From assembly GCF_001183865.1 (NCBI RefSeq), contig NZ_CP012020.1, forward strand, positions 1,426,001 to 1,490,000: a stretch of DNA of 64,000 nt, given 5' to 3'. The notes beneath the pieces were generated by a model. The model was not told where the DNA came from. It saw only the letters and a program-made list of their open reading frames with translations, and made no database searches. The position numbers were made by a program, and so were the translations under genes. The stretch is from Methylophilus sp. TWE2 (GTDB lineage Bacteria > Pseudomonadota > Gammaproteobacteria > Burkholderiales > Methylophilaceae). This document shows, piece by piece, positions 1 to 64,000 of the stretch. The first letter of the stretch is position 1; every line of letters begins with the position of its first letter.

Positions 1-1
1 C

Positions 2-268
2 GGCAATACCTCAGCTGGGCAGTTTCTTATTACCATAATAATTTATGCATTTCTTTGCATTCTCCCATATAAAATTAGCCATCAAAGCAATGCTGCTCGC
101 TATGTTTATTTGGTTATAACTATTTTTTCGTTTCTTTCCCTTTTTGCCATTGATTACGTAAGGTTCAAACTAGAGTTTATTGTTTCGTTAGCTTTAATTC
201 CTATTGAAATTTTCATTCTTTATCGACTATTCCAAAAAGAGGCTTCAAATTGGTTTCTTTCAAAGTAA
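2..268 (+). CDS. Partial cassette-encoded membrane protein (5' end outside window)
   Basis: An open frame enters from the left edge and stops with TAA just before the first attC. The visible 88 residues contain about three hydrophobic stretches (around residues 5-20, 34-50 and 60-77) separated by short charged loops, and the protein ends in a polar tail (ASNWFLSK). It is therefore the C-terminal half of a small polytopic membrane protein carried on a cassette. I do not recognise the family. The stop lies ahead of the attC inverse core, so unlike its neighbour the reading frame does not run into the recombination site. Confidence 0.6.
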   Translation, partial: GNTSAGQFLITIIIYAFLCILPYKISHQSNAARYVYLVITIFSFLSLFAIDYVRFKLEFIVSLALIPIEIFILYRLFQKEASNWFLSK

Positions 269-274
269 AGTTTT

Positions 275-334
275 TCCTAACCCATCATTCAAGCGGGACC
301 TGCTAAAGCAGGCCCCTTAATTCAAACGTTAGAG
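275..334 (+). repeat. attC site 1 (short form)
   Basis: It runs from the inverse core TCCTAAC to the core GTTAGAG. The inner palindrome is GGGACCTGC / GCAGGCCCC, with conserved CCATCATTCAAGC on the left and TTCAAACGTTAG on the right. About 60 bp. The bottom strand can fold into the hairpin that an integron integrase recognises. Confidence 0.9.
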
Positions 335-341
335 CTCAATC

Positions 342-659
342 ATGAAATGGTTCCTATTGGTGGCATTCGTGGCAATAAATGTAGTGGGAGCCGTCTTTGT
401 GCTTATGCCGGGCCTTATCACTTATGCTGAAGTTCCTCCAAAAGGCATAACGTGTAGCTTATGCACAGACCCCGAGGTTCAAAAAGCACTTACTGCTGCC
501 GCAACTTATGGTCGTGAGGCAATCCTTCGCCAACTAAATACCTCGGCAAGTTGGGTGCTTGCTCTTGCGGTTTTCAATACAGTCGCTTTTGCATTGGCTT
601 TGTTTTTTCGCCGCTCTAACCCATCATTCAAGCGGGACGCGCTAAAGCGCGCCCCTTAA
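342..659 (+). CDS. Cassette-encoded membrane protein, unknown function
   Basis: 105 codons starting with ATG seven bases after the attC core. The protein has an N-terminal hydrophobic segment (residues 3-26), a soluble middle with a CSLC motif (Cys38, Cys41), and a second hydrophobic segment (about 68-88). It is probably a two-pass or signal-anchored membrane protein with a small extracytoplasmic loop that could use the CxxC pair for a disulfide or metal. The last 13 residues (SNPSFKRDALKRA) are encoded by the attC site itself, so the tail depends on which attC follows. No family recognised. No strong Shine-Dalgarno is visible; expression probably depends on readthrough from upstream. Confidence 0.7.
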   Translation: MKWFLLVAFVAINVVGAVFVLMPGLITYAEVPPKGITCSLCTDPEVQKALTAAATYGREAILRQLNTSASWVLALAVFNTVAFALALFFRRSNPSFKRDALKRAP

Positions 660-673
660 CTCAAACGTTAGCT
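614..673 (+). repeat. attC site 2 (short form)
   Basis: Inverse core CTCTAAC, core GTTAGCT, with central palindrome GGGACGCGC TAAA GCGCGCCCC. 60 bp, close in sequence to site 1 apart from the variable inner stem, where paired positions have changed on both sides. Confidence 0.9.
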
Positions 674-677
674 CCCT

Positions 678-1100
678 ATGCGCTACGCATTCTTTTTTGT
701 ACTAGTATTAGTTGTTACATTTGCTGGCGAGTGGCTATACAGGTCATTTCTTCGTCCAGTTGAACCGCTTGCCACAGAAGCAATTGCGCTGGCCAATCAC
801 TTCAATCAGGACGGTATTCACGTGCGCCCATATCCAGTAAGGCATGGGCTTCGTCACTCACAGGTCTTATCTGTCGCAGGATTTGAGATAGTTGGCTATC
901 CACTACCAATTGTGGTCGAGATTTGTCCAACAGAAGAAAGTGCAATTCAGAGGCTCAGAGCCGTAAGCGCAATCCCTAATTTAACCCACACGAATAGAAA
1001 TGGGCGCTTAGTCATGAATCTTCCTATGTGGGGTGATGATGCGGGCGCGATGGCTACAAGGGTTAAAAATGTATTTGCTTCGTTTAAATCCGCTGGCTAA
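678..1100 (+). CDS. Cassette-encoded signal-anchored protein, unknown function
   Basis: 140 codons starting with ATG four bases after the attC core. Residues 3-20 are strongly hydrophobic and followed by WLYRSF, which suggests a signal anchor or uncleaved signal. The rest is soluble, a mixed alpha/beta-looking domain with a conserved-looking VVEICPTEESA segment and a C-terminal amphipathic helix (DDAGAMATRVKNVFASF). The stop TAA overlaps the inverse core of the next attC. The function is unknown; it is best described as a periplasm-facing orphan protein of the cassette pool. Confidence 0.7.
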   Translation: MRYAFFFVLVLVVTFAGEWLYRSFLRPVEPLATEAIALANHFNQDGIHVRPYPVRHGLRHSQVLSVAGFEIVGYPLPIVVEICPTEESAIQRLRAVSAIPNLTHTNRNGRLVMNLPMWGDDAGAMATRVKNVFASFKSAG

Positions 1101-1205
1101 CCCATCAGTCAAGCGGGACTGGCGAAAAGGCTCTTTTGTAAAATGTTTATTAATAACGAGGGTTGAGCCACCATGGTCGCCAGCCCCTTAATTCAAACGT
1201 TAGGC
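1095..1205 (+). repeat. attC site 3 (long form, 111 bp)
   Basis: It has the same outer arms as the short sites: GGCTAAC CCATCAGTCAAGC on the left and TTCAAACGTTAGGC on the right. The stem is extended by CTGGCGA / TCGCCAG and then GGCTC / GAGCC around an AT-rich loop (TGTTTATTAATAACG). It is nearly identical to site 4, about 600 bp away. Confidence 0.88.
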
Positions 1206-1210
1206 CTAGC

Positions 1211-1735
1211 ATGACTATTGCAAGTGTCCGAATTTACTATTGCCCAATGACGAAAGAACGCGAGCAATCATTAACCTTTTCTCATTGGGGTTTTGCAGAA
1301 TGGTTTTGTCGTCGCTTAAAACCCATTCGAGAGCAATTACGAGGCCCTGAGGCCAAAGGAGTTAATATCGTCAACCTAATGCTTCATGAAACCCCTGAGC
1401 ATGCATGGTTTCCTAATGAATGGCGTCAAAGAGCTAACTCTTTTAATTATTCGCTAATTTATGATTTAAGTACTCTCGAAAATCAGCAGCCTATCGAAAA
1501 TATACAAAATCTAATGCAACTATATGCCAACCTAGCTGAACAAGCACCATGGCCACAAGTGAGAGCACTTGTTCCTCAATTAGGCGAACCACTAAGCGAA
1601 ATTGATAAAGTAACTCTTCTACCTTATTTGCAATGGCCTCGTGGTGAGAAAGTCAGTGATGCTCATGCGAAAAGAATTTTAAAGGGCAGCCTAACCCATC
1701 AGTCAAGCGGGACTGGCGAAAAGGTGCTTCTATGA
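1211..1735 (+). CDS. Cassette-encoded cytoplasmic protein, unknown function
   Basis: 174 codons from the ATG six bases past the attC core. An in-frame extension back to 1163 lies inside the attC and is unlikely to be used. No signal peptide or membrane segment is seen. The protein is rich in aromatics and has a striking W/F cluster near the start (FSHWGFAEWFCRRL), then a helical middle (QNLMQLYANLAEQAPW). The last 13 or so residues (from LTHQSSG) are encoded by the following attC, so the native domain probably ends near ILKGS. The family is not recognised. It is the only clearly soluble cytoplasmic product in the array and is flanked on both sides by the long attC form. Confidence 0.7.
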   Translation: MTIASVRIYYCPMTKEREQSLTFSHWGFAEWFCRRLKPIREQLRGPEAKGVNIVNLMLHETPEHAWFPNEWRQRANSFNYSLIYDLSTLENQQPIENIQNLMQLYANLAEQAPWPQVRALVPQLGEPLSEIDKVTLLPYLQWPRGEKVSDAHAKRILKGSLTHQSSGTGEKVLL

Positions 1736-1799
1736 AATGTTTATTAATAACGAGGGTTGAGCCACTGGTGTCGCCAGCCCCTTACTTCAAACGTTGGGC
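1689..1799 (+). repeat. attC site 4 (long form, 111 bp)
   Basis: It runs from the inverse core GCCTAAC to the core GTTGGGC. It shares the extended stem CTGGCGA / TCGCCAG and the AT-rich loop with site 3, differing at only a few positions, for example GTGCTTCTATG in place of GCTCTTTTGTA. Confidence 0.88.
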
Positions 1800-1802
1800 A
1801 TC

Positions 1803-2192
1803 ATGATTTTTCGTGTACGCTTTATCCACTTGTTCGTTTTGTCAGTGCTTAGCACTTCTGCACTAGCAGCACCCATTCCAAAAGAGGCGCAGTCTCTCAT
1901 TTTGAAAGTACATGTTGCTGCAAGTAAAAAAGATACAGAAACATTAAAAAAACTGATGGTCACAGAGTTTATTTGGGGCTTTGGTGGCGATGGTGACGCG
2001 GAGCAGGCCATACAAGCTTGGAAAGCTGACACATCTCTCTTTAAAAAACTTTATCATGTTACAGGTCGAGACTGCTTTGAAAAGCCTGACCACTCTATTG
2101 AGTGTCCTAAGAATGCGGGTACAAGTTATCGTGCAGGTTTTAAGAAAACCACTAAGGGGTGGCGAATGTTTTATTTTGTGGGGGGTGACTAA
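1803..2192 (+). CDS. Cassette-encoded secreted protein, unknown function
   Basis: 129 codons from ATG just past the attC core; the upstream TTG at 1794 lies inside the core and is rejected. Residues 1-22 form a typical Sec signal peptide with cleavage expected after ALAA. The mature part is about 107 residues and starts with a helix-rich, lysine-rich stretch (AASKKDTETLKKLM). A C-terminal beta-like region follows, with two cysteines (CFEKP..IECPK) spaced for a disulfide. The shape (helix, then curved sheet ending in KGWRMFYFVGG) recalls NTF2-like periplasmic proteins, but this is only a guess. The stop precedes the attC. Confidence 0.7.
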   Translation: MIFRVRFIHLFVLSVLSTSALAAPIPKEAQSLILKVHVAASKKDTETLKKLMVTEFIWGFGGDGDAEQAIQAWKADTSLFKKLYHVTGRDCFEKPDHSIECPKNAGTSYRAGFKKTTKGWRMFYFVGGD

Positions 2193-2195
2193 CAT

Positions 2196-2255
2196 GCCCA
2201 ACTCAGCCATCAAGCGGGATGCGCTAAAGCGCGCCACTTATGTCAAACGTTGGGC
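2196..2255 (+). repeat. attC site 5 (short form)
   Basis: Inverse core GCCCAAC, core GTTGGGC, exactly complementary to each other. Inner palindrome GCGC TAAA GCGC. 60 bp. Confidence 0.9.
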
Positions 2256-2258
2256 GTC

Positions 2259-2645
2259 ATGAGTCGTACTATTAGATTTCTACTTACAATTGAGGCAGTT
2301 GTTTGCTGCGGTGTAGTTACAATTGCTTTTATTTTTAACTTTCCTTGGCTTGTTTTAGCGCCCCTCATGACACTCAAATATTCTCCTTTTGCTAGCATCA
2401 AGTCTTTCTTGTTGCTCATCGGTTGCGTATGCGCACTCATTGCATTTTGGAGTTTGGTTTTTTCAACCATTAGCAATTTGAAATATCGTTTTAACAGTCT
2501 TTTCTGGTTAGGCGTTGCAGGCGCTATATTTGCTCTAATTGAAGTTACATCTTGGTCAGAAAACTGGGCTAGCAGGGCAATCTTTTATGCTCCAATAGCC
2601 TGCGCAACACATTTTATATACCTACAGTTCAGGAAAGCTAACTAA
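2259..2645 (+). CDS. Cassette-encoded four-helix membrane protein, unknown function
   Basis: 128 codons from ATG four bases after the attC core. Four hydrophobic segments are visible, at about residues 5-27, 45-70, 80-95 and 105-120, with short polar links and a basic C-terminus (QFRKAN). It is a small polytopic inner-membrane protein. No motif identifies a transporter or enzyme family. The stop lies a few bases ahead of the next attC. Confidence 0.7.
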   Translation: MSRTIRFLLTIEAVVCCGVVTIAFIFNFPWLVLAPLMTLKYSPFASIKSFLLLIGCVCALIAFWSLVFSTISNLKYRFNSLFWLGVAGAIFALIEVTSWSENWASRAIFYAPIACATHFIYLQFRKAN

Positions 2646-2649
2646 TGAT

Positions 2650-2709
2650 GCCCAACCCATCCATCAAGCGGGACGCGCTAAAGCGCGCCCCTTATGTCAA
2701 ACGTTGGGT
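2650..2709 (+). repeat. attC site 6 (short form)
   Basis: Inverse core GCCCAAC, core GTTGGGT, inner palindrome GGGACGCGC TAAA GCGCGCCCC identical to that of site 2. 60 bp. Confidence 0.9.
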
Positions 2710-2718
2710 AATATACTT

Positions 2719-3225
2719 ATGAAAAACTATCCACTCATTCTAGTTACGCTATTAATCGGGTTTTATACATTTAGCGTAAATGCGCAAGATGGTGAGACAT
2801 TGACATCAGAGTCAAGGGACGCCGCGTCCGCGTATATGGGAACAATGAACTTTGTTGTAGGTCGTTTAGGCTTAGAGTGCCTTTCGTTAATTGGTCGTTC
2901 TGAGACTCCGAAAGAGTTTGCAAACGCTTGGCAACAGCGAAACTCCAAGTATTTCTCTGCATCTATAAAGTACATGGGTAAGCGACTCGATTCTGCTCTC
3001 AGTTCTGGAGGCATTGGCGCTCGCGATGCTGTTCTCTATGAATATTCTTCTGCTGTGAGACGTGATGGTGAAGCAAGTGTTGCTGATTGGTTTCGAAAAG
3101 GAAATAAAGAAGACACCTGTAAACGTGCAGTGGCATTGATCGATGCAAAAGCTATGGATGTAAGTGCCAAAGTTCCAATGTATGGAGAGTTGGAAGCGCT
3201 CGCCTCTTGGGCTGAGGCAAATTGA
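2719..3225 (+). CDS. Cassette-encoded secreted protein, unknown function
   Basis: 168 codons from ATG ten bases after the attC core. A Sec signal peptide covers residues 1-22, with cleavage expected after VNA. The mature protein is about 146 residues and predominantly helical. It contains two cysteines (GLECLSLIG and EDTCKRAVAL) that could form a disulfide bridging the helices. The charge pattern and AWQQRNSKYFSAS segment look like a soluble periplasmic helical bundle. No family recognised. It ends 18 bases before the next attC. Confidence 0.7.
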   Translation: MKNYPLILVTLLIGFYTFSVNAQDGETLTSESRDAASAYMGTMNFVVGRLGLECLSLIGRSETPKEFANAWQQRNSKYFSASIKYMGKRLDSALSSGGIGARDAVLYEYSSAVRRDGEASVADWFRKGNKEDTCKRAVALIDAKAMDVSAKVPMYGELEALASWAEAN

Positions 3226-3243
3226 ATAAACGCAGAGCTGAAA

Positions 3244-3304
3244 GCCCAACCCATCCATCAAGCGGTGCGCGCTAAAGAGCACCCATTACATTTAAACGTT
3301 TGGC
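3244..3304 (+). repeat. attC site 7 (last recognisable)
   Basis: Inverse core GCCCAAC, core GTTTGGC. The inner stem is decayed (GTGCGCGC / GAGCACC) and the right arm reads ACATTTAAACG rather than TTCAAACG, so this is the most diverged site of the array. It is the last one seen before the array ends. Confidence 0.8.
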
Positions 3305-3338
3305 TAATGTATCAATCACTTAGCAATCAAGGTAGAGA

Positions 3339-3560
3339 GTGCTCAAATTGAAAACAAAACAATTTTTGGCAATGATTGCGTTGGCTTTTTTAATCCTTAC
3401 TATTACTGGGTGCACGACTAAATCATGGTACGAAGGGGTGAAAGAAGGCGCAAAAAATAACTGTCGCAGTCAACCTCCAGGCGAAGTTGAGTCGTGTTTA
3501 GAAAAGCTGAATAACAAAACGTATGAAGAATATGAAAAAGAGCGCTCTGGGCAAAAATAA
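3339..3560 (+). CDS. Small lipoprotein of the terminal cassette
   Basis: 73 codons from a GTG start preceded by AAGGTAGAG. Residues 1-25 form a lipoprotein signal peptide ending in the lipobox ITGC, with Cys25 as the expected lipidated residue. The mature peptide is short, charged and soluble, with two further cysteines (NNCRSQPP and VESCLEK) that could pair, and ends in a basic tail. It lies after the last recognisable attC and has no attC of its own downstream. It is therefore either the terminal, immobilised cassette or a flanking chromosomal gene. No known small-lipoprotein family recognised. Confidence 0.6.
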   Translation: MLKLKTKQFLAMIALAFLILTITGCTTKSWYEGVKEGAKNNCRSQPPGEVESCLEKLNNKTYEEYEKERSGQK

Positions 3561-3593
3561 CAAAGCCTGGCCATTCACAGGAACAATTGCTAC

Positions 3594-4310
3594 ATGAACC
3601 AAGAAGAACTCAAAGCCGTTTTTGACAAACAAGCCTCTGGCTATGAGCAGCAACAAAAGAAACTGGCTCCTGTTCATGAGGGACTGTATTTTCAGCTTGA
3701 ATGGATTTTTTCGGAGCTGCCACCGTCCGCTCGCATACTTTGCGTTGGCTTAGGCGCTGGTGCAGAGCTTTCGTATTTGGCCAGCAAGTTTCCACACTGG
3801 AGATTCACTGCGGTTGAACCTTCTGGTGCCATGCTTGAAGTATGCCGTCAACGCGCTGAGAAGGAGGGTTTTATTTCTCGTTGCGTATTTCATGAAGGTT
3901 ATGTGGAGACATTGCCAGACATTGAGCTGCATGATGCGGCAACCTGTTTTATGGTTTCTCAGTTTATCCTCGACAAAGAGGCTCGTTCCAATTTTTTCCG
4001 TGCGATTTCGCAGAGACTGAAGCAAAACGGTATTTTGGTGAGTGCTGATCTGTCATCCACCGTGGGCTCACCTGAATATGAAGCGTTGCTTAAAGTGTGG
4101 GTAAGTATGTTGCATGCTGCAAACGTGCCTGCGGAAGCCATAGAGAGAACACATGCGGCATGGGCAAAAGATGTCGCGATTTTACCCCCTGACGAGGTTA
4201 GATCTATCATTCAACGTGGCGGTTTTGAGTCGCCGGTGCAGTTTTATCAAGCTGGTTTTGTGCATGCCTGGTTCTCTGTGCGTTCAGGATATGCTGCAAA
4301 TAAGCCATAG
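3594..4310 (+). CDS. SAM-dependent class I methyltransferase
   Basis: 238 codons from ATG. The class I Rossmann fold is marked by motif I VGLGAGAELSYLA (about residues 51-63), an acidic residue at the end of strand 2 (TAVEPSGAML, binding the SAM ribose), and a post-I loop with FMVSQFILD. This matches a Methyltransf_12/25-type small-molecule or quinone-type methyltransferase; the substrate cannot be told from sequence. The gene sits just beyond the integron array, and no attC is seen on either side. Its codon use and GC look closer to the core genome than to the cassettes, which suggests it is the first chromosomal gene after the array. Confidence 0.75.
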   Translation: MNQEELKAVFDKQASGYEQQQKKLAPVHEGLYFQLEWIFSELPPSARILCVGLGAGAELSYLASKFPHWRFTAVEPSGAMLEVCRQRAEKEGFISRCVFHEGYVETLPDIELHDAATCFMVSQFILDKEARSNFFRAISQRLKQNGILVSADLSSTVGSPEYEALLKVWVSMLHAANVPAEAIERTHAAWAKDVAILPPDEVRSIIQRGGFESPVQFYQAGFVHAWFSVRSGYAANKP

Positions 4311-4672
4311 TAATGTTAGTAGGTTCAGACACGATTATGTAATTGATAAGACACAACAAACGCGGGTGCCATGAGCTGCACCGTATGCTCATGCTGACAA
4401 ACGTGCCCAATGATGTGTGGCCTTGTTTAGGCTTTCATGCCGATTAGGCCGTCTTGCAACCTAATATTTCGGGTGACTAGTAGGGCGTCATTCCCCAATT
4501 TACTTGTTTGCAGTCTTTTTTAAGCTGAGTTTGTTTCATCCCCTTCACCTGGTGAAAGTCGCTCGCTGGGGTCTTTTAACACCATTCGACTGATTATTTG
4601 CGCTGGACGCCTCTTGCCACAGGCTTTACTATAAAAACCATTCCATCATTGATGCAGCCAGAAAGGATGCTT
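4311..4672 (+). other. Intergenic stretch with no supported gene
   Basis: About 360 bases between the methyltransferase and the next gene. No attC-like core pair, tRNA or clear terminator is seen. There is a short palindrome CTTCACCTGGTGAAAG near 4551 and an AT-rich TATAAA near 4630 that may belong to a promoter for the downstream gene, but no well-spaced -35 accompanies it. Confidence 0.4.
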
Positions 4673-5005
4673 GTGGCAATTCAGTTTTTACCTATACTCA
4701 AGGCAGTAGCACCTTATCTTGCTCAGGTAGCAACTGCTGCGATTCCGGCTTTTACCGCCAAGCCTGAAGTTGCCATAGACGATCCGGTGTTGACACGGCA
4801 GATTGAGGAGTTGCAAGCTGCGAGTGTGCAAAATGCAGAGTCTATCCATTTGTTGGCAGAGAAAATGCAGCAAGCGATTCTTGCTTTGGAACAGGCGGGT
4901 GAGGAAGCGAGAAAAGAGTTTGCGACTTATAAAATGATGCTGTTTATCTCATTTGGGTTGTCAGCGACAACCACTATCATCATGATCTATTTGCTCGTGC
5001 GATAA
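4673..5005 (+). CDS. Coiled-coil protein with C-terminal membrane anchor
   Basis: About 110 codons if it starts at GTG 4673, which has a GAAAGG ribosome site six bases upstream; ATG codons at 4652 and 4667 are in frame but have poor spacing. The N-terminus is hydrophobic (FLPILKAVAPYLAQVATAAIPAF). Residues about 35-80 form a heptad-rich coiled coil (LTRQIEELQAASVQNAESIH), and the last 20 residues form a transmembrane helix (MLFISFGLSATTTIIMIYLL). The topology resembles small tail-anchored accessory proteins, but I recognise no family. The next gene follows 14 bases later. Confidence 0.6.
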   Translation: MAIQFLPILKAVAPYLAQVATAAIPAFTAKPEVAIDDPVLTRQIEELQAASVQNAESIHLLAEKMQQAILALEQAGEEARKEFATYKMMLFISFGLSATTTIIMIYLLVR

Positions 5006-5019
5006 TTGGAAGGGTTGTT

Positions 5020-5388
5020 ATGCTTAATCTCGAGGTCACTGAAATCAAAGCGTTTGTCCCTTCCAAGAACTTTGAGGTTTCCAAACAGTTTTACAAAGAC
5101 ATGGGATTCACCATGGCCTCGGAAGGCGGCGGGGTGGCTTATTTCCACTTTGCGCATGTGAGTTTTTTGTTACAGGATTTTTGCGCAGAAAACCTGGCGG
5201 AGAATTTTATGATGCATTTGCTGGTGCAGGATGTGGATTCCTGGTGGGCGCACATTGAGCAGAGCGATATCGTCAATCGATATGGCGTGAAGATTTGGCC
5301 GATTCAGCTGCAAAGCTGGGGGATGCGTGATTTCTGTATCACAGACCCTTCAGGTGTGTTATGGCGGATTGGGCAAAACGTCGATTAA
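5020..5388 (+). CDS. Glyoxalase/bleomycin-resistance (VOC) superfamily protein
   Basis: 122 codons from ATG with GGAAGGG upstream. It has the length and layout of a single VOC unit made of two beta-alpha-beta-beta-beta modules: FVPSKNFEVSKQFYKDMGF at the start, HFAHVSFLL in the middle, and SWGMRDFCITDPSGVLWRI at the end, the last being typical of the VOC C-terminal motif. Members bind a divalent metal and act on varied small molecules or sequester drugs. The substrate is not predictable here. It is probably co-transcribed with the preceding membrane protein. Confidence 0.8.
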   Translation: MLNLEVTEIKAFVPSKNFEVSKQFYKDMGFTMASEGGGVAYFHFAHVSFLLQDFCAENLAENFMMHLLVQDVDSWWAHIEQSDIVNRYGVKIWPIQLQSWGMRDFCITDPSGVLWRIGQNVD

Positions 5389-5459
5389 TGGCTGATTAAT
5401 CATGACTAGCACGTTTTCTTGGGCACCGTGATGGTTTATTAAACGTAAGCGAGTAGAGG

Positions 5460-5852
5460 ATGACATACCAACAACTTGCATACATCCATTTAGCGACAAT
5501 CGTGCCAGCGTTTTTGCTGGGGAGCGTGTTGCTGGCTAGCAGAAAAGGGACTTCTGACCATAGAGTTCTAGGAAGAATTTATCTCATGCTCATGCTGATC
5601 ACGGGGTTAATCACCCTGTTGATGCCCTCCCAAGTGGGCCCGCAGGTATTGGGTCATTTCGGATTTATACATGCTTTTAGCTTGCTCACGCTATACTCGG
5701 TACCCGCTGCTTATTTTGCTGCCCGCCATGGCAATATCAAGGCTCATCGAGGTTATATGATAGGCCTCTATATTGGTGGCATTTTAATCGCCGGGGCATT
5801 TTCTTTTGCACCGGGGCGAATGCTGCATCATCTGCTGTTGGGCGTGAGTTAG
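5460..5852 (+). CDS. DUF2306-type four-helix membrane protein
   Basis: 130 codons from ATG. Four hydrophobic helices lie at about residues 5-27, 42-60, 65-88 and 98-118. The motifs HRVLGRIY after helix 1 and IKAHRGYMIGLY before helix 4 are typical of the DUF2306 family, small membrane proteins of unknown role that sometimes resemble heme-binding helical bundles. Several histidines face the membrane boundary. The gene is followed by a 150-base structured untranslated stretch and a terminator. Confidence 0.75.
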   Translation: MTYQQLAYIHLATIVPAFLLGSVLLASRKGTSDHRVLGRIYLMLMLITGLITLLMPSQVGPQVLGHFGFIHAFSLLTLYSVPAAYFAARHGNIKAHRGYMIGLYIGGILIAGAFSFAPGRMLHHLLLGVS

Positions 5853-5879
5853 AGTAGCCGTTGTCCTTTCATTGCATCA

Positions 5880-6023
5880 AGCATTCCTGGAGTGATGGTA
5901 TTGGCAATTAAGCGCTGAGGTAGTCATGTGCATGACTCAAACAGGCTATTGCCAAGCCAATAGTTTTCTTTAAAAATACCTCTGGGTATCTCAAGTAATC
6001 AGGCCCCGTCAGGGGCTTTTTTT
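5880..6023 (+). ncRNA. Candidate structured RNA or structured 3' UTR
   Basis: A run of small hairpins sits between the DUF2306 gene and the lipoprotein gene. They are AGTCATG/CATGACT near 5932-5947, CTATTG CCAAGC CAATAG near 5946-5963, and ATACC TCTG GGTAT near 5978, followed by a strong rho-independent terminator. Such a hairpin-plus-terminator string is typical of small RNAs or long structured 3' ends. I do not recognise a known RNA family and see no convincing independent promoter. Confidence 0.3.
6001..6023 (+). terminator. Rho-independent terminator after DUF2306 gene
   Basis: GGCCCC GTCA GGGGC hairpin followed by seven T residues. Confidence 0.85.
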
Positions 6024-6100
6024 ATGACCTCGAATTTGTCGCATTTGGTGTGGTCGTTACTTAAGTTAAGCCACGACGGCTAAGGTCAGGAAAATTAAGG

Positions 6101-6754
6101 ATGAATAACAGTTACTTCAGCAGAGTGTTTATCGTCGTGATGTCTGTTTGGTTGGCAGGGTGTTGTGGCATTGAACCGACGACGATTACGCAACAGGTCA
6201 CGCCACCTGCCACCCCAGCCGCTGCGCAGGTCAATTCAGCTTCGAGAGCAGTGTTACATGTGATTGGCGTATACCAGGGTGCCTTGCCTGAAGTTGCTGA
6301 CAAGCGGCCTTGGTGGGCACAATGCCGGGCTGCCAGGCAGTCAACTGGCAGCACAGAGCCTCTGTCGCCCGCTGAATGCCAGCCATTTATTAATGCGAGC
6401 AGGGAGCAACGCACGGTAACGGTGAATGTCAGTGATGATTCTTCGCCCATTATTTTGGGCTTAATGGCCTATGAACCGGTGACCTGGCATATTAAAACCA
6501 CACCAGGCGTCGTTATCCAGAAAGTGATTCTGACGGGATATCATCAGCAAGAGATTGTGGGGTCCGGTGAGGCTCAGGTGGATGTGTATAGCTACAACAA
6601 CAGTCCTTGTGATCGCTGTGTGCAAAAGGGGCGCTACTTTTATTCTTATGAACATGTGCCGAGGGAGATGGAGTTGGCTGCGGGTGTCCGGGCCAGTTCT
6701 TTTCAAGGCAACTATACCGGAGGCACTTACCAGATTTTCAAAGACATGCTTTAG
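6101..6754 (+). CDS. Putative lipoprotein of unknown function
   Basis: 217 codons from ATG with AGGAAAATTAAGG upstream. The N-terminus is a lipoprotein signal peptide with the lipobox WLAGC (Cys21). A Pro/Thr/Ala linker follows (about 30-45), then a globular domain of about 165 residues. This domain has a CRAARQSTG..PAECQPF cysteine pair, a beta-rich centre (RTVTVNVSDDSSPIILGL and EPVTWHIKTTPGVVIQKVIL) and a CDRC motif near residue 170. The EPVTWHI..V.V.GYH pattern resembles anchored beta-sandwich envelope proteins seen in Proteobacteria, but no named family is assigned. Expected in the periplasm or outer membrane. Confidence 0.7.
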   Translation: MNNSYFSRVFIVVMSVWLAGCCGIEPTTITQQVTPPATPAAAQVNSASRAVLHVIGVYQGALPEVADKRPWWAQCRAARQSTGSTEPLSPAECQPFINASREQRTVTVNVSDDSSPIILGLMAYEPVTWHIKTTPGVVIQKVILTGYHQQEIVGSGEAQVDVYSYNNSPCDRCVQKGRYFYSYEHVPREMELAAGVRASSFQGNYTGGTYQIFKDML

Positions 6755-6794
6755 CCAGATCAATGGTAAAGTGTGACCTTGTCGACTATCAAGG

Positions 6795-7040
6795 TTGGGG
6801 CTAAGGGTGTTGCGTGGATTGATTTATGGCCTGAGTATTCTGCATCTCGGGCCTGGTTTTGCTTTTGCTGTGGTTGCGTTCGGTTGTGATGGCAATGCGT
6901 CTTCGGCGGGATTGGAAAGCATTTGCCAGCAGGATACTTTTGCCGCTTTTATCAAGTTAACCCTGGCGGCGTGGGGTGTGATGATCACGCTGTTAGCGCT
7001 GAAAATTATAATTACAAATTACATTAATAAAAACAAATAA
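6795..7040 (+). CDS. Small membrane protein, unknown function
   Basis: About 81 codons. The start is uncertain: TTG 6795 and GTG 6807 both have AAGG immediately upstream, and TTG 6819 has AAGGG at better spacing. Two hydrophobic helices are predicted (about residues 8-30 and 52-72), separated by a loop with two cysteines (FGCDGN..LESICQQ) that could form a disulfide in the periplasm. The tail is short and basic (NYINKNK). Its position just after the lipoprotein suggests they may be expressed together. No family recognised. Confidence 0.6.
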   Translation: MGLRVLRGLIYGLSILHLGPGFAFAVVAFGCDGNASSAGLESICQQDTFAAFIKLTLAAWGVMITLLALKIIITNYINKNK

Positions 7041-7141
7041 ACCATTAATTATATTAATTTAATTAACCAATTAAATTCTTAATTTTAAACTTTTTCCAAA
7101 TGCGGAACTCGAAAAATAAAAAATAGCTAAGGGAGTTTAAT

Positions 7142-8431
7142 TTGTCTTATCTTAACCAGCGACGTTCTGTCGCGTCGCTTGCCCGTTTTCTCATCCAATC
7201 CTTTTTTATCCTTTGTTGTAGCCATGGATTACACAGCGTGGCCTTAGCCGCCAGCGATGATACAACTCCTAGATTGTTGCTCTCTGGCAGTGACGCGGCA
7301 GAAGCAGAAAAAGAAGCTAAAAAAGAACCTGAGCCACCGCGAATTACCTCAGTATTCGGTACTCAACCCCTCAAAGAATTCAAATTACCTTTTGAAGACC
7401 AATATCCGTCAGGTCCCTTCGAGCGCTTGGATAAAAAACTGTTTCTGTTTATCAGTAAATGCGGTGATGTGTTTTTTGTCCGCCAGAATGAGGGCATGGA
7501 ATTGGTCAAACCCGGTAAGGCGTTGGCCAAATTTATTCCTGGAGACGAGACCTCGTCTGACGAAAGCAGTAGCAAGCAACTGGTTTACTGCAAGGAATTA
7601 TCCGGTGTGAAAGACTCCTTGCTGGTAGGTAAAACGCTCTATGTGGCTTATACCACTTGGGATGAAGCCAATAATGGGGTGCGGCTGGCAGTCAGTGAGT
7701 TTGCCGTGGATATTGAAAATAGCGAAGTCAGTTTTGATCGCGAAATTTATATCAGTCGCCCGGCCATTAAAGAGCCAATCCTGGGGCACCAGGTCGGTGG
7801 CAAACTGGCGTTGGGAGAGAATGAGCGTACCTTGTACCTGAGTTTGGGTGACTTTTCCAAACCTGACCGGGTTCAAGATAAAACGACTTCTTTAGGTAAG
7901 GTGGTACGTATTGATTTGCAGCGTTTGAATGCTGAGGTTTATGCCTCAGGCTTTCGCTCGCCTTCTGGAGGCTTGTTCTATGACCGCGAAAGCAATGAAT
8001 TATGGCTCACCGACCATGGGCCGCGCGGAGGTGATGAGATTAACCTGATCAAACGTGGTAAAAATTATGGCTGGCCAAATGTCAGTTATGGCACGATTTA
8101 CGAGCGTGATGGCATAGGCGGCTATTACGGCAATAAATTCAATAGCCATGAAGGTTATGAAAAACCGCAAATGACCTTCTTGCCGTCGATTGGCATCGGC
8201 CCGCTAGTGAAATATCCTTCTACTGGGCGCAATGATTTCTGGGATAACGATTTGTTTGTGGCTGGCATGGGTAATACGACCTTATATCGTGTACGCAAGG
8301 AAGGCACTAATCTGGTGTATGCCGAACCAGTATTGAACGGATACCGTATCCGTGCCATCCAGATTGACCAGAATGGGACTTTCTATCTTAAAACGGACCA
8401 TAATCAGCTGCTGATTTCGGAACAGGAATAA
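7142..8431 (+). CDS. PQQ-type glucose/sorbosone dehydrogenase-like exported protein
   Basis: 429 codons from TTG with GGGAG six bases upstream. A long signal peptide is followed by an acidic/basic linker (AAEAEKEAKKEPEPP) and a six-bladed beta-propeller domain. Family motifs are clear in the second half: LGKVVRIDL, ASGFRSPSGGLFYD, LWLTDHGPRGGDEINLI and KNYGWPNVSYG. These match the soluble PQQ-dependent sugar dehydrogenase family (GSDH). The blade motif normally written as GxRNPQG reads GFRSPSG, so cofactor use should not be assumed. The site of action is the periplasm. AT-rich DNA just upstream (7041-7140) probably holds its promoter. Confidence 0.8.
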   Translation: MSYLNQRRSVASLARFLIQSFFILCCSHGLHSVALAASDDTTPRLLLSGSDAAEAEKEAKKEPEPPRITSVFGTQPLKEFKLPFEDQYPSGPFERLDKKLFLFISKCGDVFFVRQNEGMELVKPGKALAKFIPGDETSSDESSSKQLVYCKELSGVKDSLLVGKTLYVAYTTWDEANNGVRLAVSEFAVDIENSEVSFDREIYISRPAIKEPILGHQVGGKLALGENERTLYLSLGDFSKPDRVQDKTTSLGKVVRIDLQRLNAEVYASGFRSPSGGLFYDRESNELWLTDHGPRGGDEINLIKRGKNYGWPNVSYGTIYERDGIGGYYGNKFNSHEGYEKPQMTFLPSIGIGPLVKYPSTGRNDFWDNDLFVAGMGNTTLYRVRKEGTNLVYAEPVLNGYRIRAIQIDQNGTFYLKTDHNQLLISEQE

Positions 8432-8445
8432 CGGTAGATGGGTAA

Positions 8446-8802
8446 TTGTTTGATGCCGGTATAAAAGGAACGCTTGTATTTAAAACCCTGTTACTGTTCG
8501 CGCTGACTGCGGTCGCCGAAATTATTGGTTGTTACCTGCCATATCTCTGGCTTAAAGAAGGTAAAAGCGCGTGGTTATTATTGCCGGCGGCAGTCAGCCT
8601 CGCAGCTTTCGCTTGGCTACTGACCTTGCATCCCACTGCCGCAGGCCGGATTTATGCGGCATATGGTGGCGTGTATATTGGCGTTGCTATTTTATGGTTG
8701 TGGCTGGTCGAAGACTTACGGCCGTCAACCTGGGATTTGTTGGGGGCGTCGGTTGCTGTACTAGGCATGGCGATTATCATGTTTGCGCCCAGGCATATCT
8801 AA
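8446..8802 (+). CDS. UPF0060 (YnfA-like) small membrane protein
   Basis: 118 codons if read from TTG 8446. Four transmembrane helices and the family motifs [34 protein letters not shown] and [10 protein letters not shown] identify the UPF0060 family, distantly related to small multidrug resistance transporters. Family members usually begin at M-x-K-T-LLLFA. Here the codons at that place are GTA TTT AAA, so the usual start is absent and an upstream non-ATG start adding about ten residues must be used. AAAAGGA lies upstream of the usual position. Transport substrate unknown. Confidence 0.85.
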
Positions 8803-8803
8803 C

Positions 8804-8836
8804 GTAGTAGCCTGCATTTCCTACACAGGCTACTAC
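8804..8836. terminator. Convergent hairpin between UPF0060 gene and TonB receptor
   Basis: An 11-bp perfect stem, GTAGTAGCCTG / CAGGCTACTAC, with an 11-base loop. No long T run, but it lies exactly between two convergent genes, so it may terminate both. Confidence 0.6.
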
Positions 8837-8859
8837 CATTCCGCGACAATGAGACGATT

Positions 8860-11289
8860 CTAAAAGTCTATGGTGGCTGAAATCAGTGCTGTACGAGGAG
8901 CGCCCATCGTGATAAAGCCACGGGATACTGAGTTCCAATAACTTTTATCTGACAGATTCATGATATTTGCACGTAATGTCACTTTGTTGCCTGAGACTTG
9001 CGTGACATAACGGGCACCTGCATCAAACGTTGTCCATCCAGGAATGCTCTGTGTGTTGCTAACATCGGCTTGCGCTTCGCTAAAGCCAGAAATGCGGCCT
9101 GTCAACGTTAAGCCAGGGAAGGCAAAAATGTCATATTCCCCGTTGATGACTACGTTGATTTTTGGCACGCCAATGGCATCTTTGCCATCATTGACACCAT
9201 TGAGTGTTTTGGTTTGCTCTGCATCAATAAAGGTGACACCGCCCAACAGCCGAACGCCGCTGAAGGGTTGACCGAATGTAGATAATTCAAGGCCACGGTT
9301 GCGTTGCTCACCGTCATTCACAAAACGGTTGGCGGCATTGGTAAATGCGCTGGGTTGCGTGATCTGGAAAATGGCAGCAGTCATACCAAAAGTGCCTGCG
9401 TTATATTTCACACCAAGCTCATGTTGTTTTGCCACAAATGGTGCCAGGTTTTCGCCTGCATTTACAGCCGTGTTTGGTGCAGTTGCTCCTTGTGACAGGC
9501 CTTCACTGTAATTGCCATACAAGGAGTAGTTGCCGAGTTTAACGAGTAGGGCGCTGGTAGGCGTCACTTTATTTTCATCGTAAGCGCCTGTTTTAATCCC
9601 AGCAGAAAAAATACCGCTATAGAGTGATTGATTTCGCGCACCCAAGGTCAGTAATACATTGTCTTGCAGGAAACCAAGAGTATTGATGAAACCAATGCTA
9701 TTTAATTGCAAGTCACCATTCTGTGGAATCACGCCAAAATTCACTGTAGGTTTAGGCAGGTTGGGACTGTGGTAAATATTGCCGGTATACACGCCTGTTG
9801 CATGCACGACGGAACCACCCGCAATGCGGTCAAAATCGTTGTAAGTGAGTGCGTAATTGTTGCTGACACTGCCAAGTTGTAAATTGCCCCGTAAGCCAAC
9901 CTCATAGGTATCGACTTCGTACCAGCCTTGGTAGCCACCAACGCGAGCAGTGAAATCGCCAGCACTGTTGATAATACGGCGGCCTTGCGAGCCCGCATAA
10001 AAATATTCTTCATTACCCTTGGCTTGACCATAATTGATATAGGCAGTCAGAGCCGGGTTAAACTCATATTCGACTTTGGTCATCCAGTAGTGTGAGTCAC
10101 CTTTGAAAAACTCCCAGTCGTTGACATAGTTTTTATCATTTTTCATTGCACGCGGCAGTGCAAAGCCCTGGTTATAGACAATGTTGGCCGAGTATCCTTT
10201 GGTTAAGCGGTCCTGGCTGGCAACATCGAAACTTGCCGTGAGTTTTTCACCACGGTAATCAATCGCCAGTGAACCAATATGCATACGGTCAGATTGACGG
10301 CTGATAGGGGTGTCGCCGTCACGCGCCAGCAAGTTCAGACGTACACCCCAGGCATTGTCTTCGCCAAACCGACGCCCCAGGTCGAGATGTCCGCCAAACT
10401 GGCTATCTGAGATATAACTGGCAGTAAACCTGTTGAGCGGAGTGTCAGCGGCGCGTTTTGAAACCAGGTTGATATTGCCGCCGGTGACGCCAAATGGGCT
10501 ACTGCCATTCAGCATGGAGGCCGGGCCCTTGAGCACATCGACCCGCTCGTAAAAGTCCGGAGCAATGCGACGCAAGTCTGTCATGCCATATAGACCATTG
10601 ATCCCAACCTGGTTAGTGAATAAGGGAAAGCCGCGGATATGGTAGGTCTCACTATCGCCGTATTCTGCCATGGCACTTCTAGTGGAAGGGTCCGCTGCAA
10701 CAATATCGGCTAAGCGCCGTGCTTGCTGGTCAAGTACAAATTGCTCAGTAAAACTTTGGGTACTGAATGGCGTATCAAAAATATCGACATTGCCCAGAAT
10801 CCCCATGCGGCTGGCTTTTGCCACCTGGCCGCCTGCAAAAGGCTGCGGTAATGCATTCAGAGAGTGCGTTTTGCTTGCCTGGACACTGACCTCCGGCAAG
10901 GTGTCTGCATGGTTTGAGACGGGGACAGGCCTCGGTAGGATAATAATAGCGCCATTGGCTACTTTCGCTTGTAAACCACTGTCTTTTAACAATAACTGTA
11001 AAGCCTGTTCACGTGTCAGTTGCTTTTTTAACGCGGGGGCTGATTTGCCTTTGACCTGCGCCGCATCAAATGTCAGCGTTATGGCTGATTGTTTTGCCAA
11101 TGTGTTCAGTGCATTTTCAAGTGTGCCGGCAGGTATCTGAAAATCAAATACCTGGTTTTCTTCTGCATGCGCTACTGTTGGAAAATTGATGCTAAGGCCT
11201 GTTGTTAGGCCAGCAAACACAACGGCATGAAAAGCCGCAGCAATATGCAGACGGAGTGGAGATCTTTTGGGAAACGGAAGTGCTTGCAT
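8860..11289 (-). CDS. TonB-dependent siderophore receptor with N-terminal signalling domain
   Basis: 809 codons. After a signal peptide (to about residue 42) comes a secretin/TonB short N-terminal (STN) domain (FDFQIPAGTLENALNTLA to LQAKVANGAIIILP, about 48-118), then a TonB box-like region and plug (about 150-280, with RGFPLF and VDVLKGPASMLNG), and a 22-strand barrel ending in the terminal Phe (ISATIDF). This is the FecA/FpvA type, which both imports a ferric siderophore and signals through its STN domain to an anti-sigma factor. The matching fecR- and fecI-like genes lie directly upstream on the same strand. The ligand cannot be told from sequence. Confidence 0.93.
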   Translation of the reverse strand: MQALPFPKRSPLRLHIAAAFHAVVFAGLTTGLSINFPTVAHAEENQVFDFQIPAGTLENALNTLAKQSAITLTFDAAQVKGKSAPALKKQLTREQALQLLLKDSGLQAKVANGAIIILPRPVPVSNHADTLPEVSVQASKTHSLNALPQPFAGGQVAKASRMGILGNVDIFDTPFSTQSFTEQFVLDQQARRLADIVAADPSTRSAMAEYGDSETYHIRGFPLFTNQVGINGLYGMTDLRRIAPDFYERVDVLKGPASMLNGSSPFGVTGGNINLVSKRAADTPLNRFTASYISDSQFGGHLDLGRRFGEDNAWGVRLNLLARDGDTPISRQSDRMHIGSLAIDYRGEKLTASFDVASQDRLTKGYSANIVYNQGFALPRAMKNDKNYVNDWEFFKGDSHYWMTKVEYEFNPALTAYINYGQAKGNEEYFYAGSQGRRIINSAGDFTARVGGYQGWYEVDTYEVGLRGNLQLGSVSNNYALTYNDFDRIAGGSVVHATGVYTGNIYHSPNLPKPTVNFGVIPQNGDLQLNSIGFINTLGFLQDNVLLTLGARNQSLYSGIFSAGIKTGAYDENKVTPTSALLVKLGNYSLYGNYSEGLSQGATAPNTAVNAGENLAPFVAKQHELGVKYNAGTFGMTAAIFQITQPSAFTNAANRFVNDGEQRNRGLELSTFGQPFSGVRLLGGVTFIDAEQTKTLNGVNDGKDAIGVPKINVVINGEYDIFAFPGLTLTGRISGFSEAQADVSNTQSIPGWTTFDAGARYVTQVSGNKVTLRANIMNLSDKSYWNSVSRGFITMGAPRTALISATIDF

Positions 11290-11365
11290 CAGGTTAAACC
11301 TCTGTTAAATGAGAGAAATAACCCTATGCCGGATAGCATTGAAAAAACCCGCAGATTTTTTCAAA

Positions 11366-12376
11366 TTATTTTTTTCTGATCAGGAAATGATCGTTTTGTT
11401 TTGTAACACGAATAGGTAAAGTTTGTGCAATCGTATTCAAAGCATGTTCTGCTGGCTGTTTTCTATTGAGCTGGAAGACACCTGATACTTGCAAGCCAGC
11501 AGTGTCCGAACTAAAGCGAACGGACAGTGTTTGATAGCGGGTGAGTTCTGCCATCAATTCATCCAAGCGCATTTGTTTGGCGACAATCACGCCGTCTAAC
11601 CAAGCCATTGGCTCTTGCTGTGATTCTGTTCTCATGGGCAAAGCGGTGCCTTGTGCACTGTATGATTCATTTGCATAGGCGCGCACCGGCGTGTGCTTGC
11701 CACTATGTAAAGCCACAATCCCTTCAGTGACATACAGGCGTGTATTTTCTTCTTTTTGATAGACTGAGAACTTGGTGCCAATCGCTTCCAGCTTGGTTTG
11801 TTTTGTGTTTACCCAGAAAGACCGTCGGCCGAAAAGGCCTTGTGTATCTTTGCCTGTTTCCAGATAAATTTCTCCTGTATTTAATACGATTTCACGTTTA
11901 AGCAAGGCGTAATGAACATCGACACTCGTATTAGTATTGAGCGTTAGTTGCGTGCCATCAGATAGGGTGAATGTTGAGCGTTCACCAATCGTGGTCGCCA
12001 GATGAGTTTGCTGGTGCCAAGGTCCAACTTGCTCTAGTACGAAGGCCAGTGTGCAAACAGCAACCCCCGTCAAAAGTCCAATGTGTTTGAACGCCTGTTT
12101 TTGTTTGGTTGTGCGCGAGTGCTTTTCCATGAGCGCCATTGTTTGCGTAACGATAGGTCTCTTATTGACTGGAACAGCCCCTAATTCTTGTTCCATGGCA
12201 TGTAACTTTTGCCAGGCTGCTTCATGGATGGGATCTTGGGCGCGCCATTGCAGAAAGTGCTCTTCATCCTTGACACTGGCAGAACCTGAACTCAGTTTTA
12301 CTGACCATGTAATCAGTTCTTCCATGACGGAAGCTGGTATCTGATCGGGTGAACGTGAATCTACAGCAGGTAGCAT
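11366..12376 (-). CDS. fecR: FecR-family anti-sigma regulator
   Basis: 336 codons. The N-terminal cytoplasmic DUF4880-type region (ITWSVKLSSGSASVKDEEHF, WRAQDPIHEAAWQKL) binds the sigma factor. A transmembrane helix near residue 100 (IGLLTGVAVCTLAFVLEQV) leads to the periplasmic FecR domain (ERSTFTLSDGTQLTLNTNTS, TKLEAIGTKFSVY, VALHSGKHT). The C-terminal part resembles a secretin/TonB N-terminal fold (MAELTRYQTLSVRFSSD, FQLNRKQPAEHALN), the part that contacts the receptor STN domain. Twelve bases separate it from the sigma factor gene, so the two are one operon. The product relays the receptor signal across the inner membrane. Confidence 0.93.
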   Translation of the reverse strand: MLPAVDSRSPDQIPASVMEELITWSVKLSSGSASVKDEEHFLQWRAQDPIHEAAWQKLHAMEQELGAVPVNKRPIVTQTMALMEKHSRTTKQKQAFKHIGLLTGVAVCTLAFVLEQVGPWHQQTHLATTIGERSTFTLSDGTQLTLNTNTSVDVHYALLKREIVLNTGEIYLETGKDTQGLFGRRSFWVNTKQTKLEAIGTKFSVYQKEENTRLYVTEGIVALHSGKHTPVRAYANESYSAQGTALPMRTESQQEPMAWLDGVIVAKQMRLDELMAELTRYQTLSVRFSSDTAGLQVSGVFQLNRKQPAEHALNTIAQTLPIRVTKQNDHFLIRKK

Positions 12377-12388
12377 GAATACGCGCCT

Positions 12389-12892
12389 TCAGGAAAGCTT
12401 CATGCTGAGTACATGTCGTAACGCGACGGCCATGTGGCTCTCGATGGTGCGTAACGGAATTCCCAATGTCGATGAGATTTCCTGATAAGTCAGTCCCTCC
12501 AGCTTGGAAAGCAGGAACACTGTACGGATGACAGGCTTGAGCCCATTTAATAACTGATCTAACTGTAATATGATCTCCATCAGCGCCATCTGTTCTTCGG
12601 GAGAAGGGACAAGTGTTTCTGGCAGGTGGATAAGCGCTTGCAGGTATGCTTGTTCGACCGCGTTGCGCCGAAACTGATCTACCATGAGGCCATGTGCAAT
12701 GGTAGTTAAAAAGGCACGTGGTTCATCTACCTGTGAAATGCTTAAGGATTTGGTAATTAATCTCAGGAAGGTGTCATGAGCTACATCATTGGCATGGTGT
12801 ATACAACCTAATCGCCGCTTTAGCCAACCGACTAACCAGCCATGATGGGCATGATAGATGGTATGAATTTCTTGTTGCGGTGAGGCATCCAC
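12389..12892 (-). CDS. fecI: FecI-like extracytoplasmic-function sigma factor
   Basis: 167 codons. Sigma region 2 is seen as HGWLVGWLKRRLGCIHHANDVAHDTFLRL (read in two parts: core binding and -10 recognition), and region 4 as LSKLEGLTYQEISSTLGIPLRTIESHM, the helix-turn-helix that reads the -35. The length and HANDVAHDTFLR motif are typical of iron-uptake FecI sigma factors. With fecR and the STN-bearing receptor downstream it forms a complete cell-surface signalling cascade. A Fur-box-like sequence 22-36 bases upstream of its start suggests iron repression. Confidence 0.93.
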   Translation of the reverse strand: MDASPQQEIHTIYHAHHGWLVGWLKRRLGCIHHANDVAHDTFLRLITKSLSISQVDEPRAFLTTIAHGLMVDQFRRNAVEQAYLQALIHLPETLVPSPEEQMALMEIILQLDQLLNGLKPVIRTVFLLSKLEGLTYQEISSTLGIPLRTIESHMAVALRHVLSMKLS

Positions 12893-12913
12893 AGGGAGTA
12901 TGTTGTCTGTTAT

Positions 12914-12928
12914 TGATAATTATTCTCA
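12914..12928 (-). promoter_or_regulatory. Fur-box-like operator upstream of fecI
   Basis: TGATAAT T ATTCTCA is a 7-1-7 inverted repeat with one mismatch from the ideal TGATAATnATTATCA. It sits just upstream of the FecI start, where a Fur repressor would block transcription under iron sufficiency. Confidence 0.75.
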
Positions 12929-13002
12929 ATATGATATGACGCTGACATATCACTGTCAATCATGTGAATGGTAAGTAGTGTTAAATCATAAGGTCTAAAT
13001 TA

Positions 13003-13028
13003 AAAAACGCCAGCTAGCTGGCGTTTTT
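13003..13028. terminator. Bidirectional rho-independent terminator after bamD
   Basis: AAAAAACGCCAGC TA GCTGGCGTTTTT: an almost perfect stem with A and T runs on both sides. It is placed 22 bases after the bamD stop (minus strand). Confidence 0.85.
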
Positions 13029-13049
13029 AGAGTGATATAGTTAATCTGC

Positions 13050-13883
13050 TTAGTACAGACTTTCCCAGAACTTCCACCAGATTTTTTCATCTTCATTGAT
13101 CTTGCCGGTGATCATCGGGTTCTCAGGATAATTGGTTTTCAAGATACGCAAAGTATCATTTTTGAGGTCGGTCAAATCCATGGCGTCATAGGCACTCACC
13201 AGCGTGACCAGTGCGTCTTCCACCGAGCTTGAGTTAGGGTAGGTTTCCAATACATAGCGGGCACGGTTCAGTGCGGCAACATAGGCTTTGCGCTGCATGT
13301 AATAACGTGCCACATGCATTTCGTGCATGGCCAAGGTATTCACTAGGTAAATCATACGCTGGGTGGCGTCTTTGGCATAACGGCTGGTCGGGAAGCGCTC
13401 AACCAGTTCTTTAAACGCATTAAACGAGACGCGCAGGGTTTTTGGATCGCGGTCGTTGATTTCCTGCTTGGTGTATTTTTCAATGATGCCGCGCTCGTTA
13501 AAGGTTGCCAGGCCTTTGAGATAGTAAGCGTAGTCGAGGTTGGGGTGATTAGGGTGCAACTTGATAAAACGGTCAATCGCAGATAAACACAACACCGATT
13601 CGGATTTTTTGTAATAGGCGTAGGCAACTTCGAGTTGTGCTTGCGTCGCATAAACGCCGTGCGGATAACGGGCTTCTAGCTTCTGGAAGTACTCGATCCC
13701 TTTATCGTAGTTTTTATCCGCCATCTTTTCCTGGCCCGCAGCGTATAGGCGCTGTTCGCTCCAGCCTTTGGTTTCGTCAAGCGGGTTGGGGTTACCAAAA
13801 ATGGCACAGCCACTCAAGGCCAGCGCACCGATAAAAATAAAAGCACGCGTGAACAGGGTGTTAAGCGGTAAAATGCGAAGCAT
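13050..13883 (-). CDS. bamD: BamD outer-membrane assembly lipoprotein
   Basis: 277 codons. The N-terminal lipoprotein signal ends in LSGC (Cys26). Tetratricopeptide-type helical repeats follow: WSEQRLYAAGQEKMADKNYD, GIEYFQKLEARYPHGVYATQ, and YAYYKKSESVLCLSAIDRFI, then RARYVLETYPNSSSVEDALV. This is the essential TPR lipoprotein of the Bam complex that helps BamA insert beta-barrel proteins into the outer membrane. It is divergent from rluD, an arrangement widespread in Beta- and Gammaproteobacteria. A TATAAT -10 is visible on its strand at 13921-13926, giving a leader of about 30 bases. Confidence 0.95.
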   Translation of the reverse strand: MLRILPLNTLFTRAFIFIGALALSGCAIFGNPNPLDETKGWSEQRLYAAGQEKMADKNYDKGIEYFQKLEARYPHGVYATQAQLEVAYAYYKKSESVLCLSAIDRFIKLHPNHPNLDYAYYLKGLATFNERGIIEKYTKQEINDRDPKTLRVSFNAFKELVERFPTSRYAKDATQRMIYLVNTLAMHEMHVARYYMQRKAYVAALNRARYVLETYPNSSSVEDALVTLVSAYDAMDLTDLKNDTLRILKTNYPENPMITGKINEDEKIWWKFWESLY

Positions 13884-13920
13884 GTTGTTTAATGTTGTTT
13901 TATCTAAGGAAACTCAGGGC

Positions 13921-13928
13921 ATTATAAC
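13921..13928 (-). promoter_or_regulatory. Overlapping divergent -10 region of bamD and rluD
   Basis: Read on the minus strand the bases give TATAAT for bamD. Read on the plus strand they give TATAAC two bases before the rluD ATG. The same few bases may therefore serve both promoters. Confidence 0.4.
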
Positions 13929-13930
13929 TG

Positions 13931-15034
13931 ATGCCGTTTGAAAATATGAAAGAAAGCACCTCCTTACATCTGGTCGTTCCTGGCAGTCTCGGCGGGCAGC
14001 GTCTTGATCTGGCTTTGCAGCAAATGTTGCCGGATCATTCTCGTAGCCGTTTGCAGGCCTGGATCAAAGAGGAACTGGTGTTGCTGGATGGCAAGCCAAC
14101 CACCGCCAAAACCAAGGTCTGGGGCGGTGAGAAACTGGATATCACGCCGCCAAAAAATGCGCAGGAAAACGCATTTGAACCCGAAGATATCCCTTTAGAC
14201 GTTGTCTATGAAGATGATGCCCTGATTATTATCAACAAGCCAGCCGGCTTGGTGGTGCATCCCGCCGCAGGTAACTGGAGCGGTACTTTACTGAATGCTT
14301 TGCTGTTTCACTGGCCGACCTTGAAAGATATCCCGCGCGCAGGCATTGTGCACCGGCTGGACAAAGACACCAGCGGCTTGCTGGTCGTGGCCAAGACGCT
14401 GGAAGCGCAGACCAGTCTGGTGCGGCAGTTACAAGCGCGCACGGTCAAGCGAGAGTACCGGGCGATTGTCTGGGGTCAATTGTGGCGCAATGGCAAGGTG
14501 GACCAACCCATAGGCCGCCATCCGCATCAGCGCGTCAAAATGGCGGTGGTACGCCGCGGCAAGCCAGCCGTAACGCATTATGAAATTCTGGAGCGCTTTG
14601 GCACGAACACTTATTTGCGCTGTAACCTGGAAACCGGTCGTACGCACCAGATTCGTGTGCATCTGCAACATTTGAAAGCGCCCATGGTGGGCGACCCGCT
14701 CTATGGCATCGGCAATATTATTCCGCACAAAATGATGACGCCAGAACTGCGTGAAGTCATCGGTAACTTTAAACGCCAGGCATTGCATGCGATCAAGCTG
14801 GGGTTGATACATCCGGTCACCAATGAGCCCATGGAGTGGCAAATTGAACTGGCGGATGATATGCGTGAATTGCTGGAAGCCATGCGCGTGACCGAGCCTC
14901 CGGAAGAAGTGCCTCTGGTTGACTTTAATGTCGACGAAAATGGCCTGTTTATGGGTGACGACGATGAGGATTGGGGCGACGATGATGTTGATGATGCCGA
15001 GTTGGATGATGAAGACTGGGAAGATGAGGCGTAA
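13931..15034 (+). CDS. rluD: 23S rRNA pseudouridine synthase RluD with long acidic tail
   Basis: 367 codons. An S4 RNA-binding domain (about residues 20-80, LDLALQQMLPDHSRSRLQAW) is followed by the RluA-family catalytic domain with the signature HRLDKDTSGLLVVAK, where Asp143 is the expected catalytic residue, and with GRTHQIRVHL near residue 237. RluD makes pseudouridines 1911, 1915 and 1917 in helix 69. The C-terminus carries an unusual run of Asp/Glu (about residues 340-367, DDDEDWGDDDVDDAELDD), making the protein some 40 residues longer than E. coli RluD. A second in-frame ATG at 13946 is possible. It is followed two bases later by pgeF. Confidence 0.95.
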   Translation: MPFENMKESTSLHLVVPGSLGGQRLDLALQQMLPDHSRSRLQAWIKEELVLLDGKPTTAKTKVWGGEKLDITPPKNAQENAFEPEDIPLDVVYEDDALIIINKPAGLVVHPAAGNWSGTLLNALLFHWPTLKDIPRAGIVHRLDKDTSGLLVVAKTLEAQTSLVRQLQARTVKREYRAIVWGQLWRNGKVDQPIGRHPHQRVKMAVVRRGKPAVTHYEILERFGTNTYLRCNLETGRTHQIRVHLQHLKAPMVGDPLYGIGNIIPHKMMTPELREVIGNFKRQALHAIKLGLIHPVTNEPMEWQIELADDMRELLEAMRVTEPPEEVPLVDFNVDENGLFMGDDDEDWGDDDVDDAELDDEDWEDEA

Positions 15035-15036
15035 TC

Positions 15037-15765
15037 ATGGCTGAGTTGCCATTGATCACACCCGACTGGCCCGCGCCAGCCAATGTTAAAGCCTTGCAGA
15101 CGACACGACATGGCGGTGTGAGCATGGGCGTCTATGCCAGTCTCAATCTCGGTGACCATGTTAAAGATAATCCGCAACATGTGGCAGCCAACCGGCAATT
15201 GCTCAGCGCATACCTGCCTAGTGAGCCAGTATGGCTGAATCAGGTGCACGGCACACGCGTGATTGATGCCGCCTTATCGTCTTGCCTGGAGAGCGCTGAT
15301 GCCAGTTTTACCAGCCGTAAGCAGATAGTGTGCGTGACAATGACCGCAGATTGCCTCCCAATATTGCTATGCGACCAGGCTGGCACTGCTGTTGCTGCGG
15401 TTCATGCTGGTTGGCGCAGCCTGTGTGATGGCGTGATTGAAACTACAGTCACAGCCATGCCCGTACAGGCAGGTCAACTCATGGTCTGGCTGGGGCCTGC
15501 CATTGGCCCGGATGCGTTTGAAGTAGGCGCAGAGGTCAGGGCGCAGTTTATTGCCAAAGACGCGCAGGCGGCTTTAGCCTTTAAACCGCGCGGCGACAAG
15601 TGGGTAGGGGATTTGTATGCGATTGCCCGGCAGCGCTTGAACGCTTTGGGTGTGACGCAGTTATATGGCGGCGGACGCTGCACTTACAGCGAGCCGGAAA
15701 CTTTTTTCAGCTTCCGACGGGATGGCGATACCGGCCGTATGGGCAGCTTTATCTGGCTGGAATAA
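15037..15765 (+). CDS. pgeF: Peptidoglycan editing factor PgeF (YfiH, laccase domain)
   Basis: 242 codons from ATG two bases after rluD. The family signatures are TTRHGGVSMGVYASLNLG at the start, the metal-site motifs MTADCLPILLCD and AAVHAGWRSLCDGVIE, and GPAIGPDAFEVG with CTYSEPETFFSFRRDG at the end. His and Cys residues in these motifs bind zinc or copper. PgeF removes misincorporated serine from UDP-MurNAc precursors; homologues were earlier called polyphenol oxidases. The rluD-pgeF order is conserved in many Proteobacteria, and the two are probably co-transcribed. Confidence 0.92.
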   Translation: MAELPLITPDWPAPANVKALQTTRHGGVSMGVYASLNLGDHVKDNPQHVAANRQLLSAYLPSEPVWLNQVHGTRVIDAALSSCLESADASFTSRKQIVCVTMTADCLPILLCDQAGTAVAAVHAGWRSLCDGVIETTVTAMPVQAGQLMVWLGPAIGPDAFEVGAEVRAQFIAKDAQAALAFKPRGDKWVGDLYAIARQRLNALGVTQLYGGGRCTYSEPETFFSFRRDGDTGRMGSFIWLE

Positions 15766-15773
15766 ATATTTTT

Positions 15774-15858
15774 GCCACAGAGAACACAGAGGTCACAGAA
15801 AAAAGCATTGTGAATGGTGTTTTTTGTTTTCCTCTGTGTGCTCTTTGACCTCTGTGGC
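15774..15858. repeat. Imperfect long inverted repeat (CCACAGAGG type)
   Basis: Left arm GCCACAGAGAACACAGAGG and right arm CCTCTGTGTGCTC..ACCTCTGTGGC are imperfect reverse complements around an AT-rich centre. The outer ends pair best. It fills the gap between pgeF and the HAD gene and could fold as a long hairpin, acting as a terminator or as a dispersed repeat. Confidence 0.6.
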
Positions 15859-15900
15859 TAAACAATTAAAAAGTCGTTCCAAAGACTCAATAACCTTTTT

Positions 15901-16548
15901 ATGAAACAGCATTTAATTTTTGATTTAGACGGTACATTGATTGACTCCGCGCCCAGCATTTTGCATTGCTTTGGTCTGGCATTTAGCAGCACCAATACGC
16001 CATTGGCTGCACCGTTAACGCAAGATGTGATTGGGCCGCCGTTGATGGAAACCTTAAAGCGGCTTTCTGGAAGTGAAGATACCACGTTGCTGAACACCTT
16101 GGCAGCGGCCTTCAAGCAGCATTACGACACCACCGGTTTTCAGCAGTCCGCGGTGTTTGAAGGCGTCGCAAGCATGTTGCAACAATTGCAGGCGCAAGGC
16201 TACCATCTTTATATCGCGACCAACAAACGCTATTTCCCCACCGAGAAAATCATGGCACATCTGGGATGGGACGGATTGTTTATGGGTGTCTATGCGCTGG
16301 ATTACTTTCAGCCAGCGCTGAAGTCCAAGGCCGAGATGATAGGACGGGTGGTGACTGAGCATGGTCTGTCCGTTACCGACTGCTTATATATCGGTGACCG
16401 TCTGGAAGACGGCCAGTCAGCCGATGCCAACCAGATGGACTTTGCCCTCGTCAGTTGGGGGTATGCCGGAGATGTCGCACAGTGCAAACCGTATTGGTAT
16501 CGCTGCGCACAAGTAGAAGCCTTGCCTGGCCTGGTTGCAACGCTTTAG
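15901..16548 (+). CDS. HAD-superfamily phosphatase (phosphoglycolate phosphatase-like)
   Basis: 215 codons. Motif I FDLDGTLIDSAPS (nucleophile Asp8, acid/base Asp10), a helical cap (about 17-80), motif II YIATNKR, a lysine at KSKAEM and motif IV YIGDRLEDGQSA identify a Gph/PhnX-like HAD hydrolase. Motif IV reads GDRLED, the usual metal-binding acid pair. The substrate is unknown; a second Gph-type enzyme is encoded near 34.5 kb, so the two probably differ in substrate. Ten bases separate it from the following membrane protein gene. Confidence 0.85.
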   Translation: MKQHLIFDLDGTLIDSAPSILHCFGLAFSSTNTPLAAPLTQDVIGPPLMETLKRLSGSEDTTLLNTLAAAFKQHYDTTGFQQSAVFEGVASMLQQLQAQGYHLYIATNKRYFPTEKIMAHLGWDGLFMGVYALDYFQPALKSKAEMIGRVVTEHGLSVTDCLYIGDRLEDGQSADANQMDFALVSWGYAGDVAQCKPYWYRCAQVEALPGLVATL

Positions 16549-16557
16549 GATGAACTG

Positions 16558-16980
16558 ATGCTCAAAAAACTACGCGTTCGTCGACATCCGGCAACCTCTG
16601 CTCCTGGGTTCACTGCCACGAATGTGCAAGCGTGGCCATTCATGGTCTTGCTGGCCATCGTCCTGGTAGCATTAGTGGCCGTGGGCATTTACCTCGATTG
16701 GGATACGCGTGTGCTTGCCGGGGTGGCGGTGCTGATTGGTCTGGTCTCAGGGCTGTTTGTGTGGCTCGTTGGCGTGATCGGCCTGGTGCCATTGATTGGC
16801 CCCATCATTGTTAAAGTGCTTAGCTTTAGTTTTATATGGCTGCTCAATGCCATGGGCTACCTGGTGTCCTATGTTGCCATTCGGCGTGGCTATTCGCGTG
16901 ATGTGCTCACGTATCGCGGACTGACAATGGCTTTGCTGGTCGGTATTGTGATTGGCTATATTGTGGCGCAATTTATTTAA
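16558..16980 (+). CDS. Hypothetical membrane protein with four helices
   Basis: 140 codons from ATG with GGATGAACTG upstream. A basic N-terminus (LKKLRVRRHPAT) is followed by four hydrophobic segments (about 26-46, 52-75, 80-103 and 118-138). The central loop IGLVPLIGPIIVKVLSFSFIWLLN may be a re-entrant or membrane-lying segment. No characteristic motif is seen. It is probably translated with the HAD phosphatase upstream. Function unknown. Confidence 0.7.
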   Translation: MLKKLRVRRHPATSAPGFTATNVQAWPFMVLLAIVLVALVAVGIYLDWDTRVLAGVAVLIGLVSGLFVWLVGVIGLVPLIGPIIVKVLSFSFIWLLNAMGYLVSYVAIRRGYSRDVLTYRGLTMALLVGIVIGYIVAQFI

Positions 16981-17054
16981 CCTGATGCCTGGGTAAAGGC
17001 CGGGTTTTCAAAGGATAACTGTTTGTTTATGCTTTGTTTTTTTGATAACTCACG

Positions 17055-17060
17055 TATAAT
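17055..17060 (+). promoter_or_regulatory. -10 element of the ZIP transporter gene
   Basis: TATAAT preceded by TTTGTT at a 16-base spacing (17033-17038) and followed by GCGCGCC, a GC-rich discriminator of the kind seen in growth-rate-controlled promoters. The leader to the ATG would be about 20 bases. Confidence 0.5.
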
Positions 17061-17086
17061 GCGCGCCTTCCTGCCATAAACACAGC

Positions 17087-18007
17087 ATGACTGCCTTGAC
17101 CACTTTTTTTTCTGACATGACTCCCTTCAGCGCGATGGTGCTGGCCTGTTTGCTCGGCGGAGTCTTAAGCGTGTGTGTGGCGGCCTTGTTTGCGCTCAAT
17201 GCGCGTAAGCAATGGGTGCCATTGCTGGTGAGTTATGCGATTGGTGCCTTGCTGGCGGCCGTGTTTCTCGAGATTTTACCGCACGCCATTGAAACCAGCC
17301 CTAATGTAGAAGCCATGACAGCGACCATGCTGTTCGGGGTGTTACTGTTTTTTACACTGGAAAAACTGGTGTTATGGCGTCACTGTCATGGTGAGCACTG
17401 CGAAATGCATGCGATGCATGATGAGGCGCATTGCCCGGAACTGCACCCGGAACAGCAGGTGACCAAAAAACCGCAGGGGGTCATCAAGTTCAAGCTACCG
17501 CAAGCAGTACCGACACAAATGCTGGCACACCATCATCATGCACATGCGCACGACGATGGACGTAGTGGTCTGATGATCATGATTGGCGATACTTTTCACA
17601 ATTTTGTCGACGGTATCCTGATTTGCGCTGCGTTTATGGTCGATATGCAAGTAGGACTCGTGACTGCACTGGCCATCATTGCGCATGAGATTCCGCAAGA
17701 GGTCGGGGATTTCCTGATTTTGCTTCACTCTGGCTACAGCAAGCAAAAAGCATTTTTATTCAATATCGCCTCCAGTCTGGCCACACTGGCAGGTGGCCTG
17801 CTTGCTTACCTGGGGTTGAATCTAGTGGAGCAATGGGTGCCTTATATTCTGAGCCTGGCCGCGGCGAGTATGTTGTACGTTGCGGTGGCTGATTTGATTC
17901 CTGGGTTACATAAACGCACGGCATTACGCGATACCCTGAGTCAGTTATTGTTAATTGTATTGGGCGTCGCCTCTGTCGCCCTGACCAAGTGGTTGGTAGA
18001 AGGTTAA
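17087..18007 (+). CDS. ZIP-family metal transporter
   Basis: 306 codons with about eight transmembrane helices. The histidine-rich cytoplasmic loop (CHGEHCEMHAMHDEAHC and HHHHAHAHDDG, about residues 105-162) and the metal-site helices HNFVDGILICAAF and HEIPQEVGDFLIL are hallmarks of ZIP permeases, which bring zinc or another divalent metal into the cytoplasm. The His/Cys-rich loop is long and probably senses or buffers metal. It lies 12 bases before rimO and may share its transcript. Confidence 0.92.
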   Translation: MTALTTFFSDMTPFSAMVLACLLGGVLSVCVAALFALNARKQWVPLLVSYAIGALLAAVFLEILPHAIETSPNVEAMTATMLFGVLLFFTLEKLVLWRHCHGEHCEMHAMHDEAHCPELHPEQQVTKKPQGVIKFKLPQAVPTQMLAHHHHAHAHDDGRSGLMIMIGDTFHNFVDGILICAAFMVDMQVGLVTALAIIAHEIPQEVGDFLILLHSGYSKQKAFLFNIASSLATLAGGLLAYLGLNLVEQWVPYILSLAAASMLYVAVADLIPGLHKRTALRDTLSQLLLIVLGVASVALTKWLVEG

Positions 18008-18019
18008 GAGAGAAATATC

Positions 18020-19354
18020 ATGCAAAGTTCGCCTAAAGTCGGTTTTGTCTCGCTGGGTTGCCCCAAGGCAGGCTCAGATTCCGAGCGCATTTTGACCCAG
18101 TTGCGTGCTGAGGGCTATGAAATCAGCAATAGTTATGAGCAGTCTGACCTGGTGGTGGTGAATACCTGCGGCTTTATTGATTCTGCCGTGCAGGAGTCAC
18201 TGGATGCCATTGGCGAGGCACTCAACAAAAATGGCAGAGTGATTGTGACCGGTTGCCTGGGTGCTAAAAAAGACGTCGTGACCGGCGCTCACCCTAGTGT
18301 GTTGGCAGTGACCGGCCCGCATGCGCTGGAAGAGGTGATGGGGCACGTGCATACCCATTTGCCCAAGCCACATGATCCTTATACTGATCTTGTACCACCC
18401 CAAGGTATACGCCTGACGCCCAAGCATTATGCCTATCTCAAGATCTCTGAAGGCTGCAATCACCGTTGCAGTTTCTGTATTATCCCCAGCATGCGTGGTG
18501 ACCTGGTCAGCCGACCTATTGGCGATGTCATGAATGAAGCAGAAAGTCTGGTCAATGCAGGCGTATCCGAGATTCTGGTGATTTCACAAGACACCTCTGC
18601 TTATGGCGTGGACATGAAGTTCCGTAAAGGCTTCTGGAACGGCCGCCCAATCAGAACGCATATGACCGAACTCAGTAAATCACTCGGCGAGCTGGGGGTG
18701 TGGGTGCGTTTGCATTATGTCTATCCATACCCGCATGTGGATGATGTGATTCCGCTGATGGCAGAAGGCGCGATTTTGCCTTATCTGGACGTGCCTTTGC
18801 AGCATGCCAGTCCGCGTATCCTCAAGTCAATGAAGCGCCCGGCCAGCAGTGAAAACAACCTGGCGCGCATCAAAGCCTGGCGTGATATTTGTCCTGAAAT
18901 CGCTATCCGCAGTACTTTTATCGTTGGCTTCCCAGGTGAAACCGAAGATGATTTCAAGATGCTGCTCGACTTTATGGAAGAAGCGCAATTGGACCGCGTC
19001 GGCTGCTTTGCCTATTCGGCCGTCGATGGCGCGGTAGCGAACAATTTGCCAGACCAGGTGGCTGAGGAAGTGAAGCAGGAGCGCCTGAGTCGCTTTATGG
19101 AGGTGCAAGAGCGTATCAGCGCAGCGAAAGTCGCCGCAAAAATCGGCAGCCTGCAAACGGTGCTGGTCGATGAACTGACCGAGGACGATGACGGCAATGT
19201 GATTGCGATTGCCCGTACTAAAGGCGATGCGCCTGAAATTGACGGGATTGTTTACCTGCAGGATGCGGATGGCCTGAATCCGGGTGATTTTGTCGATGTG
19301 CAGATTGTGGATTCACAAGGCCACGACCTGATTGGTGCGCCGCCAGAGTTTTAA
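18020..19354 (+). CDS. rimO: RimO, ribosomal protein S12 methylthiotransferase
   Basis: 444 codons. Three parts are seen: the N-terminal methylthiotransferase domain with three cysteines ([33 protein letters not shown]) for one 4Fe-4S cluster; the radical-SAM core with [15 protein letters not shown] for the second cluster; and a C-terminal TRAM domain ([12 protein letters not shown] to [16 protein letters not shown]). The [10 protein letters not shown] start separates RimO from MiaB. It methylthiolates Asp88 of ribosomal protein S12. A strong terminator follows. Confidence 0.96.
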
Positions 19355-19378
19355 TGATTGAGTGTTTGCATCAGCTAT

Positions 19379-19410
19379 AAAAAATGCCGCAGTTGCGGCA
19401 TTTTTGTTTT
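19379..19410. terminator. Rho-independent terminator after rimO
   Basis: AAAATGCCGC AGTT GCGGCATTTTT, symmetric enough to act on both strands. It also sits at the 3' end of the minus-strand hypothetical gene that follows. Confidence 0.9.
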
Positions 19411-19748
19411 CAGGCAGCGACTTGTGGTCTTTCGCAGTCTGCGCGGTCGGCAAAGAAGTCGTGCGTGTAAGGGCAGCGTTTGAGTTTGCTGGAAGGGTTG
19501 TTTTTACGTTTGGCCGTTTGTGCCAGGTTAACATAAGGCGTCTGGCTGAGTCGCACGTAACCGGATTGCAGCAATTTGCTGGCCGTGGTTTCAAACTGGC
19601 TCAGCGGGTTATCCATGTTTTGCAGGGTAATGCCTTGCTTGTGCACGGCGACCACATGATAAATGGCACTGGTTTGTCCAGGCGCTGCAGGCTTGCCGTA
19701 AAGCTCGCCGACATGAATCTCGTGGCTGGAGGAGGGGAGTTGCGTCAT
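19410..19748 (-). CDS. Hypothetical protein, possibly zinc-binding
   Basis: 112 codons on the minus strand between rimO and gltX. The product is soluble and basic in its second half (TAKRKNNPSSKLKRCPY), with two cysteines near the end (RCPYTHDFFADRADCERP). The N-terminal part EIHVGELYGKPAAPGQTSAIYHVVAVHKQGITLQN looks like a small beta barrel. No family recognised and no clear ribosome site, but the frame fills the space neatly between two terminator/promoter regions and its 3' end lies at the terminator. Confidence 0.55.
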   Translation of the reverse strand: MTQLPSSSHEIHVGELYGKPAAPGQTSAIYHVVAVHKQGITLQNMDNPLSQFETTASKLLQSGYVRLSQTPYVNLAQTAKRKNNPSSKLKRCPYTHDFFADRADCERPQVAA

Positions 19749-19864
19749 GGCGGCATCATAACCCGTTTGTGCGTTGGCTTCAATCTCGCGCCAGGTATGT
19801 TGTAGTCAGGCGAGAGTGCAAGGCCCATGTTAAAATAGTCAGCTTGAGCGTTATGAGAGTCATC

Positions 19865-21271
19865 ATGTCACAAGCTGTTAAAACCCGTTTTGCCCCGAGT
19901 CCTACCGGTTATCTTCATATTGGCGGTGCACGCACTGCACTGTTTTCCTGGGCCTATGCCAAGCGCCACGGCGGCAAGTTTATCCTGCGTATCGAAGATA
20001 CCGATGTTGCCCGGTCTACGCCTGAAGCCGTGCAGGCGATTCTGGATGGCATGGCCTGGTTAGAACTGGATCATGATGAAGGCCCGTTTTACCAGATGCA
20101 GCGCATGGATACCTACAAGAAAATCATCCAGAAAATGCTGGATGAAGGTCATGCCTACTATTGCTATTGCAGTAAAGAAGAGCTGGATGCCTTGCGTGAA
20201 AGCCAGATGCAACAAGGGATCAAACCGCGATACGATGGCCGCTGGCGTCCTGAGTCAGGCAAAGTGCTGCCTGAGCCACCTAAAGATGTGCCGCCAGTCG
20301 TACGCTTCAAGAACCCGACGGATGGCGTGGTGGCGTGGGATGATATGGTGAAAGGCCGGATTGAGATTGCCAATGCCGAGCTCGATGATCTGATCATTGC
20401 CCGGGCTGACGGTACGCCGACGTATAACTTCTGTGTCGTCGTTGATGACTGGGAGATGGGCGTCACCCAGGTGATTCGTGGTGATGACCACGTGAATAAT
20501 ACGCCGCGTCAGATCAATATGCTCAAAGCCCTTCGCGCGCAAGTGCCGCAGTATGCGCATTTGTCAATGATTCTTGGCGACGATGGTCAGAAATTATCCA
20601 AGCGCCACGGTGCGGTGAGCGTGATGCAATACCACGAAGATGGTTATTTGCGTGAAGCGGTACTCAATTACCTGGCACGTCTGGGCTGGTCACACGGCGA
20701 TGACGAAGTGTTCAGCATGGCGCAATTCTGTGAGTGGTTTGATTTAGACCATATCACCCCGTCTGCCGCACAATTTAATACCGAGAAACTCAACTGGCTC
20801 AATGCGCACTACATCAAGACGTTGCCACTTGAGCGTATTGCTGACGAAGTAAAGCCCCGCTTAGCGGCTCTGGGGATCACGGAAACACAATCGCCAGACT
20901 TGCTGGCCGTGCTCAATTTATACCGTGAGCGGGCCAATAACCTGAATCAGCTGGCCAAAGAAATCGCTTTCTTTTACCAGATGCCTGCGATCAATGAAGC
21001 GGATGCGGCTAAGCATCTCCAGGAAGAAACTGCGGGTTATATCGAAAGTTTCCTGCAAAAGACTCAAGATTCTGACTGGGCTGCCGATAAATTACACGAT
21101 GCGCTGAATCAGGTGGTGACTGAGCAGCAGATTAAATTCCCCAAACTGGCTATGCCATTGCGGGTGGCTTTAATCGGCATTGCGCAGTCACCCAGCATTG
21201 ATCAGGTGATGTCCATTCTGGGTAAAGACGCCTGTTTGCAGCGCATTCGCGCATTATTTCCAAAAAAATAA
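19865..21271 (+). CDS. gltX: Glutamyl-tRNA synthetase
   Basis: 468 codons from ATG 19865. The frame is open upstream, but the family begins at this point (VKTRFAPSPTGYLHIGGARTAL). The class I signatures HIGG (for HIGH) and KLSKRHG (for KMSKS) are both present, with the anticodon-binding helical domain in the last third (ERANNLNQLAKEIAFFY). It charges tRNA-Glu. It stands alone, with hfq starting about 110 bases later. Confidence 0.96.
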   Translation: MSQAVKTRFAPSPTGYLHIGGARTALFSWAYAKRHGGKFILRIEDTDVARSTPEAVQAILDGMAWLELDHDEGPFYQMQRMDTYKKIIQKMLDEGHAYYCYCSKEELDALRESQMQQGIKPRYDGRWRPESGKVLPEPPKDVPPVVRFKNPTDGVVAWDDMVKGRIEIANAELDDLIIARADGTPTYNFCVVVDDWEMGVTQVIRGDDHVNNTPRQINMLKALRAQVPQYAHLSMILGDDGQKLSKRHGAVSVMQYHEDGYLREAVLNYLARLGWSHGDDEVFSMAQFCEWFDLDHITPSAAQFNTEKLNWLNAHYIKTLPLERIADEVKPRLAALGITETQSPDLLAVLNLYRERANNLNQLAKEIAFFYQMPAINEADAAKHLQEETAGYIESFLQKTQDSDWAADKLHDALNQVVTEQQIKFPKLAMPLRVALIGIAQSPSIDQVMSILGKDACLQRIRALFPKK

Positions 21272-21381
21272 TGTGCGGGGATTGAAATTGGAACAAATTA
21301 GTACAATCATAGTCATTATGAGGGATTGGTGTTCAAGATAATAAAACTCCAATACGATTAAAACAAAACAAGGAGCAATAG

Positions 21382-21624
21382 ATGAATAACAAAGGCCAGA
21401 TGCTACAAGACCCTTTTCTGAACGCCCTGAGAAAAGAGCATGTACAAGTGTCTATTTACCTCGTTAACGGTATTAAGCTGCAAGGGCAGGTCGATTCTTT
21501 TGACCAGTATGTCATTCTGTTAAAAAACACAGTGACGCAAATGGTATATAAACACGCTATTTCAACCATCGTTCCAGCGCGTCCAGTCAGTTTGGGACCA
21601 CACGAATCTACGCAAGAATCTTAA
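21382..21624 (+). CDS. hfq: RNA chaperone Hfq
   Basis: 80 codons with AAGGAGCAATAG upstream. The Sm1 motif ([29 protein letters not shown], read in two parts) and Sm2 motif ([14 protein letters not shown]) are canonical, including Gln8, Phe42-type and YKH residues of the RNA-binding proximal face. The C-terminal tail is short. Hfq hexamers pair small RNAs with mRNAs. It leads the hfq-hflX-hflK-hflC operon. Confidence 0.97.
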
Positions 21625-21627
21625 TGC

Positions 21628-22755
21628 ATGTTTGATAGACCAAGCGGCGGAGATGCCGTCATTCTGGTCAGTGTTAACTTTGGTGATACTGATTACGAAG
21701 AAAGTTTGCAAGAGCTCCGCCACCTCGCCGGCACTGCCGGACTTAATATCTCTGCGACGCTCGAAGGCAAGCGTCACGCTCCTGATCCCAAGTACTTTAT
21801 TGGCTCTGGCAAGGCTGATGAGCTGAAGGCTTTAATGGCGGCCCACGAAAGCAAAGTGGCTGCCTTTAACCATGACTTGAGCCCATCGCAACAACGCAAC
21901 CTCGAAAAGCTGCTTGAGGCCCGCGTAGTCGACCGCACCGGCCTGATCCTGGATATTTTTGCCCAGCGCGCGCAATCGCATGAAGGGAAATTACAGGTAG
22001 AGCTGGCGCAGTTAGAGCATTTGTCTACGCGCCTGGTGCGAGGCTGGACACACTTGGAGCGTCAAAAAGGGGGTATCGGTGTGCGTGGCGGCCCTGGTGA
22101 AACGCAGCTGGAGCTGGACAGGCGGATGCTGCGAGTACGCGTCAAGCAGTTGCGCGAAAAGCTGACCAAGCTCAAGCAGCAACGTGGCATGCAACGCCGT
22201 GCGCGCAAACGTTCAAACCTGATGACGGTGTCGCTGGTTGGATATACCAACGCGGGTAAGTCGACCTTGTTTAACAGGGTGACGCATTCCGGCGTGTATG
22301 CCGCCGACCAGCTGTTTGCCACCCTGGATACGACTTCGCGCAAGATGCATTTGCCAGAGGGATATCCTGTGGTGTTATCTGACACGGTAGGGTTTATCAA
22401 GCATTTGCCTACTACGCTGATTGAAGCATTCGGTGCAACGCTGGAAGAAGCTGCGCAGGCTGACTTGCTGCTGCATGTGGTTGATGTCGCCAGCCCGAAC
22501 CGCGATGGACAAATTGAGCAGGTGAATATCGTGCTAAACGAGATTGGCGCTGCACAAGTGCCGCAAATCCTGGTGCTTAACCAGATTGACCGCATGGGTA
22601 TGGCGCCGGGAATCGACCGCGACGAGTATGGTAATATCCGTACTGTTCGCGTCTCAGCCAAAGATGGCATTGGTATGGACGACTTGCGCCAGGCGCTACT
22701 GGAGCATCAGCAATATTTGAAGAAACTGAGCACGGAAGAAAGTGCTTATGTCTAA
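21628..22755 (+). CDS. hflX: HflX, ribosome-associated GTPase
   Basis: 375 codons starting three bases after hfq. The N-terminal HflX domain (PKYFIGSGKADELKALM) and glycine-rich linker (GGIGVRGGPGETQLELDRR) are followed by a coiled coil and the GTPase domain with G1 GYTNAGKSTLFNR, G3 DTVGFIKHLP and G4 NQID. HflX splits stalled or heat-damaged ribosomes. It is probably translationally coupled to hfq. Confidence 0.96.
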   Translation: MFDRPSGGDAVILVSVNFGDTDYEESLQELRHLAGTAGLNISATLEGKRHAPDPKYFIGSGKADELKALMAAHESKVAAFNHDLSPSQQRNLEKLLEARVVDRTGLILDIFAQRAQSHEGKLQVELAQLEHLSTRLVRGWTHLERQKGGIGVRGGPGETQLELDRRMLRVRVKQLREKLTKLKQQRGMQRRARKRSNLMTVSLVGYTNAGKSTLFNRVTHSGVYAADQLFATLDTTSRKMHLPEGYPVVLSDTVGFIKHLPTTLIEAFGATLEEAAQADLLLHVVDVASPNRDGQIEQVNIVLNEIGAAQVPQILVLNQIDRMGMAPGIDRDEYGNIRTVRVSAKDGIGMDDLRQALLEHQQYLKKLSTEESAYV

Positions 22756-22803
22756 GGCGGGCTGGATCATTGCCTGACAAATCAAAAAATACGGAGTACA
22801 CGC

Positions 22804-23997
22804 ATGAAGAAATTTCCAGGCTTTTGGAATAAAAACAATGAGGGTCCGCCGGATCTGGACGAGGTGTTCAAGGATTTGAATCAAAAGCTGAATCGGTTAT
22901 TTGGTAACAATAAGGGTGGTCAAGGTGGTCCCAGAGGCACCCCGCCTGTGCCACAATCGTTACCGGTGATGCCTATCCTGGGCCTTGTGGCATTGATTTG
23001 GCTGGGCTCCGGATTTTATATTGTTGACCAGGGTTCACGTGGGGTGGTCCTGCGTTTTGGCAAGCATGTGGAAACCACTATGCCAGGTCCACGCTGGCAT
23101 TTGCCATTCCCGATTGAAACGGTCGAAAACGTCAACCTTGAGCAGGTGCGCACCATAGAAATGGGTTATCGCTCATTTGATAGCGAATCCGGCCGTAGCA
23201 AAGAGCTGCGCGAATCGCTGATGCTAACCGATGATGAAAACATCATTGATCTGCAGGTGGCAGTGCAATATAACCTGAAGTCTGTTGAGGACTACCAGTT
23301 CAGCAACCGGTCTACAGAAGAAAGCGTGCGAGGCGTGGCTGAGACAGCCATTCGTGAAATCGTCGGTAAAAGCAAAATGGACTTTGTGCTCTATGAAGGT
23401 CGCGATGATGTGGCAGCCAAAGCTAAAAAACTCATGCAGGATATGATGGACCGGTATAAATCAGGTATTAACATTGTGAACGTCACCATGCAGAATGCCC
23501 AGCCGCCCGAGCAGGTACAGGCTGCTTTTGACGACGCAGTAAAAGCCAAGCAGGATCTGGAACGGCAGAAAAACGAAGGCCAGGCATATGCCAATGATGT
23601 CATTCCTAAAGCGCGCGGTACTGCTGCCCGTTTGGCTGAAGAGGCAGCGGGTTACAAGTTGCGTGTTGAAAACGAAGCCAAGGGTAATGCCGACCGTTTC
23701 GAGCAGATTTTGGCGCAATACAATAAGGCGCCTGAAGTGACGCGCCAGCGTTTGTACCTGGATGCGCAGGAGCATGTATTGTCCAACACCAGTAAGGTGC
23801 TGGTTGACCAGAAAGGCGGCAACAGCCTGCTGTACCTGCCACTGGATAAGCTGATGACAATGAGCGGGGCGGGTGGTAGCGCAGCTTCTGCATCTGCCAC
23901 GGCAACTGACAAGCCAGCGCAGGAGCCGCAAGCAGACTCAAGTGCACTGGATCGTTCTCGCGATGCCATGAGAAACCGTGATCGCGAATATCGCTAG
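22804..23997 (+). CDS. hflK: HflK, SPFH-domain regulator of FtsH
   Basis: 397 codons. The N-terminal cytoplasmic region is Gly/Pro-rich (NNKGGQGGPRGTPPVPQS), followed by one transmembrane helix (about 56-76, MPILGLVALIWLGSGFYIV) and the SPFH/prohibitin domain (DQGSRGVVLRFGKH to RDDVAAKAKKLMQDMMDRYK), with a coiled-coil and Ala/Ser-rich C-terminus. HflK and HflC form a large cage around the FtsH protease in the inner membrane. hflC follows after 21 bases. Confidence 0.95.
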   Translation: MKKFPGFWNKNNEGPPDLDEVFKDLNQKLNRLFGNNKGGQGGPRGTPPVPQSLPVMPILGLVALIWLGSGFYIVDQGSRGVVLRFGKHVETTMPGPRWHLPFPIETVENVNLEQVRTIEMGYRSFDSESGRSKELRESLMLTDDENIIDLQVAVQYNLKSVEDYQFSNRSTEESVRGVAETAIREIVGKSKMDFVLYEGRDDVAAKAKKLMQDMMDRYKSGINIVNVTMQNAQPPEQVQAAFDDAVKAKQDLERQKNEGQAYANDVIPKARGTAARLAEEAAGYKLRVENEAKGNADRFEQILAQYNKAPEVTRQRLYLDAQEHVLSNTSKVLVDQKGGNSLLYLPLDKLMTMSGAGGSAASASATATDKPAQEPQADSSALDRSRDAMRNRDREYR

Positions 23998-24018
23998 TCT
24001 GCCGAGGGAAAATACATT

Positions 24019-24888
24019 ATGAGAAATATTGGAAGTCTGTTAATCGGGGTTTTTGTCTTACTAGTGATCATTACCTCTTCGGCCTATACCGTAGACCAGC
24101 GTGAATACGCGCTGGTATTCCGACTGGGTGAGATTGTGTCGGTTAAAAGCGAACCTGGCCTCTATTTCAAGATGCCTATGGTTGAAAATATTCGCTATTA
24201 CGACAAGCGTATTCTGACCCTAAACTGGGAAGAGCCTGACCGTTTTATCACCAGCGAGAAGAAAAACGTGCTGGTCGATTCGTTTGTGAAATGGCGCATT
24301 ATTGATCCGTCTAAATACTATGTGTCCGTACGTGGTGATGAAGTACAGGCCGAGCGTCGTTTGTCACAGATGGTCAATGACGGTTTGCGTGCCGAGTTTG
24401 GTAAGCGCACCATCCATGACGTGGTGTCGGGTGAACGTTCCGAGATCATGGAAATCTTGCGCCAGCGCGCTGACAAGGAAAGCCGCCAGATGGGCATCCA
24501 GATCCTGGATGTACGTTTGCGTCGTGTGGATTTGCCTAAAGAAGTCAGCGAATCAGTGTATCAACGTATGGAAGCCGAGCGTAAATCTGTTGCCAACGAG
24601 TTGCGTTCCCAAGGTGCAGCCGCAGCCGAGAAAATCCGTGCAGATGCAGACCGGCAACGTGAAGTGATTATCGCTGAAGCTTACCGCGATGCGCAAAAAA
24701 TCAAAGGTGAGGGCGATGCCAAAGCATCTGAAGTGTATGCGCAGGCATTTGGTAAAAACCCTGAGTTTTATGCCTTCTACCGCAGCCAGGAAGCTTATAA
24801 AAACAGCTTCAAAAGCAAGTCTGACGTGATGGTGATAGACCAAAGCTCAGACTTCTTCAAATACATGCGTAGCAGCGGCAAGAAGTAA
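24019..24888 (+). CDS. hflC: HflC, SPFH-domain regulator of FtsH
   Basis: 289 codons. An N-terminal transmembrane helix (about 5-22) is followed by an SPFH domain (VDQREYALVFRLGEIV, ILTLNWEEPDRFITSEKKNV) and a long helical region (ERKSVANELRSQGAAAAEK, REVIIAEAYRDAQKIKGEGD) that forms the cage wall, ending with FAYRSQ-type sequence (FYAFYRSQEAYKNSF). It is the partner of HflK. Confidence 0.95.
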   Translation: MRNIGSLLIGVFVLLVIITSSAYTVDQREYALVFRLGEIVSVKSEPGLYFKMPMVENIRYYDKRILTLNWEEPDRFITSEKKNVLVDSFVKWRIIDPSKYYVSVRGDEVQAERRLSQMVNDGLRAEFGKRTIHDVVSGERSEIMEILRQRADKESRQMGIQILDVRLRRVDLPKEVSESVYQRMEAERKSVANELRSQGAAAAEKIRADADRQREVIIAEAYRDAQKIKGEGDAKASEVYAQAFGKNPEFYAFYRSQEAYKNSFKSKSDVMVIDQSSDFFKYMRSSGKK

Positions 24889-24912
24889 CTTTCCGGTTTA
24901 ACTGGTGCCTGT

Positions 24913-25092
24913 ATGAATTGGTGGTGGGTGATCGGTGGGGTGTTGCTCGTTGAGGGGCTAATGCCTTTGTTCTTCACCCAGGCCTGGCGCCAGACCTTTG
25001 AAAAGTTATTGCAGCTCCGGGATGGTCAAATCCGGTTTATCGGGTTTGCTTCTGCGTTGATTGGGTTGCTGCTGATGTGGCTTAACCGCTGA
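24913..25092 (+). CDS. DUF2065 (YjeT-like) small membrane protein
   Basis: 59 codons, too short for most gene callers. Two hydrophobic helices (WWWVIGGVLLVEGLMPLFF and FIGFASALIGLLLMWL) flank a polar loop with WRQTFEKLLQLRDGQIR, the DUF2065 pattern. Homologues very often follow hflC in Proteobacteria, as here, 24 bases downstream. Function unknown; probably a membrane accessory of the HflKC-FtsH complex by location. Confidence 0.88.
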   Translation: MNWWWVIGGVLLVEGLMPLFFTQAWRQTFEKLLQLRDGQIRFIGFASALIGLLLMWLNR

Positions 25093-25109
25093 TCGTTTTA
25101 AATAGTGAT

Positions 25110-25141
25110 AAAAAAGCACACCTTGGCGTGTGCTTTTTTAT
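25110..25141 (+). terminator. Rho-independent terminator of the hfq-hflC operon
   Basis: AAAAAGCACACC TTGG CGTGTGCTTTTTT; a six-pair GC core flanked by A and T runs. Confidence 0.88.
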
Positions 25142-25207
25142 TGTTAGTGGCTTGATCAGGCACGCATCACAATTGCTAAACCCGTGCCTTAGGTGGGGGT
25201 TTGCGGG

Positions 25208-25213
25208 TATAAT
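25208..25213 (+). promoter_or_regulatory. -10 element of hisZ, placed for a leaderless start
   Basis: A perfect TATAAT with exactly six bases between its end and the hisZ ATG, so the expected transcription start coincides with the initiation codon. No -35 is evident. Confidence 0.5.
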
Positions 25214-25219
25214 GGCGGG

Positions 25220-26374
25220 ATGCATAATTGGTTACTTCCAGAATATATTGAAGATGTATTGCCTGCAGAAGCGGCACGTCTTGAATCTTATCGCCGGCAA
25301 TTACTGGACTTGTTTCGTGTCCATGGCTATCAATATATCGTTCCTCCCATGATGGAGTATGTGGAATCCTTGTTGACAGGGACAGGACATGATCTTGATA
25401 TTGCCACATTTAAGGTGGTCGATCAGCTGACTGGACGTTTGATGGGCTTGCGTGCAGACACGACACCGCAAGCGGCACGCATTGATGCGCACATGCTGAA
25501 CCATCAGGGGGTTTGCCGCCTGTGTTATGCCGGCACGGTGTTGCGTACCAAACCGGATGGGTTGGCACGTACACGTGAGCCTTTGCAGCTAGGGGCAGAG
25601 TTATACGGCCATGCAGGGATAGAAAGCGATATTGAAGTGCAGCGCCTGATGGTGAAGGCTTTGCAGTTGCTGGGTATGCGCACCTTGTTTGTCGATTTAA
25701 GTCATGCAGCTATTTTTGCTAGCTTGTCCCATATGGCACAGCTGGGTGTGCAGCAAGAGCAGGAGCTGCAGGCGGCCCTGCAGGCAAAGGATATTACCCT
25801 GGTCGAAGAGCTGGTGGCCAACCTGCCTGAGAAGTCGCGTCGTCATTTTGTTGCGCTGACACAATTAAATGGTGGGATAGAAGTCTTACAACAGGCGCGT
25901 GACTTATTGCCAGCTTCTGAGGCGATGGAGCAGGCACTGCTTGAACTCGAAACAGTGGCTAAAGCCTTGAGTAGTGCTGATGTCACCGTCACCATAGATT
26001 TAAGCGAGTTGCGCGGTTACCACTACCATAGTGGTATGGTGTTTGCTGCCTATGCCAAGGGGTATGCGGGTCCAATTGCCTTAGGCGGCCGTTATGACGA
26101 GGTCGGTGCTGCTTTTGGCCGCGCTCGTCCTGCGACCGGCTTTAGCCTGGATTTACGGGGGGCTTTGCAAGCCTTGGGCCCTGCGGCATTACACAAAGGC
26201 ATTCTGGCTCCTGCGGCGACAGACGCAGAGTTGCTGTCACTGATTGACACCTTGCGTTCCCAGGGGCAAGTCGTGGTGGAAGCCTTGCCCGATATGCCGG
26301 TGAACTATTCTGAATTAGCTTGTGACCGTACCTTGCAAAAGGTAGATGGTCGCTGGCAGGTGGTGGCTGTTTAA
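25220..26374 (+). CDS. hisZ: HisZ, regulatory subunit of ATP phosphoribosyltransferase
   Basis: 384 codons from ATG 25220; nine more upstream codons are open but contain the -10 element. The class II histidyl-tRNA-synthetase-like fold is seen in [19 protein letters not shown], motif 2 [25 protein letters not shown], and [14 protein letters not shown] sequence ([23 protein letters not shown]). The anticodon-binding domain is missing, as in HisZ. It forms the hetero-octameric first enzyme of histidine synthesis with short-form HisG. It precedes purA, a common pairing in Betaproteobacteria. Confidence 0.94.
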
Positions 26375-26415
26375 GTCAGCGCCCCATTTTTGTTTTTACA
26401 AGATATTTATTGAAC

Positions 26416-27750
26416 ATGACACAATCCAAGCAAGCAAAAAACGTCGTTGTGATTGGTACCCAATGGGGCGACGAAGGTAAAGGTAAAATCGTAGACTGGC
26501 TGACCGACCATGCCCAAGGTGTGGTTCGCTTCCAGGGAGGCCACAATGCAGGGCATACACTGGTGGTCGGGCAGGGTACAGAACAGAAGGTATACAAGCT
26601 CAACCTGGTGCCTTCAGGGATCGTACGCGAAGGTGTTAATTGCTACATCGGCAATGGCGTTGTGCTGGATACAACCCACTTGCTGAACGAAATTTCCACG
26701 CTGGAGCAAGGCGGTCTCGATGTCAAAAACCGTCTGAAAGTAAGCCCTGGCTGCCCTCTGATTTTGTCCCATCATGTAGCCGTTGACCTGGCCCGTGAGG
26801 CCAAGCGTAGCGCAGATAAGAAAATCGGCACAACTGGTAAAGGCATTGGCCCAGCTTATGAAGATAAAGTGGCACGCCGTGCCTTGCGCGTGTATGACTT
26901 GTTTTATCCAGAGCGCTTTGCAGAAAAACTGCGCGAAGTGATGGATTATCACAATTTTGTGTTAACCAATTATCTGGGCGCTGCGGCCGTAGATTTCCAG
27001 CAGCAATATGATGCCAGCATGCAGCACGCGTCTGCTTTGAAGCCAATGGTCGCTGATATTTCTGCAGCTTTGTATGAAGCCAATGCACGTGGCGAACACC
27101 TGTTGTTTGAAGGCGCGCAAGGAACCTTGCTGGATGTAGACCATGGCACCTATCCTTATGTCACTTCCAGTAACTGTATCGCCGGTCAGGCCTCAGCAGG
27201 CACAGGCGTAGGCGCCAATATGTTGCATTATGTATTGGGCATCACCAAGGCTTACACCACACGCGTTGGTGGCGGCCCATTCCCGAGCGAACTGGATATT
27301 GAAACTGAAGGTGCGCCGGGTTACCAGATGTCTAACAAAGGCCAGGAAATCGGTACCGTGACCAAGCGCAAGCGCCGTTGTGGCTGGTTTGACGCTGCGG
27401 CTTTACGTCGCTCGGCCCGCATCAATGGTTTGACCGGTTTGTGTATTACCAAACTGGACGTGCTGGATGGCATTGAGTCGCTAGATATTTGTACCGGTTA
27501 TAAACTGGATGGCAAAGTGGTCGATATGCTGCCTGTCGGCGCGGATGACGTGGCCCGTTGTGAGCCTATCTATGAAACGGTGCCAGGCTGGAGTGAAACC
27601 ACTTTTGGCGTGAAAACCTGGGATGCCTTGCCCAAGAATGCACAGCATTACCTCAAACGCCTGGAAGCCGTCTGTGGCGTGCCGATCGCCATTGTGTCTA
27701 CGGGCCCTGAGCGTGACGAAACGATTGTCCTGCAACATCCATTTGCCTAA
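26416..27750 (+). CDS. purA: Adenylosuccinate synthetase
   Basis: 444 codons from ATG 26416. The signatures are [20 protein letters not shown] (GTP P-loop with catalytic Asp), [27 protein letters not shown], and [21 protein letters not shown]. It converts IMP, aspartate and GTP to adenylosuccinate in AMP synthesis. The flavoprotein of the methanopterin set begins only 12 bases downstream, so purA appears to head that operon. Confidence 0.97.
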
Positions 27751-27762
27751 GGTGTGCTTGAA

Positions 27763-28350
27763 ATGCGTGCACAACGACTAGCCTGGGCCATTACCGGTTC
27801 AGGCCACTACCTGCGTGAGTCACTCAGCATTTTGCAAACCTTGCAGGATGTGGATATTTACCTGAGCCGTGCGGCGGCTGAGATTATCCAGCAATATGGT
27901 TTTCAATCTGCCCTTGAAGCCACCGGCCACAAGGTTTACCAGGATAAAACTGCCAGCAGTGTGCCGGTCGAGCGTTTTTATGAGGGTGTTTACCACACCT
28001 TGGTCATTTCGCCAGCGACCTCTAATACCATTGCCAAAATGACGTATGGCTTTTCAGATAGCTTGGTGACTAACCTGTTTGCACAGGCGGGTAAAACACG
28101 CGTCCATAGCATTGTATTTGCCTGTGATACGGCGCCGGAACTTGAGTCTGAAGCGCCGCGGGATAATGTGGTGAAAGTATACCCACGCCAGATTGATCTC
28201 GATAACGTGGCTAAACTGAAGCTGTTTGCAGATACCAGTGTGGTCGAAGATATGGCTGCATTGCAAGATACCATCATGCAGCGGCTGGCGGCATTACATG
28301 ATCTTAGCTTGCATGACGGCATACAGGTGCTAGATCAGCTGACTGAGTAA
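27763..28350 (+). CDS. afpA: Archaeal-type flavoprotein of the methanopterin cluster (AfpA/DmrB-like)
   Basis: 195 codons from ATG 27763 with AAGGTGTG upstream. The flavoprotein (PPC-decarboxylase/UbiX-like) fold is seen in LAWAITGSGHYLRESL at the start, LVISPATSNTIAKMTYGFSDSLVTNL in the middle and IVFACDTAPE-type sequence. Homologues in methylotrophs and methanogens are FMN proteins linked to methanopterin metabolism, including DmrB-type dihydromethanopterin reductases; the exact role in methylotrophs is not settled. It is followed four bases later by the dihydropteroate-synthase-like gene. Confidence 0.8.
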   Translation: MRAQRLAWAITGSGHYLRESLSILQTLQDVDIYLSRAAAEIIQQYGFQSALEATGHKVYQDKTASSVPVERFYEGVYHTLVISPATSNTIAKMTYGFSDSLVTNLFAQAGKTRVHSIVFACDTAPELESEAPRDNVVKVYPRQIDLDNVAKLKLFADTSVVEDMAALQDTIMQRLAALHDLSLHDGIQVLDQLTE

Positions 28351-28354
28351 CTTC

Positions 28355-29797
28355 ATGAATCGACTGCTGTTTCTTACCGGAAAACTGGCAGAACACAGTC
28401 TGCGTCAAATCTTGCAGTCTATCCAGGCAGCGCATAAGCACTCACCTTTTGAATACGAAGTGAAGCAAATCGGTGTGTCGGTGGCTGCCCTGATGACGCC
28501 GCCCCTGATCGCACGACGCTTACCTAAAGTCGACAATATAGATAAAGTGATCTTGCCTGGCTTATGCCAGGGTGACCTGGCGCCGCTTGAGGCGCAATGG
28601 GGAGTGCCTGTGGAACGTGGACCCAAGGATTTGAAAGATTTGCCGCAATATTTTGGACAGCAGGGCAAGGCGCCAGACCTGACGCAGCATAGCGTCACCA
28701 TTTTTGCTGAAATTGTCGATGCGCCAGACCTCACTATCGCGCAGATCATCGCCAAAGCCAGACATTTCCAGCAGCAAGGCGCAGATGTGATTGACCTGGG
28801 CTGCTTGCCAGGAAAATCCTTTGCACACATGACCGATACCGTGCGTGCGCTCAAGGCTGAAGGTTTTCGTGTCAGCGTAGATTCGATGCGTGAAGAGGAC
28901 CTGTTGGCGGCCGGCAAGGCCGGTGCTGATTTCTTGCTCAGTTTGCATGAAAAAAGCCTGTGGATCGCGGATGAAGTGGCCTCTACGCCTATCCTGATTC
29001 CGGCCAAACCTGGCAGTCTGGCCAGCTTGCAACGTTCTATAGAGCATTGCCTGCAACGTGGGCGCACATTTATTGCAGACCCGATTCTGGATCCCATCCA
29101 TTTTGGATTCACCAATTCTATTGTGCGCTACCAAAAGCTGCGTAAAAAGTACCCAGAGATCGCCATCATGATGGGTGTGGGCAATCTTACCGAGTTAACT
29201 GATGCAGATACCACAGGGATGAATGCCTTATTGTTTGGCATGATCAGTGAGCTCAATATCAATGCGGTGCTGGCGACTTCTGTCAGTCCGCATGCCTGTG
29301 AGGCCGTCGCTGAAGCAGATGTTGCACGCCGCGTGATGTTCCGTGCCCACCAGGATAAACGCTTGCCACGTGGATATTCAAACGGTTTGCTCGGGCTACA
29401 CGACCGTAAACCATTTCCCTACAGTGCGCAAGAAATCGCTGAGATGGCTAGCCAGATCAAAGATCCCAGCTTCCGTATTATGGTGAGTGAGGAGGGGGTG
29501 CACGTTTATAATCGCGAGGGGATACAGCACGACACCGACCCTTACCGCTTTTACCCCGGTTTGAATGTACAAGACGATGCATCGCATGCGTTCTACCTGG
29601 GCGTAGAGTTGGCCCGTGCACAAATCGCCTGGCAACTGAAAAAGCGTTATGTGCAGGATGAACTGCTGGAGTGGGGCGTGGCTTCAGTACAACAAAACAG
29701 GCAAGCGAAAGTCGCGCATAGAGAAGCTTCTATTAAAGAACGTCAAGAAAATGTGCGTCAGCAAAAAGACGGTAATTCAACGCCAGACACGGAATAA
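28355..29797 (+). CDS. Dihydropteroate synthase-like protein of methanopterin biosynthesis
   Basis: 480 codons. The N-terminal ~145 residues are specific to this family (LFLTGKLAEHSLRQIL, VAALMTPPLIARRLP). The central part has a pterin-binding TIM-barrel signature (VTIFAEIVDAPDLT, QGADVIDLGCLPGKSF, GFRVSVDSMREEDLLAAGKAGADFLLS). The C-terminus is conserved (PRGYSNGLLGLHDRKPFPYS). This is the archaeal and methylotroph form related to folate-pathway FolP, thought to act in the pterin-joining steps of tetrahydromethanopterin synthesis. The last 30 residues are a charged tail. It lies in the middle of the four-gene methanopterin set. Confidence 0.85.
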   Translation: MNRLLFLTGKLAEHSLRQILQSIQAAHKHSPFEYEVKQIGVSVAALMTPPLIARRLPKVDNIDKVILPGLCQGDLAPLEAQWGVPVERGPKDLKDLPQYFGQQGKAPDLTQHSVTIFAEIVDAPDLTIAQIIAKARHFQQQGADVIDLGCLPGKSFAHMTDTVRALKAEGFRVSVDSMREEDLLAAGKAGADFLLSLHEKSLWIADEVASTPILIPAKPGSLASLQRSIEHCLQRGRTFIADPILDPIHFGFTNSIVRYQKLRKKYPEIAIMMGVGNLTELTDADTTGMNALLFGMISELNINAVLATSVSPHACEAVAEADVARRVMFRAHQDKRLPRGYSNGLLGLHDRKPFPYSAQEIAEMASQIKDPSFRIMVSEEGVHVYNREGIQHDTDPYRFYPGLNVQDDASHAFYLGVELARAQIAWQLKKRYVQDELLEWGVASVQQNRQAKVAHREASIKERQENVRQQKDGNSTPDTE

Positions 29798-29802
29798 TTT
29801 TG

Positions 29803-30378
29803 ATGATATATGAAACCATTGTGACCACTTGTTCGCCTGAGGGCGAGGCGCACATTGCACCATTTGGTATTCAATGGCATGACGGCAAAGTGTTGATCAT
29901 GCCTTTCAAGCCTTCAACCACTTTGCAGAATATCTTGCAAACGGGCATGGCCGTTTTGAATCTGACCGATGATGTACGCGTGTTTGCCGCGGCGATTGCC
30001 AAAAAAACCACTTTTGCCACTGAGGTCGTTGCAGAAGGTAAAGCACTCCGGCTGAAAGACTGCCTGGCCCATCATGTGCTGACGCTGACACAAGTGGAAG
30101 AAGATGAGGTGCGACCTAAGTTATGGCTCAAAGTGATCGAAAGTGAAACGCACGTGCCATTTATGGGCTTTAACCGGGCGCAGGCCGCCGTGATTGAACT
30201 GGCAGTCCTGGTCAGCCGTTTGCAACGCTTGCCGATTGAGAAAGTTACGCAGGAAATGCAATACCTGCAAATTGCCATCGATAAAACCGCAGGGCCACGC
30301 GAGCTTGAGGCCTGGCAATGGCTGGTTGATTGTGTGAATAATCATCTGGCGCAACAAAGCGGTTTGCAACAAGCATGA
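29803..30378 (+). CDS. DUF447-family flavin-reductase-like protein (methanopterin cluster)
   Basis: 191 codons from ATG 29803. The start IYETIVTTCSPEGEAHIAPFGIQW and the segments VLIMPFKPSTTLQNIL and AVLNLTDDVRVFAAAI match DUF447, a split-barrel family related to FMN-binding reductases and found in archaea and C1-metabolising bacteria. The C-terminal half is helical. Its function in methanopterin synthesis is inferred from its neighbours only. The stop overlaps the start of the next gene by four bases, implying translational coupling. Confidence 0.8.
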   Translation: MIYETIVTTCSPEGEAHIAPFGIQWHDGKVLIMPFKPSTTLQNILQTGMAVLNLTDDVRVFAAAIAKKTTFATEVVAEGKALRLKDCLAHHVLTLTQVEEDEVRPKLWLKVIESETHVPFMGFNRAQAAVIELAVLVSRLQRLPIEKVTQEMQYLQIAIDKTAGPRELEAWQWLVDCVNNHLAQQSGLQQA

Positions 30379-31109
30379 GTCAAGTGATGCAAGTATTAGT
30401 GAGTGTCAATTCGGTCGCCGAGGCACGATTGGTGTTAGCGGCGGGCGTGCCCCTGATTGATTTGAAAGATACCAGTCATGGTGCATTGTCCGCTTTGGAT
30501 CTTGGAAGCTCAGCAGCGATTGTGGGGGCGGTAAAAGCACATCAACAACAATATCCAGCTGCGTCCATCACTATCAGCGCGACTGTGGGTGATCGTTGTG
30601 CTTCAGCGGCGGATCTGATCGCATTGATTGAACATCGCCTGCAACTCGGCGTTGAGGTGATTAAGTTGCCAGAAGCGATTTGGGACGATGCCACCTATCA
30701 ATCTGTCATTGATGATTTTATTGCCCAAGGGAAAAGAATGATCGCGGTATTGCTCCCACTCAGTTTGAAGGATGCCGCGTTGGAAAAAAGATTGCAAGGG
30801 CTGGCTCAACAAGGCTACTGGGGTGTGATGGTGGATACACCACAGAAATCTACCGTTTTAGTGGAGATGGTTGCCATGCCTCTATTGGCGCGCTTTGTGC
30901 AGGGTGCAAAATCTTTGCAATTGCGGGTAGGAATCGCCGGTGGGCTCTCCTTGGCAGATGTTGAATCCCTGTCAGATATTGCGCCAGATTATCTGGGATT
31001 TCGCAGCGGGGTATGCATGGATGGGCAACGATCCAAAGGTTTAGCGCCAGAACGTGTTCACATGCTGGTTTCGCAAGTATCTGGAAATTTGTTGGATATT
31101 GGTCTATAA
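30375..31109 (+). CDS. MfnB-like (5-formylfuran-3-yl)methyl phosphate synthase
   Basis: 244 codons overlapping the previous stop by four bases. A TIM barrel with MQVLVSVNSVAEARLVLAAG, VPLIDLKDTSHGALSALD (Lys of DLKD as Schiff-base candidate), SATVGDR, VEVIKLP, GVMVDTPQKSTVLVE and RVGIAGGLSLADVE matches the DUF556/MfnB family. In methanogens MfnB joins two glyceraldehyde 3-phosphates to make the furan precursor of methanofuran. In methylotrophs the homologue would serve the methanofuran analogue used with formaldehyde oxidation. Last gene of the set. Confidence 0.85.
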   Translation: MSQVMQVLVSVNSVAEARLVLAAGVPLIDLKDTSHGALSALDLGSSAAIVGAVKAHQQQYPAASITISATVGDRCASAADLIALIEHRLQLGVEVIKLPEAIWDDATYQSVIDDFIAQGKRMIAVLLPLSLKDAALEKRLQGLAQQGYWGVMVDTPQKSTVLVEMVAMPLLARFVQGAKSLQLRVGIAGGLSLADVESLSDIAPDYLGFRSGVCMDGQRSKGLAPERVHMLVSQVSGNLLDIGL

Positions 31110-31232
31110 CCCAATAAATACGTGCTTGAAGTGGTACTTAGGGTTGCGTCTACCTTGACGTTTGCGTATAGTTCAACATGTAAGTATTTTCAAAGATGTG
31201 GCGAAAATGCCCAATAACAAAGGAGTCAATGA

Positions 31233-32330
31233 ATGAAAAAAAGTTTTTTAGGCTTGGCAATTGCTTCTGCATTTGTATTTGCATCGCAAGTTGCGCAGGC
31301 TGAAGACATGTACCGTGGTGCCTGGTACGTTGTTCCTGGTGCAACTTACATGAACACTGACAATGATCTCGAAGCTGACAATGGCCGTGGTGGTTTCCTG
31401 TCCATTGGTAAAGAGCTGAGCGAGCACTGGGACATTCAAGGTCGCTTGGGCTATAACCGTGCTGATGAAGATACCGGCATTGCTGGTGCTAGCGGCAAAT
31501 ACAAGCAAACTGCTTTAGGTCTCGATGCACTGTATATGTTTAGCCGTGACAAGTTCCGTCCATTCCTTTTAGCTGGTATTGGCGCAGCGCGTAATAATGT
31601 TGATTATTCAATCCCAGGCTTTGATGTCGATGGTAAAAAAACTTCATGGATGGCAAACGTTGGTTTGGGCGCTCAATATCTGTTTAATGATAAGTTTGGT
31701 ATCCAAGCCGATGTACGTCACCAATGGAGCCGTGCGAAAATTGATATTGCTGCTGTAGGTAGTGATACAGAAACAATCGGCAATACGTTAGTGAACTTGG
31801 GTGGTATCTTCCGTTTCGGTGCGCCAGCACCAGTGGTTGAAGAGCCAACACCAGAGCCAGCACCAGTAGCTGTAGCTGAACCAGCCCCAGCACCTGCTCC
31901 AGCCCCAGCACCTGCTCCAGCACCAGTATGTAAGCCACAAAACGAAACAGTCACAGTGAGCGCTGAGAAACTGTTTGGTTTCGACAAGGCTAACCTGCGT
32001 GAAGAAGGCCGTAAGGTTCTGGAAGAAACTGCAGCCAAGATCAAGGCTAACCCAGAAATTAACGCTGTGATCGTGACAGGTCACACAGACCGTATCGGTT
32101 CCGATGCATACAACCAGAAATTGTCCGAGCGTCGCGCGAAGATGGTGGCTGATTACCTGATTGCACAGGGTGTAGATAGCAATATCATCACTTCTGAAGG
32201 CAAAGGTAAATCTGAGCCAGTGGTTGAGTGCGAAGGTAAGAAAGTAACGAAGAAACTGATTTCTTGCTTGCAACCTAACCGTCGCGTTGATATCCGCGCT
32301 GAAGGCACTAAACAAATTGGTTGCCAATAA
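31233..32330 (+). CDS. OmpA-family outer membrane protein
   Basis: 365 codons with AAGGAG upstream. A signal peptide (cleavage after AQA, residue 23) is followed by an eight-strand beta-barrel (about 24-190, with GAWYVVPGATYMN and FGIQADVRHQWS), a Pro/Ala repeat linker (about 197-230) and a C-terminal OmpA-like peptidoglycan-binding domain (EKLFGFDKANLREEG, VTGHTDRIGSDAYNQKLSERRA, NRRVDI). Asp and Arg of GHTDRIG and NRRVDI contact diaminopimelate. Two cysteines in the C-domain (VECEG and ISCLQ) can form the usual disulfide. It anchors the outer membrane to the wall. Isolated gene with its own terminator. Confidence 0.93.
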   Translation: MKKSFLGLAIASAFVFASQVAQAEDMYRGAWYVVPGATYMNTDNDLEADNGRGGFLSIGKELSEHWDIQGRLGYNRADEDTGIAGASGKYKQTALGLDALYMFSRDKFRPFLLAGIGAARNNVDYSIPGFDVDGKKTSWMANVGLGAQYLFNDKFGIQADVRHQWSRAKIDIAAVGSDTETIGNTLVNLGGIFRFGAPAPVVEEPTPEPAPVAVAEPAPAPAPAPAPAPAPVCKPQNETVTVSAEKLFGFDKANLREEGRKVLEETAAKIKANPEINAVIVTGHTDRIGSDAYNQKLSERRAKMVADYLIAQGVDSNIITSEGKGKSEPVVECEGKKVTKKLISCLQPNRRVDIRAEGTKQIGCQ

Positions 32331-32348
32331 TCAGATTGATGTCTGAAT

Positions 32349-32379
32349 AAAAAGCCACGCGAATGCGTGGCTTTTTTTA
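32349..32379 (+). terminator. Rho-independent terminator after ompA-like gene
   Basis: AAAGCCACGC GAAT GCGTGGCTTTTTTT. Confidence 0.92.
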
Positions 32380-32420
32380 TGACCATTGCCCTGAGTCAGG
32401 ATTTTGCATGATGCCTCAGT

Positions 32421-32426
32421 TATAAT
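32421..32426 (+). promoter_or_regulatory. -10 element of the mtaD-like gene, placed for a leaderless start
   Basis: TATAAT followed by exactly six bases (CGCGCT) and the ATG. As with hisZ and mutL, transcription would begin at the start codon. Confidence 0.5.
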
Positions 32427-32432
32427 CGCGCT

Positions 32433-33758
32433 ATGGTTCACACACAATACATCATTAAAGCGCGTTGGCTGGTCACTGTAGACGCGCAGCATACATTATT
32501 GGAGCAGCATGCAGTATTGGTTAAGGGGGGAGAGATTGTAGCGATAGTACCCAAGACTGACATCCCTGAATGGGCAACCGGTTGGCCAGTAGTCGATTGT
32601 TCCCAGCATGCATTAATCCCCGGGTTGATTAATCTGCATGCGCACAGCAGCATGAACTTGCTGAAAGGGTATGCGGATGATTTGGCCTTGATGCCATGGC
32701 TTAATGAACATATCTGGCCTGCAGAAAAGAAATGGGTATCCACTTCCTTTGTACATGATGGCAGTTTATTAGCTTGTGCTGAAATGTTGAGTGGAGGAGT
32801 GACAACCTTCAATGATATGTATTTCTTCCCGCAAGCGACTATTGAAGCCCTCAAACGCTTAGGCATGCGCGCTAACATTGGTCTGACTGTGCTGGAATTT
32901 CCCACCAATTACGCCGCAACAGCCAGTGATTACATCAGGTTAGGCACCGAAGTGCGTGACCAGTATAAATCCGATAAAAATATCAGTTTTTCATTCGCGC
33001 CACATGCGCCCTATACAGTGAGCAATCAAACCTTTGAACAGATTGCGACCCTGTCTGAGCAATTAAACCTGGGTATTCACACCCATTTGCATGAAACACA
33101 AGCTGAGATACAGCAAAGTTTGGAACAGTTTGGGGTACGTCCATTGCAGCGTTTACTGTCGTTGGGAGTGATCGGTCCAAACAGTGTGCTGGCACATGGC
33201 GTTCATTTAGACGAAAATGAACTGGAAACGCTTTCAATACAAGGGGCGCATCTTGCACATTGTCCCTGTTCCAATTTAAAGCTGGCGAGCGGGATAGCCC
33301 CGGTAGCCGCGGCATTGCGTGCGGGCATCAATGTCGGGCTTGGCACAGACGGGGCTGCCAGCAATAACCGGGTAGACCTTTGGCAGGAAATGCGTATAGC
33401 AGCTTTATTGTCCAAAGTGGCAGATCAGAATGCAGAGTCTCTGCCGGCATACCAGGCATTGGAAATGGCCACCATGCGCGGTGCCCGCGCACTGGGGCTG
33501 CAGGACAAGCTTGGCAGCATTGAAGTAGGCAAGCAGGCCGACTTGGTCGCCGTCAAGCTTAACGACCTCAATAGTCTGCCTTGTTTTGATCCTGTTTCAC
33601 ATTTGGTCTATGTCGCCAGCCGTGAGCAAGTGACACATACCTGGGTCGATGGCCGCTTGTGTTATCAGCGTCAGGATGATGGGCAGGCAACATTTGATGG
33701 CATAGAAACGGAAGAATTACGGTCTATTGCATTGCAGTGGCAACTTAAATTGCAATAG
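32433..33758 (+). CDS. mtaD: 5-methylthioadenosine/S-adenosylhomocysteine deaminase (TRZ/ATZ amidohydrolase)
   Basis: 441 codons from ATG. The amidohydrolase signatures are LINLHAHSSMNLLKGYADDL (metal-binding His pair), FSFAPHAPYTVS, HTHLHETQAEI, LAHGVHLDENEL and GLGTDGAASNNRVDLWQEM (catalytic Asp). These place it in the TRZ/ATZ subgroup with MTA/SAH deaminase, which turns the by-products of SAM-dependent methylation into inosyl compounds. Its neighbour ubiG is itself a SAM methyltransferase producing SAH, which fits. The three-gene group mtaD-ubiG-gph is tightly spaced. Confidence 0.88.
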   Translation: MVHTQYIIKARWLVTVDAQHTLLEQHAVLVKGGEIVAIVPKTDIPEWATGWPVVDCSQHALIPGLINLHAHSSMNLLKGYADDLALMPWLNEHIWPAEKKWVSTSFVHDGSLLACAEMLSGGVTTFNDMYFFPQATIEALKRLGMRANIGLTVLEFPTNYAATASDYIRLGTEVRDQYKSDKNISFSFAPHAPYTVSNQTFEQIATLSEQLNLGIHTHLHETQAEIQQSLEQFGVRPLQRLLSLGVIGPNSVLAHGVHLDENELETLSIQGAHLAHCPCSNLKLASGIAPVAAALRAGINVGLGTDGAASNNRVDLWQEMRIAALLSKVADQNAESLPAYQALEMATMRGARALGLQDKLGSIEVGKQADLVAVKLNDLNSLPCFDPVSHLVYVASREQVTHTWVDGRLCYQRQDDGQATFDGIETEELRSIALQWQLKLQ

Positions 33759-33785
33759 ACCCTCGAAAATAGAAGGAACAACGAT

Positions 33786-34484
33786 ATGGCGAATGTAGAA
33801 GCAGCAGAAGTGAATAAGTTTGCCGAATTGGCACATCAGTGGTGGGATACGCAAGGCGTCTTTAAGCCATTGCATCAATTGAATCCCTTGCGCCTGAATT
33901 ATATTGATAGGCGTGCACAGCTTTCGGGTAAGCAAGTGCTGGATGTTGGTTGTGGTGGCGGCATTTTAAGTGAGTCCATGGCACAATGCGGCGCGCAGGT
34001 AACTGGTATAGACCTGGCAGAAAAGTCTCTCCAAGTGGCCCAGTTACATGCGCTGGAGGCAAATGTAAAACTGGATTACCGTTGCGTGACGGTTGAAGCA
34101 TTGGCAGAGGAAAAGCCGCAGACATTTGATGTTGTGACCTGTATGGAAATGCTGGAGCATGTGCCTGATCCTGCCAGCGTGGTACGCGCCTGTGCAGCGT
34201 TGGTCAAACCAGAAGGGCATGTCTTTTTTTCAACCCTGAATCGCAATGCAAAAGCCTATCTCATGGCAGTCGTCGGTGCTGAGTATGTACTTAACCTGCT
34301 GCCCAGAGGCACGCATGATTACAGTAAATTTATCAAACCTTCAGAACTGGCAGCCTGGATGCGCCAGTCGGGATTGGAGTTGCAGCACCAGACCGGTGTG
34401 ACTTATAACCCGCTGAACAAGCAATACTCATTGACCACGGATACCAGTGTGAATTACATGCTGCATGCCATCAAGGAAGCCTGA
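33786..34484 (+). CDS. ubiG: UbiG, ubiquinone biosynthesis O-methyltransferase
   Basis: 232 codons with AGAAGGAACAACG upstream. Motif [17 protein letters not shown], motif [17 protein letters not shown] and the family marker NPLRLNYID at the N-terminus with [14 protein letters not shown] identify UbiG. It performs both O-methylations of ubiquinone synthesis at the membrane surface. gph follows 11 bases later, as in many Proteobacteria. Confidence 0.96.
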
Positions 34485-34495
34485 CAGGAAGTGAC

Positions 34496-35140
34496 ATGCA
34501 AGCAGTTTTGTTTGATCTGGATGGGACGCTGGTTGATACCGCCCCTGATTTAGGCTATGCCTTGAATTTGCAACGTGAGCGACATGGCCTGGATTTTTTG
34601 CCTGAAGAGGCCATTCGTCCTTATGCCTCACATGGTTCGCGAGGTTTACTGGAGGTAGGGTTCGGCCTGCTACCAACGGACGACAGCTTTGAAGCCATGC
34701 GCACTGAGTACCTGGACTTGTATACACAGGTCATGACACGTCAGCCTCTCCTGTTTGAGGGCATGGAAGAAACCCTGCAGGCCATTGAACAGCGTGGCCT
34801 GCGTTGGGGCATCGTCACCAATAAACCACGTCGTTTTACCCAACCCATGGTTGCGCATATGGGCTTGGATAGCCGCGCGGCGGCGGTGATTAGTGGCGAT
34901 GATGCGCCTCAACCCAAACCTTCGCCGCAAACCTTGTTACTAGCCTGCGAACGGATGAAAATAAATCCGCAAACCGTGTTGTACATCGGTGATGCAGAAC
35001 GTGACGTACAAGCGGGTAATGCTGCAGGCATGAAAACACTGGTGGCATTATTTGGTTACTTGTCTGTCAAGGACAAACCGGAACAGTGGGGCGCCCATGC
35101 TTGCATCGCGCATCCAAAGGACTTGCTTGGCTACTTGTAA
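34496..35140 (+). CDS. gph: Phosphoglycolate phosphatase (Gph)
   Basis: 214 codons. HAD motif I FDLDGTLVDTAPD, the cap domain GSRGLLEVGF, motif II GIVTNKPRRFT, Lys at KPSPQTL and motif IV YIGDAERDVQAGNAAGM are those of Gph, and the position after ubiG supports this. It hydrolyses 2-phosphoglycolate, formed by DNA repair and by oxygenase side reactions. It ends eight bases before the convergent EAL-GGDEF gene. Confidence 0.92.
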   Translation: MQAVLFDLDGTLVDTAPDLGYALNLQRERHGLDFLPEEAIRPYASHGSRGLLEVGFGLLPTDDSFEAMRTEYLDLYTQVMTRQPLLFEGMEETLQAIEQRGLRWGIVTNKPRRFTQPMVAHMGLDSRAAAVISGDDAPQPKPSPQTLLLACERMKINPQTVLYIGDAERDVQAGNAAGMKTLVALFGYLSVKDKPEQWGAHACIAHPKDLLGYL

Positions 35141-35147
35141 CGATTAG

Positions 35148-37550
35148 TCAAGGATTGGGCGCATTCTTTAAATTGCGCGTGCTGCTCAGTACAGCCATGG
35201 CCGCAATATTGATATCGGCAACCAGAATGCTTTTCAGGGAGCCATCGTCATTAAGGATAGGCAATGATACTGTGAGGCAGAAATCTTCCGTGGCCGTAGA
35301 CAGGTAAATCGTTGAAATGTAAGGGGCATGCGTTTCTGCGACCTTTTGATAGTAGGCTTGCTGACTGCGGTCTATCCCTGCGCCGCCCGCCTTGATTTTG
35401 CCGTACATGTTCGGGTTGATCCAGTTGGCATAACGCTGGATGCCGTTGGGTTCCAGTTCGAAAATCACTTCAAAATAAGGGAATTCGGAAAAACAGCTAT
35501 CCAGATCGTGCGAGCCCGTTGAACGCTGAATATTCAGCAGCGATTGCAAGGCGGATAAGGCTTTTTGTTGCCAGCCGGAATAGAATTCTTTTTTAGGTAA
35601 TATTGGTTGTGGTGGCGTATCTTCCACCACGATAATACTGCCGATATTGGCTTTGCCAATTTTCTTGAGAACAGCTGCCCGTTCTGCAGCCATGACGCTA
35701 TTCTCCAATGTGCCTTGTGAGCCGTTGACGACTGCGATAGAAACACTGGCAACCGGATGGTCTTTACCATCTTCAGTCGTAAAAAATCCACGCTCCAAGT
35801 CACTGGTATCATACAAATGTACCGCCAAGGCCTGAAACTGGCTAATGATATGCAGCAGCGTCTCCGTGAGCTTGGGCGCTTTGTGATCATAAATAAGCAC
35901 AAAATCATCCCCGCCAATATGGCCGACCATCACGCCGGATTTATCCTGGTACTCCTGACGGATAATTTCTGATAACAAGCGAATCATGGCGTCACCACGG
36001 ATGAAGCCGTAGCGATCGTTGTAAGCCTTGAAGTGATCCAGATCAATATACACGAGTTGGGTATTCGGGTTGTTACGCAAGCTGTTGTCCAGCGTTTGCC
36101 TCAGGGTTGGGCCTGTCGTCAAATGGCTCAAGGGATGTAAGTTACCCGTTGTGGCTTTGCGGCTAATCAACTGGGCCATGATTTCCATAGGTTGCAAGAT
36201 GCCGACATAGGCACCTTCTTCATTGACCGCGATCCATATATCCGTATTGCTGCGTTCCAGGTAAAAAATACGCGCCAGGGTGGAAGAAGGCATGAGATGG
36301 TTAATGACTTTAGGCAATGGGTCACAGCAGGCGCCCAGGCCGGAGACTTTCTTTGAAAACACTTTGCCACGTCGTAGAACACCTAATGGTGTCTGTCCAT
36401 CCAATACCACCGCGATGGCCACATCGGCATGCGCATTGAATAAGTTTCTTGCCTCGGCGAGGGTGCCACTTACATCAATTGTCAGGCCATGGCTAATATA
36501 TTCACCGATATGAAAATCATCAGGAATGTGAGAGCGATGGGATTCATCACGTGGAGGCAATGCGGTCACTTTTTCGCTGGGCGTGCTTTGCGGATGGGCA
36601 AAATAATGACCTTGTGCGTAATGCAAGCCTAAATCCTGGCAATAAGTGATATCTTCAACGCGTTCCAGACCTTCGGCAATGATGGTGCAGCCTAAACGCT
36701 GTGCCATCGAGATAATGGCTTCCAGTAACACGGTCCTCACACGGCTGCCTTGCGCTTCATGCACAATCGCACGGTCAATTTTAATAAAGTCCGCCCGTAC
36801 TTCTGCCAGTATACGCAGGCCATTAAAGCCAGAGCCCATATCGTCCAGGGCAATACGCAGACCATGCATGCGGATGGCATCACAGTTTCGCGCCAGTACT
36901 TCCGGATTGGTTTTCTCACTTTCAACAATCTCTATCACTACATCGCGTTTATCAATATTGTGTTGCGCCAGGATTTTTAAAATGAAATCCAACCAGCCCG
37001 GGCTCATGATGGTTTGCGGTAAGACATTGATAAAGATCGGTTTATCAGCAGAAACAGATTGGGACTTGCCTATTAAAGCAAGGTGTTGGCAGGCGAGATC
37101 CAGTTCGTGTGTGCGCTTCACTTCGGCGGCCAGCGCAAAGGCTTCCATGCCGTTAAGCCAGTTGCCTTCAGGTGTTTTCAGGCGGCAAAGCGCTTCAAAC
37201 CCAAAAACCTTGCCACTTTGACCAAAATCTACGATGGGTTGGTAATGCATTTGCACATGAGGCTCAAGATCAGACAGTAGCCAGGGATATTTGTGGCGCG
37301 CATAGAATGTATTGAACGGCATGGTTGCCTGTAACGCCTCCATGGGGGCGACAGGTTGGTTATCCTCGGAAACAAGCACCCAGGTATCCTTAAGCGTATG
37401 TACTGATTCCTGGGCAATCATCTGGTCGAGTATCTGCAACAACTCAGCTTCGGTCTGATAGCTAAATGAGGTTTGATTGACCCCTGAAAAACGCGGATTT
37501 TCCCGGTTGGCATGCAGGTTGGCGTCGAAAGTATGCAGAAATAGTTCCAT
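35148..37550 (-). CDS. EAL-CBS-GGDEF-Cache cyclic-di-GMP protein
   Basis: 800 codons. The order is unusual. The EAL phosphodiesterase domain (about 95-340) has FEALCRL near residue 117 and the metal-site residues NVLP, EIVE, ALDDMGSG, FIKID and AEGLE all present. A CBS pair follows (about 355-470, with VSGTLAEARNLFNAHADVAI and MPSSTLARIFYLERSNTDIWI), then a GGDEF domain with the variant signature GGDDF (about 546), and a C-terminal Cache-like sensor (about 655-790, YFEVIFELEPNGIQRYANW). No transmembrane helix is seen, so the Cache domain is cytoplasmic. The intact EAL site suggests c-di-GMP hydrolysis; cyclase activity of GGDDF is uncertain. Confidence 0.88.
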   Translation of the reverse strand: MELFLHTFDANLHANRENPRFSGVNQTSFSYQTEAELLQILDQMIAQESVHTLKDTWVLVSEDNQPVAPMEALQATMPFNTFYARHKYPWLLSDLEPHVQMHYQPIVDFGQSGKVFGFEALCRLKTPEGNWLNGMEAFALAAEVKRTHELDLACQHLALIGKSQSVSADKPIFINVLPQTIMSPGWLDFILKILAQHNIDKRDVVIEIVESEKTNPEVLARNCDAIRMHGLRIALDDMGSGFNGLRILAEVRADFIKIDRAIVHEAQGSRVRTVLLEAIISMAQRLGCTIIAEGLERVEDITYCQDLGLHYAQGHYFAHPQSTPSEKVTALPPRDESHRSHIPDDFHIGEYISHGLTIDVSGTLAEARNLFNAHADVAIAVVLDGQTPLGVLRRGKVFSKKVSGLGACCDPLPKVINHLMPSSTLARIFYLERSNTDIWIAVNEEGAYVGILQPMEIMAQLISRKATTGNLHPLSHLTTGPTLRQTLDNSLRNNPNTQLVYIDLDHFKAYNDRYGFIRGDAMIRLLSEIIRQEYQDKSGVMVGHIGGDDFVLIYDHKAPKLTETLLHIISQFQALAVHLYDTSDLERGFFTTEDGKDHPVASVSIAVVNGSQGTLENSVMAAERAAVLKKIGKANIGSIIVVEDTPPQPILPKKEFYSGWQQKALSALQSLLNIQRSTGSHDLDSCFSEFPYFEVIFELEPNGIQRYANWINPNMYGKIKAGGAGIDRSQQAYYQKVAETHAPYISTIYLSTATEDFCLTVSLPILNDDGSLKSILVADINIAAMAVLSSTRNLKNAPNP

Positions 37551-37600
37551 GAAGAGTCACTTTGCTTTTGTTAGATTGTTACAGCTCGCTTATTGTTTGG

Positions 37601-37647
37601 CTTAGCCAGAACCAGGCAGGTAAATATTCTGCTGGTTCTCTGCTAAG
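37601..37647. repeat. Inverted repeat between recR and the EAL gene
   Basis: CTTAGCCAGAACCAG and CTGGTTCTCTGCTAAG pair over about 14 bases around a 16-base AT-rich loop. It may terminate the recR transcript or be an operator for the EAL gene; no T run follows. Confidence 0.4.
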
Positions 37648-37812
37648 TCCGCATGATGACTATAACGAAAGCAAAGGGGATTTATTTATATAATGAGCGG
37701 GCATAAAAGCCACGAAACGATCTAATTGCCTGCATCAAATTGGTGCGGAACGTGCACGTTTATACGTCAGTGGAGATGAGATGCTCGTGCCAGGCTGTTG
37801 GGAAACGGTGTC

Positions 37813-38412
37813 CTAAGTCAAAACCTTGCGTTCCAGTAAGGCTGTCGAGAGGGTGCCGCTGTCGACGTACTCAATTTCACCACCCATAGGTAAGCCGCGG
37901 GCAATTCGGCTCACACGGATGCCACGTGATTTGAGCATCTGCCCTATATAGTGGGCAGTGGCTTCGCCCTCGGAGGTGAAATTGGTGGCCAGGATGACTT
38001 CATGAATGGCGGTATCTTGCGCGCGCTTGAGCAGTTTATCGAGATGAATATCTTTGGGGCCTATACCATCCATGGGAGATAGTTTGCCCATCAGTACAAA
38101 ATATTGGCCTTGGTAACTGCGGGTGTTTTCCAGCATCATGAGGTCGGTAGGCATTTCGACCACACATAGCGTTGATTTGTCACGGCTGGTTTCCAGGCAT
38201 ACACTACATACCTGGTGTTCGCTGAAGTTATTGCAATAATCACAATGAGCGAGCTTGTCCAGCGCCTGCTGCAAACTTGCAGCCAGTTTTTGTGCACCTT
38301 CTCTGTCACGCTGCAGGAGGTGATAAGCCATGCGTGTGGACGACTTGGGACCCACGCCCGGTAAGCAGCGTAGTGCGCTGATCAGCTGTTCGAGAACGGC
38401 AGGATTGTTCAA
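37813..38412 (-). CDS. recR: Recombination mediator RecR
   Basis: 199 codons. A helix-hairpin-helix ([20 protein letters not shown]), a four-cysteine zinc finger ([16 protein letters not shown]) and a Toprim domain ([32 protein letters not shown]) are in the RecR order. It loads RecA in the RecFOR gap-repair pathway. It lies in the conserved dnaX-ybaB-recR operon, 14 bases after ybaB. Confidence 0.96.
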
Positions 38413-38426
38413 GCTTCAAATCCTGT

Positions 38427-38735
38427 TTAGAAAGGCAGTTTAAAGCCTGCAGGCATCACGCTGCCCATTTTGGCAGCACTGGTCGCTTCTACTTTTGCTC
38501 TCGCGTCCTTAAGTGCAATTAGAATCAAGTCTTCCAGTGTTTCTTTGTCATCCATTGCAGCATCTTCAATCTGCACACGTTTGACGTCATTGCTGCAGGT
38601 CATGGTGATTTTTACCATGCCGTTGCTGGCAATGCCCTCTACTTCAGTGTTTGCCAGTTCTGCTTGTGCTTTCTGCATATTGGCTTGCATCATCTGGGCT
38701 TGTTTCATCATATTGCCCATGCCACCTTTCATCAT
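38427..38735 (-). CDS. ybaB: YbaB/EbfC nucleoid-associated protein
   Basis: 102 codons. The GGMGNMMKQAQMMQANMQKAQ start, VEGIASNGMVKITMTCSNDVKRV core and MGSVMPAGFKLPF end are canonical for YbaB/EbfC, a small DNA-binding dimer. It sits between dnaX and recR, the almost universal arrangement. Confidence 0.96.
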   Translation of the reverse strand: MMKGGMGNMMKQAQMMQANMQKAQAELANTEVEGIASNGMVKITMTCSNDVKRVQIEDAAMDDKETLEDLILIALKDARAKVEATSAAKMGSVMPAGFKLPF

Positions 38736-38761
38736 TTGTCTGCTCCTTAAAGTGATTGTGG

Positions 38762-40537
38762 TTAATGTAATGGTTTAATGGAGTTGGGCACGATGGTCGC
38801 ACCCATTTCTTGCATCAGGCCCTGGACAAAACGGTCACTCATAATCGCTTGCGTTGCCTGGTCCTGTAATTCAGCTTTTTCAACTGCTAATTGCCTGGCT
38901 GGCGTATTGGCTTCCTGGCCTGCGGTGATATTTAGTTTTAACCGACGGCCAAAATGGTTATTCAATGCCGTGTTAAGCTTGTCCAGGTAATTGGCACTGG
39001 CAAGATGTTTGTGTGCCTCACTGATACGTAAGGTCATTTCATCGCCATCAAAGTTCACCAGCTCACAGTTTTGTGCCAATGCCCGTACCAGGCCAAGTTT
39101 GCTCAAGTGATTCTCCACCAGAGCCCGCCAATTGCCATCCCAGGCTAAGGGCGGATTATCAGCAGACATCACAGGCGATGAAAGGGCCTGCTGCGGAATC
39201 TGTTCAATTTCAGGAATCGCCTGCACAGTAATGGCTGGTGCGGGCCCTGGGGGAGGAGGAACCGTTCTGTTTACTTCTGCAGGCATAGGTTCTGCGGAAG
39301 CTGTTGCCAAGATGGGGGCTGCCCCTGGTGTTTGGGGGCTCACTTGGCGGCTTTGCGCGAGTGCAGCCCTAGCGCCACCGCCAGCATTGCCACGGGAGGA
39401 AGGACCTTCCTGTGGAGTGCTGCTCCCAGCTGCTGGCACTGCAGGCGTCATAGCATCTGCTTTAAACGCCAGCATACGCAACAAAGTCATGGTAAACCCG
39501 GCATAGGCATCCGGCGCCAATCCGATGTCACGGTGGCCAAGAATACAAATCTGATAATACAGTTGTAGCATGTCGGCTGTCAGGGTCGCCGCCAGATCCA
39601 GCAGCGTTTGGCGCTCTGGATGATCATCCGCAATGGCTTGTGGGCTATGTTGTGCGACTGCCAGCAAATGTAACAGCGCCGCCAAGTCATTGAGGGCACT
39701 TTCAAAACCAATGCTGCGCGACTCCATTTGCTGCGCAATATTAAGTAAAGTGACGGCATCATTGGCTATCAATGCGCGTAATAATTCATATAAATAGCTC
39801 TGGTCAATCGCTCCCAGCATGTTGCGAACGTCGCCTTCTCGTACAGACTGGTTGCCATAAGCAATGGCCTGGTCGGTGAGTGACAGCGCATCGCGCATAC
39901 TGCCGTTGGCTGCACGGGCAATAAGTTGCAAGGCTGGTGACTCAAAAGCAATCTGTTCCTGACCAAGAATATCTTGCAGGTGCGCAGTGATGGTGCTGCT
40001 GGCCATCTGGCGCAGGTTGAACTGCAAACAGCGTGAGAGGATGGTGACCGGGACCTTTTGCGGGTCTGTGGTCGCCAGGATAAATTTGACATGGGCCGGC
40101 GGTTCTTCCAGCGTTTTCAGCATGGCATTAAACGCTTCTTTGGTCAGCATGTGCACTTCGTCTATCATGTAAACCTTGAAGCGGCCAGAGGATGGCGCAT
40201 AAATCGCCTGTTCCAGCAGGCTGACCATGTCAGCAATACCGCGATTAGAAGCGGCATCCATTTCAACATAATCGACATAACGGCCAATATCAATGGCCAG
40301 GCAGGCTTCGCACTCACCACAAGGATTGGCTGTAATGCCAGTGGCGCAGTTAAGGGATTTGGCCAGGATACGCGACAGTGTGGTTTTCCCAACGCCACGC
40401 GTTCCGGTAAACAAATAGGCATGGTGCAGACGCTGTTGGCTCAGGGCATTACTTAGGGCCTGAACGACATGGTCTTGGCCGACCAAACTGCCAAAGGATT
40501 TTGGGCGCCATTTACGCGCCAATACTTGGTAAGACAT
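38762..40537 (-). CDS. dnaX: DNA polymerase III subunit gamma/tau
   Basis: 591 codons. The AAA+ clamp-loader ATPase has the Walker A FTGTRGVGKTTLSRILAKSL, the zinc-binding cysteines (LNCATGI..CGECEACLAI), Walker B YMIDEVHMLTKEAFN and sensor 1 FILATTDPQKVP. A Pro/Ala-rich linker (about 375-455) leads to the C-terminal tau domain that contacts the polymerase core. A programmed frameshift producing gamma was not evident on reading. First gene of dnaX-ybaB-recR. Confidence 0.96.
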   Translation of the reverse strand: MSYQVLARKWRPKSFGSLVGQDHVVQALSNALSQQRLHHAYLFTGTRGVGKTTLSRILAKSLNCATGITANPCGECEACLAIDIGRYVDYVEMDAASNRGIADMVSLLEQAIYAPSSGRFKVYMIDEVHMLTKEAFNAMLKTLEEPPAHVKFILATTDPQKVPVTILSRCLQFNLRQMASSTITAHLQDILGQEQIAFESPALQLIARAANGSMRDALSLTDQAIAYGNQSVREGDVRNMLGAIDQSYLYELLRALIANDAVTLLNIAQQMESRSIGFESALNDLAALLHLLAVAQHSPQAIADDHPERQTLLDLAATLTADMLQLYYQICILGHRDIGLAPDAYAGFTMTLLRMLAFKADAMTPAVPAAGSSTPQEGPSSRGNAGGGARAALAQSRQVSPQTPGAAPILATASAEPMPAEVNRTVPPPPGPAPAITVQAIPEIEQIPQQALSSPVMSADNPPLAWDGNWRALVENHLSKLGLVRALAQNCELVNFDGDEMTLRISEAHKHLASANYLDKLNTALNNHFGRRLKLNITAGQEANTPARQLAVEKAELQDQATQAIMSDRFVQGLMQEMGATIVPNSIKPLH

Positions 40538-40669
40538 CGCGCACTCTACTGATTAAATGCTATGGGCAAACCCGTACTTTAGCCTAAATTGCCTGCTCAT
40601 GCTTGCGAACGTAAAATTAATGTGTTGTTAATTTTTAGGTCAGTCTGACAAACAAGAGGCAAGAGAGAA

Positions 40670-40767
40670 AGGGGCGAGCCCAACCCCCGGCACTTGCTTG
40701 ATAGTTGTGGCTGCTTGCTTCCGCACCTGACCAGATTGGCTACCTTACAATGCGGGGAGGCCCGCGG
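40670..40767 (-). ncRNA. ffs: 4.5S RNA of the signal recognition particle
   Basis: The minus strand carries the hallmark GGTCAGGTGCGGAAGCAAGCAGCC-type core (here GGTCAGGTGCGGAAG then CAAGCAGCC), i.e. the symmetric and GGAA tetraloop region bound by Ffh. The flanks GGGCCTCCCCGCA and TGCCGGGGGTTGGGCTC pair to close the rod. Length is about 98 bases; exact ends are estimated from the pairing. It lies upstream of dnaX on the same strand, a frequent arrangement. The remainder of the 40538-40944 gap shows no further feature. Confidence 0.93.
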
Positions 40768-40944
40768 ACACTATTGTAACGCAAAAAACCTTTTTTACCG
40801 GCTTATTTTTTCAGCGGGCTGGTTTTCTAAGGTGGATGACAAGCATGAGAAATGACCAATAATCTACCTTCTTATAATGACATACAGGCTTATTTTTTCA
40901 CGGCATAATCATCCCTATTTTCAACCAATACTGTGGTAATCATT

Positions 40945-42753
40945 ATGGCAGCTAACGGACCCATGACCGCCTCTGAAATTGCCCGCGAAACCATCAAGCA
41001 AATGGCTGCGCGTCGCGTGGAGCCGACGCCGGACAATTACACGCAAATTTATTTTGAGGTGGCCGGCAAGCCAACAAAAGAAGATGCCGCAAGTGCACTG
41101 CGTAAAGCACTTAAACAGTTGCCACATGATTCATTAGAGCAGACAAACTGGATCAACCGCTGGGAAAAATTACTCAAGCAGGACAACTGGCAGGGGCTTG
41201 GCGAATTATTGACCGAGTCTATGCAGTCTCAGTTGAACCATTCGACCAAATGGCCAAAGGCAATACGTACTTTGCTGCAAGCCTGGGATGACAAGCGCAG
41301 TGGTGTGGATGTTGCCAGAAAGCGTGAAACATTAGAACGTGTGCTGATCAACTTTGGTAACGATGAAACCTTGGCAGACAAGCTGATTGGCATGGCGAAT
41401 CATTGGCTACCTGCAGATGCGCGGGCTGAAGGAGTGCCTCTGACCAATACGGCAGATTTGCCTGCTGTCGAAGAGGTAGCCAATGTTTCTAGTGAAGCCG
41501 CTAGTCTGCCTGGTGAAGTACAACAGTTTCATGGTGCTTTCACCATCTTGCAAACGCTCTTGAAACAAACCTTACAATTAGGATTGATTCCTCGCCTGGA
41601 AGGCTATCCTGATTTACAAGCTGAGGCCGTAGCCTTGCAAGAAAGTACTGAGCGTGCCAAAAAACTCAAGGAATGGGAATCGCTGGCTAAATCCCTTAAA
41701 GCCTTGTTGTTACGGGTGGAAGTGATAGGTGCCAAAGAAGATGATGTCCGTGGTGATATTATTGATCTCTTACATTTGCTCCTTTCCAACATTGGAGAAC
41801 TGGTGGCAGAGGATGGCTGGCTCAGTGGCCAGGTATATGCCGTGCAGTCCATTATCAGCGGTCCGCTAGACAGAACCAAACTCAAGCAGGCAGAAAAAAG
41901 CCTCAAAGAAGTGATTTATAAACAAAGCCTGGTAAAACATAGCCTGATCGAAGCACGTAATTCGTTCAAAGCCATGATCAGTACGTTTATTGACAAGCTG
42001 AAATACATGGGGGATGCGAGTGAATTATATGGTGGCAAGATCGAAAGTTACGCTCAAGAGCTATCGAAAACGGATGACCTAATTAAAATCAATGAGTTGG
42101 TAAATCATTTGATGCGAGATACTTCCGTGATGCAGACGGATATCATGCGTTCGCGTGATGATTTGCTGAATCAGCAGCGGGTGGCGAGTGATACCCAGTT
42201 GCGCATGCAAAAGTTGCAAGAAGAGTTGCAGCAATTGAGTGAAGTCGTTCGGATTGATCAACTGACAGGGGTACTCAACCGGCGCGGTATGGATGAAGCA
42301 TTTAATACCGAAATCGCCCGTCACCGTCGTAGTGGCGAGTCACTGAGTGTGGCCTTGCTTGATATTGATAATTTTAAAATACTGAATGACCAGCATGGGC
42401 ATGCTGCAGGCGATTCTGCACTCAAGCATCTGGCAAGCGTGATCAAGCGTGCAGTCAGGCCAACCGATATTGTGACCAGGATGGGTGGCGAAGAGTTTGT
42501 GGTCATACTGCCCAATACCAACCTGAACGAAGCGGTAGTGACCATGACGCGCTTGCAGCGCTCGCTGACCAAGGAGTATTTCCTGGGCAATAACCAGAAG
42601 CTACTGATTACTTTCAGTGCTGGTGTGGCGCTGTTTAAGGTTGAGGATGACGTGGCAACAATTTTGCTGCGGGCCGACCAAGCGATGTACCTGGCGAAGA
42701 AGAGTGGCAAAAACCGTGTGATGACCGAACTCGACCTGGAAGCCAACCCATAA
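40945..42753 (+). CDS. GGDEF diguanylate cyclase with long helical N-terminus
   Basis: 602 codons from ATG 40945. Residues 1 to about 430 are helical and rich in coiled coil (MTASEIARETIKQMAARRVE, LRMQKLQEELQQLSEVVRID) and include no membrane helix. The GGDEF domain follows, with the active-site GGEEF at 514-518 and the inhibitory I-site RxxD (RPTD, 505-508) five residues upstream. All catalytic features are present, so it should make cyclic di-GMP and be product-inhibited. The N-terminal half resembles the uncharacterised helical region of several betaproteobacterial diguanylate cyclases. Cytoplasmic. Confidence 0.9.
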   Translation: MAANGPMTASEIARETIKQMAARRVEPTPDNYTQIYFEVAGKPTKEDAASALRKALKQLPHDSLEQTNWINRWEKLLKQDNWQGLGELLTESMQSQLNHSTKWPKAIRTLLQAWDDKRSGVDVARKRETLERVLINFGNDETLADKLIGMANHWLPADARAEGVPLTNTADLPAVEEVANVSSEAASLPGEVQQFHGAFTILQTLLKQTLQLGLIPRLEGYPDLQAEAVALQESTERAKKLKEWESLAKSLKALLLRVEVIGAKEDDVRGDIIDLLHLLLSNIGELVAEDGWLSGQVYAVQSIISGPLDRTKLKQAEKSLKEVIYKQSLVKHSLIEARNSFKAMISTFIDKLKYMGDASELYGGKIESYAQELSKTDDLIKINELVNHLMRDTSVMQTDIMRSRDDLLNQQRVASDTQLRMQKLQEELQQLSEVVRIDQLTGVLNRRGMDEAFNTEIARHRRSGESLSVALLDIDNFKILNDQHGHAAGDSALKHLASVIKRAVRPTDIVTRMGGEEFVVILPNTNLNEAVVTMTRLQRSLTKEYFLGNNQKLLITFSAGVALFKVEDDVATILLRADQAMYLAKKSGKNRVMTELDLEANP

Positions 42754-42866
42754 CTATTTTGGACATGTACCACGGTATTCAAGCGCTTTCCTCCTAAAAC
42801 GGTGGTAGGCATACCCAGCCACGCTTTGGCATGATATGCTAATTGGCATCTTGATTGAGGTGCCAA

Positions 42867-44015
42867 TTGTCCACTCCTTTTATCCATCCATCTACTGTCA
42901 GTTCCTCTCTCGGCAACGTTCCTGTCGATAGTGTCAAGGATGCCTTGCATGAAAGCGAGCGCAGATTTTCAGCGATTGTTTCCAGCATCCCCGGTCTGGT
43001 ATTTCAAATGCACATGGCCGAAGATGGTCAAGTGGTGTTCACCTACCTGAGTGAGGGCTGCGAGGCACTGTTAGGCATTCCTGCTGCGGCTTTGCTTAAG
43101 GACGCGCAAACCTTGTTTCAGGCCATGGAAGAGCATTCAGCCAGCCAGTTCAAGCAGAAATTGCAAAAGTCGGCTAGACATCATAAGCGCTTGGATTGGG
43201 AAGGGCGGATATGGATTGCTGACTGGCAAGACATGAAATGGGTGAATATCCGGGCGACTGTACGTGATTTGGGGCAGGGTGCTGTGCAGTGGGATGGCAT
43301 CATGCTCAATATCAGCCAAAGTAAACACGAAAAGCAAGAGATTGAGCAGGCCAGGCGTGATTTGCAGGCACTGACTGCGCATATTCACCAGGTCAAGGAG
43401 CAGGAGCGCGTCAGTATCGCGCGTGAAATTCACGATGACCTCGGTGGCAATCTTACCGCAATGAAATTAGGTCTTTCCACCATCATCCAGCAAATCGAAG
43501 AATCTCAGCCTGTGAATATGGAACAAGCAACCATGCTGCAGGCCATCATTAATCAAACCTTTGACGCAGTGCATCGTATTTCAGGGAATTTACGGCCTAA
43601 TATACTGGACCTTGGCCTAGTGGATGCACTCGAGTGGCAAGTCAATCAGTTTAAAAAACAATTGGGTGTTACTGCTAGATTTTTGACCAATTGCCGTGAT
43701 CTGGAGTGTGATGCCGACCAGTCTATGGCATTGTTCCGTATCTGCCAGGAAGCACTTTCAAATATTGCCAAATATGCGCAAGCCAATCAGGTTGCCGTGG
43801 AACTGTCCCTCAACGGTGACGTATTGTTCATGACCATTTCAGATGACGGGATAGGCATCGCGCCTGCCGATAAAATCAAGCCTAATTCCTTTGGTTTGCG
43901 TGGCATGCAAGAGCGTGCCGCGGCTTTGGGTGGAGAGTGCCAGATTGTAGCTGCAGCCCAGGGAACAGGCACCTGTATTGAAGTGCGTACTCCATTGATT
44001 GCCATCTCGTCGTGA
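42867..44015 (+). CDS. PAS-containing NarX-type sensor histidine kinase
   Basis: 382 codons from TTG 42867, chosen because GAGG lies six bases upstream; a longer in-frame TTG at 42855 lacks a ribosome site. A PAS domain (about 25-155, RRFSAIVSSIPGLVFQMH and PLVQWDGIMLNISQ-like end) is followed by the HisKA_3 dimerisation domain with the phosphoacceptor in REIHDDLGGNLTAMK (His189), and a HATPase_c domain (FRICQEALSNIAKYAQANQ, ISDDGIGIAPADK, FGLRGMQERAAALGG). No transmembrane segment, so it senses a cytoplasmic cue. The response regulator gene follows after 70 bases. Confidence 0.92.
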   Translation: MSTPFIHPSTVSSSLGNVPVDSVKDALHESERRFSAIVSSIPGLVFQMHMAEDGQVVFTYLSEGCEALLGIPAAALLKDAQTLFQAMEEHSASQFKQKLQKSARHHKRLDWEGRIWIADWQDMKWVNIRATVRDLGQGAVQWDGIMLNISQSKHEKQEIEQARRDLQALTAHIHQVKEQERVSIAREIHDDLGGNLTAMKLGLSTIIQQIEESQPVNMEQATMLQAIINQTFDAVHRISGNLRPNILDLGLVDALEWQVNQFKKQLGVTARFLTNCRDLECDADQSMALFRICQEALSNIAKYAQANQVAVELSLNGDVLFMTISDDGIGIAPADKIKPNSFGLRGMQERAAALGGECQIVAAAQGTGTCIEVRTPLIAISS

Positions 44016-44085
44016 CAGAACCGCCGTAGCGTTTTACAATAAATTGACAAGACCAATTTTATATTGGCAACACTGAGGAAATAGC

Positions 44086-44724
44086 TTGGATACTAAAATT
44101 AGAGTCATTATTGTGGATGACCATGCCATTTTACGTTCTGGCATCAAGCAGATATTGATTGCCAGCGGTGATATTGAAGTGGTAGGGGAGGCGGAAAATG
44201 TAGCGCAGGCAATCAGGTGCGTGCGAGAGTTGAGCGCTGATGTGATGTTGCTGGATATCTCCTTGCCGGATAAAACCGGCATTGAGGCACTCAAGCTGAT
44301 TAAACGCGAAAATGCTGCGCTCAATATCCTGATGTTATCGATGTATATGGAGGAGCAATATGCCGTACGCTCTATCCGCTCTGGGGCATCCGGTTATTTA
44401 TGCAAACATACCGCTTCAGAAGAATTGTTGACGGCGATTCATACCCTGGCCAAAGGCAAGAAATATATCACCCCGAATGTGGCAGAAATTCTGGCCGAGC
44501 AGGTGGGGACAGACCATAATATTGCACCACATGAGATATTGTCAGATCGGGAGTTTCAGGTCATGCGACTGATCGCTTCTGGCCTCTCTGTGAGTGAAAT
44601 AGCTGATAAGCTCGCTTTATCAGTCAAAACAGTCAGTATGTACCGTACGCGCCTGCTTGAAAAGATGCATCTCAAACACAATGCGGATATCACGCATTAT
44701 GCGATCAAGAATCAGCTGGTTTAA
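44086..44724 (+). CDS. NarL/FixJ-family response regulator
   Basis: 212 codons from TTG with GAGGAA five bases upstream. The receiver domain has VIIVDDHAILRSG, phosphoacceptor Asp57 in VMLLDISLPDKTG and Lys/Thr positions (LMLSMYME, LCKHTASEE). The C-terminal LuxR-type helix-turn-helix is DREFQVMRLIASGLSVSEIADKLALSVKTVS (read in two parts). It is the partner of the kinase upstream. Target genes unknown. Confidence 0.93.
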   Translation: MDTKIRVIIVDDHAILRSGIKQILIASGDIEVVGEAENVAQAIRCVRELSADVMLLDISLPDKTGIEALKLIKRENAALNILMLSMYMEEQYAVRSIRSGASGYLCKHTASEELLTAIHTLAKGKKYITPNVAEILAEQVGTDHNIAPHEILSDREFQVMRLIASGLSVSEIADKLALSVKTVSMYRTRLLEKMHLKHNADITHYAIKNQLV

Positions 44725-44740
44725 TGATAGACCTGAAAAT

Positions 44741-44770
44741 AAAAAAAGCCTCAAAAGAGGCCTTTTTTAT
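44741..44770. terminator. Bidirectional terminator between response regulator and pgi
   Basis: AAAAAAAGCCTC AAAA GAGGCCTTTTTT, placed between two convergent genes. Confidence 0.9.
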
Positions 44771-44784
44771 TTTTAATCAATTAA

Positions 44785-46437
44785 CTAGGATATTTTCTTC
44801 GCGTAATTGATTAAGCCGTTGGTTGAGCTGTCAAACCCTGTCACGGCTTCCGGTGTATTCAATTGTGGCAGAATTTGGCTGGCGATTTGCTTGCCGTATT
44901 CCACGCCCCACTGGTCGTAACTGTTGATGTCCCAGATAATACCCTGCACAAAAATCTTGTGTTCATACAAGGCAATCAGCTTGCCCAGGGTGTAAGGGGT
45001 CAGCTGTTTGAACAGTATGGAGGTCGTTGGACGGTTACCTTCGAATACTTTGTGCGGTAACAAGTCTTCCAGTGCTTCGCCACTCAGTCCCTGTTTTTCG
45101 AGTTCTGCACGCGCTTCTTCACGGGTTTTACCCAGCATCAATGCCTGTGTTTGAGCCAGAAAATTGGCGAGCAGGATTTTGTGGTGCTGATCGTCTGGGC
45201 TGCCCACTTTGTAATGGCTGTTAGCTGGCATCAGGAAATCAGCGGGCACCATTTGCGTACCCTGGTGTATCAGCTGATAGAATGCGTGCTGACCGTTGGT
45301 GCCAGCTTCACCCCAGATGACTGGTCCAGTTTTATAGCTGACGCGGCTGCCGTCACGGCAAATGAATTTACCGTTACTTTCCATATCGGCTTGCTGCAAA
45401 TAAGCTGCAAAGCGAGACATCCCCTGGTCGTAAGGCAAGATGGCGTGAGTATCCACATGGAAGAAGTTGTTATACCAGATGCCGAGCAATGCCATGATAA
45501 CAGGCATGTTCTGTTCCAACGGCGCAGTCTGGAAGTGCTGGTCCATGGCGTGTCCACCAGCCAACATTTGTTCAAAGTTGTCCATGCCCACATACAGGGC
45601 GATCGATAAACCGATGGCTGACCACAAGGAGTAGCGGCCACCCACCCAGTCCCAGAAAGCAAACATGTTCTTGGTATCTATGCCAAATGCTTGTACCGCT
45701 TTGGCATTGGTGGATAAAGCCACAAAATGTTTGGCCACATGCTGGTCTTGCTGGGCTGCGTTTAGGAACCAACGGCGAGCGGAATGGGCGTTGGTCATGG
45801 TTTCCTGCGTGGTGAATGTTTTGGAAGCCACAATAAACAAAGTAGTTTCCGGATGGCAGGTTTCCAGTACACGCATCAGATGCGCACCATCAATGTTGGA
45901 AACAAAATGCGCTTTCAAATCCGGGCTTGCATATGGTTTCAAGGCGTCGCAAGCCATCACTGGACCCAAATCAGAGCCGCCAATACCAATATTCACGATG
46001 TCGGTAATACGCTTGCCAGTGTAACCAGTCCACTGACCGCTACGCACCTGCTCAGTAAAGCTACGCATTTGTGCCAGCACGGCATTGACTTCTGGCATCA
46101 CATCCTTGCCATCGACATACACTGGTGTATTGCTACGGTTGCGTAGTGCGGTGTGCAATACAGCACGGTTCTCGGTGATATTGATTTTTTCACCGCTGAA
46201 CATGCGGCTGCGCCAGTGCTCAATATTGGAGTCACGCGCCAGTTGAAACAGGTGTGCTAAGGTTTCTTTTGTAATGCGGTGTTTGGAGTAGTCGAGCAGG
46301 ACATCTTCTACGGTGAGGCTAAACTCTTCAAATCGTTTCGGGTTTTGTTTGAACAGGTCGCGCATTTGAACATTGCGCATTTCAATTTGATGCTGGTTCA
46401 GCGCGTGCCAGCTCGGGTGTGTGGTTAGTTTTGCCAT
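44785..46437 (-). CDS. pgi: Glucose-6-phosphate isomerase
   Basis: 550 codons, the normal length of the large bacterial form. The family signatures [19 protein letters not shown] and [21 protein letters not shown] are present, as is the catalytic-region [12 protein letters not shown]. It interconverts glucose 6-phosphate and fructose 6-phosphate. In methylotrophs using the ribulose monophosphate cycle this step feeds the oxidative branch that regenerates NADPH; here it also links glycogen metabolism to that cycle. It is followed upstream by glgB on the same strand. Confidence 0.96.
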
Positions 46438-46562
46438 GTTATGTTGTTGCTATCGTTTTTCAAGTCAATTAATTTTTGGGGGCTTGCAAGCACATGGTCC
46501 GGCCATGTCTTGCATAGCAATATCTTTACTACCAGTTTACATGCCGCATACAGTGTAACCAG

Positions 46563-48797
46563 TTATTGTAACTGAAGTATGACACCTGCCAGTGGCGGCA
46601 GATCCACACTGATGGAGACAGGGTTGTTCATCCAGGGAATAGCGTCGCTCTGACAGCCATGACCATTGCCTAAATTGCTGCCACCATAACAAGCGGCATC
46701 ACTGTTCAACACTTCTTTGTAGTAACCCGGTTGCGGTACGCCCAAACGATATTGATGGCGCGGTACTGGTGTGAAATTTAACACTATTATAACAAAACTA
46801 TGCTCATTGCCGCGTCTGATGTAGCTCAATATTGACTGCCCGGCATCTTCACAGTCTATCCACTGGAAGCCTTGAACGTCAAAATCATGCACATGCAACG
46901 CAGGCTGCTGGCGGTAAAGTCGATTGAGGTCGCGGCTGAGTGATTGAATCCCTCTGTGCAATGCATGCTCTGGGTTTGTTTCTTCCAGCAGGTGCCAGTC
47001 CAGGCTTTGGTTGACGCTCCATTCACGGTGCTGGCCAAATTCGTTACCCATAAAATTGAGTTTTTTGCCTGGCATGGTCATCTGCATGGTCTGTAGCAGG
47101 CGCAGGTTGGAAAACTTTTGCCAGGTATCCCCTGGCATTTTGTCCAGTAATGACCGTTTTCCGTGTACGACTTCATCATGAGAGAAGGGTAGTACAAAGT
47201 TTTCGGAATACGCATACATCTGCCCAAACGTCAGGCGGTTATGATGGTATTGGCGGTAAATCGGATCTAGTTGCATGTAGGTAAGGACATCATTCATCCA
47301 GCCCATGTTCCATTTCATGCTGAAACCGAGTCCACCCGCATACACTGGACGGGAGACAGCCGGCCAGGCTGTGGACTCTTCCGCAATGGTGAGTGCACCC
47401 GGAAAGCGCTCGCCGACCATGAGGTTGAGCTGTTTGAGGAATTCGATGACATCCAGATTCTCACGTCCACCGTAAGCATTGGGCAGCCATTCACCGTCTT
47501 TGCGGGAGTAGTCAAGGTAAAGCATGGAGGCCACAGCATCTACACGCAGCCCGTCAATGTGAAACTCCTGCAACCAGTAATAAGCGTTGCTTAGCAAAAA
47601 ATTACGGACTTCATTGCGGCCATAGTTGAAAATATAAGTGCCCCAGTCCATATGCTCACCCAATCGGGGATCTGCATGCTCATACAACGCGGTGCCGTCG
47701 AAACGTGCCAGGGCCCAGTCATCTTTAGGGAAGTGGCCAGGCACCCAGTCCAGAATCACACCGATATTGGCGGCATGGCAACGATCAATAAAATACTTCA
47801 AGTCATCTGGACTGCCATAGCGCTGGGTAGGGGCAAAGTAGCCAGTGACCTGGTATCCCCAAGATTCATTGAGCGGGTGTTCGGCCACGGGCAACAACTC
47901 TATATGGGTATAGCCCATATTGACCAAATGCGGAATCAAGACATCAGCCATCGCCCGGTAACTCAGAAAATGCCCGTTCTGGTCGCGTTGCCAGCTGCCC
48001 AAATGCACTTCATAACAATTGAATGGTGCATGCAGCCAATCAAGTTGTTGACGTTGTTGCAACCAGGATTCATCTTGCCAGACATAGCGACTCTGGCAGA
48101 TGCGGTTGGCCGTTCCGGGCCTGGCTTCAAAGGCTTTGCCATACGGGTCAGCCTTGAGCATGATGTGGCCGTGCTCGCGATTGCGTATCTCAAATTTGTA
48201 TAAATCGTGTTCGGTCAACTGCGGTATAAACAGCTCCCACACGCCGCTACTGCCCAGCACGCGCATGGCATGTACTCGGCCATCCCATTGGTTAAAGCTA
48301 CCAACCACGCTGACACGCTCTGCATTAGGCGCCCAGACGGCAAAGCGCACGCCAGCAACACCATTGATGGTCATCGGGATTGCGCCCAGTGTGTTATACG
48401 CTTCGTATAAGCGACCTTCGCCAAACAAATGCAGGTCATCTTTAGATAAGGTGCTGCCAAAGCCGTAGGCGTCGAAAGTCTCGTAGCTGGTTTGTTGACC
48501 TCTCAGGCGAATTTTCAAGGCAATCGGACCAGTTAAAGGCATTACCGAAGTATAAAGAAATAGCCCCTGCTGATGTGCCAAGGTCATTTCTTGCCAGTCC
48601 TGATCAGCCTTCACATGGATACTTTCGGCGTGTGGCAAAAAGACGCGCACATGCCATGGGCCTTGCTTGCCTTCTGCATGCACACCCAGATACTCGAATG
48701 GATTGTGGTGGGTGGCGTCTAAAATACGTTGCAGGTGCAGTGTGTCTGCATGGGGAGGGGTGACCGTAGGTTTGGCTGTCATGCTCGCGATGTCCAT
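46563..48797 (-). CDS. glgB: 1,4-alpha-glucan branching enzyme
   Basis: 744 codons. Two N-terminal CBM48/early-set domains ([18 protein letters not shown] and [20 protein letters not shown]) precede the GH13 catalytic domain with [37 protein letters not shown] (nucleophile Asp near 419), TIAEEST (acid/base Glu near 472) and [16 protein letters not shown] (transition-state Asp). The C-terminal beta domain is intact. It makes the alpha-1,6 branches of glycogen. Divergent from glgC, with a 200-base shared promoter region. Confidence 0.96.
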
Positions 48798-48997
48798 TTG
48801 ACTAGCCTCAATCCTATCAAAAAAAGTTAAGATTTACGTCATTTGTATTTGAAATTTCGTTGTCTTTACCCGAATTATCATGCAGACTGTGAGTGCCAGA
48901 CCTGCGGCTATCCAGCGTTGTGCTGTCTTTGTTCCACTGACATCGCTGCCCTGACTGCGGGCTGATTTTCAGGATCAGGAAAACAGGAAATAGCATC

Positions 48998-50320
48998 ATG
49001 TCCCAAGCTGCAGAGTTTGTCGAACGTCGTAAAGTTAACCGGCGACAAGAACGTCCTTCCGACCGGTTTATCAGTAACCTGACTAAAAATACCGTTGCCA
49101 TTATCCTGGCCGGTGGCCGTGGCAGTCGCTTGAAGAACCTGACAGACTGGCGTGCGAAGCCGGCTGTACAGTTTGGCGGTAAATTCCGCATTATCGATTT
49201 TCCATTATCCAATTGCATTAACTCAGGTATCCGCCGTATTAATGTTGCGACGCAATACAAGGCACAGAGCCTGATCCAGCACGTACAACGAGGTTGGGGG
49301 TTTTTGCGTGGCGAGTTTAATGAGTATGTGAACATCATCCCGGCACAGCAGCGTTTGGGCGAAGAGTGGTACAAAGGTACGGCAGATGCCGTATACCAGA
49401 ATATAGACCTGTTGCGCGAGAATGGCGGTGAATACATTTTGGTGCTGGCGGGTGACCATATTTATAAAATGGACTACGGAAAAATGCTGGCGACGCATGC
49501 ACGCAGCAATGCTGATATGACGATTGCCTGCATCAATGTGCCGTTGGAAGATGCCAAAGGATTTGGTGTCCTTGAGGTGGATGGGACTGACCGCGTCATC
49601 GCTTTTGACGAAAAACCAGCACAGCCCAAACCCACGCCCAACAATCCTGAGGTGGCTTTTGCCAGCATGGGGATTTATGTATTCAATGCCAAGTTTTTGT
49701 ATGAGCAGCTGATCCGGGATGCCTATGACCGCAAGTCCAACCACGATTTTGGCCAGGACATTATTCCCTACATCATCAAAAAATATCGCGTACAAGCCCA
49801 TCGCTTTACCGATAGTTGCGTCGGTGCACAAAGTGATAACTATTACTGGCGCGATGTTGGCACTATAGATGCATATTGGGAGGCCAATATGGAGCTCACC
49901 AAAGTCATCCCCGAGCTGAACCTGTATGACAGTGAGTGGCCGATCTGGACTTACCAGGAGCAACTTCCACCAGCCAAGTTTGTCTTTAAGGATGAAGGCC
50001 GTACCGGTAAAGCCACAGACTCGTTAGTGTCTGGCGGCTGCCTGATCAGTGGTTCTTGCGTGTCTAACTCGGTATTGTTTTCTGGAGTACATGTCGCAGA
50101 CTACTCTGACCTGGATGGCGCCGTTGTCCTGCCTAAAGTCAGGATCAATGAAGGGGTAGTCATGCGGAATGCGGTCATCGACCGTGGTTGCGAAATACCG
50201 GCTGGCATGCAGATTGGCGTAGACCTCGATAGAGACAGGAAGCGTTTTTATGTCTCTGAAAAAGGCATCGTACTGGTGACGCCAGATATGCTGGGACAGG
50301 ATTTGTATCGTGTGAAATAA
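48998..50320 (+). CDS. glgC: Glucose-1-phosphate adenylyltransferase
   Basis: 440 codons. Nucleotidyltransferase signature [41 protein letters not shown], the fructose-1,6-bisphosphate/activator-region lysine context at the N-terminus, [19 protein letters not shown], and a left-handed beta-helix at the C-terminus ([20 protein letters not shown]). It makes ADP-glucose for glycogen. The N-terminal 30 residues are basic ([18 protein letters not shown]), longer than in E. coli. Confidence 0.96.
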
Positions 50321-50359
50321 CATCAACATTGATAGGTAATATGGAAAAGAGGTTGAGGG

Positions 50360-52066
50360 ATGTCCGATAAAAAATTGCTGTTAAACCTGTATTGGCACAT
50401 GCATCAACCTGATTACCGCGATCTTGTGACCGGGGCTTACGTACTGCCCTGGACCTATCTTCATGCGCTCAAGGATTATAGCGACATGGCCTATCACCTG
50501 GAGCAGATTCCTGCCGCCAGGGTGACTTTCAATTTTGTACCTATTCTGGTGGAGCAACTGCATGATTATGCCGAACAGGCGTGTAGCGGGGTGTGGCGCG
50601 ATCCATTATTACACCTGCTCGGAAACCCCGACCTAGACCATATTTCTGATGTTGAATGCCAGTTAATCGTCGATAGCTGCTTCAAGGCGCATCATGAAAA
50701 AATGCTGAGCCCGTTTCCGCATTACCAGCGTTTGTTGAAGTTGTATGAGCTGGTTGCACCGCTCATGCAAAACGGCCAGTTTCATTACCTTTCTGCCCAA
50801 TACAAGGCTGATTTACTGGTTTGGTATCACCTGGCCTGGACGGGCGAAGGCTTGCGGCGCAAGAATAAAACCGTGCAGGCCCTGATGCAAAAAGGGGTTT
50901 TATTTACGTTTGAAGACCGGCTGGCATTGCTGGGGGTGATCAGTGAAACCTTGCAGGGTATTTTGCCGCGCTACCAGGCATTGTTGGCAAAAGGTCAGAT
51001 CGAAATGTCGACAACCCCCTATTATCATCCGATACTGCCGCTGTTGATAGACTTGAAAAGTGCGCATGATGCGATGCCTAAAGCGCCTCTTCCTCAGGCC
51101 GCAACCTACCCAGATGGCTACACACGCGCCATTTCGCATGTGGAAGCAGCCCAGCTATACCATGAAAAAGTATTTGGTCAAAAGGCCACCGGGATGTGGC
51201 CAGCTGAAGGCGCAGTCTCGCATACTGCACTTTCTCTACTTGCCGAACAGGGTATTGCGTGGGCTGCGACGGGGCAGGGTGTACTAGCCAACAGCTTGCG
51301 CAAGCTAGGCCTGCCGCATGAGCACGCTCAACAATATCTCTACCAACCTTACAAAATTACCAATGGCCAGCAGGATGTCGTCTGCTTTTTCCGTGATGAC
51401 CAGTTATCAGACAAAATTGGCTTTGAATACTCCAAGCAATACGCCAGTGAGGCCGTGAATGATTTCGTGCAGTCGCTGGAATCCATCCTGGCCAATAGTG
51501 ACGATAAAACGCCGGTTGTGAGCGTGATTCTGGATGGTGAAAATGCCTGGGAATATTATCCTTACAACGGCTATTACTTCCTGCAGGAACTTTATCAGGC
51601 GCTCGCCCATCATCCTGATATCCAGATGACAACATTTAGTGACATTCTGACCATGCAGCAAACACAGCAATTGCCTGAGCCAACACTATTAAATGATATC
51701 TGTGCCGGTAGCTGGGTCTATGGCACGTTTAGCACCTGGATAGGTGAACCGGCAAAAAATCGCGCCTGGGATTTGTTATGTGAAGCCAAGCGCCAATATG
51801 ACCAGCATGTGCATGAGTTGTCTGCAGATGCCAAGGAAAAATGCCAGCAACAGTTAGCCTTGTGCGAAGGTTCAGACTGGTTCTGGTGGTTTGGCGATTA
51901 CAACAATGCGCAGAGTGTCCAAAGTTTTGACCAGCTATACCGTCGTAACCTGAGCAATCTCTATCATTTGCTCGGGTTGACGCCGCCCAGTCACCTGTCT
52001 CAGCCCATTAGCCTGGGTGGCGGTGATGCCGAAAATGCAGGCACCATGCGCCGTGGGCAATCCTGA
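50360..52066 (+). CDS. GH57 alpha-glucan-acting glycoside hydrolase
   Basis: 568 codons. GH57 motifs are evident: LNLYWHMHQPDYRD at the N-terminus, GMWPAEGAVSHTALSLLAEQ with the nucleophile Glu283, and VVSVILDGENAWEYYPYNG with Asp392 as acid/base candidate. GH57 enzymes include amylases, 4-alpha-glucanotransferases and branching enzymes. The setting between glgC and malQ suggests action on storage glucan. It is distinct from GlgB, which is GH13. Spacing to glgC 39 bases, to malQ 31. Confidence 0.88.
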   Translation: MSDKKLLLNLYWHMHQPDYRDLVTGAYVLPWTYLHALKDYSDMAYHLEQIPAARVTFNFVPILVEQLHDYAEQACSGVWRDPLLHLLGNPDLDHISDVECQLIVDSCFKAHHEKMLSPFPHYQRLLKLYELVAPLMQNGQFHYLSAQYKADLLVWYHLAWTGEGLRRKNKTVQALMQKGVLFTFEDRLALLGVISETLQGILPRYQALLAKGQIEMSTTPYYHPILPLLIDLKSAHDAMPKAPLPQAATYPDGYTRAISHVEAAQLYHEKVFGQKATGMWPAEGAVSHTALSLLAEQGIAWAATGQGVLANSLRKLGLPHEHAQQYLYQPYKITNGQQDVVCFFRDDQLSDKIGFEYSKQYASEAVNDFVQSLESILANSDDKTPVVSVILDGENAWEYYPYNGYYFLQELYQALAHHPDIQMTTFSDILTMQQTQQLPEPTLLNDICAGSWVYGTFSTWIGEPAKNRAWDLLCEAKRQYDQHVHELSADAKEKCQQQLALCEGSDWFWWFGDYNNAQSVQSFDQLYRRNLSNLYHLLGLTPPSHLSQPISLGGGDAENAGTMRRGQS

Positions 52067-52097
52067 CCAGTTTTAATTTTATCTGAATGCCAATCAC

Positions 52098-53552
52098 ATG
52101 ACACAAGCTAGACAAGCGGGTGTGTTGATGCACATCACCTCATTACCCGAAGGCAATCTTGGGCCGGATGCCTATCGTTTTGTAGACACATTGGTCGAGA
52201 TGGGCGTATCGGTCTGGCAAACCTTGCCGGTCAACCAGCCGCATGATGACCAGTCGCCTTACCAAAGTGTCTCCGCACATGCTGGCCATAGCGGCATGAT
52301 CAGTGCCAGACAACTCCTCAAGGATGGCTTGTGTCTGCCTAATGAAGTCACGATGCCATTGCCGTCGCTGATGACAAAAGTCATGTTTCGCGTGCAGTCT
52401 GGCGGCGGGCTGTCTGCCAATTTCGATGGCCTTACCTGGCCTGGCTTCGCCCGTTTTTGTCAGACGCAACAATACTGGCTGGAAGACTATGCTTTGTTTT
52501 TGTGCCTGCGAGAACAACATGACCATCAAAGCTGGCATAGCTGGCCACAGGCCTATCGCATGCATGACCATCAGGCATTACAAGCCTATAGCGTGGCCAA
52601 TCAAGAAAAATTGACCTTGATTAAATTCACTCAATATGTGTTTTTCCAGCAATGGGCGCAACTTAAAGTGTATGCCAACCAGCGGGGCATTCAGTTGTTT
52701 GGTGATATCCCGATTTTTGTGGCTTATGACAGTGCCGATGTATGGGCGCATCCTGACTGGTTTAAACTGGATGCTGACTTGAATATGACAGTCGTCGCAG
52801 GCGTGCCGCCAGACTACTTTTCCGAAACGGGCCAGCGCTGGGGAAACCCACACTATGACTGGCAAGCCATGCTGGCGGATGGATTTTCATGGTGGCTGGG
52901 CCGTATCGATATCCAGTCGCAACTATTTGATGTCTTGCGCATAGACCATTTCCGTGGCTTGCAAGCAGCCTGGGAAATCCCCGCCCATGAACCGACAGCC
53001 ATGAGCGGCGCCTGGCAAGAAGCGCCTGGTCATGCATTATTACAGGCGATCAGACAAGCCTACCCACAACTCAGCCTGGTCGCTGAAGATTTGGGTATTA
53101 TTACTGCCGATGTGGATGCGTTACGTCATGCCTTTGATTTACCCGGCATGAAAATCCTGCAATTTGCGTTTGGCGGAGGTGAAGATAATCCTTACCTGCC
53201 AGAGAATATCGAAGAGAACAGTGTGGCTTATACTGGTACTCATGATAACGATACAACGCTTGGTTGGTATCAGGCTGCGTCGGAAAACGTACTAAGCCAT
53301 CTGCATTATTATTTAAAACAAGAACATCCTGATATGCCTAACGCATTAATACAACTCACCTTCAATAGCATTGCCCGGCTCGCGATCGTCCCCCTGCAGG
53401 ACATTTTGGCGCTAGATAGCCAGTCACGCATGAATATGCCTGGTACCACTGAGGGCAACTGGCGTTGGCGCATGCAGTGGTCTCAACTGACCGAGGAAAA
53501 AAAGCAATCTTTTCGGCACCTGGTAGAAGAAAGCGGCCGTCTCCATGTCTGA
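52098..53552 (+). CDS. malQ: 4-alpha-glucanotransferase (amylomaltase)
   Basis: 484 codons. GH77 features: AGVLMHITSLPEGNLGPDAYRF at the start, VWQTLPVNQPHDDQSPYQS, FGDIPIFVAYDSADVWAHP, VLRIDHFRGLQAAWEIP (nucleophile Asp) and VAEDLGIITADVD (acid/base Glu), and YTGTHDNDTTLGWY at the end. It moves maltodextrin chains between acceptors. The stop overlaps the start of the ROK kinase gene by eight bases. Confidence 0.94.
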   Translation: MTQARQAGVLMHITSLPEGNLGPDAYRFVDTLVEMGVSVWQTLPVNQPHDDQSPYQSVSAHAGHSGMISARQLLKDGLCLPNEVTMPLPSLMTKVMFRVQSGGGLSANFDGLTWPGFARFCQTQQYWLEDYALFLCLREQHDHQSWHSWPQAYRMHDHQALQAYSVANQEKLTLIKFTQYVFFQQWAQLKVYANQRGIQLFGDIPIFVAYDSADVWAHPDWFKLDADLNMTVVAGVPPDYFSETGQRWGNPHYDWQAMLADGFSWWLGRIDIQSQLFDVLRIDHFRGLQAAWEIPAHEPTAMSGAWQEAPGHALLQAIRQAYPQLSLVAEDLGIITADVDALRHAFDLPGMKILQFAFGGGEDNPYLPENIEENSVAYTGTHDNDTTLGWYQAASENVLSHLHYYLKQEHPDMPNALIQLTFNSIARLAIVPLQDILALDSQSRMNMPGTTEGNWRWRMQWSQLTEEKKQSFRHLVEESGRLHV

Positions 53553-54474
53553 AGCAAATGCGGTATATCGCCTGGGGCTAGATGTCGGCGGCACCAATCT
53601 GCGTCTTGGCGTTTTTTCTGGCCTTACCCTGGTTGAAGAAACGCGTTTTCGGGCTAATTACTCTGCCATTTGCAAGGAGTTTGCGCCAGCAAACGCATGG
53701 CAGACCATCTTGCAGGTCACGGCGGATGCTATCCGGCCGTTGCTGGATAAATATGCCGGCATTCAGGCAATCGGCATAGGCTTTCCGGGATTTATAGATC
53801 CACACACAGGCGTGTTGGCACAGTCTCCCAATTTGCCAGGTTTACGGGATGTCAATCTTGGTCATGATCTCGGTAAGTTGATTGGTTTGCCTGTACGTGT
53901 AGAAAATGATGCCAATGCCGCTGCTTATGGGGAATTCTGCCAGTTGTCGCAACCTGTTGGCGGCTTGCTGTACGTGGGCTTGGGGACTGGTGTGGGAGCG
54001 GGGCTGGTGGTGAATGGCAGTATTTGGGCCGGGCAGCATGGGTATGCACTGGAAGCTGGTCATATTATTGTAGTGCCGGATGGCCGTTTATGTGGCTGCG
54101 GGAATCAGGGCTGCGTAGAACAGTATGCTTCCGCGACCGGCATCAGCCGGGCGTATGCAGACCTCACAGGCCAAACAATAACTGCGCTGGAGATCGCGCG
54201 GACTGCCGAAAGTGGTGATCGGCATGCACAGGCAGTCTACGCAGATGCTGGCAGTAAGCTGGCGCAAATGCTGGCCAGTGTACTCAAAGTGATTGATATC
54301 GAAAATGTGGTGATTGGCGGCGGTGTAGTGGCTGCATGGCCATTATTACAGGCTGCATTTGAGCAGCGGCTGGAACACGATTTGATTCCGGTACTTCGTG
54401 GCAAAATCAAGGTGCATGTCTCAAGCACGGGCGATATCGCCGGCATGCTGGGGGCCGCGCTGCTAGCTGCTTAA
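53545..54474 (+). CDS. glk: ROK-family glucokinase
   Basis: 309 codons. Phosphate-binding motif LGLDVGGTNLRLGVF, IGIGFPGFIDPHTG, VRVENDANAAAYGEF (catalytic Asp), LYVGLGTGVGAGLVVNGS, and the ROK zinc motif CGCGNQGCVEQYASATG with His in EAGHIIV. This places it with ROK sugar kinases rather than the hexokinase-type Glk. Substrate is likely glucose released from glycogen or maltodextrin by GH57 and MalQ. The end overlaps the convergent queG stop by four bases. Confidence 0.88.
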   Translation: MSEANAVYRLGLDVGGTNLRLGVFSGLTLVEETRFRANYSAICKEFAPANAWQTILQVTADAIRPLLDKYAGIQAIGIGFPGFIDPHTGVLAQSPNLPGLRDVNLGHDLGKLIGLPVRVENDANAAAYGEFCQLSQPVGGLLYVGLGTGVGAGLVVNGSIWAGQHGYALEAGHIIVVPDGRLCGCGNQGCVEQYASATGISRAYADLTGQTITALEIARTAESGDRHAQAVYADAGSKLAQMLASVLKVIDIENVVIGGGVVAAWPLLQAAFEQRLEHDLIPVLRGKIKVHVSSTGDIAGMLGAALLAA

Positions 54475-55571
54475 GCAATGTGTTGCTGATGCTGGGCCAA
54501 TGCCCATGCAACATGCTCACGCACCAGTTCGTTATCATCGTCTTGCCGTGCGGTTAAGGCGGCAATCACGGCTGGCGAGCTAGGGGCATTACCTAATCCA
54601 ACCGCTACATTGCGTAGCCACTGGTGATAGCCTATGCGGTAAATGGCGCTACCAGCCATGCGCTGCTGGAACTCTGCTTCTGTCCAGGCAAAACAATCTA
54701 CCAGGTCATTACTATCCAGGCCATGCCGTACGGCAAAATCAGTTTCCTGGGTGTTGACGGCAAATTTGTTCCATGGGCAGATCAGCTGGCAATCATCGCA
54801 ACCATAGACACGATTTCCAATCAATGGCCGTAATTCCAGCGGAATACTGCTTTTGTGTTCTATGGTCAGGTAGGAAATACAACGCCTGGCGTCCAGTTCA
54901 TATGGCGCAACAATCGCGCGGGTAGGGCAGATGTCGATACAGGCTGAACAGCTGCCACAATGCGCCGTGGTGGGGGAGTCTACAGGCAGCGGCAGGTTGG
55001 TATAAATCTCGCCCAGAAAAAACCATGACCCCTGCTGGCGGTTAAGCAATAACGTATGCTTGCCGCGCCAGCCCATGCCTGCTTTGGTTGCCAGCGCAAC
55101 TTCGAGCACAGGGGCGCTATCGGCAAATACCCGGTATTCAAACTTACCAAATTCCTCAGTAATACGGGTACACAGTTGCTGCAGTTTTTGCCGCATGACC
55201 TTGTGGTAGTCGCGCCCCAGCGCATAACGGGCCACATAGGCCTTGTTCGGATTTTCCAGCACCTGCCAGCCATCAGCCGCATTGTCAGGCAAATAATTCA
55301 GGTTCACCGAGATGACCCGCAAGGTCCCGGGTACCAATTCTGCCGGGCGGCTTCGCTTGGTACCATGTTTTGCCATATAATCCATGTCGCCGTGGTATTG
55401 TTTGGCGAGCCAGTCTAAAAATTCCGGCTCGGCGGCAGAAAGGTCGGTATCGGTAATTCCTATGCTGCCAAACCCCAATTCCCTTGCCCAGTTTTTGATG
55501 GTTGCAGCCATCTGCGCAGCAACTGCCTGGTCTGGTAACTGGATTGGGGTGGGATGTGATTGATGTGACAT
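54471..55571 (-). CDS. queG: Epoxyqueuosine reductase
   Basis: 366 codons. DUF1730-like N-terminal domain (ELGFGSIGITDTDLS, RYALGRDYHKVMRQKLQ), two 4Fe-4S ferredoxin motifs (CGSCSACIDICP and CDDCQLICPWN with CISYL), and C-terminal HEAT-like repeats (VAVGLGNAPSSPAVIAALTA, VREHVAWALAQH). It is the cobalamin-dependent last step of queuosine synthesis in tRNA. The annotated start is ATG whose A overlaps the tsaE start; the next Met (residue 21) is also possible. Confidence 0.94.
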   Translation of the reverse strand: MSHQSHPTPIQLPDQAVAAQMAATIKNWARELGFGSIGITDTDLSAAEPEFLDWLAKQYHGDMDYMAKHGTKRSRPAELVPGTLRVISVNLNYLPDNAADGWQVLENPNKAYVARYALGRDYHKVMRQKLQQLCTRITEEFGKFEYRVFADSAPVLEVALATKAGMGWRGKHTLLLNRQQGSWFFLGEIYTNLPLPVDSPTTAHCGSCSACIDICPTRAIVAPYELDARRCISYLTIEHKSSIPLELRPLIGNRVYGCDDCQLICPWNKFAVNTQETDFAVRHGLDSNDLVDCFAWTEAEFQQRMAGSAIYRIGYHQWLRNVAVGLGNAPSSPAVIAALTARQDDDNELVREHVAWALAQHQQHIA

Positions 55572-56028
55572 GACAGAAACGTATTCTACACAGATTTTAA
55601 AAGACGAAGCAGCGACTGTGCATGCAGCAGAGGTATTGGCGACTCAATTGAAACCAGGCCAGGTGATTTACCTGCATGGCGATCTGGGCGCTGGCAAAAC
55701 CACGTTGGTGCGTGGCATTCTGCATGCGCTAGGGCATGTTGGCAAGGTTAAAAGCCCAACCTATACCATTGTTGAACCTTATAACCTGCCTATTGCTTCA
55801 TGTTACCATTTTGACCTTTACCGGTTTCAGGATGCCGATGAATGGGAAGCTGCCGGTTTCAGGGATTACTTTAATTCAAACAGTATCTGCCTGGTTGAGT
55901 GGCCAGAACGCGCCGAACAGGTGTTGCCTCACGCAGATATCGAAATCCGATTTGATATTTTGCCGCACGGACGCGTGCTGCATATCACGAGTCAGCATCC
56001 GCTGGCGTTGGAAGGACTATGCCAGTAA
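55570..56028 (+). CDS. tsaE: TsaE, tRNA threonylcarbamoyladenosine ATPase
   Basis: 152 codons. P-loop LHGDLGAGKTTLVRGILHAL, switch YTIVEPYN, and FDLYRF with DEWEAAGFRDYF, all conserved in TsaE. It drives the TsaB-TsaD complex making t6A on ANN-decoding tRNAs. The start shares CATG with queG. The stop overlaps amiC by ten bases, so the two are coupled. Confidence 0.94.
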   Translation: MTETYSTQILKDEAATVHAAEVLATQLKPGQVIYLHGDLGAGKTTLVRGILHALGHVGKVKSPTYTIVEPYNLPIASCYHFDLYRFQDADEWEAAGFRDYFNSNSICLVEWPERAEQVLPHADIEIRFDILPHGRVLHITSQHPLALEGLCQ

Positions 56029-57341
56029 TTAGGAAGATGTTTAAGGCGTGGCTGCTGACAGCCTTGCTATCGTTCAACAGTTTTGCAGAAGCCGCAGAAG
56101 TGATTCTGGCCAATCTGCAACAGCACGGCAACCAGGTGCAACTGGAGTTGCTGGTCGACCAGTCTATTAAATACCGTGTCTTTACGCTGGATAATCCATT
56201 CCGTGTGGTCATAGACATGGACGATGTTGCCATTAGTCCCACACTGAAGGCCCTGCCACCTCAACTGGATGCCCAGCATCCCTACCTGTCCAAAATTCGC
56301 ATTGCCCCTTTTACCGAGCATACCACCCGTGTGGTGTTCGATATCAAGTCTGAGATCAAACCTCTGGTCACAGACATGAACGCAGGCAGCTCGCAACAAC
56401 GGCTGGCAATCACGATTGCGCCAGCAATAGGCAATATAGATCCTGCAGTTGCGAACCCCGTATTGATGCCTTCGAAACAGTTGCAGGATGTGCCTACAGT
56501 AAACAGTGACGAAAAGCCTGAAGCGGCTCCAATGGCGAATAAAGACTCTGCAACAGAGGCGCCAGCGGCCAATATGGGGGCCGAAAAAACCGCTGACAAA
56601 CCAGCTGTCGTGGATAAACCCAAGCAGGCTAAGCCAGGTCAGAAAGTCATTACCATTGCGGTCGATGCCGGGCATGGTGGCGAAGATCCAGGCGCAAGAG
56701 GCTCAAAAGGCAGCCATGAAAAAAATATCACCTTGGCCATTGCACGCAAACTCAAGCAGCAGATTGATGCTGAAGACAATATGCAAGCCATCCTGATCCG
56801 CGATGGTGATTATTTTGTCCCGCTGGGTGACCGTGTGAAAAAAGCCCGTGCCGCCAAGGCTGACCTGTTTATTTCGATTCATGCTGATTCATTCGTCAAC
56901 AGCACCGCCAAGGGTTCCTCAGTGTTTGCCTTGTCTGAGCGCGGTGCCACCAGTGCCAGTGCCCGTTACCTGGCGAAAAAGGAAAACGCGGTGGACTTGA
57001 TTGGCGGCGTGGCGATTGATACACGCGATATGGACCTGGCGCGTACGCTGCTGGATTTATCGCAAACGGCGACGATTCATGACAGTATCCGCATGGGTAA
57101 AGCCGTGCTGGGGCGCATTGCCAAGATCAATACCCTACATTCCAAGTATGTGGAACAAGCGGCGTTCGCGGTATTGAAATCGCCGGATATTCCATCAATC
57201 CTGGTGGAAACTGCGTTTATCAGTAATCCTGAGGAAGAAGCCAGGTTGAATGATGATGCTTACCAGGATAAATTGGTGAATGCGATTTTATCGGGGGTAA
57301 AGTCGTATATAGCAACAAATCCTTCATTTGCGAAGAAATAA
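56019..57341 (+). CDS. amiC: N-acetylmuramoyl-L-alanine amidase AmiC
   Basis: 440 codons overlapping tsaE by ten bases. A signal peptide (to AEAAE, residue 28) is followed by an AMIN domain (about 28-130, FRVVIDMDDVAISPTL), a low-complexity Ala/Pro/Asp/Lys linker (about 160-205) and an Amidase_3 domain with zinc ligands in VDAGHGGEDPGARG, KNITLAIARKLK (Glu pair nearby) and SIHADSF, and the catalytic Glu in LVETAFISNPEEE. It splits septal peptidoglycan in the periplasm. tsaE-amiC-mutL is a common order; here mutL is displaced by the repeat element and helicase gene. Confidence 0.95.
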   Translation: MPVIRKMFKAWLLTALLSFNSFAEAAEVILANLQQHGNQVQLELLVDQSIKYRVFTLDNPFRVVIDMDDVAISPTLKALPPQLDAQHPYLSKIRIAPFTEHTTRVVFDIKSEIKPLVTDMNAGSSQQRLAITIAPAIGNIDPAVANPVLMPSKQLQDVPTVNSDEKPEAAPMANKDSATEAPAANMGAEKTADKPAVVDKPKQAKPGQKVITIAVDAGHGGEDPGARGSKGSHEKNITLAIARKLKQQIDAEDNMQAILIRDGDYFVPLGDRVKKARAAKADLFISIHADSFVNSTAKGSSVFALSERGATSASARYLAKKENAVDLIGGVAIDTRDMDLARTLLDLSQTATIHDSIRMGKAVLGRIAKINTLHSKYVEQAAFAVLKSPDIPSILVETAFISNPEEEARLNDDAYQDKLVNAILSGVKSYIATNPSFAKK

Positions 57342-57432
57342 TAGCTTTAACAGATCATCATTTCGGTGATGCAGGCTTTGTAGAGCATGTCCTGCGCCTG
57401 TTGGAACGGCTTACTTTGAATTTGACGTGCTG

Positions 57433-57668
57433 TTTCGCCTCTAGGCGAGTTACTTTTCTTTGCTTGCACAAAGATAAAGTAACCAAAAGAAAGTGCACCC
57501 TAGCTTCCGCTTGATTCCTGCGTTGCTCATCAGCGTGGGCGGCCAACGAAACTCGCCCTGACAAGCCAACACAACGTGCTTGTTGCGGACCTCGGACAGC
57601 CGCTGGTCGAAGTCCCCCGCGCTGACTGCGCTACTCGGCGCGGCAGATAGGGGCCCGAAAACCATGTG
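57433..57668 (+). repeat. Structured repeat module, left copy
   Basis: It begins TTTCGCCTCTAGGCGAGT, then TTACTTTTCTTTG and CAAAGATAAAGTAACC, which pair as a hairpin. After a more variable part come the blocks ACGAAACTCGCCCTG, ACGTGCTTGTTGCGG, CTCGGACAGCCGCTGG and CTGCGCTACTCGGCGCG. The same order of blocks is found in reverse complement in the right copy. Confidence 0.75.
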
Positions 57669-57751
57669 ACTGCCACGATTCATGGAATTAACAAATGAAT
57701 TTGAGTTTTTAAACGTCCAAATTACCACAGTGTGAGTTTGGTGAGAAAAAT

Positions 57752-57974
57752 CCCATTCATCACGCTGAGTAGCGGAAACAAAGTAAGGAAGAAGGGAGCG
57801 ACTGTCCGAGTCCCGCAGCAGCTCACGTTTTATGTGAGCTGCCAGGTCGAGTTTCGTGACCGCTTACTTTGTTGAGCAACGCAAGGGAGCCGAAGGCCGT
57901 GATGGCTGGGTGTCGTCCTCTTTGGTTACTTTCTGGGGGACAAGCACCAGAAAGTGACTCGCCTACAGGCGAAA
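57752..57974 (-). repeat. Structured repeat module, right copy (inverted)
   Basis: Read on the minus strand it begins TTTCGCCTGTAGGCGAGT, followed by CACTTTCTGG and CCAGAAAGTAACC. Later it has CACGAAACTCGACCTGG, GCAGCTCACATAAAACGTGA closing on GCTGC, GGACTCGGACAGTCGC and CCGCTACTCAGCG. It shares block order and hairpin positions with the left copy, but stem-tip bases differ in a paired way. Confidence 0.75.
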
Positions 57975-58037
57975 TAAAATAGTATTTATATCAAATATTT
58001 TTTGAGCCAAGCGCACTTAAATAAACTAGCTGCTACT

Positions 58038-59573
58038 CTATCGACGATACTGCGCCAATTCAGCTTCCCTCTGTGTCTTCCCATATCCCGACTGCACCCG
58101 TAACGCTCGGATAATAAACCCATTGAGTTTCTTACGCGCTTCATCCACCAAGTCACCATCCCGAAAAATGTTGGGGTATTGATAGCCCAGCCAGCTATAT
58201 AAGCTCAGGTGCTGGCAAATCAGTTCTGCTTGTTCCAGATATTCTGCCTGTTGGCCTTTCAACCATTCCGGCATGACAGGCAATGGGCGAGGCTGATAGT
58301 TGTCTATCGCTTGTATGCACTGCACAAAATAATCCCGTGCAATCGGCACCTGTATCGCCAATGGCGCACACATCAGTCTGTATTTATCGCGCATCGCTAG
58401 TTTGGGGGCCGTTTCATCAATCAAAAGTGCCTGCTGGTACTGCAAGGGCGTGACATGCCATTGCAATGCGGTCGTGCCAGATTGCCGTTGATACTGCGCA
58501 TGCAGGTACTCCACGCATTCTGCCAGCCGCCAGGTAGGGATTTTTTGGCTGAGTGCTTCAATATCGCCGCCTCCTACGGCAATAGGCAGGGCAAAGGGTG
58601 CGACTGTGTCATCACAGCCCAGCATTTCATGCAGGTGCCATTGCTCGTCATCTTCGAGCACGGTGACATAACCGCTGTCATATAAGCCATGGCGGCCTGC
58701 GCGCCCGGCAATCTGGCGCATTTCGGTGGCATTGAGTGGGCGTGGCGCTACGCCGTCAAATTTGTGGATGTTGGCAAAGATGACCCGGCGGATAGGCAAA
58801 TTAAGGCCCATGCCAATGGCATCTGTCGCGACCAGTATTTGTGCTTCACCACTGGCAAAGCGGGCAGATTCTCCCCGGCGGACTTCTGGCGACAATGCGC
58901 CGTAAATCGTGGCTACGCTAAATCCCCATTGGCGGATACGTGCGGCTAGGGTGAGTACGTCTTTGCGGCTAAAGGCAATGATGGCATCGCCGGGCTGCAA
59001 GGCTTTATGTAATCTGGCCGTATGATAACGTCCTCCGCAAATACTGGCCTCTTCGATGACTAATGGCGTCATGCGCTGCAAGTGGGTGAGGGTGTAGGGT
59101 TCCTTCAGCGCTTCTAACACGCGCGTGCAACTCTCGGTGACACTGTTTGCGCCGCATATAAATACCTGTTTGGCTGGGACGCCGACCAGGGCAGCCGTCC
59201 ACGCGCTGCCACGATCCGGATCCAGCAGCATCTGTATTTCATCAATCACGGCCACATCGACGGGCACGTCTGGCCTTAACATTTCAATGGTTGAAGCCGT
59301 ATGTGTTGCGCCTGGGATGATGACGCGCTCTTCACCTGTGACCAAATTGCAGGGCACACCTGCCTGCATCAACCGGTCACGGACTTCCATGGCCAGGAGC
59401 CGTAGCGGGGCGAGATAAACGCCAGAGTTGGCTTGTCGCAGGGTTTCCAGGGCCTGGTAAGTTTTGCCGGAGTTGGTTGGGCCCACATAAAAATGATGCT
59501 GGCGGCGCAATTGGCGGGCGAGGTTGAAGCGGCTGAGGTAAGCCTGAAAATCGGAAAGCGACATGGCCTCCAT
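58038..59573 (-). CDS. SUV3-like DExH RNA/DNA helicase
   Basis: 511 codons. Walker A FYVGPTNSGKTYQALETL, motif II VAVIDEIQMLLDPDRGSAW (DEIQ), VATDAIGMGLNLPIRRVIFAN (motif V), and QIAGRAGRHGLYDSGYVT (motif VI) form two RecA-like domains, followed by a helical C-terminus (YWLAECVEYLHAQ-like, EYLEQAELICQHLS). The GPTNSGKT and IGMGLNL forms are those of the SUV3 family, the mitochondrial degradosome helicase, which is found in some Alphaproteobacteria and fewer Betaproteobacteria. Probably an RNA helicase working with a ribonuclease. It sits between amiC and mutL on the opposite strand. Confidence 0.85.
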   Translation of the reverse strand: MEAMSLSDFQAYLSRFNLARQLRRQHHFYVGPTNSGKTYQALETLRQANSGVYLAPLRLLAMEVRDRLMQAGVPCNLVTGEERVIIPGATHTASTIEMLRPDVPVDVAVIDEIQMLLDPDRGSAWTAALVGVPAKQVFICGANSVTESCTRVLEALKEPYTLTHLQRMTPLVIEEASICGGRYHTARLHKALQPGDAIIAFSRKDVLTLAARIRQWGFSVATIYGALSPEVRRGESARFASGEAQILVATDAIGMGLNLPIRRVIFANIHKFDGVAPRPLNATEMRQIAGRAGRHGLYDSGYVTVLEDDEQWHLHEMLGCDDTVAPFALPIAVGGGDIEALSQKIPTWRLAECVEYLHAQYQRQSGTTALQWHVTPLQYQQALLIDETAPKLAMRDKYRLMCAPLAIQVPIARDYFVQCIQAIDNYQPRPLPVMPEWLKGQQAEYLEQAELICQHLSLYSWLGYQYPNIFRDGDLVDEARKKLNGFIIRALRVQSGYGKTQREAELAQYRR

Positions 59574-59587
59574 TCTAGCAAAACGGG

Positions 59588-59593
59588 TAGAAT
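59588..59593 (+). promoter_or_regulatory. -10 element of mutL, placed for a leaderless start
   Basis: TAGAAT with exactly six bases to the ATG. The context GGGTAGAATGGCGAGATG is almost identical to the hisZ start region. Confidence 0.45.
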
Positions 59594-59599
59594 GGCGAG

Positions 59600-61495
59600 A
59601 TGCAAATTAAACTCTTACCTGATCAGTTAATCAGTCAAATTGCCGCCGGTGAGGTGGTTGAGCGCCCAGCCTCAGCACTTAAAGAACTGCTTGAAAACAG
59701 CGTGGATGCGGGCAGCACGCAAATACAGGTCGCCTTGCAACAAGGCGGAATGAAGTTGCTCAAAGTGACCGACAATGGGCATGGCATTGCCAAAGATGAG
59801 CTGGAGCTGGCGTTGACCCGCCATGCCACCAGCAAAATTCAAAGCCTGGAAGATCTGGAGCAAGTGGGTAGTTTGGGTTTCAGGGGGGAAGCGCTGGCCA
59901 GTATTGCGTCTATTTCACGCACGGTACTCACCAGCCGTCAGCAGGCGGCTAGCCATGCCTGGCAAATCGCTGCTGAAGGTACGCATCAGCAAACCATCAG
60001 CCCGGCCGCCCTGGATGCTGGCACCATCGTTGAAGTGCATGATTTGTATTTTAATACCCCTGCACGTCGCAAGTTTCTCAAAACCGAAAATACCGAATTT
60101 GGTCATTGTGAAGATGCCTTTACCCGGGTGGCATTGTCACGCCCCAATGTGGGTTTTTTATTGCAGCACAACGGCAAGGCCATTACACGCCTGGCGGCCA
60201 ATACCCCGCAACAACGTATTACTGATGTGTTGGGTAGTGAGTTTGCTGCACAAAGTGTCTGGCTGGAAGAAGATAGCGGTGGTCTGCGCTTGTGGGGCAT
60301 GACGGCCTCACCGACTTACCAGCGCCATAGCCGCGATAGCCAATATGTCTTTGTGAACGGCCGGTTTGTGCGGGATAAGCTCATTGCTCATGCCATCAAG
60401 CAGGCCTATCAGGATGTGTTGCATGGCGATAAACACCCGGCGTTTGTATTGTTTCTCGAGTTGGATCCGTCATTGGTGGATGTCAACGTGCACCCGGCTA
60501 AAACGGAAGTCCGCTTCCGCGAATCGCAAGCCGTACACCGCTTTATCTTTCATAGCCTGCACAAAGCGCTAGGTAAGACTTCGGCCGAGATTCAGGCCAG
60601 TCAGCCGGTACAAGCGCCATTTAATCCATTCAGGCCAGTTGCCGCGCCTGCCTTTAGCATGCCGCGGGAGCAGGTAGAAATCCCTTTGCAAACCCGCTCT
60701 GTGTTTGATTATCAGTCCGATAGGGCGGTCAATCGTAGCCCCGCAGTCGCGCAGCAGTTTTATGGCCAATTGTATGGTGATTTAAAACCCGATTTGAATC
60801 TGGATCATGTGCAAGCTGGACATCTTGCGGATACGCCTATGAATCCGGGTGCATCTATTAATTCGTCAACGGCCCAAGATCAAAGTGATGCACAAGCACC
60901 TCAGCAATATCCGCTCGGTTTTGCCTTGGGGCAATTGCACGGCATTTATATCCTTGCGCAAAATGCGCAGGGCTTGGTCGTTGTTGATATGCATGCCGCG
61001 CATGAGCGCATCATGTACGAACGCCTGAAAAATGCCTTGAGTGAGCAGGCCATTTCCACGCAACCTTTGCTGATCCCCATCAGCTTTTATGCGGAGAAGG
61101 TTGAGATTGCAACATTGCAAAGCCTCAATGGCAGTGATACCTTGCAACAGCTCGGTTTTGACCTCGCCACCTTATCACCAACGACCATTGCCATCCGTGC
61201 CGTGCCCACAATGCTCAAGGACGCAGATACTGTCGCTTTGGCACGTGCCGTATTACGCGATTTAAATGAATATGGCACTAGCCGTGTCATGCTCGAGCGG
61301 CAAAACGAAATCTTGGGCACCATGGCTTGTCATGCCGCCGTGCGTGCCAATAGACAACTGACGATCACTGAAATGAACGCATTGCTGCGAGATATGGAAG
61401 TGACTGAAAGAAGCGGGCAGTGTAATCACGGCAGACCCACCTGGTTTCAGGTAAGTCTGGGCGACCTGGACAAGATGTTTATGCGGGGACAATAG
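59600..61495 (+). CDS. mutL: DNA mismatch repair protein MutL, endonuclease type
   Basis: 631 codons. The GHKL ATPase domain shows ERPASALKELLENSVDAG, VTDNGHGI, LTRHATSKI and GFRGEALASIASIS. After a variable linker (about 335-430) the C-terminal dimerisation domain has DMHAAHERIMYERL, a close match to the endonuclease motif DQHA(X)2E(X)4E with Met for Gln, plus ACHAAVRAN-type and CNHGRPTW sequences forming the second metal site. This is expected in bacteria without MutH. Confidence 0.96.
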   Translation: MQIKLLPDQLISQIAAGEVVERPASALKELLENSVDAGSTQIQVALQQGGMKLLKVTDNGHGIAKDELELALTRHATSKIQSLEDLEQVGSLGFRGEALASIASISRTVLTSRQQAASHAWQIAAEGTHQQTISPAALDAGTIVEVHDLYFNTPARRKFLKTENTEFGHCEDAFTRVALSRPNVGFLLQHNGKAITRLAANTPQQRITDVLGSEFAAQSVWLEEDSGGLRLWGMTASPTYQRHSRDSQYVFVNGRFVRDKLIAHAIKQAYQDVLHGDKHPAFVLFLELDPSLVDVNVHPAKTEVRFRESQAVHRFIFHSLHKALGKTSAEIQASQPVQAPFNPFRPVAAPAFSMPREQVEIPLQTRSVFDYQSDRAVNRSPAVAQQFYGQLYGDLKPDLNLDHVQAGHLADTPMNPGASINSSTAQDQSDAQAPQQYPLGFALGQLHGIYILAQNAQGLVVVDMHAAHERIMYERLKNALSEQAISTQPLLIPISFYAEKVEIATLQSLNGSDTLQQLGFDLATLSPTTIAIRAVPTMLKDADTVALARAVLRDLNEYGTSRVMLERQNEILGTMACHAAVRANRQLTITEMNALLRDMEVTERSGQCNHGRPTWFQVSLGDLDKMFMRGQ

Positions 61496-61521
61496 CCATA
61501 TTATCTTGGATTGAAAGCGCT

Positions 61522-62697
61522 TTATTCGTCAACGCTGAAATCTAGCGTAAATTGCGCTGAATCGGCAGCATGAACTATGCTATCAGCCCGCACCAGTCCG
61601 CTGGCTTTCACACCTAACAAGCGTATCTTTTTATCTAAATCTATCCTTTTCAGGCATTTTCCAGCAAAAAGCCGCAATGATCTTGCATCACTGATGGGAG
61701 CTGGCAGTGTCAGGTCGCGCGTGACCGTCTTAAAGTCATCAAAGCGCAGCTTGATGCCAATCTTGCGGCAGGTGTAGCCTTTTTGCTGCAAATCGCTGGC
61801 AACGCGCTCACAGAGCTGAGTAAATGCCTGACTCAGGGCTGGCTTATCTCGCACCGGGTGCAAGTTGCGCTCGAACGTGGTTTCCCGGCTCATGGAAACT
61901 GGTGCGCTTTCAGTCACCACTGGCCTGTCGTCCTGGCCGTGCGATACACGGTACAACCAACGGCCATAGCTCTTGCCAAAATGCTCAACAAGCCAGGCTT
62001 CGCTCATGGCTGCAATCTGTCCTATGGTCTTAATCTCTAATGATTCGAGCTTGGCACTGGCCTTGGGGCCTATACCATTGATCTTTTTTGCGGGCATCGG
62101 CCAGATACGGCTGGAAATATCTGCCATGGTGATGACCGTGATGCCGTCTGGTTTTTGTATTTCAGAGCATAACTTTGCCAATAGTTTATTCGGTGCGATA
62201 CCGACTGAGCAGGTAAGCCCGGTGGCGGCAAATACGGCAGATTTCAAGCGTTGTGCAATCTCGCTCGCCTCTCCCGGCAGCGTGGATACGTCGGCATACA
62301 CTTCATCAATACCAATGCTCTCTACCAGTGGGCTGATGCTGCGAATCGCCTCTTTGAACAGGCGGGAGTAATGACGATACAGCTCGAAGTTTACCGGCAA
62401 CAAGATCGCATCAGGCGCGAGTTTGGCGGCATGCATGGTGGGCATGGCGGAGTGCAGGCCCAGTGCCCGCGCTTCATAGGTGGCCGTGGTTAGCACACCC
62501 CGCCCAGCGTAATCTCGCAAGCGAGAGAATTCGCGGGTGCCATCTTCCCTGATCCGTGGTGCATGTGAAGAACGTCCGCCCACCACCATGGGTAAGCCTT
62601 TAAGTTCCGGGTAGCGTGACAACTCGCAAGATGCAAAAAAAGCATCCATATCAATATGTGCGATGCGTCTGGTTTTCTGGTCTGGCATGTCAACCAC
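61522..62697 (-). CDS. dinB: DNA polymerase IV
   Basis: 391 codons from GTG; an ATG three codons later (62688) is equally likely. Y-family signatures IAHIDMDAFFASCEL (first metal-binding Asp) and VESIGIDEVYADVSTL (second Asp-Glu), the HhH thumb (KKINGIGPKASAKLESLEI, TIGQIAAM) and the little-finger domain. It does error-prone bypass synthesis. No LexA-like operator is obvious in the short upstream stretch that I can see. Convergent with mutL, 26 bases apart. Confidence 0.94.
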   Translation of the reverse strand: MVDMPDQKTRRIAHIDMDAFFASCELSRYPELKGLPMVVGGRSSHAPRIREDGTREFSRLRDYAGRGVLTTATYEARALGLHSAMPTMHAAKLAPDAILLPVNFELYRHYSRLFKEAIRSISPLVESIGIDEVYADVSTLPGEASEIAQRLKSAVFAATGLTCSVGIAPNKLLAKLCSEIQKPDGITVITMADISSRIWPMPAKKINGIGPKASAKLESLEIKTIGQIAAMSEAWLVEHFGKSYGRWLYRVSHGQDDRPVVTESAPVSMSRETTFERNLHPVRDKPALSQAFTQLCERVASDLQQKGYTCRKIGIKLRFDDFKTVTRDLTLPAPISDARSLRLFAGKCLKRIDLDKKIRLLGVKASGLVRADSIVHAADSAQFTLDFSVDE

Positions 62698-62813
62698 TTA
62701 GAGGCCTGACAGCAGATGGGTAATCAGAAATTCAAACATAAGATGAAATGTAAACTACCGGCAGTGAAATATATCGGGACAGCGTTTAAGCTGGATTATC
62801 CCATGATGCGCAA

Positions 62814-62843
62814 TAAAAAAGCATGCCTGTACAAGCATGCTTT
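62814..62843 (-). terminator. Hairpin with T run on the minus strand
   Basis: AAAGCATGC CTGTACAA GCATGCTTT; the minus strand reads into TTTTTT, so it can terminate the SnoaL-like transcript as a second stop. Confidence 0.6.
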
Positions 62844-62894
62844 AAGCTTTAGCTGCAATGTGATCATTCCCTTGCGCAATATGAAACGCTACAT

Positions 62895-62924
62895 CACAAA
62901 AAGGCCTATCTGGGATAGGCCTTT
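62895..62924 (-). terminator. Terminator of the SnoaL-like gene
   Basis: AAAGGCCTATC TGG GATAGGCCTTT; on the minus strand the stem is followed by TTTTTGTG, 14 bases after the stop. Confidence 0.85.
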
Positions 62925-62937
62925 GAATAGCTTAAAA

Positions 62938-63423
62938 TTACTGAATGACGCCCAATTGTTTAAATAAGCCATAAGCATCCAGTACATCCCAGTGCTCGGC
63001 CAGCTTGCCATTCTCGATTCTGAAAATATCCACGGCATGAATACTGTAGTGTTTACCAGTGGCGGGGATGCCTAACCAGTCACCTTGCTGGGTGCCGGAA
63101 TACACACCATAGGCCCAAACGGTGTCACCTTCAGCTACCAGTTTTTCCAGTTGATAGTGCCAGTCCGGCACGGCTTTAAACCATGCACTGAAGAATTGTT
63201 CAAAGCCAGCCAGGCCTTGTGGCACCAGCGGGTTGTGTTGAATATAGCCTGGTTGCATGTAGCTGGGCAATTTGCTCAGGTCTTTTTTAACAAAAACAGC
63301 CTCGGCAAAATCTGCCAGTAGTTGTTTGTTTTGTGGGGTTTGGTCTTGTGCCATCGTCAAGGGTCCTTTCGTTAACAGGGTAGTAAAAAGCAATGCAGTC
63401 AGCAGGGGTTTAAATAATTTCAT
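62938..63423 (-). CDS. Secreted SnoaL-like (NTF2-fold) protein
   Basis: 161 codons from ATG 63423, preceded by AGGAAG; a longer frame starts 15 bases upstream without a ribosome site. Residues 1-29 form a signal peptide (LLTALLFTTLLTKGPLTMAQ). The rest is a single SnoaL-like domain: LADFAEAVFVKKDLSKLPSYM, YIQHNPLVPQGLAGFEQFFSA, WHYQLEKLVAEGDTVWAYGV, and HAVDIFRIENGKLAEHWDVLD, the family's usual ending. These proteins act as cyclases or hydrolases on varied substrates. Divergent from an HxlR regulator that probably controls it. Confidence 0.85.
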   Translation of the reverse strand: MKLFKPLLTALLFTTLLTKGPLTMAQDQTPQNKQLLADFAEAVFVKKDLSKLPSYMQPGYIQHNPLVPQGLAGFEQFFSAWFKAVPDWHYQLEKLVAEGDTVWAYGVYSGTQQGDWLGIPATGKHYSIHAVDIFRIENGKLAEHWDVLDAYGLFKQLGVIQ

Positions 63424-63495
63424 TTGTCTTCCTTTCATTTTTAAAAAAATGCTTGCGTGGTGAAGGTGTTGCGCATGATAATTTCATTACTCACT

Positions 63496-63546
63496 TTTAG
63501 TAAGTAGGCACCTTAAAGTAACTTATGCACTTGATGCCTTACTAAA
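63496..63546. promoter_or_regulatory. Candidate HxlR operator between divergent genes
   Basis: TTTAGTAAGTAGGCA and TGCCTTACTAAA form an imperfect inverted repeat with a 24-base spacer. It is placed between the SnoaL-like gene and the HxlR gene, where such regulators bind. Confidence 0.5.
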
Positions 63547-63569
63547 TAAGTCTGGATAAAGGGAAAGCC

Positions 63570-64000
63570 ATGCTTGAAGACATTGAACAACCGTTGCAGA
63601 TTGCTCCTAGTTGGAATGCCTATCAGGCAGCGTGCCCGACACGGCTGATGTTGAACCGGATTGCAGATAAGTGGACGGTACTGGTGCTTGGTTTGCTGGA
63701 GAATCAAACCAAGCGCTTTAGCACATTGCAGCGGGAGATTGGCGGGATTTCACAAAAGATGCTGACGCAAACATTACGTGGCCTGGAGCGAGACGGACTG
63801 GTTGCACGGAATGTTTATCCGGAAGTGCCGCCTAGAGTGGAATATACGATTACGCCGTTGGGTCAGACCCTGGTAGGCCTATTGGGGGCTTTAAGGGTGT
63901 GGTCAGAGGCGCATATGGATGAAGTGTTGCAAGCACAAAGCGCTTATGACGAAGCAGAGCAGGTGACGCTTAGCCCACAGCCGGTAAACGGCGTGAGAAG
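63570..64000 (+). CDS. HxlR-family transcriptional regulator (3' end outside window)
   Basis: 143 codons are visible from ATG with GGGAAAG upstream; the frame is open to the window edge. The HxlR winged-helix domain is clear: CPTRLMLNRIADKWTVLVLGLL, RFSTLQREIGGISQKMLTQTL, RGLERDGLVARNVYPEVPPRVEY and ITPLGQTLV. The conserved Cys near residue 22 can act as a redox or electrophile sensor, as in YodB/HypR relatives. The C-terminus extends past the domain with an acidic tail. Confidence 0.9.
   Translation, partial: MLEDIEQPLQIAPSWNAYQAACPTRLMLNRIADKWTVLVLGLLENQTKRFSTLQREIGGISQKMLTQTLRGLERDGLVARNVYPEVPPRVEYTITPLGQTLVGLLGALRVWSEAHMDEVLQAQSAYDEAEQVTLSPQPVNGVR

Follow-up and report, generated by a model that had tools for sequence, protein, structure and literature searches.

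Positions 1 to 3303 of the window, the whole analysed stretch of 64,000 nucleotides from Methylophilus sp. TWE2, form the distal third of a 22-cassette integron in the chromosome, a single 3.08-Mb contig. Judged from its sequence, the array is almost certainly a sedentary chromosomal integron. We infer that it serves as a store of small genes open to exchange, many of them with products of the inner membrane or periplasm. As a sedentary chromosomal integron we regarded a chromosomal locus with more than about 20 cassettes, and this is what was found. The initial annotation had described the array as sedentary, in agreement with the same neighbour genes flanking the platform in several congeners, which share the locus via trhO and an ORF at window positions 5020-5388. 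The finding follows the known pattern of integron arrays.

After attI the whole array contains 22 attC sites, seven of them inside the window. All 22 cassettes carry a plus-strand ORF and point in a single direction. In the window, c16 is cut by the edge and c17 to c22 are whole (Table 1); the initial count of six complete cassettes and a partial one, all on the plus strand, was right. Read by eye, c1 seems to be frameshifted.

Table 1 Cassettes, attC sites and an adjacent ORF in the first part of the window
Feature	Position	Strand	Length	Description
Cassette c16, partial	1..268	+	119 aa (whole protein)	3' part of the gene, whose ORF begins 92 bases upstream of the window edge; four hydrophobic segments; no family over cut-off
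attC of c16	276..333	-	58 bp	R1 84.1 bits, E 2.5e-19
Cassette c17	342..659	+	105 aa	Two hydrophobic segments; last ~14 codons inside attC
attC of c17	615..672	-	58 bp	R1 81.2 bits
Cassette c18	678..1100	+	140 aa	Alpha/beta domain plus a hydrophobic helix at the N-terminus
attC of c18, long class	1096..1204	-	109 bp	R1 62.6 bits
Cassette c19	1211..1735	+	174 aa	Predicted cytosolic, no hydrophobic segment; stop codon inside attC
attC of c19, long class	1690..1798	-	109 bp	R1 65.6 bits
Cassette c20	1803..2192	+	129 aa	Signal-peptide-like N-terminus
attC of c20	2197..2254	-	58 bp	R1 72.7 bits
Cassette c21	2259..2645	+	128 aa	Three hydrophobic segments
attC of c21	2651..2708	-	58 bp	R1 85.7 bits
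Cassette c22	2719..3225	+	168 aa	Helical domain; N-terminus resembling a signal peptide
Terminal attC, more diverged	3245..3303	-	59 bp	R1 54.1 bits
Lipoprotein-like ORF	3339..3560	+	73 aa	Beyond the last attC; probably flanking gene

The integrase gene intI was located 7.3-8.3 kb before the window start. Its frame is intact (329 aa) and reads away from the array, and the product matches the integron-integrase model TIGR02249 (integrase_gron) with 483.1 bits at a cut-off of 265. The attI site was delimited by comparison with two congeners, in which similarity breaks off at ACGTTAG, some 130 bp away from the start of intI. In the 36 bases that end with ...TAATTAACGTTAG, these congeners agree with the present sequence at 31 and 32 positions; in the 60 bases that follow, agreement falls to 14 and 19. 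The upstream extension suggested by the initial annotation yielded both intI and attI. Sigma-70-like promoter matches near attI (positions 5500-6500 of locus L008) numbered zero, with 2.3 expected by chance, and no LexA-like site with up to two mismatches was detected between intI and attI.

A covariance model of the attC bottom strand, R1, was built from all 22 attC sites of the array, the seven of the window included. In the 64-kb window it recovered these seven sites, which score 54-86 bits with E of at most 1.5e-11; up to E = 1 nothing else was matched. A further 300 kb, taken from other parts of the genome, gave three matches, all in one cluster. The sites of the array fall into two length classes of 56-73 bp and 109 bp. 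Covariation was scored against 500 shuffles on a structure hand-written from the same sequences. Cells changed on both sides amounted to 36, compared with 12.7 (sd 2.9) in the shuffles, and paired cells to 90.2%, compared with 82.9% after shuffling and 29-45% with the partners slid. The covariation score and the number of both-side cells exceeded all 500 shuffles. The number of pairs with both-side change (7 vs 5.5) and of further pair types (19 vs 17.8) was not distinct, as 93 and 164 of the 500 shuffles, respectively, attained the same values. Two of the five measures thus failed to stand out. A strict pairing search for attC was dropped, having missed sites and returned one false site.

Absence of an integrase upstream and of a folding signal under a covariance model had been named beforehand as evidence against an integron; an integrase and a folding signal were both found. 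The integron reading is supported by integrase, attI, 22 attC sites and folding signal. That the repeats belong to some other repeat family, with no integron at all, is hardly conceivable, and this explanation is refuted by intI, the attI boundary, the covarying boxes and the cassettes shared with other arrays.

Cassettes are shared with other arrays. The DNA of c12 aligns over 490 nt at 95.5% identity with a cassette that congener G081 carries in another array; the 2.8-kb stretch with intI and trhO of this congener is 78.8% identical. When the 22 products were compared by tblastn with the sampled loci, seven had a match at E <=1e-3: c3 (83%), c15 (90%), c12 (95%), c9 (55%), c13 (50%) and c17 (48%) in congeners, and c4 with a weak match outside them. 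For the other 15 products no relative was detected in the loci searched. Relatives of c20 with 90% and 72% identity sit between attC matches in genomes G459 and G038. In G038 the two surrounding attC matches score 38.6 and 20.3 bits.

None of the seven window products had a family over cut-off in Pfam, NCBIfam or PHROGs, and the earlier statement that no family is recognisable holds for all of them. Their description as orphans stands insofar as no named family was found; in the strict sense it fails, since database matches exist for c18 (14), c20 (19, its own window entry included) and c22 (58, the window's own cluster included), and c17 has relatives in the congeners G057 (48% identical) and G099 (43%). 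The predicted structure of c22 is all helical (pLDDT 90.6). A relative of c20 is named NTF2 family by one source. At least five products had been called membrane, secreted or lipid-anchored; this was confirmed for six of seven by the hydropathy rule, but the lipoprotein-like ORF lies outside the cassettes. This ORF has relatives with 65-67% identity about 1 kb from intI in the congeners G099 and G087 and is probably a flanking gene and not a cassette.

An excess of envelope-directed products was proposed by the initial annotation and is borne out for the whole array, but it is modest. Envelope direction was called by a simple hydropathy rule on genes from a home-made gene caller, and applied to 13 of 22 array products compared with 22 of 68 size-matched chromosomal genes (one-sided P = 0.024). 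Without c2, a probable false positive, the count is 12 of 22 and the one-sided P 0.054, although similar errors may also be present in the control. In the arrays of relatives 39 of 70 products were envelope-directed (P = 0.005). The six of seven in the window come from a dense part of the array that was singled out post hoc. A tendency to envelope-directed products has already been reported for cassettes in general.

It is quite possible, if somewhat less than evenly balanced, that the cassettes were drawn almost at random from small accessory genes, as genes that are short, tolerant of low expression and often transferred are often those of small membrane proteins. Consistent with such sampling, a Pfam family over cut-off was found for three of the 22 products, and these are heterogeneous (DMP19-like, ParE-like and RraB). 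In a sample of 321 genomes of the class, c22 occurred in one, its own; among the genomes listed from this sample there was no other congener. Against it, the excess remains in comparison with size-matched chromosomal genes, a control unmatched for horizontal transfer, and in the arrays of relatives.

The same excess would fit an array that is chiefly a defence island, with most envelope-directed cassettes blocking phage entry or envelope-acting toxins. Experimental surveys summarised in the available text of PMC12409362 detected anti-phage activity by screening cassettes without known function: at least 16 of the 179 in a V. cholerae array were active, as were 9 of 57 tested in V. parahaemolyticus. 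By this base rate alone, one or a few defence cassettes are expected here, but such rates imply a minority of the cassettes. PADLOC gave no credible defence match for any of the 22 products (for c1 its open part only), and among the 17 of 22 products tested with PHROGs the RelE-like c5 was the sole match. A defence island is improbable, and the role in envelope variation or in phage or toxin defence proposed in the initial annotation is, given the PADLOC result, unproven. Weak PADLOC matches of 12-15 bits occurred on c1 and c9 only, in coiled-coil-like stretches. Quite improbable, too, is a more specific form, namely that selection acts on the array as an envelope shield with exchangeable parts. 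Small proteins of the inner membrane and periplasm, members of undescribed families (c17, c18, c20, c22 and others) would then stop phage DNA entry or envelope-acting toxins and be moved between methylotroph species by integron exchange.

For the reading of the array as a sedentary integron, the established integron mechanism suggests the following course. IntI would recombine the folded attC bottom strand of a circular cassette with attI. New cassettes would enter beside intI and push older ones away, those of the window included, and such distal cassettes are probably weakly expressed. The resulting reservoir, with many small genes acting in inner membrane or periplasm, may be kept for occasional benefit in coping with surroundings, phages or competitors.

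The long attC sites mostly contain an ATG and a frame that ends at the R' box, few bases before the next start. For a coding test 26 distinct long sites of this array and of relatives were collected, 20 with a core of 108 nt and six of other lengths. Among the 20 sites, 17 have no stop-free frame except the one between the internal ATG and the R' box, and 16 retain the ATG. Codon positions one to three were equally variable in these 20 sites (0.129, 0.125 and 0.118). Changes relative to the consensus in the ATG frame comprised 19 synonymous, 77 non-synonymous and, taken singly, 8 to stop; the other two frames were alike (18, 85, 1 and 17, 86, 1). A selected peptide was rejected, as neither codon-position bias nor synonymous excess was observed. 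The long attC may still influence translation by an effect independent of the peptide. According to the available part of a review (PMC8876359), short ORFs in attC were proposed to aid cassette translation in class 1 integrons, as was ORF-11 of attI1. The ATG and the frame up to R' resemble these ORFs; in contrast to the ORF-11 system, there is no sign here of selection on a peptide.

Integrons of Methylophilaceae are already in print. In the available text, PMC11089894 reports attC from this family and places them in a marine sub-clade, and among the reports of attC sites and integrases from the family is Methylobacillus flagellatus, in the supplementary legends of PMC3108266. These cases are likened to the present array by family, not by sequence. 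According to the accessible part of PMC10872708, a study of insertions in streamlined pelagic Methylophilaceae found no bona fide integrons among them. No published description of the present array was found among the papers listed on integrons of Methylophilus and Methylophilaceae, which is no proof of absence. Matches of R1 in 21 of 22 sampled genomes of the genus, the own one included, make attC nearly universal there. The array is an apparently intact, exchanging integron by which the envelope excess of cassettes is open to study in a non-pathogen, and it supplies the families of c17, c18, c20 and c22 as directly testable candidates.

As far as the sources are available, the array shares with the sedentary chromosomal integrons of Vibrio (PMC12409362) and Xanthomonas (PMC12444791) a chromosomal intI, a long one-way array, lineage-typical attC and mostly unknown products, and with Xanthomonas also CALIN, further attC clusters that lack an integrase and lie at other places in the genome. 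It differs from both by its two attC length classes, and from one V. cholerae strain by 22 cassettes compared with 179. For Xanthomonas a single ancient acquisition is described in the accessible text. In contrast, one congener has flanks nearly identical to those of the present locus, but an intI of only 70% identity; here the integrase does not track the flanks.

The integron is real. The initial annotation had suggested to search upstream for integrase and attI, and both were located. On the host chromosome, a single 3.08-Mb contig, intI lies 7.3-8.3 kb before the window and encodes a protein of 329 aa, which scored 483.1 bits against the integron integrase model TIGR02249 (cut-off 265) and 130.1 bits against Pfam Phage_integrase. 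Among its matches were relatives from Methylotenera (76%), Methylophilales (70%) and other Betaproteobacteria. Formylmethanofuran dehydrogenase genes adjoin the locus. The spacer between intI and array is alike in this strain and two congeners up to ...TAATTAACGTTAG (31 and 32 identical of the final 36 bases); beyond this boundary 14 and 19 of 60 bases are identical. By this comparison, we take the boundary as attI, the point where each species would have received different cassettes. Neither a sigma-70-type promoter nor a LexA-type site was found near attI.

Downstream of attI 22 attC sites follow, delimiting cassettes c1-c22 (numbered from intI outward). Seven of them lie in the window, and the six complete and one partial cassette described for window 1-3304 proved to be right. 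Sixteen of the 22 sites measure 56-73 bp, mostly 58, and six measure 109 bp. For the covariance model R1 the bottom strands of all 22 sites were aligned and the secondary structure was written by hand; shuffles and slid partners served as controls. Paired cells amounted to 90.2%, compared with 82.9% in shuffles and 29-45% after sliding, and both sides had changed in 36 cells, against 12.7 in shuffles. The number of pairs with both-side change and further pair types were not clearly above shuffles. Three pairs flank the extrahelical base; two covary between attC classes (AU/CG/GC at one, GC/UA/AU at the next) and one is invariant. Since R1 was trained on the 22 sites, their detection is expected, and the evidence lies in specificity and covariation. 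Within the 64-kb window R1 detected the seven sites and no further match up to E = 1. In the whole genome, R1 detected the 22 sites, a cluster of three, a single site and a weak one (see table). Hence, with intI found and a folding signal present, neither objection considered beforehand, a missing integrase and attC sites without such a signal, applies.

Coordinates of features (L008, 17.5-kb locus spanning the left edge of the window, with L008 position = window position + 13000; G000:C1, own chromosome, with the window at 1426001-1490000)
Feature	Position	Remark
intI	L008 4686-5675	minus strand
End of conserved spacer block	L008 5787-5804	
attC sites in window	276-333, 615-672, 1096-1204, 1690-1798, 2197-2254, 2651-2708, 3245-3303	two of 109 bp; four further long sites in L008
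c1 gene	L008 about 6231-6753	before window; apparently frameshifted on inspection by eye, with the hydrophobic segment in one frame and the coiled coil in another
c4		DMP19-like, Pfam 87.4 bits
c5	L008 8234-8683	before window; ParE toxin in C-terminal half, Pfam 34.6 bits
c14	L008 12077-12499	before window; RraB behind signal-peptide-like N-terminus, Pfam 81.1 bits
ORF ends inside attC	window 615-659; L008 11245-11269; L008 11710-11749	
attC cluster	L180 856-2628 (G000:C1:1880856-1882628)	three matches, no integrase seen there; CALIN-like
Lone attC match	G000:C1:1523388	65 bits; same chromosome as integron
Weak attC match	G000:C1:2277420	29.7 bits
c22 paralogue	G000:C1:95482-95961 (L198)	49% identical, outside integron
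Congener integrase (G075)	L129 17226-18212	70% identical to own

R1 matches were obtained in 21 of 22 genomes of the genus, own included, and congeners such as G048 and G099 also have attC clusters distant from the intI match. The long attC class exceeds the 58-bp class by 51 bases. With at most 1 mismatch allowed, 11 of 120 genomes of the family contained its core motif, the own genome among them. An internal ATG occurs in 16 of 20 distinct 108-nt cores, its frame mostly ending at the R' box directly ahead of the next gene. The encoded peptide showed no sign of being under selection in these cores.

Products with a hydropathy segment or signal-like N-terminus were counted as envelope-directed, with one rule for all sets. 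With 6 of 7 such products, the window is a dense stretch of an array-wide excess: 13 of 22 products, compared with 22 of 68 chromosomal control genes (65-180 aa, taken from 357 kb of the own genome; Fisher P = 0.024 one-sided, 0.043 two-sided). The hydropathy rule probably counted c2 in error; without it, 12 of 22 remain (one-sided P = 0.054). In 11 arrays of relatives 39 of 70 cassette ORFs were envelope-directed (one-sided P = 0.005, same control). This set leaves out three intervals that lacked an ORF, one that was too long, and 5 of 90 attC matches. Three of its ORFs are in opposite orientation, and two pairs are close relatives (98% and 73% identical). The same tendency is already in print. 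PMC10963911 reports estimates that a third of cassettes encode a signal peptide or membrane segments, with signal peptides in 11-14% of the cassettes sampled there, and PMC12444791 gives 11.6% for Xanthomonas cassettes, but methods differ, so these percentages are not comparable with our counts.

Only three of the 22 products (c4, c5, c14) exceeded a Pfam cut-off. With 17 products tested, c5 was the single one above an NCBIfam cut-off (RelE/StbE, 29.0 vs 27.9) and the single one matched in PHROGs. Its RelE/ParE-like toxin domain is preceded by about 60 residues without family, and we noticed no separate ORF for an antitoxin in this cassette. RraB is an inhibitor of a cytoplasmic ribonuclease, for which the signal-like N-terminus of c14 is odd. 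The seven products of the window have no family, as initially stated, although c18, c20 and c22 have 14, 19 and 58 database matches, respectively (own cluster counted for c20 and c22). Several cassette ORFs have no stop ahead of attC and end inside, hence attC encodes C-terminal tails, e.g. NPSFKRD.

It is established integron biology, also covered by reviews, that IntI recombines the folded attC of circular cassettes with attI. Given this, the window cassettes would lie at the greatest distance from the presumed cassette promoter and would probably have been acquired first. We infer that the array cassettes act as a reservoir. For the proposed role in envelope variation or defence, Vibrio surveys (PMC12409362) make defence plausible for a few cassettes, but PADLOC gave no credible match with the 22 products and our analyses singled out no cassette as a defence gene. 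The initial reading is thus a reasonable one, though the pattern behind it is already known. Integron parts were noted before in this family: attC of Methylophilaceae is mentioned in PMC11089894, and supplementary legends of PMC3108266 include Methylobacillus flagellatus among species with an integrase. According to PMC10872708, bona fide integrons are lacking among the insertions of streamlined pelagic members.

A strong intI match was found in 45 of 120 genomes of the family sample, own included. In the congener G075 the flanks of the locus are near-identical to those of TWE2 (TrhO 97%, ORF of window 7142-8431 99%), but its integrase shares only 70% identity with the own one; no R1 match was present in the 20 kb read, and five lie elsewhere in that genome. 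The integrases of G110 and G081 are 93% and 92% identical to the own enzyme, the same ORF 88-89%. These identities suggest replacement of the integrase at an unchanged chromosomal site.

Seven of the 22 products were matched at E <= 1e-3 in the loci compared (c3, c9, c12, c13, c15 and c17 in congeners, c4 weakly elsewhere); 15 had no match there. c12 and a G081 cassette, which sits elsewhere in a different array, share 95.5% identity over 490 nt, whereas the two genomes are 78.8% identical in their common stretch carrying trhO and intI. Of 321 genomes sampled from the class, the own one alone yielded c22, and the entries listed for this sample included no other congener; around its paralogue no attC match was found in 3.5 kb read. 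One relative of c20 is labelled 'nuclear transport factor 2 family' by one source, and one is from Methylophilus glucosoxydans. Two c20 relatives (90% and 72%) sit between attC matches in the genomes G459 and G038.
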